DNA of 42,312 bases from Verrucomicrobiaceae bacterium. GTDB lineage: Bacteria > Verrucomicrobiota > Verrucomicrobiia > Verrucomicrobiales > Akkermansiaceae. Positions 1 to 42,312 of this stretch are shown here, one piece after another (the stretch's first letter is position 1; each line of letters begins with the position of its first letter). Under the pieces are notes generated by a model. That model did not search any database. It saw only the letters and a program-made list of their open reading frames with translations, and was not told the DNA's origin. The DNA lies in the NCBI GenBank assembly GCA_027487435.1, contig JAIYDP010000425.1, positions 1-42,312 of the forward strand, written 5' to 3'. The position numbers and the translations under genes are program-made.

Positions 1-636
1 GATCGACGTGTTTCATGGGATTTGATTTCCGTGATTGATCCACTACTGACCTTGCCTCTTTTGGTGATGGTAGTTGTGGGGATGATACGTCGATCAAAGA
101 GATGGACTATTTCGGCAATCTGTTGGGTGTTACTCTATCTAGGATGTTGTTTGGGGCAGCAGCAGCGAGTGTTGCAGCAGGCGAGAACAATCGCGGAAAG
201 TCGGGGGCATGAAATGACGCGCATCACGGCGAAGCCATCGTTTGGCAACATCGTGGTGTGGCGCGTGTTGTATGAGCACGAAGGCGAAGCTCATATTCTG
301 GCCCTGCGTGCTGGGACTGTGATGGAAGTTATGGGAACGAGTCGTGCAAAAATCGTTAGAGCCGGTATGGTGGATGGTGTAGTGCCGGGTACCATGGTGG
401 CGAAAGATATTGAAAGGTTCGCTCATTTTTCCGATGATTGGCTTGTTTGGCATCCGGAGAAAGCCGGGATCTTGGGCGATCTTCGCTATGCAGTGAGGCC
501 TGATCGTGTTTCGCCGATGTGGGGGATTTTGGTAGATAGCGGAAGGCCTGATGTTCACGTTAGCTTCCATTCCTTTCGCCAAGTCCGCGGTCAAGAGTGG
601 GGCGAATTATGGAAGATGATTTGCGGACATCGTTAG
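1..636 (+). CDS. C-terminal part of membrane-bound metal-dependent hydrolase (YdjM/YbcI-like), 5' truncated
   Basis: The frame is open back to base 1, so the gene begins outside the window; an internal TTG at 22 should not be taken as the start. The visible part reads DRRVSWDLISVIDPLLTLP, two hydrophobic segments (about residues 8-28 and 37-53), then a soluble tail with the pattern PSFGNIVVWRVLY. The 'W...IDPL.TLPLL' segment followed by 'P..GN...WR' resembles the second half of the LexA-regulated, membrane-bound metal-dependent hydrolase family (PF04307, E. coli YdjM/YbcI). The metal-binding N-terminal half is not in the window. The true substrate of this family is unknown. The stop lies inside one copy of the recurrent octamer TCGTTAGA (630-637). 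Confidence 0.72.
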   Translation, partial: DRRVSWDLISVIDPLLTLPLLVMVVVGMIRRSKRWTISAICWVLLYLGCCLGQQQRVLQQARTIAESRGHEMTRITAKPSFGNIVVWRVLYEHEGEAHILALRAGTVMEVMGTSRAKIVRAGMVDGVVPGTMVAKDIERFAHFSDDWLVWHPEKAGILGDLRYAVRPDRVSPMWGILVDSGRPDVHVSFHSFRQVRGQEWGELWKMICGHR

Positions 637-721
637 ATCGATGGATCGAACTGTTAGGGCTTTGGCTTCTTAGTTTTTCATTTACAAGGCATCACCCTCT
701 TCCTAGATTGTTCGTCTTACG

Positions 722-1501
722 ATGATCCTATTTCACTACCGATGCAAATGGTCTAAGTTTGCAATTGCTTCAGTTGCTCTCGCTTTCTGTTTTGTCTGTT
801 GCCATGAAGTCTTGGCCGCAGACCTAGATGAATCTGCTTCAGGATTAACAAAAATGGATTTGGATGATAAACGTCCTCATGATGCAGTTCAGATCATCGG
901 TGAGAAGGAACATCGATTAATCCCTGAAAAAGCGGAGATCAAAAACCAGTGGGTTTTTAAGGACGGAGTCATGACGGCATCTCCCATGTGGGACAGCCTA
1001 ATAACACCGGAAACGTATCAAGATTTTCGAATGCATGTTGAATTCAATGTGAACGATGTTCCTAACGTCGATGCAGAGAAAAATGGTAATTCTGGCATCT
1101 ATATCCAGCAGCGTTACGAACTCCAGATTCTTAATTCCCATGGAGTTACGCAGGAGGACTATAAGTCCAGTTACGCTGGTAGTATGTATCGTCAGAAAAT
1201 GCCAGATAAGCTAGTGTCGAAACCAGCGGGCGAATGGCAAAGCTATGATATTGTCTTTCGCGCTGCGCGCTTCGATGGTGAGAAAAAGGTGGCAAGTGCG
1301 CGGATCAGTGTACACCACAATGGGATACTCATTCACGATGATTACGCGCTAACGAACAAGACTGGCGCAGGGAGAAAGGAAGGGGCTGAGCCATTGCCTA
1401 TTATGTTCCAAGGTCATCAAAATCAGGTGAAATTCCGCAATGTGTGGATCCAGCGTTTGCAGTTAGAGCCAGCAAAAAAATTTTTGCTGGATGCAAAGTA
1501 G
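722..1501 (+). CDS. Secreted DUF1080 protein (3-keto-disaccharide hydrolase domain)
   Basis: This is a 259-residue protein with an N-terminal signal peptide (hydrophobic residues 13-32, likely cleavage after VLA-A). It is followed by a single concanavalin-like DUF1080 domain (PF06439). Diagnostic pieces are NGNSGIYIQQRYELQILNS, AGEWQSYDIVFRA and the closing IMFQGHQNQVKFRNVWIQRL. Some family members hydrolyse 3-keto-glycosides and many are carbohydrate-binding secreted proteins of Verrucomicrobia and Planctomycetes; the substrate here cannot be told. The ATG at 722 gives a complete signal peptide, though no clear Shine-Dalgarno sequence precedes it. It lies downstream of the hydrolase gene with an 85-base gap and may have its own promoter. 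A perfect inverted repeat sits over its last codons. Confidence 0.88.
   Translation: MILFHYRCKWSKFAIASVALAFCFVCCHEVLAADLDESASGLTKMDLDDKRPHDAVQIIGEKEHRLIPEKAEIKNQWVFKDGVMTASPMWDSLITPETYQDFRMHVEFNVNDVPNVDAEKNGNSGIYIQQRYELQILNSHGVTQEDYKSSYAGSMYRQKMPDKLVSKPAGEWQSYDIVFRAARFDGEKKVASARISVHHNGILIHDDYALTNKTGAGRKEGAEPLPIMFQGHQNQVKFRNVWIQRLQLEPAKKFLLDAK
1469..1490. repeat. Perfect 10-bp inverted repeat at 3' end of DUF1080 gene
   Basis: CCAGCAAAAA, two bases, then TTTTTGCTGG, all inside the last codons of the gene ending at 1501. It could form a hairpin in the mRNA 3' end or be chance in an A/T-rich stretch. The right arm contains the T run, so it is not a standard terminator. Confidence 0.55.
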
Positions 1502-1568
1502 ATGGCAATAGATGCGTGATGGCTTTCGATCACCCCCTCATTCGACCGATTGTTTTCCTGAGGCATTT

Positions 1569-1722
1569 AATCCGAAGTATGCTGCCGTCATTCTCCGCCA
1601 TCATTTGCTGCGCAAGAAATTTCAGACCTTGGGGCAGCATTTTGGGATGCAGCCCAACGCGGCCATGGAACGCCTTGCACATCAAAGCATGGCAGCGACT
1701 TGTTGGCGCCTGTTTCGGATCT
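1569..1722 (+). repeat. Dispersed MITE-like repeat, copy A
   Basis: The 1502-1874 stretch holds no convincing gene; it contains this element. The core 1581-1706 matches the reverse complement of 8568-8693 over 126 bases without gaps, with 102 identities counted by eye (about 81%). Shared blocks include TCATTTGCTGCGCAAG and CGCCTTGCAC. The core is bracketed by ATCCGAA (1570-1576) and TTCGGAT (1714-1720), which are inverted copies of each other. Translating the core in the shared open frame gives only about 57% amino-acid identity, lower than the DNA identity. This points to a non-coding repeat and not to a conserved protein. No transposase is nearby. Confidence 0.75.
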
Positions 1723-1874
1723 CGGGTTCAAGAACGCAAACATTTGCGCCAATTTTTTCGCAAGTGTCGTCTTGCCCCGAACAAGATTGCAACCGCCTAT
1801 GTGATGTCGTTATAGAATTCCCAATGATGTCGGAGAATTGCGACGTTCTTCGGCTTTACGGTGCATCTTATTGA

Positions 1875-2024
1875 TCAGAGAATTTTTCGTCCTTGTATCA
1901 AACGGATCAGAACGATCACGACGGCAATGACGAATAAAATGTGGATGAATCCGCCCATCAAAGTGCTCGTGATAAGACCGAGCAGCCAGAGAATGATCAG
2001 TGTAACGGCGATGAGATTCAGCAT
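1875..2024 (-). CDS. Lmo0937-family small membrane protein (DUF5670-like)
   Basis: This is a 49-residue protein that begins MLNLIAVTLIILWLLGL and continues with a GGFIH motif, a second hydrophobic segment and a basic end (RLIQGRKIL). The arrangement of two membrane helices around 'S..MGGFIHIL' matches the short Lmo0937 family of stress-associated membrane proteins, normally 45-50 residues long. It starts 10 bases downstream of the entericidin-like gene stop on the same strand, so the two are probably co-transcribed. The purine-rich AGGGAATC upstream of the ATG is a plausible ribosome site. The exact role of the family is unknown. Confidence 0.82.
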   Translation of the reverse strand: MLNLIAVTLIILWLLGLITSTLMGGFIHILFVIAVVIVLIRLIQGRKIL

Positions 2025-2033
2025 ACTGATTCC

Positions 2034-2177
2034 CTAGCGAGTGGCTTCCTGAATGTTGTTGCCAGTGGCTTCAACATCGCGCCCTGCTCCGCGGATGGTG
2101 TTGCAGCTGGTGGCAAGAAATTCCAGCGCGATAGCACAAAAAAGAAATGGAAGTAGGCGGCGAGTAGTAGTTTTCAT
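2034..2177 (-). CDS. Entericidin EcnA/B-like lipoprotein
   Basis: This is a 47-residue lipoprotein precursor. A basic N-terminus (MKTTTRRLL), a hydrophobic core and the lipobox FLATSC are followed by a short mature part, NTIRGAGRDVEATGNNIQ. The C-N-T-..G.G.D....G..I pattern is the signature of entericidin-type peptides, which are stress-induced envelope lipoproteins. The ATG at 2177 was chosen over an upstream ATG because it gives a standard lipoprotein signal. Its partner downstream is the Lmo0937-like membrane protein, and the pair suggests an envelope-stress mini-operon. No antitoxin-like ecnA partner is visible. Confidence 0.83.
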   Translation of the reverse strand: MKTTTRRLLPFLFCAIALEFLATSCNTIRGAGRDVEATGNNIQEATR

Positions 2178-2430
2178 TAGGATCGTTTCGTTATGAGTTA
2201 GCAGAATTGCTACAAAGAACATATTCGCGCAACGACGATAATTCCATGGGGTGAAAACCTACTTTTCTGTGTGCCGAGCAGAATTATGGACAGCTCGTTG
2301 CGTCGATTTGTGATAAAAATCGTTGTCTTAGATCATGAAATTGTTAAGTTTCCGTCGAAATGTTGTTTTTACGCCTAGCTTTCAAAACATCATCCTTCGT
2401 CAAAAAAACCTACTAAACCAAAAAATCCTC

Positions 2431-5400
2431 ATGAAATCGCGCTTCAATTCCTTACTGTTTAACGCCATCTCAGGCTTTGCCTTGGTCTTTGGTGCATCAC
2501 ATTCATTCGGTGCAACGGAAACCTTCAACACCGTAGGCACGTTCAATTGGGTCTGCCCAGGCGGCGTGACCTCAATCCAAGTTGAATGCTGGGGAGGCGG
2601 CGGCGCGGGCGGCGCGGCTACCAAAGTGACGAACACTGGCACCAACACTTCTCAAAACGGCGGCGGCGGCGGGGGCGGAGCTTATGCAAGAAGAGTTGTA
2701 GTTCCCGTAACACCTGGTTCATCTTACACCATAACGATTCCGGCGGCAGCAGTGAGTGTTGTAGCTACGGACTTGACGAGCAATACTCGGGGTCAAACTG
2801 GGGGGACTGTGACGTTTGTTGGTAACTCAGGTGTAACGGTTACCGCTGTCGGCGGGCAAGGTGGTGTGAGTATCTTGAGAGATTCAAATGTGACGGCGGG
2901 CGGAGCGGCTGGCGCAGGGGGCGCGGTTGCTGCGAGTTCGGGTGATGTAGTCTTCGCTGGCGGAGCGGGTTCTGCGGGCAACACAGGTGCTACAAACGTA
3001 AGTGGATCTGGTGGCGGCGGCGCAGGTAATGCTGGTGCAGGTGGTGCGGGATTTACTTCCACCGCAAGTCCCTACGTTGGTGCGGGTCTGGGAGGAACCA
3101 TAGGAGGCGGTGCAGGTGGTGTTGGCCGCACGGGTAACCCGGCGACCTCTGGAAACACAAACAAAGGGGTAGGCACCCCCGGAGCGTCCCCAGGCGGTGG
3201 CGGCGGCGGGGCCAAAAATCAATCAAATACTTCTTTTCTCGGCGGCGCCGGTGGATTGGGGCAGATCGTCCTTACTTACCCCGATCCTCCCGCCAACTTT
3301 AAAGCTAACAATTCAGACAATCTCAACATCTCCTCAAGTTGGACTGCGTTCCTGCCGACAGCAGGAAATATTGTAGAGTGGAACAATATTGTTACGGCGG
3401 CGAACACCACTTCGCTCGGTGCTAATTTATCTTTCTCTGGTATAAAAATTTCCGATCCCGGCGGACCTGTGACCATCAACGCGGGTAACACTCTGACCTT
3501 GGGCTCCGCAGCTATTGACTTGGACCTGAGTGCTGCAACACAAGATCTGACTGTAAATTCTGATCTCGCGATGAGTGCCACCAATGTCTGGGACGTGGCT
3601 GCATCGCGCACTCTCACTTTTGGTGGGGTAATTAGCGGTTCTCAACCCGTGACTAAGCAAGGGCTTGGAACTGCGATTTTAACTACAGCAAACACTTACA
3701 CTGGAACAACCTCAGTCAACGCGGGAACATTGGTAATCAATGGCTCCAGCACAGGTTCGGGCGCAGGCACCACCAATCGATTAGTGATCGGCTCCGGTGC
3801 TGGCACGAATGGTGCGGTCACTGTCGGCAGTGGAGCTGGCTCCATGAGCTTTGGTGGCGATGGCTATACAAATGCCGTGCAGGTGGGCGTTACTGGTGGC
3901 ACAGGAGCGCTGACGATCAACGGTGGAACGGTGAATCTTGCCGGCACTACTGGCACTGCCGCTGCCTCCCTCAATATTGGCGTCCAAGTACCGGTTGCAG
4001 GCTCATCACCTGGAACTGGCTCTGTAACAGTAAATAACGGGACGCTCAACGTTGGACAGCGTATCATTATGGGAGCAAACAATATCGCTTCCAGTGGCAC
4101 CCTGACAATCTCTGGTGGTGCTGTAAATGTAGGTTATAACGGTACACTAGGCTACACGGGCCAAAATCCAGGAGTCGTGTTTTTTGGTAGTGGCACCGGG
4201 ACGCTCAATCTGGATGGTGGCGCACTTTCTCTTTTGGGCTTTAAAAGCCATGGAAGCGGCACGGCGGGAATCAACTTCAACGGCGGAACACTCGTCGCTT
4301 TGGGGAGTCCTGCTCATTTCTTGGGCAATAACGGTTCTGGTGACTCCGCCCCTTCTGGCACTGGAATGTATAGCACGGTTGTGAAAAACGGTGGGGCGAA
4401 GATTGACACAAATGGTTTCAATATTTCGATTCCTACTGCCTTGGTGTTTGACCCATTATCGCCTGGTGGTGGCTTGACGAAAAGTGGCTCGGGCACACTT
4501 ACGCTCAGCGGAGCCAGCACTTATACTGGCGCGACTTTGGTTTCTGATGGCTCGTTAGTTGTCAACGGTTCGCTTGCGAGCAGTGCGATCTCCATCGCCT
4601 CGGGTGCGACCCTTGGCGGCGGCGGATCACTCGGTGGCACCGTCACTGTGGACGCCGGCAGCGCCCAAATCACGGCTGGTAATGGCATGTCGGGCACCCT
4701 TACCACGCAGAATCTGACTTTTAGCGGAGCTGGCATCATCAATGTTGGCGAACTAGGCAGCTATTCGAGCAATCCTGCCATCGATACGCTCGGCGCACTC
4801 ACCCTGAATGGCGGTGCGGGAGCGGTCACCCTCAATCTCAGCACCTCGCCCGTAGCGAGTGGCACCTACCGCTTGGTGAGGGCATCCAGCGGCATTGCAG
4901 ATGCCAGTGGTTTCGCGCTTGGCACTGCACCTACGGTAGTCGGTCGCCAAGCTGCTGGCACATTGCAATACGACAGTGGAACCAAAACGGTGACCTACAC
5001 CACTGGCGGCACCTACCTGAAGTGGAGCGGTGCTCAGAGCACCGAATGGAGCACCAACCTCATTTCGCCTGCGAAGAACTGGCAACTCGCCAATGGCGGT
5101 GGCGGAGCCGATTTCATCGCGGCTGACGAAGTTCTCTTTGATGACTCCGCCACAGGGAAAATTGTGGACATCAGCAACGGCGATGTGTTTCCGTCCATCG
5201 TATCCTTTGCGAATAGTGTTGGCAACGACTACGCCCTGCAAGGCATCAATGGAATATCAGGAACGGCTGTTTTGCTCAAAACCGGTAGCGGTAAACTCTC
5301 GGTCTCCGGCACGAACAGCTACACCGGCGGCACTACGATTTCCAGCGGCATCCTCGCCTTCGCGAACGGAGCCCTGGGTACGAGTGGTCCTATCACCGTA

Positions 5401-8400
5401 AATGGTGGCACGCTGGAGTGGGATGCTTCGAATTCACAGGACATTTCCTCACGACTCACCCTTGCCAATTCCACGACTGCGACTCTCGACACGAATGGCA
5501 ACGACGTGACCCTCGCCAGCGCCTTTGGTGGTGGCACTTCCAGCGGGCTGACCAAAAGCGGCAATGGCATTCTGACGCTCTCCGCGGCAAACACCTACAC
5601 CGGCATTACCAACATCAACGGCGGAACGCTCAAAATCGGCAATGCTACTTCGCTGGGGACCCAGACTGGAGCGACGGACAGGACGATCGTCGCTTCGGGA
5701 GCAACGCTTGATCTTGGCGGTGTGGGGTTGGGTGTGAATAATGAGTTCGTGACAGTTTCTGGTTCCGGCGTGGGAGGAAATGGGGCGATCACCAGTTCTA
5801 GCCCGATTGTCACCCCGTTTATCGGCGTTCGCTTTCTGACTTTGGCGGGAGACACGACCCTTGGCTTCACCAATCGCTGGGATGTTGGCAACAATACCAC
5901 GGGCGGCACGCTCACCGGTGGCGGCTTTACCCTGAATCTCGTGGGTTCCGGTTCTGGTTCGGTCAGTTTGAATGGCTTGGGCGAAACAGACTTGGGTGAC
6001 ATCAACATCAACCTCGGCAGCGCAGCAACCGCGATCGCTTATCTCCAAGGAAACACGACACTGGGACAGCCGGGCAAAACGGTGACCATCGCGGGTGGTT
6101 CGGCGCTCGAAGTGTTCACAAGTGGCACTCGTACGAGCTACGACAAGAAATTCGACCTCGATAACGGAACCATCAGAATCACCAAGGCCGGTGCTATGAG
6201 CCTGCCTGGGACCATCAAGCTCACAGGAGCAGGAACCATTAGCGCCAATGCGACGACTGTCGCGATCACGTCAAGCAATGAGATCTCTGGCGATGGTAAT
6301 CTCACCAAGGCAGGCGCGGGCATACTCGCACTGACTGGCACAAACGTATTCACCGGGAACGCCACCGTGAGCGCGGGCGGACTCGTCGTCGGAGCTAACG
6401 ATGCACTGGGCACCACGGCAGGAACCACCACGATGGCCGCCGGCACCGCACTCGGCTTCACGGGTGGTATCAGCTACTCAACGGCGGAAACCATTGTCGG
6501 ATCTGGAGCTGGAAACGGCGCTGCGCTCGGGGTTTTCGCGGTATCTCAGCGCGGCTTTGTGCAAAGCGTCAGCGGCAACAATACCTTCGCCGGACCGATC
6601 CAAATCAATGCCACTGGCACATCCCGGATCGGTTCGCAGGATGGCGCTTCACTCACGCTCAGCGGCCCGATCACGATGTCTGGTGCTACCGGCGTGACAG
6701 TGCTTTTCCGCGTTGGCAACACGGATGGGGACTTCGTCACCCTTACCAACAGCGGCAATTCTTGGGACACTCAAAGCCACATTTTCTCTAACAATGCTGC
6801 CGCAGGAGCGGGTGTCAGGTTGGGCGTGGTCAACGCACTGCCGACCGCCGCACCGCTCGTCGGCTTTGGGGGTGCTGGAATCGGAACCACGCTGGATCTC
6901 GCGAGCTTCAGCCAAGAGGTCGCTGGATTATCCAATACTGGCGCCAACTCGAACCTTCGCATCACCAATAGCATTGCCGCTTCTAACTCGGTCTTGACGC
7001 TCACTAATGCTGCGAACTTGAACTCTGGAGCGAACGTGGTGATTGCCGACGGCGCGGGCGTGGTAAGCCTTGTCAAGGCTGGCACTTTTAGCCAGACACT
7101 TGCAGCTGCAAACTCATTCAGCGGCGATATCATCGTCAATAATGGCACATTGATTGGTGCTGGCGCTACCAATAGCCCAGGCATTAGCGTCTTCGGCAGT
7201 CGATTGAATACACGCACCATCACCGTCAACTCGGGAGGTACATTGCAGTTCAACTCTGGGAATATTCTCGGCGCGAACCATGTTTCCACTGATAGCCCCA
7301 CCTTAGTCATCAATAGTGGAGGGATCGTGACGAATGGAGGTGCTGCCACGAACAACGCGCTTAATAATGTCCAGCTCAATGACGGCACCCTGACTTCCAC
7401 AACTGGTCATACTGGGTCTTCTGCACCGAACTTGCCCGTCTATGGAGCCTGGAACCTCAACGGTTCGGTCATCTCTACCGGTACTTCTACGATCTCAACC
7501 ACGGATCCAACCAAGGGCTGGATCATGTTGAAAGTCGTCGGCGACAAAACCACGGACTTCAGCGTCACGAGTGGCACACTGACGGTTTCGGCCCCTGTGG
7601 TTGACAATCCAACCGACAATAACATTGGCTCCCTCAACAAGTCTGGCGCAGGTGCGATGGTGCTTTCCGCAGCCAACACCTACACTGGTAACACGACTGT
7701 TAGCGCGGGGACTTTTGAACTTGCTGATAACGCACAGCTCAAGTTCGTCCTTGGCTCTACCTCTGGCGTAGCCAATAGCATAAGCGGTGCTGGATCAGTT
7801 ACCCTGAATGGCGATTTTGTTATCGATACCTCCGCAGCAGATGGGCTCACGTCTGGGTCTTGGGCTTTGGAAAATGTCGCGGCTCTCACCGGGGCTTACG
7901 GATCTTCCTTTACTGTCGTTGGCTTCACCGATGCTGGTGCGAATAAGTGGACCAAAGTCAATGGAACTAAGACATACACCTTCGATGAAACAACGGGCAT
8001 CCTCACTCTGGCCTCTCCAGCAGGTTATTCTTCATGGGCTAGCACCAACGCGATTGGTAGTACTCCCGGTCAGGACAAAGATGGTGATGGAGTGAGCAAC
8101 GCCATTGAATACGTTCTTGGTGGCAATGTCAGTAGCAATGACCTAAGCAAGTTGCCACAAAGCAGCATAACAGGCTCGAATCTCGTGTTTACCTTCCAAC
8201 GCAATGTGGACAGCATCGATGGCTCGACCTTGTTGAGAATCCAAGTTGGCACTACGCTTAGCGAATGGTCTGCTGTCTATAACGTCGGAGCGAATACTGC
8301 TGGCTCTAGCGCAGGCGTTACCGTCATCGAAGATAGCTCGCTTGGTTTCGATACGATAACATTAACCGTGCCAATGGGATCCGATCAGAAGAAATTCGCT

Positions 8401-8427
8401 CGCCTCAACGTGGAAGTAACTCCATAA
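2431..8427 (+). CDS. Giant secreted autotransporter-associated beta-strand repeat (PATR) protein
   Basis: The frame is open from 2335, but the ATG at 2431 begins a clean signal peptide (MKSRFNSLLFN...SHSFGA), giving 1998 residues. After the signal comes a glycine-rich N-terminal domain of about 270 residues that opens with VGTFNWVCPGGVTSIQVECW. Then come many beta-helix repeats of the PATR type (PF12951), for example LTTANTYTGTTSVNAGTLVI, LTLSGASTYTGATLV, LTLSAANTYTGITNINGGTL and LSAANTYTGNTTVSAGTF. Near the C-terminus is DKDGDGVSNAIEYVLGG, a calcium-loop-like motif common in verrucomicrobial surface proteins, and then a short beta domain ending FARLNVEVTP. I see no outer-membrane barrel and no PEP-CTERM anchor, so this is not a classical type V autotransporter. 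A strong terminator follows. It is probably an adhesin or extracellular-matrix protein. Confidence 0.9.
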   Translation: MKSRFNSLLFNAISGFALVFGASHSFGATETFNTVGTFNWVCPGGVTSIQVECWGGGGAGGAATKVTNTGTNTSQNGGGGGGGAYARRVVVPVTPGSSYTITIPAAAVSVVATDLTSNTRGQTGGTVTFVGNSGVTVTAVGGQGGVSILRDSNVTAGGAAGAGGAVAASSGDVVFAGGAGSAGNTGATNVSGSGGGGAGNAGAGGAGFTSTASPYVGAGLGGTIGGGAGGVGRTGNPATSGNTNKGVGTPGASPGGGGGGAKNQSNTSFLGGAGGLGQIVLTYPDPPANFKANNSDNLNISSSWTAFLPTAGNIVEWNNIVTAANTTSLGANLSFSGIKISDPGGPVTINAGNTLTLGSAAIDLDLSAATQDLTVNSDLAMSATNVWDVAASRTLTFGGVISGSQPVTKQGLGTAILTTANTYTGTTSVNAGTLVINGSSTGSGAGTTNRLVIGSGAGTNGAVTVGSGAGSMSFGGDGYTNAVQVGVTGGTGALTINGGTVNLAGTTGTAAASLNIGVQVPVAGSSPGTGSVTVNNGTLNVGQRIIMGANNIASSGTLTISGGAVNVGYNGTLGYTGQNPGVVFFGSGTGTLNLDGGALSLLGFKSHGSGTAGINFNGGTLVALGSPAHFLGNNGSGDSAPSGTGMYSTVVKNGGAKIDTNGFNISIPTALVFDPLSPGGGLTKSGSGTLTLSGASTYTGATLVSDGSLVVNGSLASSAISIASGATLGGGGSLGGTVTVDAGSAQITAGNGMSGTLTTQNLTFSGAGIINVGELGSYSSNPAIDTLGALTLNGGAGAVTLNLSTSPVASGTYRLVRASSGIADASGFALGTAPTVVGRQAAGTLQYDSGTKTVTYTTGGTYLKWSGAQSTEWSTNLISPAKNWQLANGGGGADFIAADEVLFDDSATGKIVDISNGDVFPSIVSFANSVGNDYALQGINGISGTAVLLKTGSGKLSVSGTNSYTGGTTISSGILAFANGALGTSGPITVNGGTLEWDASNSQDISSRLTLANSTTATLDTNGNDVTLASAFGGGTSSGLTKSGNGILTLSAANTYTGITNINGGTLKIGNATSLGTQTGATDRTIVASGATLDLGGVGLGVNNEFVTVSGSGVGGNGAITSSSPIVTPFIGVRFLTLAGDTTLGFTNRWDVGNNTTGGTLTGGGFTLNLVGSGSGSVSLNGLGETDLGDININLGSAATAIAYLQGNTTLGQPGKTVTIAGGSALEVFTSGTRTSYDKKFDLDNGTIRITKAGAMSLPGTIKLTGAGTISANATTVAITSSNEISGDGNLTKAGAGILALTGTNVFTGNATVSAGGLVVGANDALGTTAGTTTMAAGTALGFTGGISYSTAETIVGSGAGNGAALGVFAVSQRGFVQSVSGNNTFAGPIQINATGTSRIGSQDGASLTLSGPITMSGATGVTVLFRVGNTDGDFVTLTNSGNSWDTQSHIFSNNAAAGAGVRLGVVNALPTAAPLVGFGGAGIGTTLDLASFSQEVAGLSNTGANSNLRITNSIAASNSVLTLTNAANLNSGANVVIADGAGVVSLVKAGTFSQTLAAANSFSGDIIVNNGTLIGAGATNSPGISVFGSRLNTRTITVNSGGTLQFNSGNILGANHVSTDSPTLVINSGGIVTNGGAATNNALNNVQLNDGTLTSTTGHTGSSAPNLPVYGAWNLNGSVISTGTSTISTTDPTKGWIMLKVVGDKTTDFSVTSGTLTVSAPVVDNPTDNNIGSLNKSGAGAMVLSAANTYTGNTTVSAGTFELADNAQLKFVLGSTSGVANSISGAGSVTLNGDFVIDTSAADGLTSGSWALENVAALTGAYGSSFTVVGFTDAGANKWTKVNGTKTYTFDETTGILTLASPAGYSSWASTNAIGSTPGQDKDGDGVSNAIEYVLGGNVSSNDLSKLPQSSITGSNLVFTFQRNVDSIDGSTLLRIQVGTTLSEWSAVYNVGANTAGSSAGVTVIEDSSLGFDTITLTVPMGSDQKKFARLNVEVTP

Positions 8428-8485
8428 AGCGTATCGTTAGAGAAGATAACTTGCTTGCGTGTAGTGAGCAACGTACATGACCAGT

Positions 8486-8517
8486 CGCGTTTCCCCACAA
8501 GGAAACGCGGTTTTTTT
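8486..8517 (+). terminator. Rho-independent terminator of the PATR gene
   Basis: The stem CGCGTTTCC / GGAAACGCG (9 bp, perfect) has the loop CCACAA and is followed after one G by seven T residues. It lies 58 bases after the stop of the PATR gene and fits an intrinsic terminator for plus-strand transcription. Confidence 0.9.
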
Positions 8518-8547
8518 ATGTCCGCCACAGTTACGATTGCAGTAACA

Positions 8548-8710
8548 CCGAAATCCTAAGTACAGCACCAGAAAGTTGCTGTCAGGCTTTGTTGTGCAAG
8601 GCGTTTCATGGGCGCAGTGGTCGGAATCCAAAGATGCTGGTCCAAGATCTGAAATGCCTTGCGCAGCAAATGATGGCGGCGAATGGCGGCGTCACTCTTA
8701 TTTCGGATCT
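8548..8710 (-). repeat. Dispersed MITE-like repeat, copy B (inverted)
   Basis: Bases 8568-8693, read on the minus strand, align without gaps to 1581-1706. The right flank on the plus strand is TTTCGGATCTCGGG (8701-8714). The same string follows copy A on the plus strand at 1713-1726, although the cores are in opposite orientation. The left flank ACCGAAATCC is a weaker inverted match. The 8428-8796 interval holds this element and the terminator but no gene I can support. The open frame across it (RHHLLRKAFQILDQH...) has a counterpart in copy A, but the many amino-acid-changing differences argue against coding. Confidence 0.75.
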
Positions 8711-8796
8711 CGGGGGAAAAGAATACGCTCCACTGTAGCTTAAGAGATGATGCTTTGCGGAAGTGCGTTTGGTCTTGATCTATCACACTGGACGAA

Positions 8797-9024
8797 CTAA
8801 GCGGTGAAACGCCTGACCAACCAAAAGCAGAAGCCGATGAACGCGCCAATGCCTAGTGATCGAGCAGAAAAATCTGTGAGCAAAGCTGCGATTTCAGCTT
8901 TCTGCGGTGCTGCAAAAATCCGAACTGCGAATCCAACCAATCCGAGAATGATCAACAATCCAGATGAGCCAACAGAGATCACGGCATACTCACTATGCGT
9001 AGTTTTTTTGGTAGGAGTTGGCAT
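8797..9024 (-). CDS. Small two-helix membrane protein, unknown
   Basis: This is a 75-residue protein with a polar N-terminus (MPTPTKKTTHSEY), a hydrophobic segment at about 15-38 (SVGSSGLLIILGLVGFAVRI), a short amphipathic linker (APQKAEIAALLTDF) and a second hydrophobic segment near 55-70 ending VRRFTA. I do not recognise a family. It follows the DUF1501 gene on the same strand with a 45-base gap, so it may be the tail of that operon or a separate small gene. No clear Shine-Dalgarno sequence is present. The regular membrane-protein pattern is the main support. Confidence 0.6.
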   Translation of the reverse strand: MPTPTKKTTHSEYAVISVGSSGLLIILGLVGFAVRIFAAPQKAEIAALLTDFSARSLGIGAFIGFCFWLVRRFTA

Positions 9025-9069
9025 CGATTTTCTGAACTATAAAGATGTTTGTCCTTTGATGAGCCTGAC

Positions 9070-10500
9070 TTACACCAAGATTTTTTTCACCACGTTGCCG
9101 TGGACATCGGTGAGGCGGAAGTCGCGGCCTTGGGCTCGGTAGGTGAGTTGGGTGTGATCGAAGCCGAGCAAGTGCAGGATCGTCGCATTGAGGTCGTGGA
9201 CATGGACGCGATCTTCTACGGCGTTGAAGCCGAGTTCGTCGCTTTTTCCTAACTCGAAGCCGCCTTTCACGCCGCCGCCAGCGAGCCACATGGTGAAGGC
9301 ATTCGGATGGTGATCGCGACCGTCGTTGCCGCCTTGTACCATCGGGGTACGACCAAACTCACCGCCCCAGATGATTAGTGTGTCATCGAGCAGGCCTCGC
9401 TGTTTGAGATCTGTGATGAGCGCGGCGCATGGTTTATCGACGTTTTTGCAGTTCTGAATGAGGTCACCTTTGAGATTGAAATGCTGATCCCATGATTCGT
9501 GGAATAGCTCTACAAAACGCACACCGCGTTCGATCAAGCGACGGGCGAGAAGGCAGTTGTTGGCGAAGGAGCGTTTGCCAGGCTCGGCACCGTACATTTG
9601 GCGGATGTGTTCTGGTTCTAACGAAATGTCAGTTACTTCTGGTGCCACATCTTGCATGCGGAACGCCATTTCGAAAGCGGCGATGCGGGTGTTGATTTCT
9701 GGATCGGCGATGGACTCGAAGCGTTTGTGATTGAGGAAATTGACGGCATCGATGGTTTGGCGCTGCTGTTGGCGAGTGATGCCTTTCGGATTCGAGAGAT
9801 AGAGGACTGGCTCGCCGATGGAGTTGAAAGAAACGCCATCGTGAACACTGGGGAGGAAACCTGATGCCCAGTTGCTGGTGCCGCCGGAGGGGCCTTTGAT
9901 ACCGGAGGAAAGGACGACGAAAGCCGGAAGATTTTGGTTCTCTGAACCAAGTCCGTAGGACACCCAGGAACCTAGCGACGGGCGACCGAATTGTTGCGAC
10001 CCAGTGGACATGAGAATCTGTGCGGGCGCGTGGTTGAAGGCATCGGTATGCATTGAGCGGATTAACGAAATGTCATCTGCGCAGGAGCCGATGTGGGGCA
10101 GAAGTTCTGCCATTTCCATGCCACATTTGCCGTAATTTTTGAAGGGGAACTTTCCACCTAACAATTTGTTTTCGGGGCGAATGAAAGCGGACTGGTAGCC
10201 CTTGAGGAGTTCGGCGGGCGGATTTTTCCCGTCCATCTTGATCAACTCAGGCTTCTTGTCGAAGAGGTCGATGTGACTCGGTGCTCCACCCATGAAGAGG
10301 AAGATAACATTTTTCGCCTTTGCGGGAAAATGCGGTGCCTTGGGGATTTGCGGGTTGTCCATGAGCGATGCTGCATGGCTGGATTTCGTGCCGAGTAGAG
10401 AAGTTAAGGCTACGGAGCCGAGACTGAGTCCGCAGTCTTTCATGAACCAGCGGCGTGAAAAGGAGCGCTGGGTGTCGTGGAGCATGGATGGTGGGATCAT
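9070..10500 (-). CDS. DUF1501 Tat-exported sulfatase-like protein (pair 1)
   Basis: This is a 476-residue protein with a twin-arginine signal (SRRWFMK, residues 14-20, then a hydrophobic stretch). It has a DUF1501 domain (PF07394), an alkaline-phosphatase/sulfatase-like fold. Landmarks are VIFLFMGGAPSHIDLFDKKP near the N-terminus, HPNAFTMWLAGGGVKGG and WGGEFGRTP with GRDHHP near the C-terminus. The metal-binding residues expected of the fold (the early Asp/His and the EFGRTP...DHHP block) are present. It starts 4 bases after the stop of the DUF1549/DUF1553 gene, so the two are translated as a unit. In Planctomycetes and Verrucomicrobia such pairs are numerous and often tied to degradation of sulfated or complex polysaccharides. 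The enzymatic activity has not been settled for the family. Confidence 0.93.
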   Translation of the reverse strand: MIPPSMLHDTQRSFSRRWFMKDCGLSLGSVALTSLLGTKSSHAASLMDNPQIPKAPHFPAKAKNVIFLFMGGAPSHIDLFDKKPELIKMDGKNPPAELLKGYQSAFIRPENKLLGGKFPFKNYGKCGMEMAELLPHIGSCADDISLIRSMHTDAFNHAPAQILMSTGSQQFGRPSLGSWVSYGLGSENQNLPAFVVLSSGIKGPSGGTSNWASGFLPSVHDGVSFNSIGEPVLYLSNPKGITRQQQRQTIDAVNFLNHKRFESIADPEINTRIAAFEMAFRMQDVAPEVTDISLEPEHIRQMYGAEPGKRSFANNCLLARRLIERGVRFVELFHESWDQHFNLKGDLIQNCKNVDKPCAALITDLKQRGLLDDTLIIWGGEFGRTPMVQGGNDGRDHHPNAFTMWLAGGGVKGGFELGKSDELGFNAVEDRVHVHDLNATILHLLGFDHTQLTYRAQGRDFRLTDVHGNVVKKILV

Positions 10501-10504
10501 GGTC

Positions 10505-13500
10505 TTAGTTCTTGGTGATAGTTTCGTCGAGATTTAACAATACGCGAGCTACGGTAGCAGCGGCGGAAAGTTGTGGTAGCGGGTGCTTGCGCAGATCGAG
10601 CGTTACAGGTTGATAGGTTTGCAGCAGGAGTTGTGCATTTGGCACGTCCGCATTGGCGAGCGAGGATTGGTATATTTTCTCTAACGCATTGAGTTCTTCG
10701 GCATCAGGAATACGGGCGGTGCAGCGTTGGAATGCACGGCTGATGTTTTCACGCAGGGAGCCATTATCGCTGAGCATGGAGTGAGCCAGTGACAGCGCAG
10801 CTTCAAGAGAGACCTGTTCGTTGAGAGTGACGAGGGCTTGCAGAGGCGTTGTGGAAAGGGTGCGGCGCACACAGGAGACAGCCCCATTCGGGGTATCGAA
10901 TGTCGCCAACATTGGGTATGGCACGGAGCGGAAGCGGAAGGTGTAAAGGGCTCGACGGTAGCGTTGCGAATCTTTTTCGACATCCCAAGTTTTCGGGCCA
11001 TAGGACACGGGGCGTTGGAAGAGATAATCGGGTGCAGGAGGAAAAACGCTGCGTCCACCGAGAGAGGGATTGAGCAGACCCGAGGCAGCAAGCTGGATGT
11101 CGCGCACGGTTTCCGCGGGGACGCGAAAGCGAGCGCCCGAGGCGAGTAGGCGATTTTTCGGATCCATTTCGCGAAGCTGTGGAGTCATGCGCGATGACTG
11201 TTGGTAGGTGGAGCTGCTGACGATGAGCGAGTGGATGTGTTTCATATTCCAGCCGCTGGACATGAATTCAGAGGCTAGCCAATCGAGCAATTGCGGATGC
11301 GAAGGTCGCGCAGCTTGGTGACCAAAATCCTCAGAGGTTTCTAACAAGCCGGTGCCGAAATAAGCTTGCCAGATGCGATTTACCATGACTCGTGCAGCGA
11401 CCGGAGATTGCGGATCGACGAGCCATTTGGCAAAAGTCAGGCGCGACTCAGGATTTTCACCAGCGGGGAGGGGATGGAGAAAGGCGGGGACGTGAGGTTT
11501 GACAACGTGCTTTGGCTTTGTTTGCTCGCCGCGTTCGAAGAGTCGGGTTTCGCGAGCTTGCTTTGATTCTGCTGCAACGAGTGCCCATGTCGGCTGGGGA
11601 ACCTGGGCGTAGAGAGCCTCGATTTGCTGGGTGGTGGCGGCGAACTGCGATTGATTTTCGCGCCAATGTTCAAACAACCGTTGCTCTTGTTCTGCGCTGC
11701 GTTTTGCAGGCTCTAACAGAAGTGCCTCCATCACTAAGGGTGGCAATGCATCGAGTGCATTCGGCAGAGTTGCGGCGACCGAGAGGCGAATGCGCCCGAG
11801 GTTGAAAGTTTGGTTTTCATCGGAATTGTATCCGCCGTGTCGTGCTACGAGGCTATATTTGAAATGGATCTTGCCGTTGGTTTTGAAAGGTGTGGCAAGT
11901 TCAAAGGTAATCACTGCTGGGTCGTTATTGCGAGCAGCATCGCGTTCATTGGTCCAGGCTGTTTTCTCATTGCCATCAAGCGCAAAGGCGATCGGTCCGG
12001 TTTTACGATCATCGGCAAGACGTTTTGCATCGTTCGGGAAACGCAATGGGTCTAACGGTTTTTCTGGTGGGTTGATGCTCGCCACAGGATTGACCCATTT
12101 GAGCAACTCAACTTTATCGGGTTCAGCGCCCGCACGCAAAACGAATTCCGTGAGCGTGCCAGTTCCGCGTGTCGAGCGCCCCGGGCCATTCATCGGTAAA
12201 TACGGATCATTCATCAGTTCCAGGCGAGCCGAGCGAATCTCGGGAATCTCTAACGATGAGGTGAAAACCTCCGTGCCACGGGTGTTAGCGTAGCCCATGT
12301 TTATGATCGAGTGGTCGGGGAGAGGCCAGTATTTTTGTCCAGAGTCGCCCAGTTGATAGAGTTCTAACGAATGCCACTGCGTGCGAGGCAAGGAGAGGAG
12401 TTGTGTTTGCCATTCGGCGTAGGACTTTTCGATTTCGGGGGCGGAAGCGCGGAGTTTGCCATCGATGGCTTTGATTTCCGCAAGCAATTCATCCGCTGTT
12501 CTTTTTTCGGACTTGGTATAAGCGGGTATCGATGTTTCCTCAATGGTATTCAAAAAAGCAAACATGCCATAATATTCGTCATGCGTCAGTGGATCGTACT
12601 TGTGGGTGTGACACTGCGCGCATTGGGTAGTGAGTCCGAGAGTTGACTTTCCAATGGCGTCCATGCGGTCGAAAATTCCCTCGATGCGAAATTGTTCAGG
12701 CTTCGCTCCGCCTTCTTCATTGGTCATTGAATTACGCAAAAATCCCGTGGCGATACGATCATCTTGTGTCGCGTTTGGCAGCAAGTCGCCAGCGACTTGT
12801 TTGATGACAAATTCATTGTAGGGCATGTTGGCATTCATCGCGTCAACCACCCAGTCGCGATAGAAATGATGCATGCGAGCGAGGTCCTTTTCGTAGCCTG
12901 CGGAGTCCGCGTAGCGAGCTGCGTCGAGCCATTCGCGTGCCCAGCGTTCGCCAAAATGCGGACTTGCCATGAGGCGCTGAATTTCCTGCTCGGGTGATTT
13001 CATCTGCGCGATTTCATCGAGCGTGGGAGGCATGCCAATGAGGTCAAGCGACATGCGCCGCAGTAATGTCGTCGGGTCTGCTGCTTCTGCGGGTGAAAGA
13101 TTTTGCGCTTCAAGATTTGCTAGCACAAAGGCATCGATGGGGTTTTTCACCCATGCGCTTTTTTTCACATTGGGAATGGCAGGGCGCTCGGGAGTGGTGA
13201 AAGCCCAGTGTGTGCCCCATTTGGCGCCCTCGGTAATCCATTGGCGCAGCAAGGCGACTTGTTCTGGCGGCAGGGGCTTCTTTTTTTCTGGTGGCGGCAT
13301 GATTTCATCCGGATCACTGTGAGTGATGCGCTTGATAAGCTCAGAGGCATCGGGGTCACCAAGCACGATCACTTTGCCGCTATCGCCGCCTTTGAGCGTT
13401 TTTTCACGCGTATCCAATCGCAATCCGCCTTCCACCGATTCCTCGTCTGGACCGTGACAGGCGTAGCAGTTTTGCGATAAAATGGGCTGAATTTGTGTGG

Positions 13501-13570
13501 CAAAATCCACTTCAGCCAACACTGTGGCTGGGATTATAAGCAAAAGCGGAGTTACTCGTGTCATGCGCAT
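10505..13570 (-). CDS. Secreted cytochrome-like DUF1549/DUF1553 protein (PSD1 family, pair 1)
   Basis: This is a 1021-residue protein. It has a signal peptide (MTRVTPLLLIIPATVLA), then a planctomycete-type cytochrome c domain (PF07635) with the heme-binding motif CYACHGPD at about residues 35-42 and a methionine loop (EIMPPPEKKK). A DUF1549 domain (about 135-345) follows, with a second CxxCH (CAQCHTHKYDP). Next come a middle beta-rich region and DUF1553 (about 720-980), containing LTFAKWLVDPQSPVAARVMVNR and CVRRTLSTTPLQALVTLN. Two CxxCH motifs suggest covalent heme in the periplasm, but the reaction is unknown. The ATG at 13570 and a second one two codons later are both possible starts. It faces the PAS-AraC gene across 70 bases, which makes it the likely target of that regulator. 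Confidence 0.93.
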   Translation of the reverse strand: MRMTRVTPLLLIIPATVLAEVDFATQIQPILSQNCYACHGPDEESVEGGLRLDTREKTLKGGDSGKVIVLGDPDASELIKRITHSDPDEIMPPPEKKKPLPPEQVALLRQWITEGAKWGTHWAFTTPERPAIPNVKKSAWVKNPIDAFVLANLEAQNLSPAEAADPTTLLRRMSLDLIGMPPTLDEIAQMKSPEQEIQRLMASPHFGERWAREWLDAARYADSAGYEKDLARMHHFYRDWVVDAMNANMPYNEFVIKQVAGDLLPNATQDDRIATGFLRNSMTNEEGGAKPEQFRIEGIFDRMDAIGKSTLGLTTQCAQCHTHKYDPLTHDEYYGMFAFLNTIEETSIPAYTKSEKRTADELLAEIKAIDGKLRASAPEIEKSYAEWQTQLLSLPRTQWHSLELYQLGDSGQKYWPLPDHSIINMGYANTRGTEVFTSSLEIPEIRSARLELMNDPYLPMNGPGRSTRGTGTLTEFVLRAGAEPDKVELLKWVNPVASINPPEKPLDPLRFPNDAKRLADDRKTGPIAFALDGNEKTAWTNERDAARNNDPAVITFELATPFKTNGKIHFKYSLVARHGGYNSDENQTFNLGRIRLSVAATLPNALDALPPLVMEALLLEPAKRSAEQEQRLFEHWRENQSQFAATTQQIEALYAQVPQPTWALVAAESKQARETRLFERGEQTKPKHVVKPHVPAFLHPLPAGENPESRLTFAKWLVDPQSPVAARVMVNRIWQAYFGTGLLETSEDFGHQAARPSHPQLLDWLASEFMSSGWNMKHIHSLIVSSSTYQQSSRMTPQLREMDPKNRLLASGARFRVPAETVRDIQLAASGLLNPSLGGRSVFPPAPDYLFQRPVSYGPKTWDVEKDSQRYRRALYTFRFRSVPYPMLATFDTPNGAVSCVRRTLSTTPLQALVTLNEQVSLEAALSLAHSMLSDNGSLRENISRAFQRCTARIPDAEELNALEKIYQSSLANADVPNAQLLLQTYQPVTLDLRKHPLPQLSAAATVARVLLNLDETITKN

Positions 13571-13640
13571 CGGGAATACTATACGCGCTCTTGGGAAATA
13601 ATTCTAGGAAATCCACGTGAATTTATGGTAAGATCCGCGC

Positions 13641-14378
13641 ATGAACGAAGGTGTGCCAGTGCTGGCGAGCGAATCATTTGTCGCGTTGTTTGATCACATT
13701 CCGATGGTGATATTTTATACCAAAGACCTGACAGGGACCTTCACGCGTTGCAATCCACGCTTCGAGCAATTTCATGGGCTGGCAGCAGGAACGGCCATCG
13801 GCATGAATGATTTTGATCTGCACCCTGCACCGATTGCCTGTCGTTACCGCGCCGAAGATCAGGCGATCATCGAGACGGGCAAACCGATCACCAATCACAT
13901 CTGGCTGGTGCCAGGAGCGAAAGGTCTCCTGCGATGGTGGATTTCTAGCAAGTATCCGACCCGTGACCTCAACGGAATGATTACAGGCGTGGCAGGAGTG
14001 ATGCATCAAGTCTCCTCCACTTCTGGGATGATCGAGCCGTTTTCACGGATCGAACCCGCGTTGGCACTGATTCATGCTGAAAATGGCAGCCATGTTTCGA
14101 CTAGCGATTTGGCCTCTGCTTGCAGTTTATCCGAAAGCCAGTTCAATCGAGTATTTCGTCAAATGATCGGTGTTTCACCACAGCAATACGTATTGCGCAA
14201 TAGACTGGAAAATGCCAAAGAACTGCTCGCCAACAGTCATTTAAGTCTATCGGAAATCGCCATTCAGTCGGGCTTTTACGATGCAAGTGACTTCGGTAAA
14301 CAGTTTCGCCGACAGGAAAATCTCACGCCCCGACAATATCGCATGCAGCTTTTGAGTATGACCGCTGGAGAGAAGTAA
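13641..14378 (+). CDS. PAS-domain AraC-family transcription regulator
   Basis: The protein has 245 residues. Residues about 10-125 form a PAS sensor domain (FVALFDHIPMVIFYTKDLTG opening, GVAGVMHQV at its end). Residues about 140-240 are a two-helix-turn-helix AraC DNA-binding domain, with LASACSLSESQFNRVFRQMI as the first unit and LSEIAIQSGFYDASDFGKQF as the second, ending in the usual TPRQYR. The gene is divergent from the DUF1549/DUF1553-DUF1501 operon and shares a 70-base promoter region with it. This supports local control of that operon in response to a small ligand bound by the PAS domain. The ligand cannot be deduced. Confidence 0.92.
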   Translation: MNEGVPVLASESFVALFDHIPMVIFYTKDLTGTFTRCNPRFEQFHGLAAGTAIGMNDFDLHPAPIACRYRAEDQAIIETGKPITNHIWLVPGAKGLLRWWISSKYPTRDLNGMITGVAGVMHQVSSTSGMIEPFSRIEPALALIHAENGSHVSTSDLASACSLSESQFNRVFRQMIGVSPQQYVLRNRLENAKELLANSHLSLSEIAIQSGFYDASDFGKQFRRQENLTPRQYRMQLLSMTAGEK

Positions 14379-14454
14379 AGGTTGTTGCCGTAGGTTGAAA
14401 TTCTAACATTTGACACTAGCATTCCTGAGAGTCGATTGGCTCATGGGAGTGAAT

Positions 14455-14492
14455 CATGAGGCACTTACAAACGTCACAGTAAGTGCCTCATG
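14455..14492. repeat. Perfect 14-bp inverted repeat between convergent genes
   Basis: CATGAGGCACTTAC (14455-14468), a 10-base loop, then GTAAGTGCCTCATG (14479-14492). It lies between the 3' ends of the AraC gene and the PcfJ-like gene. It could work as a bidirectional transcription stop, but no T tract follows on either strand. Confidence 0.8.
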
Positions 14493-14522
14493 TACCGAGA
14501 TGTTCGGCAGTTCTGAGAGATA

Positions 14523-15833
14523 TTATGCCACAAAATACTCCCATTCATTCGTCCATTCTTCGAGACAGCTCCATGCTTGCTCACTTGGTCTTTTGTTGTA
14601 GCGACCTCGTAGTTCTTTAAGTTGTCTTGTGTCTCGGCATACTTCCAAAGTCAGACGTTCTTCTTCATCTTCTATTTGAACGATGAGGGAGAAAATCGAC
14701 CTTGATTTTTGTAAGCATAACTCGGAACGCATCGCGACACAGTGACGCATTTCGCGCCCTTCTGCGATCAACTCTGCGGCACTGGTTAATTCGCGCAAGT
14801 GTATCCAGCCTCGTTTCACTTGGTAGGGGCGCTGCAAGGAGCTTGGTATCATCGGGTGCCAACATTGCCTCATCATGCTGCTTATTTGCTGGCGGCAAGA
14901 AGGATGGCTAATGCTGCGTTTTTGCCATTCAGGTAAATGCACGCATAGGGCCTGCGCTGCATCTTTCCAGAATTTCCAAGCATACGCTCGTAATTCAAGG
15001 AGCGGTACTATCAGCAATTGTTCTACCCGATCATGTCTTTCCTCGCGAAACAACTCGACGAAGAGATCCGCCACTACGCCAAAAAATTTGGCTGTTGGCT
15101 CACTTGCATGCGAAAATTTCTCGATCAATCGTGACCACCAAGCGTCATTGCTCATATCGTTCGCCATGCGACTCATCACCACTTCGCGTGCCAAGCTCAA
15201 GCTGCCACCAACAGCCAGCACCTGTCCCCAGCGCAAAGCTTGTGCAATGCTGAGATTATCGGGCGCTAGCGTAGATTCGTGTAAGGCCCGACGACTGATT
15301 GTTCGCGGCAAACCTTTCAGATCGCGCCACGATGCGCCTTGCGCAAGTTGCACAAACCAGTCGCGTTCTCGCCAACGTAAATCACCCCGCACATGCCAAG
15401 CATGGTAGAGGAAATTCGGCAGATGATAACGGACAAACACATGGGCTAGGAAGGCGCGCATGATCGTCTTCACATCTGTTTGTCTCGGAGCTTGCCAGTC
15501 CTCTGGTTGTCGAATCCAGTTTGCTTCATAGGCACACATTCGCACCAAGACGGGAATGCTAGGGTGACTCCAGACGGGCACTTCGTCCCAGATCCGCGTT
15601 TGCTCTGCCAGGACTCTTACCAAGCGAGTGAGCAATGGTTGCATTTGCTGCTGCCACGCATCGGCACCACGCAGGTTTCTTCCCACCAAACGACATTGCT
15701 TTCGTAGGATGGGGTTTTTGACTTTTCGGGCAATCCAAGGTTCACGGCGCGCTACCTGCACGATGATCCGTGCGGCATGCCGTGAGTCCCTTGTGTCGCA
15801 CCTTGGTTCTCGCGAACCACATACGGCTTTCAT
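14523..15833 (-). CDS. PcfJ-like protein
   Basis: This is a 436-residue soluble protein with no signal peptide and many Arg/Trp residues. The C-terminal third (about 340-435) carries the PcfJ-type pattern (PF14284): a WIHLRELTSAAELIAEGREM segment, RHCVA, SRSIFSLIV, EERLTLEV, RQLKELRGRYNKRP and a closing W..W. The histidine-cysteine pair in MRHCV is a family hallmark. PcfJ-like proteins were first named on a conjugative plasmid, but they are widespread on chromosomes with no assigned function. It stands alone here, convergent with the AraC gene and separated from it by the 14-bp inverted repeat. The ATG at 15833 is the first in frame; its upstream region is A/T-rich. Confidence 0.75.
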   Translation of the reverse strand: MKAVCGSREPRCDTRDSRHAARIIVQVARREPWIARKVKNPILRKQCRLVGRNLRGADAWQQQMQPLLTRLVRVLAEQTRIWDEVPVWSHPSIPVLVRMCAYEANWIRQPEDWQAPRQTDVKTIMRAFLAHVFVRYHLPNFLYHAWHVRGDLRWRERDWFVQLAQGASWRDLKGLPRTISRRALHESTLAPDNLSIAQALRWGQVLAVGGSLSLAREVVMSRMANDMSNDAWWSRLIEKFSHASEPTAKFFGVVADLFVELFREERHDRVEQLLIVPLLELRAYAWKFWKDAAQALCVHLPEWQKRSISHPSCRQQISSMMRQCWHPMIPSSLQRPYQVKRGWIHLRELTSAAELIAEGREMRHCVAMRSELCLQKSRSIFSLIVQIEDEEERLTLEVCRDTRQLKELRGRYNKRPSEQAWSCLEEWTNEWEYFVA

Positions 15834-16235
15834 TTTTTTTCTATTCGTAATATTTTTTGTTAGATCGATTTCGCATCGTCATTCGACTGATGGAAAATCA
15901 TGGAAACATCCGCAATGTTTCATCAAATTGATGCACACTCATTTGCGGAAAAAGAAGGGTCAACCAGCGTCAATAAAACTCAGGTGGGAATTCTCACATC
16001 GAGTTCTTCAACGACTGGAGTGGTTTCTAACAAAAAATCAGGAATGAAAATTGCTCATGCGCATGGCCGAGGAGTAACGTTTTCCTTGGGATGTATGCAA
16101 GAGAAATTTTTTGCAGTGTCGCTGGTCGATCACGCTAGGGAATGGAAAGCTAGTAGAGGAACTTCACAGCAGGGCAGAGAGCACGGAGTAGTCCTTGTTA
16201 GATAAAATCATTTTTGTCATTTCTGTTAGATTTTT
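15834..16235. other. Gene-poor interval
   Basis: These 402 bases lie upstream of the PcfJ-like gene and downstream of the metalloprotease gene. A plus-strand frame of 101 codons (15900-16205) is open but has no recognisable motif, no ribosome site and overlaps another random frame, so I do not call it. GTTAGAT occurs three times (15859, 16198 and 16223 regions). The A/T-rich left end probably contains the PcfJ-like promoter. Confidence 0.5.
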
Positions 16236-17279
16236 CTATTTCGGATCACTGGTCGATTTGGCAGCGGCGAGAATGGCTTCGGCGCGGAGAATGGCGTGTT
16301 TTCTAGCGGTTGTGATTTCTTCGGCGGTCAGGTTATAGCCGTGCTTGATACCGCCCATCAATCGATGAAATTCCTTTTGAGTCTTTCGATCCGGGTGCAG
16401 CAATCCGAGGTTGTGCCCAAGCTCGTGACCGGCAGTTCGACCGATAGAACCAAACTTCATTGGTTCCGTCTCTGTTAGCAAACAAGCTGTTGGAGGCTTT
16501 TTTCCTCCTGAGGCTTTATCGCTAAAAACGCCAAGAAAAGCAACGTTGCCGCCAATGGTCGCAAAGCCTTGATAGGTGCTGCCGAGGAAAGGAAATAGGT
16601 AAATCTGGTGAATCGATGGATGGGATTGCTTGACTCCCGATAGCGCACCGATGCGTTCGGTTCTTCGCGCATTGTCCACGTTCATGCCGTCACGTGTTGA
16701 TCGCTCGATGCTGGCGATGGCATTCTTGGAATCGGCGATTTCTTCAAAAGGTCGATCAATCATACATTCCAGATCCCACTGGATGTTGGCCTTTTCCCAA
16801 ATGCGATTGATTTCGGGCAGGATGGATTCTTTCACCTGCTGCGGTGAGACCCACATGCGCATGGCAACTCCATTCTTGTTCATGACGATGCCGTGAACCA
16901 AGATGAAACGCAGTGGTAGGCGAATCGTGGAGTCAGCGTTGTTTGGCAAGCGAACCATTTTTGCGAGCTTCTGATCGTCGAGAGGCGTTCCCAGTGCGGC
17001 ACTGCGGCGAGTAAGGAAATCTTTTGCCTCTTGGGAAAATTCTTCGATGCGATAGCTCTGGCGTTTGGCGGGCGAGTGCTGAAGAATCACATAATCATCA
17101 TCGCCTTTGCCAAGGTATTCCGCCTGCCATATTTCGCCCTTGGTGGTTTTCCATTCTTTTGTCTCCTCGGCAGCAGCCTGGCCCATGACGATCCATGCCA
17201 GCAGTACGCAGTTCATGGCTTTTAGAAGTGAACGGCGCGAAATACCCAATCGCAGGTAAGGGAGAACGAATCGTTTCAT
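16236..17279 (-). CDS. Tat-exported metzincin-type metalloprotease with SHD1-like domain
   Basis: The protein has 347 residues. The N-terminus has a Tat-like signal (ISRRSLLKA, residues 13-21, then a hydrophobic stretch to about AAA-E at 37-38). Residues about 42-90 resemble the SLA1 homology domain 1 (SHD1): a WKTTKGEIWQAEYLG start, then VILQHSPAKRQSYRIEEFS. The C-terminal half is a zinc protease with HELGHNLGLLH at 285-295, the extended metzincin zinc site HExxHxxGxxH, and a methionine at 308 (RLMGG) suitable for the Met-turn. All three zinc histidines and the catalytic Glu are present. The SHD1-plus-protease layout suggests a periplasmic or secreted enzyme. The substrate is unknown. Confidence 0.82.
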   Translation of the reverse strand: MKRFVLPYLRLGISRRSLLKAMNCVLLAWIVMGQAAAEETKEWKTTKGEIWQAEYLGKGDDDYVILQHSPAKRQSYRIEEFSQEAKDFLTRRSAALGTPLDDQKLAKMVRLPNNADSTIRLPLRFILVHGIVMNKNGVAMRMWVSPQQVKESILPEINRIWEKANIQWDLECMIDRPFEEIADSKNAIASIERSTRDGMNVDNARRTERIGALSGVKQSHPSIHQIYLFPFLGSTYQGFATIGGNVAFLGVFSDKASGGKKPPTACLLTETEPMKFGSIGRTAGHELGHNLGLLHPDRKTQKEFHRLMGGIKHGYNLTAEEITTARKHAILRAEAILAAAKSTSDPK

Positions 17280-17359
17280 GATGGGGCGGATTGGGGTAGC
17301 CTTTGCGAGGGGCTATCGATTCACTCGACACACAGAATCAAAAGGAATCAATGGCGAAT

Positions 17360-17390
17360 GGAGTTGGGGGGAGTTGGGGGGAGTTGGGTT
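17360..17390. repeat. Short G-rich tandem repeat (10-bp unit, nearly three copies)
   Basis: The unit GAGTTGGGGG occurs at 17361-17370 and 17371-17380, followed by a partial GAGTTGGG. It lies in the intergenic space between the metalloprotease gene start and the 3' end of the glycine-zipper gene. The plus strand has several G runs and could form a G-quadruplex. A slippage-prone repeat is the simplest reading. Confidence 0.8.
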
Positions 17391-17395
17391 GGCGA

Positions 17396-17863
17396 TTAGT
17401 AGGCTACGCGCATGGTGTTGCCAGAGTAGAGGACACGAACACGCTGTCCAATATCGAAACCTGATGGTCGGCGTGGGTTTTCTTCTTGCACCACGGCTAC
17501 GGTTCCACCGCTATCGAGGCGCACGGTGATTTCGATGCCTTGTCGGGAACTCATTGACTGTTGAGCTTTTGAAGCGAGCGCGCTGCCCACAATTGCGCCG
17601 CCGACGGCGCCCGCAGTATTTGATGCGCGACCATTGCCGATATTGCTGCCGAGAAGTCCTCCTCCGATGGCTCCTAGTATGGATCCGGCTTGGTTGCCGC
17701 CTTCGATTTTTACATAGCGAACTTGGGTGATCTTTCCTGTCTGCACCGATTGTCCACTTCGTGCTTCGTTGCGTGAATAAACGTCTCCCGAAAGAGAATC
17801 TTGTGCACAAGAAACCATTAATCCGGCAATAACTGGTAGTACTATGAGATTTGCTTTTTTCAT
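17396..17863 (-). CDS. Glycine-zipper 2TM lipoprotein (SlyB/17-kDa-antigen-like)
   Basis: This is a 155-residue lipoprotein precursor with the signal MKKANLIVLPVIAGLMVSC (lipobox LMVSC). A linker with the pattern GKITQVRYVKIEG leads to a glycine-zipper membrane hairpin at about 57-95 (GSILGAIGGGLLGSNIG and GAVGGAIVGSALASKA). The protein ends with a small beta domain (ITVRLDSGGTVAVVQE and FDIGQRVRVLYSGNTMRVAY). The order matches outer-membrane lipoproteins of the SlyB/PcP/17-kDa antigen group, which have a structural role in the outer membrane. It is a single gene with intergenic gaps on both sides. Confidence 0.88.
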   Translation of the reverse strand: MKKANLIVLPVIAGLMVSCAQDSLSGDVYSRNEARSGQSVQTGKITQVRYVKIEGGNQAGSILGAIGGGLLGSNIGNGRASNTAGAVGGAIVGSALASKAQQSMSSRQGIEITVRLDSGGTVAVVQEENPRRPSGFDIGQRVRVLYSGNTMRVAY

Positions 17864-17992
17864 GACGGGGAGATTTTAGCCTAGCAAGGCTTGTGGTCAA
17901 CGAAGTTTCTTATTTTTGTGCACTTTGCTTTGTTGGCGCAAATGGAAAAGAAATGTTTCGTTAAGATGAGGAATATTTCGTTGGCGAAAGAT

Positions 17993-20584
17993 TCAGTTTC
18001 TAGGTTTAGGAGGGGGAGGGGTGAAAGTTTTAGGGTCATCTGGCCAGTCGTGTTTGGGGTAGCGGCCAGCGAGGTCCTTTTTCATTTGTTTGTAGCCGGA
18101 TGCCCAGAAGCTTGCGAGGTCTTTGGTCATTTGCCAGGGGCGTTGATTGGGGGCGCAGATATGCACCAAGAGAGGCTGGCGACCGGAGCAGATGGTAGGC
18201 GTAGTCCAGGTGCCGATGAGATGCTGGACGCGGACAGCGATGAAAGGGTCGCCCTCGGCGGGGTAGCTGATTTTCGCGCGGCGTCCGTAGGCGAGATCGC
18301 ACCATTCGGGGGTATAGTTATCAAGCCATTGATGCTGTTGCCAGTTAAGCCAGTCGCGTAGAACGGGCCAGACGGGTGCATCCTTGAGGTCTTTGTAAGC
18401 GAGGCTGCCGTGGCAGATTTGAGCGATAGCAGCGACGCGGTCTTCGTGGTTCCATGAGGGCAAGCCGAGTTCAGGCATGAGGCTGGCGAGCAGGTTGAGG
18501 CGAGCTGTCCATTGATCCACGGCAACATCCCAGTTTTTTAGGAGGAGTTCGCCAGCGAGGACTCGTTCTGCGAGCATTTCGGCGGCGAGGGAAAGGTTGA
18601 CTCCCTGATCGGATTCGAAGCTTTCTAAGGTGAGATCGCGGAAGCGTGTTTCTTTCCGGGCGACGACGCGGCGGCGGGTTTCATCATAGGCGACGCCATC
18701 ACTACGATGGATGTCATGGGGGAAGAGTTCTTCGAGCCAGGGGATCTCGATTGCGGTCGCGCGGCGTAGGTGGACGGTGACTTCGCGTCCTTCAATTTCG
18801 GTCATTTCCGTGGCGATGAAAGCGGCGGCGTGTTTAGCGATGGACTCTTCATCGAGCTTGCCTTTACGTCCACCGATGACTCGGCATGCCATCGTGGAGG
18901 AACTGAGGCGCATGCCGAGTTGATCGCTGAAGGCAGTGAGCATGGCATGGCCAATGGCGGCGGCGTGGGTTGGGAAATCGATGGCTTCGATGGGCCAAGC
19001 GCGCTTGCGAGCGAGGGCGAGCAGTCGGTCGAAACCTTGTTCGAGTTCCCTTGCAGCGCGGGCGGATATGCCAGCTGAGCCGCAAGCTTTCGGATCAAAG
19101 CGGAGATTTTTTGCGGATTGTAAGGCGTGGTATTCGGCCGCAAAGTCGGTGCCGCTGCCGGGGTGGTGGAAGTCCTTGCGTGAAACATTTCCGCGTCCAG
19201 TAAAAATCGGCTCGCCTTGCACGGCGGCGGCGATGAAGCAGGATTCGCTGACGCAGCCTTGCTCGAGGCCGGCGAGGAGCAGTCGTGCGAAGCGCGGCGG
19301 CACGGGCAGCGCGGCCATGGCGAGGCCGTGTGGGGTGAGCTTTTGCTGCGTATCGATGGCATCAAGTTGCTGGAGTAGTGCCATGGCGCGTTCTGCGGAT
19401 GCAGTGTGGGGAGCATCGAGCCAGCGAAATGTTTCGAGCTGATCAATCCCTACGGCTTTGAGGAGGAGCAGGGTTTCTGCGAGATCGATGCGATGGACTT
19501 CTGGTGCATCAAAGGCAGGTCGGTGGGCGTGCGAGGATTCGCTCCAGAGGCGGAAGCAGACGCCAGGTGCAGTGCGTCCAGCTCGTCCGGCGCGCTGCTC
19601 TGCAGAGGCGCGGGAGATTTTATGGATGTGCAGGGTATCGATGCCGCGACGTGGATCAAAGGAGGCGATTCGGGCGAGGCCAGAGTCAATGACGGTGCGC
19701 ACACCATCGATGGTCAGGGAGGTTTCAGCAACATTGGTGGAGACGATGATTTTTTGTTGTGAGGATGGTGCGATGGCTTGTTCTTGGGCGTGGGGGGTGA
19801 GGCCGCTGTAGAGGGGGAAAATTTGCCATGCGCGGGTAAATGCGGCGTTTTCTAACAACTCGCAGGTTTTACGGATTTCGTAAGTGCCAGGCAGGAAGAT
19901 GAGGATGTGTCCGCAATCCGGAGAGCCGATAGCTTCCTTGACGACATCGGCGATGCGCTCCCAGATTGGCACCTCGCGAGGGGGGAGTCCGCTGCGTTGG
20001 ATGACGGGTGCTTGAGCTGGGCGGTAATGAGTTTTTACAGGAAAGGTTCGTCCGCTAGTTTCTAACGAAATGGTGCGCGGCCCCATGAAATCGGCAAGTC
20101 CTGCCGTTTCAAGAGTTGCGCTCATGACGACGACGCGCAAATCGGGGCGGGAGGATTCCTGCAATGCTAGGCAGCGTGAGAGCGCGACATCGACAGCGAG
20201 TCGGCGTTCGTGAAATTCATCGAAGATGACAGTGCCAACGTTCCTGAGCTGCGGATCGTCTTGCAACCAGCGGCTAAAGATTCCGTCGGTCATGTAGAGG
20301 ATGCGTGTGGCGGGGCTGTAGCGGCTATCGAAGCGTATCGAAAAACCTGTGTCATGGCCGAGTTCGCTACCTCGTTGTTTGGCGACCCATGAGGCGAGGA
20401 GCCGAGCGGCCATGCGGCGAGGTTCGATGACTACAGTGAGCGGGCCATCGTTACCACGCGGCGTGAGGAACGAGGGGACGTTTGTGGATTTTCCCGAGCC
20501 AGTAGGTGCCTTGAGCAAGATCCGACAGCCCGGGGAAGCTGCGGCAAGGAGTTCGTCGTGAATTCCGTCAATCGGGAGGGACAT
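17993..20584 (-). CDS. hrpB: ATP-dependent helicase HrpB
   Basis: This is an 863-residue DEAH-box helicase. Motif I is APTGSGKST (26-34), motif II DEFHER (about 121-126) and motif III SATLET. The second RecA domain shows PLYSGLTPHAQEQAI, STNVAETSLTIDGVRTVIDS and QRAGRAGRTAPG. The HA2 region and a C-terminal HrpB-specific domain (about 700-850, with LNWQQHQWLDNYTPEWCDLA) follow. The length and domain order fit HrpB, not the longer HrpA. The role is presumed RNA or nucleic-acid unwinding in the cytosol; it is often non-essential. The ATG is 2 bases after the engB stop, so it is the downstream gene of an engB-hrpB operon. Confidence 0.95.
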   Translation of the reverse strand: MSLPIDGIHDELLAAASPGCRILLKAPTGSGKSTNVPSFLTPRGNDGPLTVVIEPRRMAARLLASWVAKQRGSELGHDTGFSIRFDSRYSPATRILYMTDGIFSRWLQDDPQLRNVGTVIFDEFHERRLAVDVALSRCLALQESSRPDLRVVVMSATLETAGLADFMGPRTISLETSGRTFPVKTHYRPAQAPVIQRSGLPPREVPIWERIADVVKEAIGSPDCGHILIFLPGTYEIRKTCELLENAAFTRAWQIFPLYSGLTPHAQEQAIAPSSQQKIIVSTNVAETSLTIDGVRTVIDSGLARIASFDPRRGIDTLHIHKISRASAEQRAGRAGRTAPGVCFRLWSESSHAHRPAFDAPEVHRIDLAETLLLLKAVGIDQLETFRWLDAPHTASAERAMALLQQLDAIDTQQKLTPHGLAMAALPVPPRFARLLLAGLEQGCVSESCFIAAAVQGEPIFTGRGNVSRKDFHHPGSGTDFAAEYHALQSAKNLRFDPKACGSAGISARAARELEQGFDRLLALARKRAWPIEAIDFPTHAAAIGHAMLTAFSDQLGMRLSSSTMACRVIGGRKGKLDEESIAKHAAAFIATEMTEIEGREVTVHLRRATAIEIPWLEELFPHDIHRSDGVAYDETRRRVVARKETRFRDLTLESFESDQGVNLSLAAEMLAERVLAGELLLKNWDVAVDQWTARLNLLASLMPELGLPSWNHEDRVAAIAQICHGSLAYKDLKDAPVWPVLRDWLNWQQHQWLDNYTPEWCDLAYGRRAKISYPAEGDPFIAVRVQHLIGTWTTPTICSGRQPLLVHICAPNQRPWQMTKDLASFWASGYKQMKKDLAGRYPKHDWPDDPKTFTPPPPKPRN

Positions 20585-20586
20585 AA

Positions 20587-21174
20587 CTAACAGTATCCGC
20601 GCATGAAATCGATGAGCTTGCCACCTCCAAAGCCGTCTTTGGCAGAGACGAGAAAGGTGTTTGGTTTGCCGTTACTGAATAACTTCATGGCTTGCTCAAA
20701 GGCCTGGATATGGAACTGGATTTTCTCTTTTTTTCCTTTATCGGATTTATTATAGATCAGCGAAAAGGAGATCCGAGATTGGACCAGCCACTCGACGAAA
20801 GTGAGGTCGATCTTTTGCGGTGGGATGCTGGCATCGATGATAACCATGACGCAGGTGAGGCTATCGCGTCCGGCGATGTATTGCTCGATGCGGTCGTGAA
20901 AGCCGTCGCGTTGTTCTTTTTGCACACGCGCAAAGCCATATCCCGGTAGGTCAACGATATGCCATTTTTTGTTGATGAGAAAGAAATTGATGAGTCTCGT
21001 ATGGCCGGGAGTAGCACTAACTTTGGCGAGGCCTTTTTGGCCAGTGAGCATGTTGATGAGCGAAGACTTTCCGACGTTGGAGCGGCCGATGAAGGCGAAT
21101 TCCGGCAGGGTGGAATAGGGACAGTTTTCTAAGTCTTGAGCACTGGTTAGGAATTCGGCGTGTTGGATTTTCAT
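20587..21174 (-). CDS. engB: Ribosome-biogenesis GTP-binding protein EngB/YsxC
   Basis: From the ATG at 21174 (MKIQHAEFLTSAQDLENC) the protein has 195 residues, the normal family length. The frame extends 30 codons further upstream, but that part lacks family similarity and would overlap the L,D-transpeptidase gene, so the later start is preferred. GTPase motifs: G1 GRSNVGKSS, G2 TPGHTR, G3 DLPGYG, G4 NKSD, G5 SAK. EngB assists assembly of the large ribosomal subunit and is usually essential. hrpB follows directly. No strong Shine-Dalgarno sequence is seen. Confidence 0.95.
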   Translation of the reverse strand: MKIQHAEFLTSAQDLENCPYSTLPEFAFIGRSNVGKSSLINMLTGQKGLAKVSATPGHTRLINFFLINKKWHIVDLPGYGFARVQKEQRDGFHDRIEQYIAGRDSLTCVMVIIDASIPPQKIDLTFVEWLVQSRISFSLIYNKSDKGKKEKIQFHIQAFEQAMKLFSNGKPNTFLVSAKDGFGGGKLIDFMRGYC

Positions 21175-21256
21175 GAGAGAAGAAAGAATAAGTCCACTAG
21201 AGAAAAGGCATACGAGCCTGACTAGCGGAGGACGATGGAAGCCATGAGATGGGCGC

Positions 21257-21913
21257 TTACTCAAACGAAGGTGTCAGATGTCGGCTGAAGTAGCCATCAC
21301 CAATGTACATCGAAGCGGGATAATCGGGTAGCGGCCCTGCGTCAGGAGCGACTGGGATTCCTTTGCCAATTGTTGCATCTTCCGGTTGACTGTGGGCAAT
21401 GTTCACCTTCGTGCCTACGTGAACGAGTCGGAAAAATTTGGGTGCGATGTTTTCGTGGAGTCGGATGCAGCCATGGCTTGCGGGGCGATGTTTGACCCAG
21501 CCAGTATGAATGCCATAGTTCGGTTTGAATTCACACCAATAGGGCATGGGGGTTCCGATGAAAGACCATCCTGGTGGCTTATGCGAGATTTTGGTCTGGC
21601 GGGCATTGCTGCCGCTGTGTGCCCAACCGTGTGAGTTGGCACGCTTGCGAGCTGTTTTGTTCAATATGGTAAAAGTGCCATGGGGTGTTGAGCCACCAGC
21701 GCCGACATTGCATGGGGTGATAAGCAAGGGTTTGCCGTGTTCTAAGACATAGATCATTTGCTTGCTAGTGGAGATTTTCACAGAAACCGCGGCGGGATTG
21801 GAAGGTAAACTGGCGGGTCGGTTGTACTTTTGGTATTTCGCGACGCTATTTGTCTGGCAGGAAGGAAGCGCGAAAAGGGCAATGCTGGTGAGTAAGAGTA
21901 AGGTTGATTTCAT
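21257..21913 (-). CDS. L,D-transpeptidase (YkuD) lipoprotein 1
   Basis: The protein has 218 residues and a lipoprotein signal (SIALFALPSC). A YkuD catalytic domain (PF03734) spans about 44-175, with the start pattern VSVKISTSKQMIYVLEHGKP and the active-site motif YGIHTG...RPASHGCIRL (catalytic Cys with its His and Arg). It makes or edits 3-3 peptidoglycan crosslinks, or attaches proteins to peptidoglycan, in the periplasm. A C-terminal tail of about 40 residues follows. A second YkuD lipoprotein is encoded at 33270-33893. It lies 17 bases after the stop of the BamE-like lipoprotein gene and upstream of engB-hrpB, so the minus-strand genes from 22407 to 17993 may form one transcription unit. 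Confidence 0.92.
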   Translation of the reverse strand: MKSTLLLLTSIALFALPSCQTNSVAKYQKYNRPASLPSNPAAVSVKISTSKQMIYVLEHGKPLLITPCNVGAGGSTPHGTFTILNKTARKRANSHGWAHSGSNARQTKISHKPPGWSFIGTPMPYWCEFKPNYGIHTGWVKHRPASHGCIRLHENIAPKFFRLVHVGTKVNIAHSQPEDATIGKGIPVAPDAGPLPDYPASMYIGDGYFSRHLTPSFE

Positions 21914-21930
21914 TGATTATATTGTTAGGA

Positions 21931-22407
21931 TTAAGGGCGAAGTTTGAGGCGTTCCCATGAGTCCACTTTGTTATTTTTGAATATAACAAACGCTTTTTGG
22001 TAAGGAATTTGAGAGATTTGCTGTCCGAAACCGAAATTCTGGAATTGGCCGGGACCGTAGCACCAAGGGGTGCCCCATGGCCCGCCCCATGCATTGCCAT
22101 AGCCAAGTGCGAAGTTGTCTTGATACACATTTCTTCTGCCAAGGTAGCTCCAGCGTTCCATGAGGTTACCATTTTCTGTGCCTTCGAATGTTTGCGAGGG
22201 ATTCCCCCATGCGAGGCTAACAGCTTCACGCGTCATACCACGTGCTAATTCACCACGCTCGATCAAGCGTTGATGATCCTTTGGCTGAGCCATGTAAAGG
22301 GAGGAATTTCGAGTAATTCGTTCCATGGGAGTTGGAGGTGCGCACTGCTGAAGAGCCAAGGCAAAACCAAGCCAAAACAGCAGGTGAGTGAATGATTTCC
22401 ATTTCAT
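21931..22407 (-). CDS. Small lipoprotein with SmpA/BamE-like motif
   Basis: The ATG at 22407 (MKWKSFTHLLFWLGF) gives 158 residues with a lipobox ALQQC. The longer frame upstream is rejected because it would run through the divergent promoter and into the pterin dehydratase gene. The segment ELARGMTREAVSLAWGNPSQ followed by MERWSYLG resembles the 'GMT..EV...G.P...W.Y' pattern of BamE/SmpA-fold lipoproteins. The region after that (FALGYGNAWGGPWGTPWCYG) is rich in Gly/Trp/Pro. The end, KAFVIFKNNKVDSWERL, also fits the fold. A function in outer-membrane assembly is possible but not shown. Confidence 0.75.
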   Translation of the reverse strand: MKWKSFTHLLFWLGFALALQQCAPPTPMERITRNSSLYMAQPKDHQRLIERGELARGMTREAVSLAWGNPSQTFEGTENGNLMERWSYLGRRNVYQDNFALGYGNAWGGPWGTPWCYGPGQFQNFGFGQQISQIPYQKAFVIFKNNKVDSWERLKLRP

Positions 22408-22543
22408 GGGGACACTATAGCCATTCGTGTAAGAAATCGCAATGATCAACAGATGAAAAATTTTTTGATAAAAATGGCTATTCCCGCTTGCCATAATCGA
22501 TGAAATGGACTCAACCTCGCCTTGCCACCCATTTTCATTTGCT

Positions 22544-22828
22544 ATGTCAGACTTGTTAGAAAAAGACGAATTAAAAACAGCCCTTAAAAAATGCCCCGAG
22601 TGGGAAATCGAAAAGAACACGATCACTCGCGTTGTAGAGTTTGAGGAATTCAACGATGCTATCGACTTCGTGAACGGAGTTGCGGAGATCGTAGAAGAAG
22701 CTCAACATCATCCCGATATCAACATTCGCCACACTCGTGTCATCTTACGCCTGACAACCCACGATGCTGGAGGCGTAACAGATGCTGACATCGAGCTTGC
22801 TCAGCGGATCGACAATTTAATCGATTGA
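22544..22828 (+). CDS. Pterin-4a-carbinolamine dehydratase
   Basis: The protein has 94 residues from the ATG at 22544 (MSDLLEKDELKTALKKCPEW), the usual size for the PCD/DCoH family (PF01329). The active-site block EEAQHHPDINI is present, followed by VILRLTTHDAGGVTDADIEL, which holds the downstream His and the conserved 'T.D..LA..ID' end. The enzyme dehydrates 4a-hydroxytetrahydropterins; in bacteria without phenylalanine hydroxylase it may act in molybdopterin or folate metabolism. It is divergent from the BamE-like lipoprotein gene and has a short A/T-rich promoter region. Confidence 0.93.
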   Translation: MSDLLEKDELKTALKKCPEWEIEKNTITRVVEFEEFNDAIDFVNGVAEIVEEAQHHPDINIRHTRVILRLTTHDAGGVTDADIELAQRIDNLID

Positions 22829-22897
22829 TCAAGTAACGCATCTCTGGTGAGAATGAATTGTAGAAATAGGCAAAATCACTTGCCGACAAATCTGCCA

Positions 22898-24382
22898 TCA
22901 CTCATCCGTTTGATGATCATAGGCGACCCTGAAGCCGATTTCATCGCTGCGTGTGTTGCGGTCATCCAAATAAGTGCATTGCAAAGCACCTCCTTTTGGC
23001 GAGAAACTACTAGCGCCGCATAGAACCCATTGTGGTGCGGCAAGAGGGTTTGCGGGGTTTGGCACGGGGCGCCTCGTCCACTCCTTGACCCCTCCTGCCA
23101 TACCTGTAAATCCTGCCGGAGTTACATCCTCTGCGGTAACGTCAGTCCAAGTCAAAACCTTCAGTGCTAGGGGATCGGTGCCCCCGAGACGTAGCGCTGC
23201 ACCCCATTCTTCTTGAGTAGGGAGTCGCCCACGCTTCCATTCGCAATAGGAGTAAGCATCCCACCAATCGATGTTAAATACCGGAGATTGGAATGAAAGC
23301 TGTCGATTTTTCCAGACTGCTTTTTTGGTTGCTGCGGCGAGAATGTTGTCCCAATCCTCAGGGATGTAATTGTTTTTTGTTACGGGCTGATTTTCATGGG
23401 CGAAAACCTTCCGCTGCTGTGAGGTGAGTTGCTCCAAGGATTCAAGAAAGTCATTGTATTCGAGAATCGTTACTTCGTGAGCACTCAACCAAAATTGTCG
23501 CATTTGCAGTTCCTTGCCGTCATTTCCTTTGTAGGTCGTGGAAGGGATCTCGATCGGGAGAGATGCTTTTTTTGCTTCGATGACTTCAGGTTTCTTCTCC
23601 TGCATCAGGACTATAGCGACGATGGCTGCGACGGCGACTCCACCTGCGATGATCCAAGGGACTAACGACGGTGGCTTGGTAGGTTGTTTTTTGGTCGATA
23701 CAATCGGATTGGCAGAGGCTGCTACGGCACTGGCGAGTTGTTGTTCAATCTGATCTGCGTAATGACGAACATCCTTCCATGAAACAATCTGCTCGCTGTT
23801 TCCACCAGTCATCCAGTTGAGCAAGGTGCTCACCCGGCTTGCGCCAGACGCTCCTAGCTGAATCAAAGGAGGCAGCATTTGACCCAGAGTGCGCAGATCT
23901 TCTGTCGAGGTTGACTGACCACGTGCTCCAGAAGTGGCTAAATTCGAAAGACGCATCACATTTTGTTCATCGAGAAAAATGTCGCGAAGAGCGATGGGAG
24001 TCGTGGCGGTTGCGCGATTTTCAATATGAAGTTGCACCTCCGCGATGCGCTTCAGAAGATGAGCGACTTTTGCCGGCGGCATTGTGTCACCGCTTGCGAT
24101 GATTTGTTCCAGAGTGCGGCCTGCTAGCCATTCGTAGGCATAAAAGCAGTGAGTATCATCATTGACAGCCTCAATGACCGATGCAACCAATGGGTGATCC
24201 ATCGTAGCTTTTGCACGAATCATCGCAAAAAAACCATCACGCATCTGCGTTGAATCGTCGATGAGTTGCTCGATAATGACTTTGCGACGCACGGAAATTT
24301 GTTCTGCCAGCCAGACCTTGACGACAGAAGTTTCGCCTAGAAGCTTGGTTAATTCATAATCTGGTGGAGAAAATAGTGACAT
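22898..24382 (-). CDS. Pseudokinase-TM-FGE-like fusion protein
   Basis: The protein has 494 residues. Residues about 9-215 follow the layout of a Hanks-type Ser/Thr kinase (YELTKLLGE, a lysine in RRKVIIEQL, hinge YAYEWLAGRTLEQII). The catalytic loop reads IALRDIFLDEQNVMRLSNLA: the HRD Asp, the loop Asn and the DFG Asp are all lost. One membrane helix lies at 240-260. Residues about 278-490 are an FGE/sulfatase-modifying domain (PF03781), with QFWLSAHEVTILEYNDFL, WWDAYSYCEWKRGRLPT and DEIGFRVA. The paired active-site cysteines of true formylglycine enzymes are not visible. It probably has a binding or scaffold role. The same domain order is known from chlamydial Pkn1-type proteins. It is a single gene. 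Confidence 0.82.
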   Translation of the reverse strand: MSLFSPPDYELTKLLGETSVVKVWLAEQISVRRKVIIEQLIDDSTQMRDGFFAMIRAKATMDHPLVASVIEAVNDDTHCFYAYEWLAGRTLEQIIASGDTMPPAKVAHLLKRIAEVQLHIENRATATTPIALRDIFLDEQNVMRLSNLATSGARGQSTSTEDLRTLGQMLPPLIQLGASGASRVSTLLNWMTGGNSEQIVSWKDVRHYADQIEQQLASAVAASANPIVSTKKQPTKPPSLVPWIIAGGVAVAAIVAIVLMQEKKPEVIEAKKASLPIEIPSTTYKGNDGKELQMRQFWLSAHEVTILEYNDFLESLEQLTSQQRKVFAHENQPVTKNNYIPEDWDNILAAATKKAVWKNRQLSFQSPVFNIDWWDAYSYCEWKRGRLPTQEEWGAALRLGGTDPLALKVLTWTDVTAEDVTPAGFTGMAGGVKEWTRRPVPNPANPLAAPQWVLCGASSFSPKGGALQCTYLDDRNTRSDEIGFRVAYDHQTDE

Positions 24383-24519
24383 CGTTTGTTATGGGAATCT
24401 GAATCAATCTGCGGAATACCGCAAGAAACTATTTCGCCATGAAGCAATTAACCCGAGATGCGAATGGCGACGTTCAACTTCCGATTTTGGGATTTAGGAA
24501 AGGAATTGCCTTACAAATC

Positions 24520-25557
24520 TCATCTTGCAGAAAGAGCTGAGTCCCACGGTAGGTTTTTGGCACGTAGCACATCGCGACTGAATGCGATACGTTCCGCTGC
24601 GGATTCGCCAAAATGGGATTTATGTCGTTCGAGAACAGGTTCGAGACGATTGCGTAAACCAACCCCATTGGCCATTTGTATGGCCAATCCTGGTCGAGCG
24701 TTGACTTCGATCATCAACGGTCCAATCGTTTCGTCGATCATGAGATCAACGCCCAAGTAGCCAAGCCCCGTCATTTCATGACAAGTTACGGCAATTTCGA
24801 GAATTTTATCCCACTCAGGCATCTGCACGCCGATGAGTGGTGTTTTCAGATCAGGATGCTTGAAGACTGGATTGCCGTGGTGTACCGCACGCACTGACCG
24901 GCCTGTAGCAAGATCGATTCCAATGCCAATGGCTCCTTGATGAAGATTGGCTCGACCGTCCGACTCTTTGGTTGCAGCGCGTAACATGGCCATCACGGGG
25001 TATCCATGCAACATGACGATACGTATGTCTGGTGCCCCTTGAAAACTGATTTCTGTTAGAACCTTGGCAGGTGTCACGCGGTATTCAATCAAGGCGCAAT
25101 CGCGATTGCCCCCTAAGCTGTAGAGCCCAGCGAGAATGTTTTCTGCATGATGACTAAGCTCTGCTTCCGTGAGCTTCGAGCCGCTGGGTTTGACGTAGGA
25201 ATTGCCATCGCGATGATCGATGACAAGAACGCCTTTGCCCCCACTACCGCGTGCTGGCTTCATGACGAATGAATCATACTGGGCCAGTATTTTTGCCATG
25301 GATGACACATCAGCCGGTGACTGTATGACCAAATATGTTAAGGGGACTTCTAGGCCTCGCTCCTCAGCAAGAGCTTTCGTGCGCAATTTGTTATCGACGT
25401 TTTGATAGAGCTTGCGCGGATTGTTTGGTAGTAAAAATCGCGCATTTCTCATATTGATGCCCACGACTCCCATCGCGCGCAATTCCTTAGGTGTACGAAA
25501 CCAGCGATGCCACCAGCGATGAGCTGTTTTCGAACTTTTTGCCTCGCTCATGGTCAT
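24520..25557 (-). CDS. RimK-related alpha-L-glutamate ligase-like ATP-grasp protein
   Basis: The protein has 345 residues. The N-terminus (about 27-55) has GVVGINMRNARFLLPNNPRK, then an ATP-grasp fold: KPARGSGGKGVLVI for ATP binding, an EY/DIRIVML segment, and the metal site GYLGVDLMID...GPLMIEVNARPGL. This matches the RimK-related ligase family that travels with a membrane 'inactive transglutaminase' and a 'zinc protease'. The start overlaps the stop of the 7TM gene by 4 bases (ATGA type), so translation is coupled. The natural substrate is unknown; by analogy with RimK it may add glutamate or another amino acid to a protein or peptide. Confidence 0.9.
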   Translation of the reverse strand: MTMSEAKSSKTAHRWWHRWFRTPKELRAMGVVGINMRNARFLLPNNPRKLYQNVDNKLRTKALAEERGLEVPLTYLVIQSPADVSSMAKILAQYDSFVMKPARGSGGKGVLVIDHRDGNSYVKPSGSKLTEAELSHHAENILAGLYSLGGNRDCALIEYRVTPAKVLTEISFQGAPDIRIVMLHGYPVMAMLRAATKESDGRANLHQGAIGIGIDLATGRSVRAVHHGNPVFKHPDLKTPLIGVQMPEWDKILEIAVTCHEMTGLGYLGVDLMIDETIGPLMIEVNARPGLAIQMANGVGLRNRLEPVLERHKSHFGESAAERIAFSRDVLRAKNLPWDSALSAR

Positions 25558-27104
25558 GCCTCAGTAAAATTGCGGAAGCGATGCAGTTCGCTTAGGCGGT
25601 AGCCTGTGTAGCGTCCGATGAGGAGGATGGCGGCCAACAAGACCAGCAACAACTCCGGAAAATAATGCGCCCAGTATTGAATTTGCGGCACTTTCATAAA
25701 GAGATAGGCGATCACCGCTACTACCACGGAACCACCGACTTGGATGATGGCATTGCGTTTGCCTTCTTCTTCCCAAATCAAGGACATGCGCTCGATCGTC
25801 CATGCGATGATGATCATCGGAAACAAAGTAATTTGTAGGACGCCGTTAAAGCCAAGTTTCCAACTGATCAGGCTCATGAACACCATCAATAAAGTGACAA
25901 TTACCACACATGCTGCGACGCGTGGAACCACCAAAAGATTCATGCTAGAAAGTAAAAATCGGAAGAAAAGCCCTGCGGCGACGATTGTTACAAACATCGC
26001 AACACCCATGCCCAAAGGCATTTCGAGAAAGCCAAGCGCGAGCAGAACAGGCATGAAAGTCCCGAGAGTTGGAATCCCTACGATGTTCCGCAGTAAAACG
26101 ACGACGAATGCGCCCAAGGGAATCAGCAGCACAAAACGAAACACCTCTCTTTCTGACGCCGGAAGACTCAAAATCGTGGAAGTAAGAAAAGGTGATTTGC
26201 TCAGTTGGTTGAGCTTTTCTAACGAAATGACTTCTTTCAATACCGTAAAAACGACCCGGGAATTTTCACCACCAAAAACATCAAGTAGCGAGCTGCCGCC
26301 ACGATTCCAAACGAAAATGTTATCGCTGCGCAGCGTTGCATTAGGAGTCGCTGGATTTTTTACCCGCCACGTTGCGCCATCGAGATATTCGATCAGTGGG
26401 ATGGCCGATTGCGCGCCTGCGTCGGCATCGAGGACGATTCCATGAGCCAAGCGAGCAGGGATTCCTGCCATTTTGAGCAAATCGATTCCAATGACAATCA
26501 GTTGGTTTTCTTCGGTGACTTTTTCTTCTTTTTCGTAATGCCGACGAAGAAGCAAAATCTCTTGTGCCGTATCAGAAGAAGCAAGTCCCAAGAATAGATG
26601 GTTAAAAAACGTATTGGTGTCGCCAGAAACCGCTCGCGATTTTTGAATCAAGGCCAATGCAGCTTGCTCCACAGCACCAGTCAAGCCGGGGGATTCGGCA
26701 ACGGATGGTGTCCCTTGGACTTCGATGCCAGCACTGCCGGATTTTGGCTGATCGGGAAGACGAACGCGGTAGTACAGAGAATGAGCTGTTTTTGCTTTGG
26801 GTTGATGGAGCGACCAGACGGCTTTGGTGCCTAGAGAACTTTCAACTCTTGTAAATCCAAATCCACTCGATCCGACCTCATGCCCCATGGCTTCGGTGCT
26901 AAGTGATTGAGGTAAGGCGAGTTCAACAATCGCTGGCTTTCCCTCAGGGCTATAGAATGTCGCCTTCGCCTCGATCAACCAAGTGCTAGGCTTTTGATCC
27001 ATCCACAAGGGGATGCCAATTTTGTGATTCTTGTGCAAGGCAATGCCTATGCCGGTAAAGCAGAGAAGAAAGAGCGCAAGCGCGAAGCGGGTTTTGGAGG
27101 ACAT
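25554..27104 (-). CDS. Inactive-transglutaminase 7TM membrane protein
   Basis: The protein has 516 residues. It has an N-terminal membrane anchor (RFALALFLLCFTGIGIAL), then a large extracytoplasmic region of about 290 residues that includes a transglutaminase-like part without the catalytic Cys context (LLKMAGIPARLAHGIVLD). A C-terminal bundle of about seven helices runs from residue 325 to the end. This fits the paired Pfam families for inactive transglutaminases with a 7TM domain (PF14400/PF14402). It is the middle gene of the protease-7TM-ligase cassette, 7 bases after the protease gene and overlapping the ligase by 4 bases. A receptor or transporter that passes a peptide to the cytosolic ligase is a reasonable guess. 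Confidence 0.88.
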   Translation of the reverse strand: MSSKTRFALALFLLCFTGIGIALHKNHKIGIPLWMDQKPSTWLIEAKATFYSPEGKPAIVELALPQSLSTEAMGHEVGSSGFGFTRVESSLGTKAVWSLHQPKAKTAHSLYYRVRLPDQPKSGSAGIEVQGTPSVAESPGLTGAVEQAALALIQKSRAVSGDTNTFFNHLFLGLASSDTAQEILLLRRHYEKEEKVTEENQLIVIGIDLLKMAGIPARLAHGIVLDADAGAQSAIPLIEYLDGATWRVKNPATPNATLRSDNIFVWNRGGSSLLDVFGGENSRVVFTVLKEVISLEKLNQLSKSPFLTSTILSLPASEREVFRFVLLIPLGAFVVVLLRNIVGIPTLGTFMPVLLALGFLEMPLGMGVAMFVTIVAAGLFFRFLLSSMNLLVVPRVAACVVIVTLLMVFMSLISWKLGFNGVLQITLFPMIIIAWTIERMSLIWEEEGKRNAIIQVGGSVVVAVIAYLFMKVPQIQYWAHYFPELLLVLLAAILLIGRYTGYRLSELHRFRNFTEA

Positions 27105-27111
27105 GGGAAGG

Positions 27112-27783
27112 TTACCTCATGATTTTATCATCGGCCAAATACGTGCGGGATGGATCGATCCAGCCGAGCGTTTTGATGGTAGTGCGACCGATCAATACGG
27201 GGCAAAGCATGTTGCTGCGATTGTTCAAAGTGAACTCGGATTTGATCTGTCGTGTGCCGATTTTGAAAGTAAGGCGAACCACATTACGCTCTTGAGATTC
27301 TCCGCCGGGTTCTTTGATGCTTACGATGCGAGAAAGCGGAGCTTCCATTTCGTAGCGTTTGGCACCTTCTTCCCGAGTATCGGTTACAATAAATTTGACC
27401 CATTTTTTGCCGTCACGTTCAAAAAGTTGTTGGTTTTCTGCGTGAATGGAACTGGTTTGAGCACCCGTATCAAGTTTGGCGACGAGCGAGTCCTTCATTT
27501 CTGCGACGATCACCTTTTCGATCCAACCATAGACCTGAACAGGGTCTGAAGTTACGGGCCTTGCGACTTTGATCGTATCTTCCGACTCGATTTTTTCCGC
27601 CGTAGCGTCTTCTTTCTCTTCCGGAGTATCACTTTCGTTGAGATCTTTCTGCGGATCTTTTGCGGAGTCTTGTTTCGATTCAGTTCCTTGAACTGGGGTG
27701 ACGTTTTCCTGCGCAAGCAAAAAAGATAATCCAATCAGTGACAAGCTGCATGCTGTCACCTTGATGTGTTTGGAAAGTGTCAT
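27112..27783 (-). CDS. Retropepsin-like 'ATP-dependent zinc protease' family protein
   Basis: The protein has 223 residues with an N-terminal signal or anchor (ACSLSLIGLSFLLA). A very acidic low-complexity spacer (about 38-75, many E/D/K) is followed by the PF05618 domain from about residue 80. The aspartyl-protease-like motif is AKLDTGAQTSS (Asp105); later conserved parts are RNVVRLTFKIG and PVLIGRTTI. Despite the database name, the DTG motif points to a retropepsin-like aspartic fold and no zinc motif is visible. It is the first gene of the three-gene cassette and starts 33 bases after the coxB stop on the same strand, so it may be read through from the oxidase operon. Confidence 0.85.
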   Translation of the reverse strand: MTLSKHIKVTACSLSLIGLSFLLAQENVTPVQGTESKQDSAKDPQKDLNESDTPEEKEDATAEKIESEDTIKVARPVTSDPVQVYGWIEKVIVAEMKDSLVAKLDTGAQTSSIHAENQQLFERDGKKWVKFIVTDTREEGAKRYEMEAPLSRIVSIKEPGGESQERNVVRLTFKIGTRQIKSEFTLNNRSNMLCPVLIGRTTIKTLGWIDPSRTYLADDKIMR

Positions 27784-27816
27784 CGCAAATCAGTCTGCTG
27801 AAAAACATCGCAGATG

Positions 27817-28605
27817 TCAACGCAACGCGACAGGAGACTTTGCCATGTTCGCTTTGAGTGCAGCATCAGACTGACTATCAGCCCAAGTTTTGTAGGAAGC
27901 TTGATCGATCACCTCCATCGTTCCGACCATGTTGCCATGTCCTTCGCCGCAAAGCTGAGCACAAACCACAGATGTTTCGAGGGTTTTCGTCGGAGTGAAC
28001 CACATGGGGATATCATGCTTACCGGGAATTGCATCTTGTTGGATGCGCATCGGCACAATCGCGTAGTTGTGAATGACGTCTTTGCTGTTGATGTCGAGAA
28101 TTGCTGCAACCTCTACAGGGAGCTTGAGGATCGGGCTTGTAAAGTCATCCGCAGAGTTGGGGTCATTTTTATCGATGCCCAGTTCGTTTGTTCCGGAAAT
28201 CTGGAAGGGATCGATGCGGCCGAACTTGCCGTCTTTGCCTGGGTAGTGGTAGGTCCATCCAAATTGCCAACCAATCACTCGAACACGCACGTGCTCACCG
28301 GCAACGACCTTGTCGAACTTATCGGTGCGTTCGCGCCACAACGGAATCGCAAAGCCGAGGAGTAGCACGGCTTCGATGACGATCACCGCAATTTCAACGT
28401 GAGAAGAAATGTGATTGGTAACGCCCAAGTAACTCGCCTTGGGATTAGCGGATCGACGGTGCTTGATCAATGCAACGGTGAGGTAGATCGACCAACCAAC
28501 GAACAGCACAATCATGAACCAATGAACGACATCGATCAAGTGATCCACATCGGGACCGTGTTGGGAAAAAGGATCTGGAATACCTAAATATTTGCTTGGA
28601 GACAT
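27817..28605 (-). CDS. coxB: Cytochrome c oxidase subunit II
   Basis: The ATG at 28605 (MSPSKYLGIPDPFSQHGPDV) gives 262 residues. Upstream frame extension is rejected because it would overlap two small genes. Two membrane helices lie at about 25-48 and 70-90, followed by the cupredoxin domain with GWQFGWTY, the CuA histidine in DVIHNY (His179) and the CuA loop CAQLCGEGHGNM (Cys215, Cys219, His223, Met226). All CuA ligands are present. The residue between the cysteines that is usually Glu and binds Mg at the subunit I/II interface is Gln217 here. There is no C-terminal cytochrome c domain, so it is not caa3-type. Subunit II is the last oxidase gene of the operon, an unusual order. Confidence 0.95.
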   Translation of the reverse strand: MSPSKYLGIPDPFSQHGPDVDHLIDVVHWFMIVLFVGWSIYLTVALIKHRRSANPKASYLGVTNHISSHVEIAVIVIEAVLLLGFAIPLWRERTDKFDKVVAGEHVRVRVIGWQFGWTYHYPGKDGKFGRIDPFQISGTNELGIDKNDPNSADDFTSPILKLPVEVAAILDINSKDVIHNYAIVPMRIQQDAIPGKHDIPMWFTPTKTLETSVVCAQLCGEGHGNMVGTMEVIDQASYKTWADSQSDAALKANMAKSPVALR

Positions 28606-28639
28606 GGGTGTTACAGGAGAAAAAATGTGGTGGAAAAAA

Positions 28640-28846
28640 TCATGCGTTGTGAAATTCAGCTTCTTCTTCAAGAGCGAACCGGCGTGAGCGTGCTGCAATG
28701 CGCGCCATGAAAAAAATGACGCTAGAAGCAACGATAAGAATGACGACAAGAAGGAAAAAAATCGACCAGCCAACCGCGTCACCACCACCCAATTTGGCGT
28801 TGGTCTGACAAGTGCTGCATGCGAGTAACGGGAGTGTTAAGTTCAT
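28640..28846 (-). CDS. Small single-helix membrane protein in cox operon
   Basis: This is a 68-residue protein that starts MNLTLPLLACSTCQTNAK, with a CSTC pair, then GGGDAVGWSIFFLLVVILIV leading into one membrane helix (about 28-50) and a basic, then acidic tail (ARSRRFALEEEAEFHNA). The start overlaps the stop of the preceding 66-residue gene by 4 bases and coxB follows 34 bases later, so it is certainly in the operon. It may be an accessory oxidase subunit or an assembly factor; the CxxC could bind copper or heme, which is only a guess. Confidence 0.78.
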   Translation of the reverse strand: MNLTLPLLACSTCQTNAKLGGGDAVGWSIFFLLVVILIVASSVIFFMARIAARSRRFALEEEAEFHNA

Positions 28847-29043
28847 AAGATGATTTTAGAGGTTTTCTTCCAAAAATAGATACCATAGAGTGGGCTGAAG
28901 ATCAGTCCTACTATGCCGCTGATGAAAATGACCGATTGCACCATGTCTGCTTGTTCCATGAATAGCTTAGACCAAAGCAGGAAAAACAGGCTCAAAAGGA
29001 AGGTGAACGTTACGAAAAGAATGTGAAAGCTTTTCAAGGACAT
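28843..29043 (-). CDS. Small two-helix membrane protein in cox operon
   Basis: From the ATG at 29043 (MSLKSFHILFVTFTFLLSLF) the protein has 66 residues with two membrane helices (about 5-24 and 33-54) and a basic end (FWKKTSKIIL). It starts 4 bases after the coxD stop and overlaps the next gene by 4 bases, so it is translationally coupled. I know no named family. Its place between subunit IV and subunit II suggests an extra small subunit of this oxidase or an assembly helper. Confidence 0.75.
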   Translation of the reverse strand: MSLKSFHILFVTFTFLLSLFFLLWSKLFMEQADMVQSVIFISGIVGLIFSPLYGIYFWKKTSKIIL

Positions 29044-29047
29044 CGGA

Positions 29048-29380
29048 TCAATGGGGTAAGGGATAGAAAATCGGGTCAAACTTGGCAAACATGATCAAAG
29101 CGATCATCAGAGCAAAGAATACGATCGCACCAAAGAAGATCCAGTAAATGGCCTTCTTTTCGTGATTCAAGTGCATGAAAATCGCTCCGACAAGTGTCGC
29201 TTTAAACGAGGCGATGCAAAGACCTAGGATCATGTCCATGGTATCGAAGCCGTGCTTGCCGACATCAAGGGACTCGTAGCTTGCGACAGCTACGGTAACG
29301 CCCGTAAATACAAACAAGATCAGGCATACGATAATGTAAGATCGAATGGATTTTTTGATTTCTTCAGGTGAATTGGCCAT
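29048..29380 (-). CDS. coxD: Cytochrome c oxidase subunit IV (prokaryotic type)
   Basis: The protein has 110 residues with three membrane helices (about 13-33, 48-69, 77-99). The block FKATLVGAIFMHLNHEKKAIY is the typical 'K..lva.ffMHL..e' signature of prokaryotic cytochrome oxidase subunit IV (PF03626). It lies 22 bases after the subunit III stop. The family stabilises the CuB site or subunit assembly in aa3/caa3 and bo3 oxidases. Confidence 0.92.
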   Translation of the reverse strand: MANSPEEIKKSIRSYIIVCLILFVFTGVTVAVASYESLDVGKHGFDTMDMILGLCIASFKATLVGAIFMHLNHEKKAIYWIFFGAIVFFALMIALIMFAKFDPIFYPLPH

Positions 29381-29402
29381 AATGAGTCAAGGGATAAAGG
29401 GA

Positions 29403-31004
29403 TTACATCAAATAGAGAATGGGGAAAAGGAAGATCCAGACAAGGTCAACGAAGTGCCAGAACAATCCGCCGACTTCGACGCGGTTGGCAAGCCACTCGG
29501 GGTTGCTGCGATACATTTTCTTACCGCAGAAAAGGTAGTATCCAAGGACAATGGCACCGCCGATGACGTGCAATCCGTGAAGCGCAGTCATGGTGAAATA
29601 AATCGCGTAGTAGGTATTCCATGCAGGAGTGAATTTGCCGCTGAGGAAGACCATTTCGCGTGGGACAACCAAGTGGGGGAAGGTGTGCTTATCCTCACGA
29701 GCTTTGTAGTCAGGTCCCATAAACTCTTCCTTGGTGAAAATCTCTGCCTTGCCGCGGTCAACGTTGTTAGCTTTGGCAATAAAGTCTTTCCATCCGATGC
29801 GATATTTCTCCGTAAGGGTAGGTTCACGGTTTGGTTTGCCATTTTCATCAACACCGTATTCATTCAGCAAGCGGTCTGCGAGCTGTTTGTTTTGCTGCTT
29901 GTTCCATTCCCATGCGGCACGAACTTCTTCGCTATTCTTTATGATCCATGTGTTCTCGATAGCAATCACGGGATCAATGCCTTTTTTCTCTGCCTGCATC
30001 ACAACATGGCGGAAATCGACTGCGTCGAGGTTGTGCAGCTTCACAGGACTTGGTTGTAGTTTGCCCGTGATGGTTGTATCATCGCGAAGTTTCGAGGAAT
30101 CAGCGGATTCTTTGATGTCCCGATGATAAAACCACAGGTCGGTGGCTGGTGTAACGTTGAAGGTAACCGATGGAGTTTCGACTTTCAAACTTTGAGCGAT
30201 TGCGGCATCATCGATCTTGACATCGTTCGTAATTTGCCAACCTTTTTTGCCCTGATTTTCTGGCTTGTCCCATGCTGCGGCCCAAGCAGCACTTGACGCA
30301 TCCCTGCGGACTCTGCCATTGTTCGCACGAGAGTCGAGGTGATTGTCCCGAATGGCGTTGAGGAGATCAACGGTGAGAGGTTCACCAGCTTTGATCGTGC
30401 TGCCTTCGATGGGTAGATCTGCGGCAAGTGTAATGGTGGCTTTAGCAGCGGTTGCTTGGCGCATCATCTCCGCAACCCATGGCTTGTGGAAGCGAACGGT
30501 CGTAAACGAGAGTTTTTCCGCAACAACGTGGATTTGGTCAGCTTCAGCGAAAATAGGCTTATTTTCTTTATCGAGTTTACCTGTGTCGGCTTTTTTGTCG
30601 AAATCAAGGTGCCCCTCAAGGATGGTGTAATCGGTGAGGCGAATGGCTTGGTGGTGCCATTTGACATTGTATTCGATCCCCTTGAGCACCATGAAGATCA
30701 AGGCGCAGAAGATGGTGAATGCCATGCTGATTTGGAAGTTACGCCAATTTCTCAACTTAAGGGCGGCCCAGGCGAAAACCACCGTAACGGATGAGGCAAT
30801 CAGAACAAAGGTATTGATCAAGCCGGGTAGCACAGGAAGAGCACGTTCTGGCCATGGATAGTCTGCCCCCAATCGCAGATAGACATAAGAAGAGAAGAAT
30901 CCACCGAAAAGCATGACTTCCGATGCGAGGAAGAGCCAGATAGCGATTTTTGAATTGACCATGCCGGTGTCTTTACGCGGCGTGAAGATGTAAGGAATTT
31001 CCAT
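29403..31004 (-). CDS. coxC: Cytochrome c oxidase subunit III with ~340-residue insertion
   Basis: The protein has 533 residues; five-helix subunit III proteins are usually near 200. The conserved frame is split. Residues 1-117 hold three helices (KIAIWLFLASEVMLFGGFFS; LINTFVLIASSVTVVFAWA; FTIFCALIFMVLKGIEY). Residues about 456-533 hold the last two, with the signature YFTMTALHGLHVIGG and the end VGGLFWHFVDLVWIFLFPIL. Between them lie about 340 soluble residues rich in charged and Trp/Asp/Lys residues, with no stop codon, no repeats and no codon-use break that I can see. From the normal helix order this insert should face the periplasm. It is the second gene of the oxidase operon, 33 bases after coxA. 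The insert matches no family I can name. Confidence 0.92.
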   Translation of the reverse strand: MEIPYIFTPRKDTGMVNSKIAIWLFLASEVMLFGGFFSSYVYLRLGADYPWPERALPVLPGLINTFVLIASSVTVVFAWAALKLRNWRNFQISMAFTIFCALIFMVLKGIEYNVKWHHQAIRLTDYTILEGHLDFDKKADTGKLDKENKPIFAEADQIHVVAEKLSFTTVRFHKPWVAEMMRQATAAKATITLAADLPIEGSTIKAGEPLTVDLLNAIRDNHLDSRANNGRVRRDASSAAWAAAWDKPENQGKKGWQITNDVKIDDAAIAQSLKVETPSVTFNVTPATDLWFYHRDIKESADSSKLRDDTTITGKLQPSPVKLHNLDAVDFRHVVMQAEKKGIDPVIAIENTWIIKNSEEVRAAWEWNKQQNKQLADRLLNEYGVDENGKPNREPTLTEKYRIGWKDFIAKANNVDRGKAEIFTKEEFMGPDYKAREDKHTFPHLVVPREMVFLSGKFTPAWNTYYAIYFTMTALHGLHVIGGAIVLGYYLFCGKKMYRSNPEWLANRVEVGGLFWHFVDLVWIFLFPILYLM

Positions 31005-31037
31005 AAAAACAGAGTTGCTGAGACGGAGTGGTGAGAA

Positions 31038-32927
31038 TTAGTGAGCGACTTCTTCTTTTGCAGGAGTCAGTGCAGGCATGTCTGCTGGCTTTTCCCACTG
31101 GGGAGTGAAATCCTCAGTAGCACCAGGCTGGCTGTATTCGTAGGGTCCACGATAGCTTGCCACATCGAAAGTGAAGTTGCCATGACCTGGAGGTGTAGGC
31201 GTTGCCCATTCCAGCGTAGTTGCATTCCATGGGTTGTCACTTTCCACTTTTTTGCCATTGAAGTAGCTCAAGAAAATGTTGATAATGAAGGGAATTTGGA
31301 AGAACGCCATCGTCCAAGCCGCCGTTGACATGAGAATATTGGAATCGATGTGTTGAGCTACAGTGAGGCCGAAAACGTTAGCCGAATCAGCAGCTTTGGC
31401 GAGGTAAGCATCACCGCCGTTGGCCCAGCGGCGGTGGAAACCAGCCATGCCTTGCGTTAGCATCGGGAAGAACAACAAGTTCATGCAAATCAGCGATGGC
31501 CAAAAGTGCAGATGGTTGAGAGTGTTGCTGGTGTAGCGTCCCGTGATTTTTGGATACCAATGATGGACACCTCCAAACAAACCGAAGAGGATGCCTGGAG
31601 CTACGACGTAGTGGAAGTGACCGATCACGTAGTAGGTATCATGCAAGTGTAGGTCCACGAGATTGAATGCCAAAGGAAGACCAGTAAGACCGCCGATGCC
31701 GAACATCGGGATAAACGCACAGGCCCACATCATAGGAGAAGTGAAACGAATAGAACCACCCCAGAGTGAAATCATCAGAGCTGTAAGAAGAATCACTGAA
31801 GGAATGGAAATCAGCACCGTGGTGATCTGGAACCAAGTCGAAATGGCAGGGCCCATGCCGGTAAGATACATGTGGTGAGCCCAAACGATGAAGGACAAGA
31901 AACCTAGAACGATCACCCCATAGACCATCGATTTGTAACCCCAAAGTGGACGACGGGTGTTCGCTGGAATAATTTCTGCAACGCAAGCAATCGCAGGCAA
32001 TAGAAGAACATACACTTCTGGGTGCCCCAAGAACCAGAAGAGGTGTTGGAACAAGAGAGGGCTACCACCACCGGAAAGTTCTGCAAGTCCATCAGATTTG
32101 CTGAAAAGACCTGAAGGCAAAAAGAACGAAGAATTCCAAACGCGGTCAACGAGCTGCATAATGCCAGCAGCCTCAAGAGGAGGGAAAGCAAGCAAGAGTA
32201 AGAAACCTGTTACCAACATGGCCCATACAAAGAAAGGCATGCGCATCCAGGTCATGCCGCGAGCACGCAAATTGATAATCGTTGTGATGAAATTGACCGA
32301 GCCAAGGAGCGAAGAAGTGATCAGCAAAACAAGTCCGACGAGCCACTGTGTTTGTCCCGCCAGCCACTGATTGACGATCTGCGCGTCGGCAAAGCCAGCG
32401 AGCGGTGAATAGTTGGTCCAGCCCGACTTTGCGGCACCAGATTCCATGAAAAACGAGGCGCACATCACCAGACCGCCTGCAAGGTAGATCCAGTAGGAAA
32501 GCATGTTGAGTTTCGGAAAGGCCATATCTACGGCGCCAATTTGCAAGGGCGTCACGTAGTTACCAAAAGCCCCGAAGCCAAGAGGCACAATTCCAAGGAA
32601 AACCATGATTGTGCCGTGCATCGCACCAAACATATTGTAGGTGTCGCCAATGACTTTCCCATCTTGCAACCAACGAGCTTTCCAGCTATCGGTAAACACC
32701 CAGCTCATCCAGCCGGGTAGGGGCTCGTGGGGGTAGGCGATTGACCAACGCATCACCATCATCAGGTAGAACCCAAACAACAAAAACGACATGGCGGTCA
32801 GGCCGTATTGGATGCCGATGGTCTTGTGATCTGTCGAAAAAATGTATTTTTGCCAAAAGCTTTGATGATGGTGATGATCATCGTGATGTGCTTCGGAATC
32901 GTGGTTGGTCGCTGCGTGTTCGCTCAT
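31038..32927 (-). CDS. coxA: Cytochrome c oxidase subunit I (aa3-type, no K-channel lysine)
   Basis: The ATG at 32927 gives 629 residues with a His/Asp-rich N-terminus (residues 4-21), then about 12 helices. Heme and copper ligands are complete: His104 (FGAMHGT), His302-Tyr306 (GHPEVY), His351-His352 (WAHHMY), and the pair in IGHFHYV. The Mg-site His-Asp is in LHLHDTYY. D-channel residues Asp134 (GAVDMAFPKLN), Asn141 and Glu304 are kept, so it looks A1-type. In the K-channel the usual PTGIK block is PSVIL (376-380), with Leu for the lysine, and the Ser after GHPEVY is Ala (PAIACVAEII). It is the first gene of the operon, and a CRP-like palindrome lies 148 bases upstream. Confidence 0.96.
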   Translation of the reverse strand: MSEHAATNHDSEAHHDDHHHHQSFWQKYIFSTDHKTIGIQYGLTAMSFLLFGFYLMMVMRWSIAYPHEPLPGWMSWVFTDSWKARWLQDGKVIGDTYNMFGAMHGTIMVFLGIVPLGFGAFGNYVTPLQIGAVDMAFPKLNMLSYWIYLAGGLVMCASFFMESGAAKSGWTNYSPLAGFADAQIVNQWLAGQTQWLVGLVLLITSSLLGSVNFITTIINLRARGMTWMRMPFFVWAMLVTGFLLLLAFPPLEAAGIMQLVDRVWNSSFFLPSGLFSKSDGLAELSGGGSPLLFQHLFWFLGHPEVYVLLLPAIACVAEIIPANTRRPLWGYKSMVYGVIVLGFLSFIVWAHHMYLTGMGPAISTWFQITTVLISIPSVILLTALMISLWGGSIRFTSPMMWACAFIPMFGIGGLTGLPLAFNLVDLHLHDTYYVIGHFHYVVAPGILFGLFGGVHHWYPKITGRYTSNTLNHLHFWPSLICMNLLFFPMLTQGMAGFHRRWANGGDAYLAKAADSANVFGLTVAQHIDSNILMSTAAWTMAFFQIPFIINIFLSYFNGKKVESDNPWNATTLEWATPTPPGHGNFTFDVASYRGPYEYSQPGATEDFTPQWEKPADMPALTPAKEEVAH

Positions 32928-33269
32928 GATTTGGATGAGAGTTTGTGCTAGGTAGAATCTATTGTGGAAGGCAATTCGTTGCTCGCGAAAGCTCAAATTG
33001 CACAGAAGTTGAGAAGAATTACCTGACGCAACGTGTACTTCGTTTGGTTTTTTGTAAAGGAATTTGGAAAACTTTGTGAAATTTTTCACAAGCTGCCATT
33101 TTTGGAGAACGTAGGTCATTGATTCGACAAGATTTTCGAAAAGGGACGCTTGGAATTTTGTCGCTTAGCAGCACGGTGGAGCCGAAGGCATTTGACGCGA
33201 TCTGTGGCGATAAATTGCTTGACGCTGCATTTTCATCACGTAGTTTTTCGCCCGATTCACAATTCGCAG
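32928..33269. other. Divergent intergenic region (cox operon / L,D-transpeptidase 2)
   Basis: These 342 bases separate the starts of coxA (minus) and the YkuD lipoprotein (plus). The frames running through it are extensions of those two genes without family similarity. It should contain both promoters. The only clear site is the 16-bp palindrome at 33075-33090; I could not pick confident -35/-10 boxes. Confidence 0.6.
33075..33090. promoter_or_regulatory. CRP/FNR-type palindromic operator
   Basis: TGTGA, six bases, TCACA: a perfect match to the half-site spacing of CRP-family regulators. It sits within a slightly longer perfect palindrome TTGTGAAA-TT-TTTCACAA (33074-33091). It is 148 bases before the coxA ATG and 180 before the YkuD gene ATG. 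Confidence 0.65.
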
Positions 33270-33893
33270 ATGAAATCACCCACTAAGCTCCTTTTTCTTT
33301 GCGTTCCTTTCCTCTTTTCCTCATGCTCGCTATTTCGGACGCCAGAGCCTCCGCCGAAAGCATCGCACGTGATGTACGAATGGTATGATGACCAAGGACC
33401 AGGAGAAGTAGCGCTGAATATCAATCTCACCACGCAAAAAGCCCAAGTTACCCGCGGGGGAAGGCCCATTGGATGGTGCTTCGTTTCTACTGGGAAAGAG
33501 GGGCGTGGCACACCTGCTGGAAATTACAAAGTGATGGAAAAAGTGGTCGATAAATTTTCCAACAAGTATGGCTGGATTTCCGATGCAGCGGGCAATCTCG
33601 TGACTGCTGATGCCACGCCGAAAACTCCCTTGCAACCGGGGGAGGTGTATCATCCTTCCGAGATGAAATATTGGCAGCGCCTGACTTCCTATGGAATTGG
33701 CATGCACGTTGGGCCGATTCCTAAGCCTGGCGAACCAGCCTCGCATGGTTGCATCCGCATGCCAGTGGACTTTAAGCCGATTTTGTTCGAAGTCACCAAA
33801 ATAGGAACTCCCGTGAAGATTACTTATGGTCCTGCGGATTTTTGGCCGACTCGTCCGGCGGCTTTGGCGCAGACCATGAACGCGCAACGGTGA
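33270..33893 (+). CDS. L,D-transpeptidase (YkuD) lipoprotein 2
   Basis: The ATG at 33270 (MKSPTKLLFLCVPFLFSSC) gives a 207-residue lipoprotein precursor; the frame further upstream is not a signal sequence and is rejected. The YkuD domain starts at VALNINLTTQKAQVTRGGRP and carries the catalytic motif GMHVGP...EPASHGCIRM with Cys, His and Arg in place. An insertion of about 40 residues between the first strands and the active site (GWISDAAGNLVTADATPKTP) makes it differ from the paralogue at 21257-21913. The role is peptidoglycan crosslinking or lipoprotein attachment in the periplasm. It is divergent from the cox operon. Confidence 0.92.
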   Translation: MKSPTKLLFLCVPFLFSSCSLFRTPEPPPKASHVMYEWYDDQGPGEVALNINLTTQKAQVTRGGRPIGWCFVSTGKEGRGTPAGNYKVMEKVVDKFSNKYGWISDAAGNLVTADATPKTPLQPGEVYHPSEMKYWQRLTSYGIGMHVGPIPKPGEPASHGCIRMPVDFKPILFEVTKIGTPVKITYGPADFWPTRPAALAQTMNAQR

Positions 33894-33965
33894 TCTATCC
33901 TGTGATCTGTGGTTAGGAAAATCCATCCTTGACCGAATTGGCGAGAGTCATTACACCTCCCGCGC

Positions 33966-34676
33966 ATGGAAGCTCTTTATGAAGGCAAGGCCAAACGACT
34001 TTGGTCCACAGATGATCCGCAAATTTTGCGCATGGAATTTAAAAACGATGCTACGGCATTCAATGGTGAAAAAAAAGCCCAGTTTGAAAACAAAGGCAGG
34101 CTGAATAAGTCGATTAGCTCCTTGATCTACGGGCAGCTCGAAAAAGCAGGAATCGCGACGCATTTTGTCAGCCAAACCGACGAAACCAACGTTCTCGTGC
34201 GCAAGGTGCAAATCATCATGATCGAAGTCATCGTGCGCAATGTTTCCGCTGGCAGTTTTTGCAAACGCACGGGAATCGAAGAAGGCCGCACCTTTCGCCA
34301 GCCTATCATCGAGTTTTCGATCAAAAGCGATGAATTGGGAGATCCTCTCGTCAATGATGACTACATCCGCGAGCTGGAACTGGCTACAGCAGACGAACTC
34401 GCCTACCTGCGAACTGCCGCACTCACCGTGAATGATTTTTTGACGCAGCTTTTTGGTCGCGCCGGCTTGCGCTTGGTGGATTTTAAATTGGAGTTTGGTC
34501 GCTTAACCGATGGCAGTGATGCCATTGTTCTCGCTGATGAAATTAGCCCTGACGGATGCCGTTTGTGGGATCTGAAAACGGGCGAAAAAATGGACAAGGA
34601 TCGCTTTCGTCGCGATCTCGGTGGTGTCATGGAAGCCTATGAAGAAGTTTTGAAACGTTTGAAAGAATTGTCATGA
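33966..34676 (+). CDS. purC: SAICAR synthetase (purine biosynthesis)
   Basis: The protein has 236 residues, a typical short bacterial PurC. Signature pieces are ALYEGKAKRLW at the start, FKNDATAFNGEKKAQFENKG, EVIVRNVSAGSFCKR, VDFKLEFGR, and VLADEISPDGCRLWD (metal/ATP site). It ligates aspartate to CAIR in the eighth step of IMP synthesis. The stop overlaps the start of the next gene by 4 bases, so the two are translationally coupled. Confidence 0.97.
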   Translation: MEALYEGKAKRLWSTDDPQILRMEFKNDATAFNGEKKAQFENKGRLNKSISSLIYGQLEKAGIATHFVSQTDETNVLVRKVQIIMIEVIVRNVSAGSFCKRTGIEEGRTFRQPIIEFSIKSDELGDPLVNDDYIRELELATADELAYLRTAALTVNDFLTQLFGRAGLRLVDFKLEFGRLTDGSDAIVLADEISPDGCRLWDLKTGEKMDKDRFRRDLGGVMEAYEEVLKRLKELS

Positions 34677-35125
34677 ATTTCACCTGTGAAGTTGCCCGCA
34701 AAAACCAGCATTTTGCCGATGCTGATGCCCTGCTCTATACCCCGATTCAAGCGGAATTACGCTACAAGCAAAGTCGCGTTTACCACTTTGACTATGAAGG
34801 CGATTACGAAGCACTACGTGGCTTTGTCAAAGAGGTATTAGTTGATGAAGTGAGCCAAGAACTCCGTGAAACGGGCGTGCCGCTGGAGATGGATGCGCTT
34901 TTTCATCTCGACTACGGAATGAAGCCTGGTGCGCTCGATTTAGAAAAAGAAGCGATCATGCAATACTATCGCTCGCGCAGCGGAACGGCAAACTCGTTTC
35001 AATTGAAAAAGCTGGAAATTTCCCAACGTGTTTCCATTTTTGGCAGTGGAGATAAAGACATGCTAGTGACGAAATTCGTTAAAGATATCGTTAATCCAGC
35101 CATCCACAAATACATCATACACTAG
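34673..35125 (+). CDS. Unknown protein coupled to purC (possibly PurS-related)
   Basis: This is a 150-residue soluble protein without signal or membrane segments. It overlaps purC by 4 bases (ATGA), so it is a real gene linked to purine synthesis. The piece DYGMKPGALDLEKEAIMQYY recalls the 'lkpGvlDp.g.Ai...l' pattern of PurS, the small subunit of FGAM synthase. However, the protein is nearly twice PurS length and the match is in the second half. The first half has RVYHFDYEGDYEALRGFVKE, possibly a second domain. I cannot assign it; the PurS idea is weak. Confidence 0.72.
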   Translation: MNFTCEVARKNQHFADADALLYTPIQAELRYKQSRVYHFDYEGDYEALRGFVKEVLVDEVSQELRETGVPLEMDALFHLDYGMKPGALDLEKEAIMQYYRSRSGTANSFQLKKLEISQRVSIFGSGDKDMLVTKFVKDIVNPAIHKYIIH

Positions 35126-35218
35126 TTGAGCTCCATGTTGCCATGGTAGATCGGCTTGATCTCAAAAAAATAGTAACGGCATAAAAGACATCAATCAAAA
35201 AAACCTTTTTCAAACAAT

Positions 35219-37459
35219 ATGAGATCGAAGCGACAATACCCAAAATCATGGAGCGCTTGCACTGCGCTAATCCCGGCATGCGCTACACTGCTGATGTGGT
35301 TTTCATCGACCACCGTGGGGCGAGCTGTGAATGAGAAAGGTGACTGGCCATGGAACTTGAAATTGAGCGGTTATCATGATGCTGAGGTCGCTGAAGCCTT
35401 AGGCCAAGGATGGTTTATGAACGTAGGGCCGACAGGGATTCGTGCTCGCATCACTCACGAACACCCGAAATATCTCACGGTAAAATACGTTTTCAAGAAA
35501 TGCCCTGCAGCAGGCTTGATCAAAATCGATGACATCATCGTCGGCGCGAACGGTAAAAAAATGAACGTGGCTCACACCTTCGGGCGTGGAAGCCGAGGAC
35601 GTTCCACTTGGGATGGCCCGATGGTCGAGATGGCGAAATTGATCGAAGAAAGCCAAGGGAAAGACGGCAAGCTTGATTTGATGGTCTGGCCAGGAGGAAA
35701 TCAGCAGCAAGAAAAGGTTGTGAGCGTGAAAATTCCCGCTGTCGGACGTTTTTCGGCAACGTGGCCGTTTGATTGCAAGCGCTCCGATCAATTGATGATC
35801 GAGCTTTGCGACTTTATCGAATCCGAGCACAAGCGTGCCGGCCAATTTGAAAACAATGTCCACACTCATGGATCATGCGTTCTCGCACTCATGGCAAGTG
35901 GCGAAAAAAAGTATCAGCCCTTGATCAGAAATATTCTCTCCGACTACGGAAAGCGCCGCTACGACAGCACCAACGGCGACGGCTTCCCGGCTTGGGGGCA
36001 AGTACACGATGGCATCGTGATGGGAGAATACTACCTTTTGACGAAAGACTCGAAACTTAAGCCAGCCATGGAATCATTAGCCGATTGCTTGAACGATAGC
36101 GTCTGGCCCGAAACCGGTGGTTTGTCGCATCGTCCTTTTGCTGCGATCCAACGCCGCATGGCGGCAGGAGGTCCTAAGGGTTACGGCGCGATGGCTCTTC
36201 CTGCCGGCTTGGGCATGGTCGCCTTGAGCCTGTTCAAAGAAGCTGGACTGCCTTACGCTGAACCATCTTACCAACGCATCCACGAAGCTTTCCTTTGCTC
36301 TGTGGGGAAAAATGGAGCCATCGATTACGGATACAACATTTGGGATCATGCCGTCATCACTCTAGCCGACAAAAATGGATCACCAAAAAATAGCAAACGA
36401 GGAATTGGCTTCGAATGCTTAGAGGGGCTCAAGGGCATCGGTAAATACGATATTTTTTGGCCAACCAAAGCTGATAAGCGTTATAAGCCTACCGATTGGA
36501 TTGATCGTGAGGCCGAGACAAACCGCGTCTTCGACATGGGGGATAACAAGCGCTTGGTCGTTCGCAACATGTCGCCCAAAGAACCAAAGACGGCTTTCAC
36601 TCATGATGGTAACGCCGTAGATCACCATGCTCGCTCTGGCGTAGGCGCGCTAGCCCATAAGATTGGCAACGCTGGTAATCCATCTTGGGGATACCTAGGC
36701 GACCTCATGGCCGAGGGCTGCGCCAATAGTGGCAAAGGCTTGATGGATGGGCACGCCTCAACCCACATGCACGTCTTGTGGGGATCCCTAGGTGCTGCCA
36801 TGGCCGAGCCAAAAGCATTCCGCAAATATCTCGATGAGATCAAGTGGTGGATGATCATGGCGCAAACGCACAACGGTGGATTTGTCATTATGCCAGGGCG
36901 CGACTATGCTTCTACCGATCATGCCTATGGAACGCGTAATTTCCCCTCTGCTTGCGCGGCGTTAATTCTCTCGGTCAAAGAAAAAAAGCTGCGAATTACA
37001 GGAGCGACTTCATCCAAAATCGAAAGCAGCAAAGCCTCTTCAGCAATCCCCAGTTCCCGCGCAGCTCGCACGATGAATGAGGAAAAAATCAAATTGCTAG
37101 ATAAAGCGCTTTTTGACGCCTTGGCCGAGATCAGTCACAATGGCGAAGTCGAGGTTTTGCCCATTCAGATCTCGAAAGCCCATGCCAAAGTCCGATTTTT
37201 AACAGTGGAAAATAAGACCCACGTAACCTTCCAAGCACTACAAAGTGAAGCAAAAGCCTCCTTCGCCTACGCAGATTTAACAAAACAAGACCGCGCCGCA
37301 CTCGCCCGCGTTGTTGCAGAAATACGCACCAATCACCCTGAAGCCCAAGCCATGGCCGGTGCTTACCAAGAGATCTGCGGGCAGACGGACCTTGCCGATC
37401 CCTATTATAAAAAAGCCGGTGAAGATTTCACCAAGACCATCAACGGCTTCTTCGAATAA
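35219..37459 (+). CDS. Secreted PDZ-like plus alpha-toroid protein (DUF6288-type)
   Basis: The protein has 746 residues with a long signal peptide (hydrophobic about 13-28, likely cleavage near GRA-V). Residues about 40-170 include a PDZ-like domain (GPTGIRARITHEHPKYL, VKYVFKKCPAAGLIKIDDII, VGANGKKM). Residues about 190-600 form a helical, toroid-like region with HTHGSCVLALMASGEKKYQP and GDGFPAWGQVHDGIVMGEYY. A C-terminal region from about 610 (MNEEKIKLLDKALFDAL) ends in TPR-like helices. This layout fits the verrucomicrobial and planctomycetal DUF6288 proteins. Function unknown; probably periplasmic. It is a single gene with its own A/T-rich upstream region. Confidence 0.8.
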   Translation: MRSKRQYPKSWSACTALIPACATLLMWFSSTTVGRAVNEKGDWPWNLKLSGYHDAEVAEALGQGWFMNVGPTGIRARITHEHPKYLTVKYVFKKCPAAGLIKIDDIIVGANGKKMNVAHTFGRGSRGRSTWDGPMVEMAKLIEESQGKDGKLDLMVWPGGNQQQEKVVSVKIPAVGRFSATWPFDCKRSDQLMIELCDFIESEHKRAGQFENNVHTHGSCVLALMASGEKKYQPLIRNILSDYGKRRYDSTNGDGFPAWGQVHDGIVMGEYYLLTKDSKLKPAMESLADCLNDSVWPETGGLSHRPFAAIQRRMAAGGPKGYGAMALPAGLGMVALSLFKEAGLPYAEPSYQRIHEAFLCSVGKNGAIDYGYNIWDHAVITLADKNGSPKNSKRGIGFECLEGLKGIGKYDIFWPTKADKRYKPTDWIDREAETNRVFDMGDNKRLVVRNMSPKEPKTAFTHDGNAVDHHARSGVGALAHKIGNAGNPSWGYLGDLMAEGCANSGKGLMDGHASTHMHVLWGSLGAAMAEPKAFRKYLDEIKWWMIMAQTHNGGFVIMPGRDYASTDHAYGTRNFPSACAALILSVKEKKLRITGATSSKIESSKASSAIPSSRAARTMNEEKIKLLDKALFDALAEISHNGEVEVLPIQISKAHAKVRFLTVENKTHVTFQALQSEAKASFAYADLTKQDRAALARVVAEIRTNHPEAQAMAGAYQEICGQTDLADPYYKKAGEDFTKTINGFFE

Positions 37460-37534
37460 ACATCCCCGCCTTTCCTTGTCTTCGGGTCTAGCAATTCTTG
37501 CCGCAGTAGATTTTTTTCATTGAATGATAAAATT

Positions 37535-37550
37535 TTCAGAATATTGTGAA
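37535..37550. promoter_or_regulatory. Near-perfect palindrome upstream of GbsR/MarR gene
   Basis: TTCAGAATATTGTGAA is symmetric at 14 of 16 positions (TTCA-AATATT-TGAA). It lies 24 bases before the GTG start of the regulator gene, a position expected for an autoregulatory operator. Confidence 0.5.
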
Positions 37551-37574
37551 TTCCAGATCGTGAAGTAGCAAAAA

Positions 37575-38099
37575 GTGGAAACGGAAATCAACGAGGTAAA
37601 ACAACTGCGTGAAGAATTTGTCGCGCAATGGGGGGCTCTAGGCTCGCAATGGGGCATCAATCGCACTATGGCGCAGATCCATGCACTGCTGATGACCACC
37701 TGTGAACCGATGACCACCGATGACCTAATGTCAGAGTTAGCGATCAGTCGCGGAAACGCTCATGCGAACGTCAAAGAGTTGATCGCTTGGGGTTTGGTGC
37801 GCACGGTGATCCGTAGGGGCGAGCGAAAAGAATTCTTCGAGGCAGAAAAAGATGTTTGGGAAATCGCCCGCACTGTGGCACGCGAGCGCAAACGACGCGA
37901 GATCGATCCTGCGCTCGGAGTCTTGCGCGAGTGTGTTGAGAAAAGCCGAACCATGAAAAGTGCGGAAGCAGAAGCATTTCACAAGCAGATGAAAGCTTTG
38001 GAAGAATTTGTCAGTTTCTCCTCAAGAGTCGCAGACCAAATTGCAGCTATGAAGCACGGCTACGCCATCCAATTGGTCGCTAAGCTCTTTGGAAAATAA
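37575..38099 (+). CDS. GbsR/MarR-family transcription regulator
   Basis: The protein has 174 residues from a GTG start at 37575. It has a winged helix at about 30-95 (GSQWGINRTMAQIHALLMTT, then MTTDDLMSELAISRGNAHAN as recognition helix, and GLVRTVIRRGERKEFFEAE as wing). A C-terminal helical part of about 75 residues follows. The WG....N....I...L pattern belongs to the GbsR group of MarR-like regulators, known from control of choline/glycine-betaine genes and in other bacteria of surface or transport genes. No osmolyte gene is in the window. The gene converges with the membrane protein gene at 38132-38716. Confidence 0.9.
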   Translation: METEINEVKQLREEFVAQWGALGSQWGINRTMAQIHALLMTTCEPMTTDDLMSELAISRGNAHANVKELIAWGLVRTVIRRGERKEFFEAEKDVWEIARTVARERKRREIDPALGVLRECVEKSRTMKSAEAEAFHKQMKALEEFVSFSSRVADQIAAMKHGYAIQLVAKLFGK

Positions 38100-38131
38100 A
38101 CAACGATCTTTTTTATAACCCCAAATCCGAC

Positions 38132-38716
38132 TTACGAATCGGAGATGTTTGCAGATGTTGTTGTACTGCCTTTTTCTGAATTTTTGTCAATGTGCCCCTC
38201 AATGCGGATCGTCGGATGGGTCGTTCTGAAAAATCGTAACAGCATAGGTCTGCTTTTATGGGAAACCACGGTTGCCATGTAGGGCAATCTGATCCTCTCA
38301 CCGTATGTTGTGATGATGACAAAATGGAATCCATCAGATTCATCCCAATAGATCTGGGCAACATCCTGTATTGCGAGCTGTTTTTCTTGGCCTATGAAGC
38401 CCCAACAGATGTTCTCTTGGTCCACGCTGAAAACATGAGTTAGTGCGCCGCCCGTCATCATCCACGCGCCACGCAAGCAGATGATGAAAAGGGCTAGTCC
38501 AGCGATACCGAAGATCAGTTCTATCGAAGCTCTTCCTTCTGCACCAATTCGGTGAAATCCAAGCAGCATAAACAGTATCGACAAAAATAACGAGAACATA
38601 AGCCCAAAGAAAGCTAGGATTCTTGAATCCTTCTTTGTCCGATGAAATGCTTTCCTATTCGATACCATTTCTTTGGTTGTCCCTTGTTGTGCTGAGTCCG
38701 TGGACGCTGGTTTCAT
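38132..38716 (-). CDS. Two-helix membrane protein with PH-like domain, unknown
   Basis: The protein has 194 residues. A polar basic N-terminus of about 30 residues is followed by two membrane helices (about 33-55 and 67-87). A cytosolic beta-rich part follows with ALTHVFSVDQENICWGFIGQ, QLAIQDVAQIYWDES and FHFVIITTYGERIRLPYM. The helix-hairpin plus PH-like order is common in small bacterial membrane proteins. I know no named family. The coding frame is clear and convergent with the GbsR gene, only 32 bases apart. Confidence 0.7.
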   Translation of the reverse strand: MKPASTDSAQQGTTKEMVSNRKAFHRTKKDSRILAFFGLMFSLFLSILFMLLGFHRIGAEGRASIELIFGIAGLALFIICLRGAWMMTGGALTHVFSVDQENICWGFIGQEKQLAIQDVAQIYWDESDGFHFVIITTYGERIRLPYMATVVSHKSRPMLLRFFRTTHPTIRIEGHIDKNSEKGSTTTSANISDS

Positions 38717-38962
38717 AGGTTCGTCATTTTAGCGCCAGCGGATCTACACTTCTCGACCATGAAGTTGAGCGATGCCAGTGGTATCTGTGCCGTAGGAGCT
38801 GGCGAGTTTATGGCACCTCGGAAAGCAAGCGCACCATGCCCTTTTCATCATCGATGAATTAACTTGGACTTCGAACTGGTGTGGCATGTTAGATCGTTTT
38901 TTGTATTTTCGCAAAGAATAAGGAGCGGTGGCGAGGAACGGTAGCGCCACTCGAAAACGAGA
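38717..38962. other. Intergenic region with two possible hairpins
   Basis: I see no supported gene here. Possible stems: GTGCCGTA / TATGGCAC (38787-38794 with 38809-38816, one G-U pair) and GTGGCG / CGCCAC (38928-38933 with 38945-38950). A 68-codon minus-strand frame across it shows no protein-like pattern. Confidence 0.4.
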
Positions 38963-39262
38963 TTAAGGGTCGTAGTGACGAGGGTCATTTCGAATCGGGA
39001 TGATTTTCTCGTTGTTCTCATTGGGATTGGCAGTCTCGATTCGCTTCCATTGTTTTGATGCTTTCACCTTTGACATTGCTTGCTCATCGGCGAAAAAACG
39101 AACCAAACCGCAATCCTGACATATCGTCGGGTAAAGCTTGGCGTCGCTAAGGAAGCTGCCCAACCCCGGCAAGTGAATGGAATGTATGTTTCCACTAACT
39201 CCTGCCATATTGATGAAGATATTTTTTCCACTACAAATGGGACAGGTCGGTTCGATTTTCAT
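38963..39262 (-). CDS. Small zinc-ribbon protein, unknown
   Basis: This is a 99-residue soluble protein with two CxxC pairs: EPTCPICSGK near the N-terminus and TICQDCGLVRFFAD at about residues 47-60. These four cysteines make a zinc ribbon. The tail is polar with many Asn/Lys. I cannot name a family. It is flanked by other small hypothetical genes on the same strand. Confidence 0.72.
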   Translation of the reverse strand: MKIEPTCPICSGKNIFINMAGVSGNIHSIHLPGLGSFLSDAKLYPTICQDCGLVRFFADEQAMSKVKASKQWKRIETANPNENNEKIIPIRNDPRHYDP

Positions 39263-39368
39263 GAGATTTCCTTTTGATCCTTGCGAAAGTCTGAATCAAC
39301 GTAATGGGAAATGGAAGCCTGAATTCACTAACGAGCCTTACCCGCCGTCGAGTAGGTCACAATGCGGA

Positions 39369-39692
39369 TTAAAAGTATCCGCAATCATCGACCAACTCTG
39401 CTAAATCAGAATACCATGCCCCCGAATCACCCAACCACAGTTTATCGAAAAACATAAGCCCCCAATTTCGGTCAGTTCCTCGATAGCCTGACTCTGAAAA
39501 TCCTAAGCAAACATTGTTTTCAGGAATGATAGCGAAAATCCAGACGGTTTCAGAATCACATGCGTCATAGGCTCTAACCTGGGCAAAGGGAGTTACGAAG
39601 CGCTTGCGGATATCATCTTTCAATCTGGCATCAAACTTTGATAACTCTGATCCTACGATTCCTTCTATCGAATTTGCATCCATTATCCTCAA
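39369..39692 (-). CDS. Hypothetical small soluble protein
   Basis: The protein has 107 residues (or 104 from Met4, MDANSIEGIVGSEL). The second half has a protein-like pattern: ETVWIFAIIPENNVCLGFSE, then NWGLMFFDKLWLGDSGAWYS and a final DLAELVDDCGYF. 'Y/GFSESG...WGL.F....G.DS.WY..L' resembles a widespread short family without known function. It lies upstream of the zinc-ribbon gene, with a 106-base gap, on the same strand. Confidence 0.65.
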   Translation of the reverse strand: MRIMDANSIEGIVGSELSKFDARLKDDIRKRFVTPFAQVRAYDACDSETVWIFAIIPENNVCLGFSESGYRGTDRNWGLMFFDKLWLGDSGAWYSDLAELVDDCGYF

Positions 39693-39767
39693 GTTCTGCG
39701 GCAGCTCGTATTGAAGCGTCCGGTTGGGACGATAGACAACCGTCCGATGTTTCGGGAACTTGTATTG

Positions 39768-41066
39768 TTATGCGAAGAGATCGAGGATGGGCGTACCTTT
39801 GTCGGCGATTTTGAAGGGGCGTTTGCTGGGGGACATGACGACGAGGTCGTGCGGCAGGCCTACGGCGTGGGCAATGGTGGCGTTGAAGTCTTGCACTGTG
39901 ACGGGATCCTTTCGGACTTTGTTGCCGATGGCATCGGTTTCGCCGTATTTCATGCCGCCTTTGATGCCGCCACCTGCGAGCAGGCAACTGAACGCGCTGG
40001 GATGGTGATCGCGTCCGTCGCTGTGTTCGGCTTTGATTTCTGGTGTTCGTCCGAATTCTGTGGATACGACGACCAAGGTGTCTTGCAGTTTTCCGCGTTT
40101 TTCTAAGTCGGTGATTAAGGCGGCGTAGGCTTGGTCGAACTCTTGGCACCGGCCTTCTACGGCGGTGAAGTTATCATAGTGGGTGTCCCAGCCACCGAGT
40201 TGGACTTCGACGAAGCGGACACCGTGCTCGATCAATCGACGCGCGAGCAAGCAGCCTTGGGCGAAACGTCCGGTGCCGTAAAGTTTTTTGGTTGCTGCGG
40301 ATTCTTGGTCGATGTTGAAGGCGGCAAGATCCTTCGAGTTCATCAAACGAATCGCCTCTTGGTAGAGGTCTTGGTAGGCTTGCACGTCGGCGTTGGCGTA
40401 GCGCTCGTGGAATTTTTTGTTGAGCTTGTCTGCCAACGATAGGCGGCGGTCAAAATTTTCTTTGGAGACCTCGCTGACGCGGCGAGAGTCTTGCAGTCCG
40501 TCTTGCGGGCTGCCGATGGGAGCGGCGGCATATTTGGCTCCAAAAAAGCCCGCGCCTGAGTGGTCAGCTGGGGTGTCGATGGAAACAAAGCCTGGGATAT
40601 CGGGATTGATGCGTCCGCCGAGCTTCATAACCCAAGAGCCCATGGAGGGATGTTTGATGGTGCCGCGCATGGCGTAACTGGTGTGCATGATGTAAGCGCC
40701 TTGTTCGTGGGCACCTTGGAGGGAGTTCATGGAATTGATCACGCAGACCTGATTCATGATTTCTGCTGTTTTCGGCAAGTAATGGCCGAGCATGACATCG
40801 GTCGCCTTGCTAGGGATGGTGGTGGTCTTGCCCATGACATCCTTTTTCTTGGGCTTGGGATCAAAGGTATCCAGGTGACTCATGCCGCCGGACATGTAGA
40901 GGTAAATGATGTGCTTGGCTTTGGCTCCCGTAGCAGCTTCTTTTGGAGCGGCTTCGGCGAGGTGTGTGCCCATCATCGGGAAGAGATGGACACCGAGCAA
41001 GGTGCGTGCCGCGTTGGAGAGAAAGCTACGGCGGGTGATTTCGTCGGTATGGGTGAAATCGTTCAT
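39768..41066 (-). CDS. DUF1501 Tat-exported sulfatase-like protein (pair 2)
   Basis: The protein has 432 residues with the Tat motif ITRRSFLSNAA (10-20). DUF1501 landmarks are IIYLYMSGGMSHLDTFDPKP, HEQGAYIMHTSYAMRG, VSTEFGRTPEI and SDGRDHHPSAFSCLLAGGG, followed by VRKDPVTVQDFNATIAHAVG. It is a paralogue of the protein at 9070-10500 and occurs in the same order downstream of a DUF1553 gene, 21 bases apart. The metal-binding EFGRTP and DHHP blocks are present. It belongs to another subfamily than the first (about 45 residues shorter, different middle region), so the two pairs probably have different targets. Confidence 0.93.
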   Translation of the reverse strand: MNDFTHTDEITRRSFLSNAARTLLGVHLFPMMGTHLAEAAPKEAATGAKAKHIIYLYMSGGMSHLDTFDPKPKKKDVMGKTTTIPSKATDVMLGHYLPKTAEIMNQVCVINSMNSLQGAHEQGAYIMHTSYAMRGTIKHPSMGSWVMKLGGRINPDIPGFVSIDTPADHSGAGFFGAKYAAAPIGSPQDGLQDSRRVSEVSKENFDRRLSLADKLNKKFHERYANADVQAYQDLYQEAIRLMNSKDLAAFNIDQESAATKKLYGTGRFAQGCLLARRLIEHGVRFVEVQLGGWDTHYDNFTAVEGRCQEFDQAYAALITDLEKRGKLQDTLVVVSTEFGRTPEIKAEHSDGRDHHPSAFSCLLAGGGIKGGMKYGETDAIGNKVRKDPVTVQDFNATIAHAVGLPHDLVVMSPSKRPFKIADKGTPILDLFA

Positions 41067-41087
41067 GATCTTGGTGGTAGGTTGGGT

Positions 41088-42312
41088 TTATTGAAGGAAA
41101 AGGAATTCGGAGGACATGACAAGGGCAGAGACGATATTGCGCAGGCCTTGTTGCTTGTCAGTGGAGCTCAGTTCTTCTTTCATCCATGACATTTCTTCGG
41201 CGTTAGGTGGACGGTTCAGGATGGCGATGTAAATCCGGCGAATGGTTTCTTCGTCGTTCTTCGCACCAGCGAGTCCTTTGTAAAGGTGCGCATCGGGGTT
41301 GTTGACCAATTGTTTTTGCACGAAGCCATTCATTAACGAAAGCACTTGTCCGACGTTTGGCTCGCGGCTTGCGGCTTCTACGACGTCGCGTTCGGATTGG
41401 CCGAAGAGATAGAGAAAATGCGAGCGTGGGGCAGGGGAGGGGAGTTCTGATGCTCGTACTTGTGCTGATCCTTGGTAGGTGGTGAATTGGGACATCATGC
41501 TCATGCCGTTGCCGGAGCCGCCGCCAGGAGTGCTGGATTGAATGGCGGAAACAAAAGAAGTGAAGTACTCGCGGACTTCTTTTTCGGACTTCAGCGCGAG
41601 TAATTCTTGAGAGAGTTGCGGCATGGTTTTCTGCCCGCGGAGAATGGGCTTGCCGTTGAGGTAGATGCGGTCGTCTAGCGAGCGGAGGGGCTTTTTATCT
41701 GGGTCGCCACCGGCTAAGGTGATCAGTGAATCCCAGATCATTTCGGATGAAAGGCGTTCGATTTTTCGCCCATGGAAGTCATCGCCAGTCTCGACGCTCG
41801 AGGGCTGCGGATTGGTGGCGAATTGGAAGGTGCGCGTGAGCATGAGGATGTTTTGAAAGGCCTTGAGGTCGTAATTTAAGTCCTGCATGGTCTTGCTAAG
41901 GTGCGCCATCAATTCGGGGGCATGAGTTTTTTCCGCAGGAATGTATTCATCCACAGGTTCGTAGATGCCTTTGCCCATGATGCGTTTCCACATACGATTG
42001 GCGATGACACTGGCAAATTGATCCCCCGTCTTGGTGGTGACCCATTTGGCGAGTTCTTCGCGACCATGGCCTTCGCTCTTTACAGCAGACATGCGGACAG
42101 GTTTGCCAAAAGGGGTTTTGGCACCGATCATCTCGCCTGGTTTCGCATCGCGGTATTGGTAATCTGAAGGCAGAGCGATACGCCCACTACCTGAACCACT
42201 GAGGCTCATGCCATAGACTTTGTCCCAGAGGATTTGCGCGATGTTGTATTCTTTGCTGCGTCGGCGATCCTCTTCTCGAAGCTCGCTCCACAGCGGCTGC
42301 ATATACTTTTGA
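41088..42312 (-). CDS. DUF1553-containing PSD1-family protein, C-terminal part (pair 2), truncated by window edge
   Basis: The frame stays open to the right edge (QKYM before the first internal Met), so the start and the cytochrome/DUF1549 part lie outside. The visible ~408 residues carry DUF1553: EELAKWVTTKTGDQFASVIA, NRMWKRIMGKGIYEPVDEY, LNYDLKAFQNILMLTRTFQF, SSEMIWDSLITLAGGD and PSPAPRSHFLYLFGQSERDV, then a four-helix end with LSLMNGFVQKQLVNNPDAHL. A Gly/Ser/Met-rich linker (GGGSGNGMSMMSQ) splits the domain. It pairs with the DUF1501 gene that follows. Confidence 0.92.
   Translation of the reverse strand, partial: QKYMQPLWSELREEDRRRSKEYNIAQILWDKVYGMSLSGSGSGRIALPSDYQYRDAKPGEMIGAKTPFGKPVRMSAVKSEGHGREELAKWVTTKTGDQFASVIANRMWKRIMGKGIYEPVDEYIPAEKTHAPELMAHLSKTMQDLNYDLKAFQNILMLTRTFQFATNPQPSSVETGDDFHGRKIERLSSEMIWDSLITLAGGDPDKKPLRSLDDRIYLNGKPILRGQKTMPQLSQELLALKSEKEVREYFTSFVSAIQSSTPGGGSGNGMSMMSQFTTYQGSAQVRASELPSPAPRSHFLYLFGQSERDVVEAASREPNVGQVLSLMNGFVQKQLVNNPDAHLYKGLAGAKNDEETIRRIYIAILNRPPNAEEMSWMKEELSSTDKQQGLRNIVSALVMSSEFLFLQ

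Follow-up and report, generated by a model that had tools for sequence, protein, structure and literature searches.

The subunit III gene (coxC) of an aa3-type cytochrome c oxidase in a Verrucomicrobiaceae bacterium encodes a real, conserved and selected domain without known relatives, inserted into a core, conserved oxidase part whose role beyond stability is debated. On balance, we regard the insert as a lineage-specific periplasmic clamp on subunit III that would tie the aa3 oxidase to alternative complex III (ACIII).

The whole stretch of DNA analysed, referred to as the window, comprises 42,312 nucleotides. Within it coxC is a single frame running from 31004 down to 29403 with zero internal stops. 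The Pfam COX3 profile (PF00510) matches the protein at 68.5 bits against a curated cut-off of 23.8, in two stretches (profile positions 77-180 and 176-255) that flank the insert, and solved relatives such as 2yev and 6adq align to the CoxC ends only (two alignments). The coxA gene lies upstream of coxC and coxD on the other side, with coxB beyond coxD (Table 1), and the corresponding COX1, COX4_pro and COX2 matches in Pfam adjoin coxC. Read from the sequence, coxB contains C-x3-C-x3-H-x2-M, which we take to be the CuA motif. Since both profile and gene context hold, coxC is classed as a subunit III variant despite its long loop. The coordinates and the subunit III identity proposed in the initial annotation were right, and the strand, which was left unstated there, is minus. 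Elsewhere in the window, positions 2335-8427 encode a repeat-rich protein of 2030 residues, rich in G, T and S.

Table 1. Oxidase genes in the window and the parts of CoxC (residues in protein numbering).
Feature	Position in window	Strand	Basis
coxC, cytochrome c oxidase subunit III, 533 aa including the periplasmic insert	29403..31004	minus	ORF, Pfam
CoxC residues 1-117, helices 1-3 of five-helix subunit III	30654..31004	minus	model helices
CoxC residues 118-461, inserted periplasmic domain, mixed beta/alpha	29622..30653	minus	confident prediction
CoxC residues 119-172, first beta element	30489..30650	minus	aligns with start of short insert, weakly (probability 25%)
CoxC residues 303-331, second strand group with invariant D308, D327, D330	30012..30098	minus	model, alignment
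CoxC residues 443-461, closing strands of the insert	29622..29678	minus	model, alignment to short insert
CoxC residues 456-533, insert end and helices 4-5	29406..29639	minus	model
coxA, subunit I; start likely MSEHAATNH	31038..32927	minus	COX1 match
coxD, subunit IV (COX4_pro)	29048..29380	minus	Pfam
coxB, subunit II, CuA motif, without CxxCH	27817..28788	minus	COX2 match and sequence

An AlphaFold2 model was built on an alignment (A1) of the window protein with 72 of 79 loci from named genomes, aligned end to end after exclusion of seven partial or broken loci. The model has helices at residues 18-46, 58-83, 87-116, 464-500 and 502-532, and the extra segment therefore spans approximately residues 118-461, between helices 3 and 4. 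In this full model the blocks of the insert are mostly above 90 pLDDT, with the first 60 residues at 52-61. Modelled alone (residues 117-461, 345 residues, alignment A2), the insert reached a pLDDT of 96.5 and a pTM of 0.86, and strands form its two ends, with a long helix (212-245), further strands (279-330) and then a helical part in addition (protein numbering). The insert presumably forms one compact body. Its invariant residues in the A1 alignment are H118, G131, H132, D308, D327 and D330. Subunit III has its N terminus inside and its C terminus outside, and the loops on the opposite side of the CoxC membrane part are, as read from the sequence, rich in K and R; together these place the insert on the periplasmic side. 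The earlier proposal that conserved helices are split by a long segment facing the periplasm is borne out on both counts: the split falls after helix 3, the insert is about 340 residues long in one frame, and the known topology agrees with the K/R-rich loops on the other side.

The insert is widespread in its lineage. A coxC match was found in 35 of 38 genomes, the source genome included. Within the source family, residues 1-533 were matched in one piece in 15 of 24 genomes and in two pieces of one frame in five, while two were cut at contig ends and two had no match; in the 13 matching genomes from other families of the order, whose frames have 456-568 residues, it was mostly the ends that matched. 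Seven congeneric assemblies carry full-length homologues at 71-76% identity, and two further congeners carry pieces of homologues where their contigs end. In a collection of named genomes 92 of 94 stretches were confirmed, and the best 80, which were kept, yielded 79 loci, 72 of these with full-length homologues; isolates with homologues include Luteolibacter marinus and Haloferula rosea. Order-wide, COX3 matched in 157 of 191 genomes, and all of those listed among the 34 genomes without it, at least 20, belong to one genus (g3). A profile of the insert only matched 131 of these 191 genomes at E <= 0.001, once per genome except for one frame matched in two pieces. Among the first 40 of these matches, 37 abut or fall inside a COX3 match and three are absent among the COX3 matches listed. 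This profile misses divergent inserts, since two genomes (G029 and G032) have long frames of 493 and 470 residues that it leaves unmatched. In a sample of the phylum it matched 16 of 288, all from the source order.

Selection on the insert was assessed in 34 pairs of relatives that are 85-98.5% identical, closer pairs being used because dS between the window and four congeners was mostly saturated. In the 24 pairs with usable dS, the ten others being dropped, omega of the insert had a median of 0.08 and a maximum of 0.24, and that of the membrane part a median of 0.02. The insert is under purifying selection; it evolves faster than the helices and is clearly constrained as protein. The initial annotation had named two ways in which the insert could prove spurious, namely occurrence in this assembly alone and a misassembly joining two genes, and neither holds. 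Considering the homologues in 35 of 38 genomes and in 72 of 79 loci, the low omega and the confidence of the insert model, it is hardly conceivable that the frame arose from two genes fused in assembly or from a chance-open, untranslated stretch. The alignment of subunit III from other Verrucomicrobiota, also proposed there, revealed conservation of the insert across the source lineage, in the same helix 3-4 loop. The source assembly (G000) measures 9.39 Mb (506 contigs, 82% completeness) versus 2.9-4.4 Mb in nine congeners, either because the genome has expanded or because the bin is mixed.

Searches for relatives of the insert were negative at the levels of family, sequence and fold. The window insert matched 0 Pfam families at E <= 1, and the 15 families matched by any of 73 insert members were each matched by just one or two of them (best E 0.0025). 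Single-sequence and profile searches against PDB sequences gave nothing significant (E >= 0.33). Foldseek with the insert-alone model found no PDB fold at E <= 0.001 (best E 0.52, probability 0.04), and the full CoxC model returned oxidase subunits at ranks 1-39 (best E 0.017). The predicted fold looks new within the Pfam and PDB libraries searched, which agrees with the failure of the initial annotation to recognise any similarity. An Sm-like fold, prompted by an L-x-D-x-x-x-I-x-G pattern and weak Lsm matches (E 2.2 and 2.5), was not borne out, with zero Lsm chains among the best 50 of 101 insert-alone Foldseek matches (E <= 10). In the open-access PMC literature we found no paper on an oxidase subunit III insertion in Verrucomicrobia or Akkermansiaceae, or on a large periplasmic insertion.

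The size of the helix 3-4 loop, measured between the Glu at the end of helix 3 and the helix 4 His in 50 hand-chosen subunits, forms a graded series. The loop has 365 residues in CoxC versus 27-28 in ordinary subunits III of the phylum; another group has loops of 37-63, families f8 and f10 have loops of 96-120, and the source lineage has loops of 267-479, the insert itself being 262-471 residues long (73 sequences). In a midpoint-rooted FastTree phylogeny of the ends, with the insert removed, the 96-120 forms make up two branches basal to the long forms, and a subunit with a loop of 27 (L132) falls outside both short-insert branches and the long forms. The short insert (75-99 residues) can be aligned to the long one at either end; in profile comparison the C-terminal segment (421-461) reached a probability of 90% over 16 columns and the N-terminal one 25%. 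We infer that the long insert arose by growth inside a short insert. Among the subunits III compared, those of f8 and f10 are the closest from outside the order; they share the loop and the matching insert ends, and lack the 200-400 middle residues of the long insert, in which its helical part and second strand group are found. A weak internal duplication inside the insert is possible, as residues 117-172 and 296-342 have similar patterns and align over 12 columns at a probability of 43%; residues 296-342 matched the short insert at just 0.6%. The initial annotation saw the insert; it covered neither the loops of intermediate size nor the cbb3-like module and its ACIII cluster, which are described below.

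Extra residues also occur at other places in subunit III. Family f9 subunits (L129, L131, L133, L134, L135 and L138) have about 70-80 extra residues at another site, before the last helix. In L132 (G095), a subunit III that belongs to a sister oxidase and has a helix 3-4 loop of normal size, about 66 extra residues, rich in D, E and H, lie in the helix 1-2 loop, which is also periplasmic. One full-length COX3 match (L112, G082:C3:10325-11092; E 1.1e-109), with nine in-frame TGA codons and from a prokaryote bin, is probably mitochondrial contamination.

In most loci the oxidase genes are linked to those of ACIII. The ACIII subunit ActD was found in 36 of the 38 genomes, and both genomes without it are also without cox3; cytochrome b of bc1, with PF13631 as the sole bc1 model, was found in three. 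In the 35 genomes with both cox3 and ActD, the two share a contig in 19 and lie, by eye, 7-10 kb apart in 18 of these. A CcoN-like gene stands upstream of coxA in 57 of the 65 loci with at least 2 kb of upstream sequence, nine loci with less than 2 kb and five without coxA being excluded from the count; judged by contig place, the eight loci without it are source-genus genomes. CcoN-like, CcoO-like and ActE/F were present in the examined stretches of 26 of 29 genomes, and the other three were without ActE, ActF, CcoN-like and CcoO-like. In four loci (L176, L177, L178 and L181) the cluster starts with actA (five CxxCH where visible), actB to actF and a small or monohaem protein, and ends with CcoN-like, CcoO-like, a monohaem cytochrome, coxA, coxC, coxD and then coxB; the family assignments derive from profile matches run on the source genome copy (L182). 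The gene after actF (L182:10837-11625) has a CxxCH cytochrome c domain in L176, L182 and L185 of the source family, and in other families (e.g. L177, L178 and L180) the gene at this place encodes a shorter protein without that domain. In L142 and L183 (G044, family f8) a short-insert cox3, coxD and coxB follow the act genes, and coxA was not found in either stretch.

It must be noted that some observations on this linkage count against a clamp. In the source genus the ACIII cluster no longer adjoins coxA, and in the source genome the act genes are on contig C61, apart from the cox genes of the window. This genome has a further COX1-family subunit I gene on contig C255, and ACIII could feed that oxidase instead. 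One genome of 82% completeness (G035) has ActD and no cox3. For eight of the ten subunits whose loop is 37-63 residues long, ActD lies within the same contig at a distance of 4-7 kb, so that ACIII linkage needs no large insert. Similarly, of the 15 g3 genomes in the phylum sample, 10 match ActD weakly and have no COX3, and ActD presence thus requires no such oxidase. The range of insert lengths is also not obviously compatible with a tight interface.

The CcoN-like gene of the cluster (L182:11671-13155 on contig C61 in the source genome, with homologues in related loci) encodes what is apparently a conserved pseudo-oxidase, as judged by alignment. Relative to 3mk7, WYGHN is replaced by WFRSS, GPHH by GFQK and GHVHAGALG by GMDVLAVYG, and the helix II His is kept; the altered histidines are presumably the CuB and haem ligands of the cbb3 oxidase. 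The HH pair is absent in 66 of 66 aligned rows (the source protein counted twice), with single histidines in L177 at one HH place and in one row at the first CuB place. None of the CcoN-like rows examined, some variants being left out, has the helix X HxH present in 3mk7. The same histidines are missing in a protein of family f8 (L180), along with the helix II His. Apart from the helix II His, the CcoN-like protein does not have the ligand histidines of a cbb3-type subunit I. In the accessible passages of two papers on verrucomicrobial methanotrophs, genes beside ACIII are termed cbb3-type oxidase (PMC8498564, PMC6688271). Such a 'cbb3 oxidase' next to ACIII may need a check of its ligands before oxygen affinity is inferred.

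Known supercomplexes of ACIII and oxidases offer a basis for comparison, as far as the available excerpts of the publications go. In Flavobacterium johnsoniae the contacts are made via subunit III, which has five helices and whose variability may suit different partners (PMC8361435), and ACIII is the sole electron source of aa3 (PMC8552683). This aa3/CtaE/CyoC-type subunit III belongs to the COX3 family and has five helices, as does CoxC; it contacts ACIII, and the excerpt of the same paper mentions no large domain for it (PMC8361435). Subunit III is also at the ACIII contact in Rhodothermus marinus (PMC5928083), and in another Verrucomicrobiota isolate ActABCDEF directly precedes the Cox genes (PMC13274419). 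In the III2IV2 supercomplex of M. smegmatis the subunit III equivalents CtaE/CtaF likewise make the partner contact (PMC8361435); there, the partner is cytochrome bcc and the extension is a loop of QcrB, not a subunit III domain. The oxidase genes of the R. marinus ACIII-caa3 system follow the ACIII genes, as they do in loci such as L176 of the insert lineage. Its subunit II includes a cytochrome c domain, whereas coxB here is without CxxCH, and its periplasmic cleft holds the additional subunit ActH instead of an oxidase insert.

Compared with other oxidases of the phylum (20 hand-chosen sequences), subunit I of the source lineage is extended in loops I-II, V-VI and XI-XII, and these loops are presumably periplasmic, by the standard 12-helix topology. 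Loops I-II and V-VI are enlarged in short-insert members too, and some long-insert members (L155 and L161) have little extra in loop XI-XII. In the 17 genomes with both housekeeping controls, distances of the insert correlate with those of the CcoN-like protein (0.97), ActB (0.96), its own membrane part (0.94) and ActF (0.92), and with the controls PurC and YihA at 0.72 and 0.47; the PurC control is patchy and was found in 26 of 38 genomes. On the background of PurC and YihA all ten respiratory proteins score 0.75-0.95 with the insert (CcoO-like 0.85, c2 0.75), and no single partner can therefore be firmly picked out by covariation. When the background was instead the mean of all other proteins, the partial correlations in the same genomes were 0.79 for CcoN-like, 0.64 for ActB, 0.62 for the membrane part, 0.38 for ActE, 0.29 for ActA, 0.24 for ActC, 0.16 for ActD, 0.10 for ActF, -0.04 for CcoO-like, -0.21 for c2, -0.39 for PurC and -0.55 for YihA. 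A run of 24 genomes without housekeeping controls, from which a motif pattern had removed G020 and G024, gave 0.47 for the membrane part, 0.45 for ActB, 0.36 for ActF, 0.33 for ActE, 0.17 for CcoN-like, -0.19 for CcoO-like and -0.29 for c2; c1, included in this run, was dropped from the other because the best matches to c1 and c2 are of equal length in many genomes. ActB stands out in both runs and CcoN-like does not, in an analysis that is exploratory, with two controls only, several tests and linked genes that share history.

The most plausible hypothesis uniting these observations is a supercomplex clamp, which is made probable by the linkage to ACIII, the scarcity of bc1 and the place of subunit III at known supercomplex contacts, and backed by the extra subunit I loops on the same face, the covariation, the purifying selection and the confident model. 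The insert would project from the very subunit that contacts ACIII in known ACIII-oxidase supercomplexes and hold aa3 against the periplasmic part of ACIII (the ActB/ActA/ActE side), perhaps with the cbb3-like module too, and electrons would then reach CuA without a freely diffusing carrier. We infer the contact, the subunit gripped and the effect on electron transfer alike, and ACIII is the likely partner of the insert-bearing oxidase. Of the roles suggested in the initial annotation, the supercomplex tether is thus the best-supported, while a built-in cytochrome c docking domain is not specifically supported. Less probably, the insert stabilises the oxidase itself as a cap, packing on the enlarged subunit I loops and subunit II with no outside partner. 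The extra residues of subunit I in the same lineage and the covariation of the subunit III membrane part with the insert fit such a cap, but loops I-II and V-VI are already large where the helix 3-4 loop is merely 96-120, and ActB and CcoN-like track the insert at least as well as the membrane part does.

That the insert docks a cytochrome c, soluble or membrane-anchored, which feeds CuA appears rather unlikely, even though it lies periplasmically in an oxidase with CuA and no fused cytochrome c in subunit II, the ACIII cluster encodes monohaem cytochromes, and CcoO-like and c2 retain high partials on the housekeeping background. That excess is removed by the all-others background in both runs, and the charge of the insert is inconsistent (net -37 to +8, median -7, 73 sequences), which speaks against an acidic cytochrome c dock. 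Nor do the inserts hold a haem c site, since 72 of the 73 have fewer than two Cys. One may also speculate that the insert binds the cell wall, another envelope protein or a metal, and has no role in electron transfer: it has no known fold, and its invariant histidines, glycine and aspartates could bind metal or hold the fold. This we consider very unlikely, as the insert covaries with respiratory subunits and no match to its profile outside subunit III was seen in the first 40 checked. Returning to the clamp, a three-part assembly can be tentatively envisaged, in which ACIII and the insert-held aa3 would be joined by a dead cbb3-like module acting as a membrane-anchored electron bridge. This module would consist of the CcoN-like protein, without the CuB HH pair and helix X HxH, the CcoO-like protein and monohaem cytochromes.

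Since no solved structure matched, a single structure could yield a new fold and at the same time test the physical coupling of ACIII to the oxidase. A domain of 260-470 residues in one order, smaller in sister families, offers a natural experiment in the evolution of supercomplex contacts.
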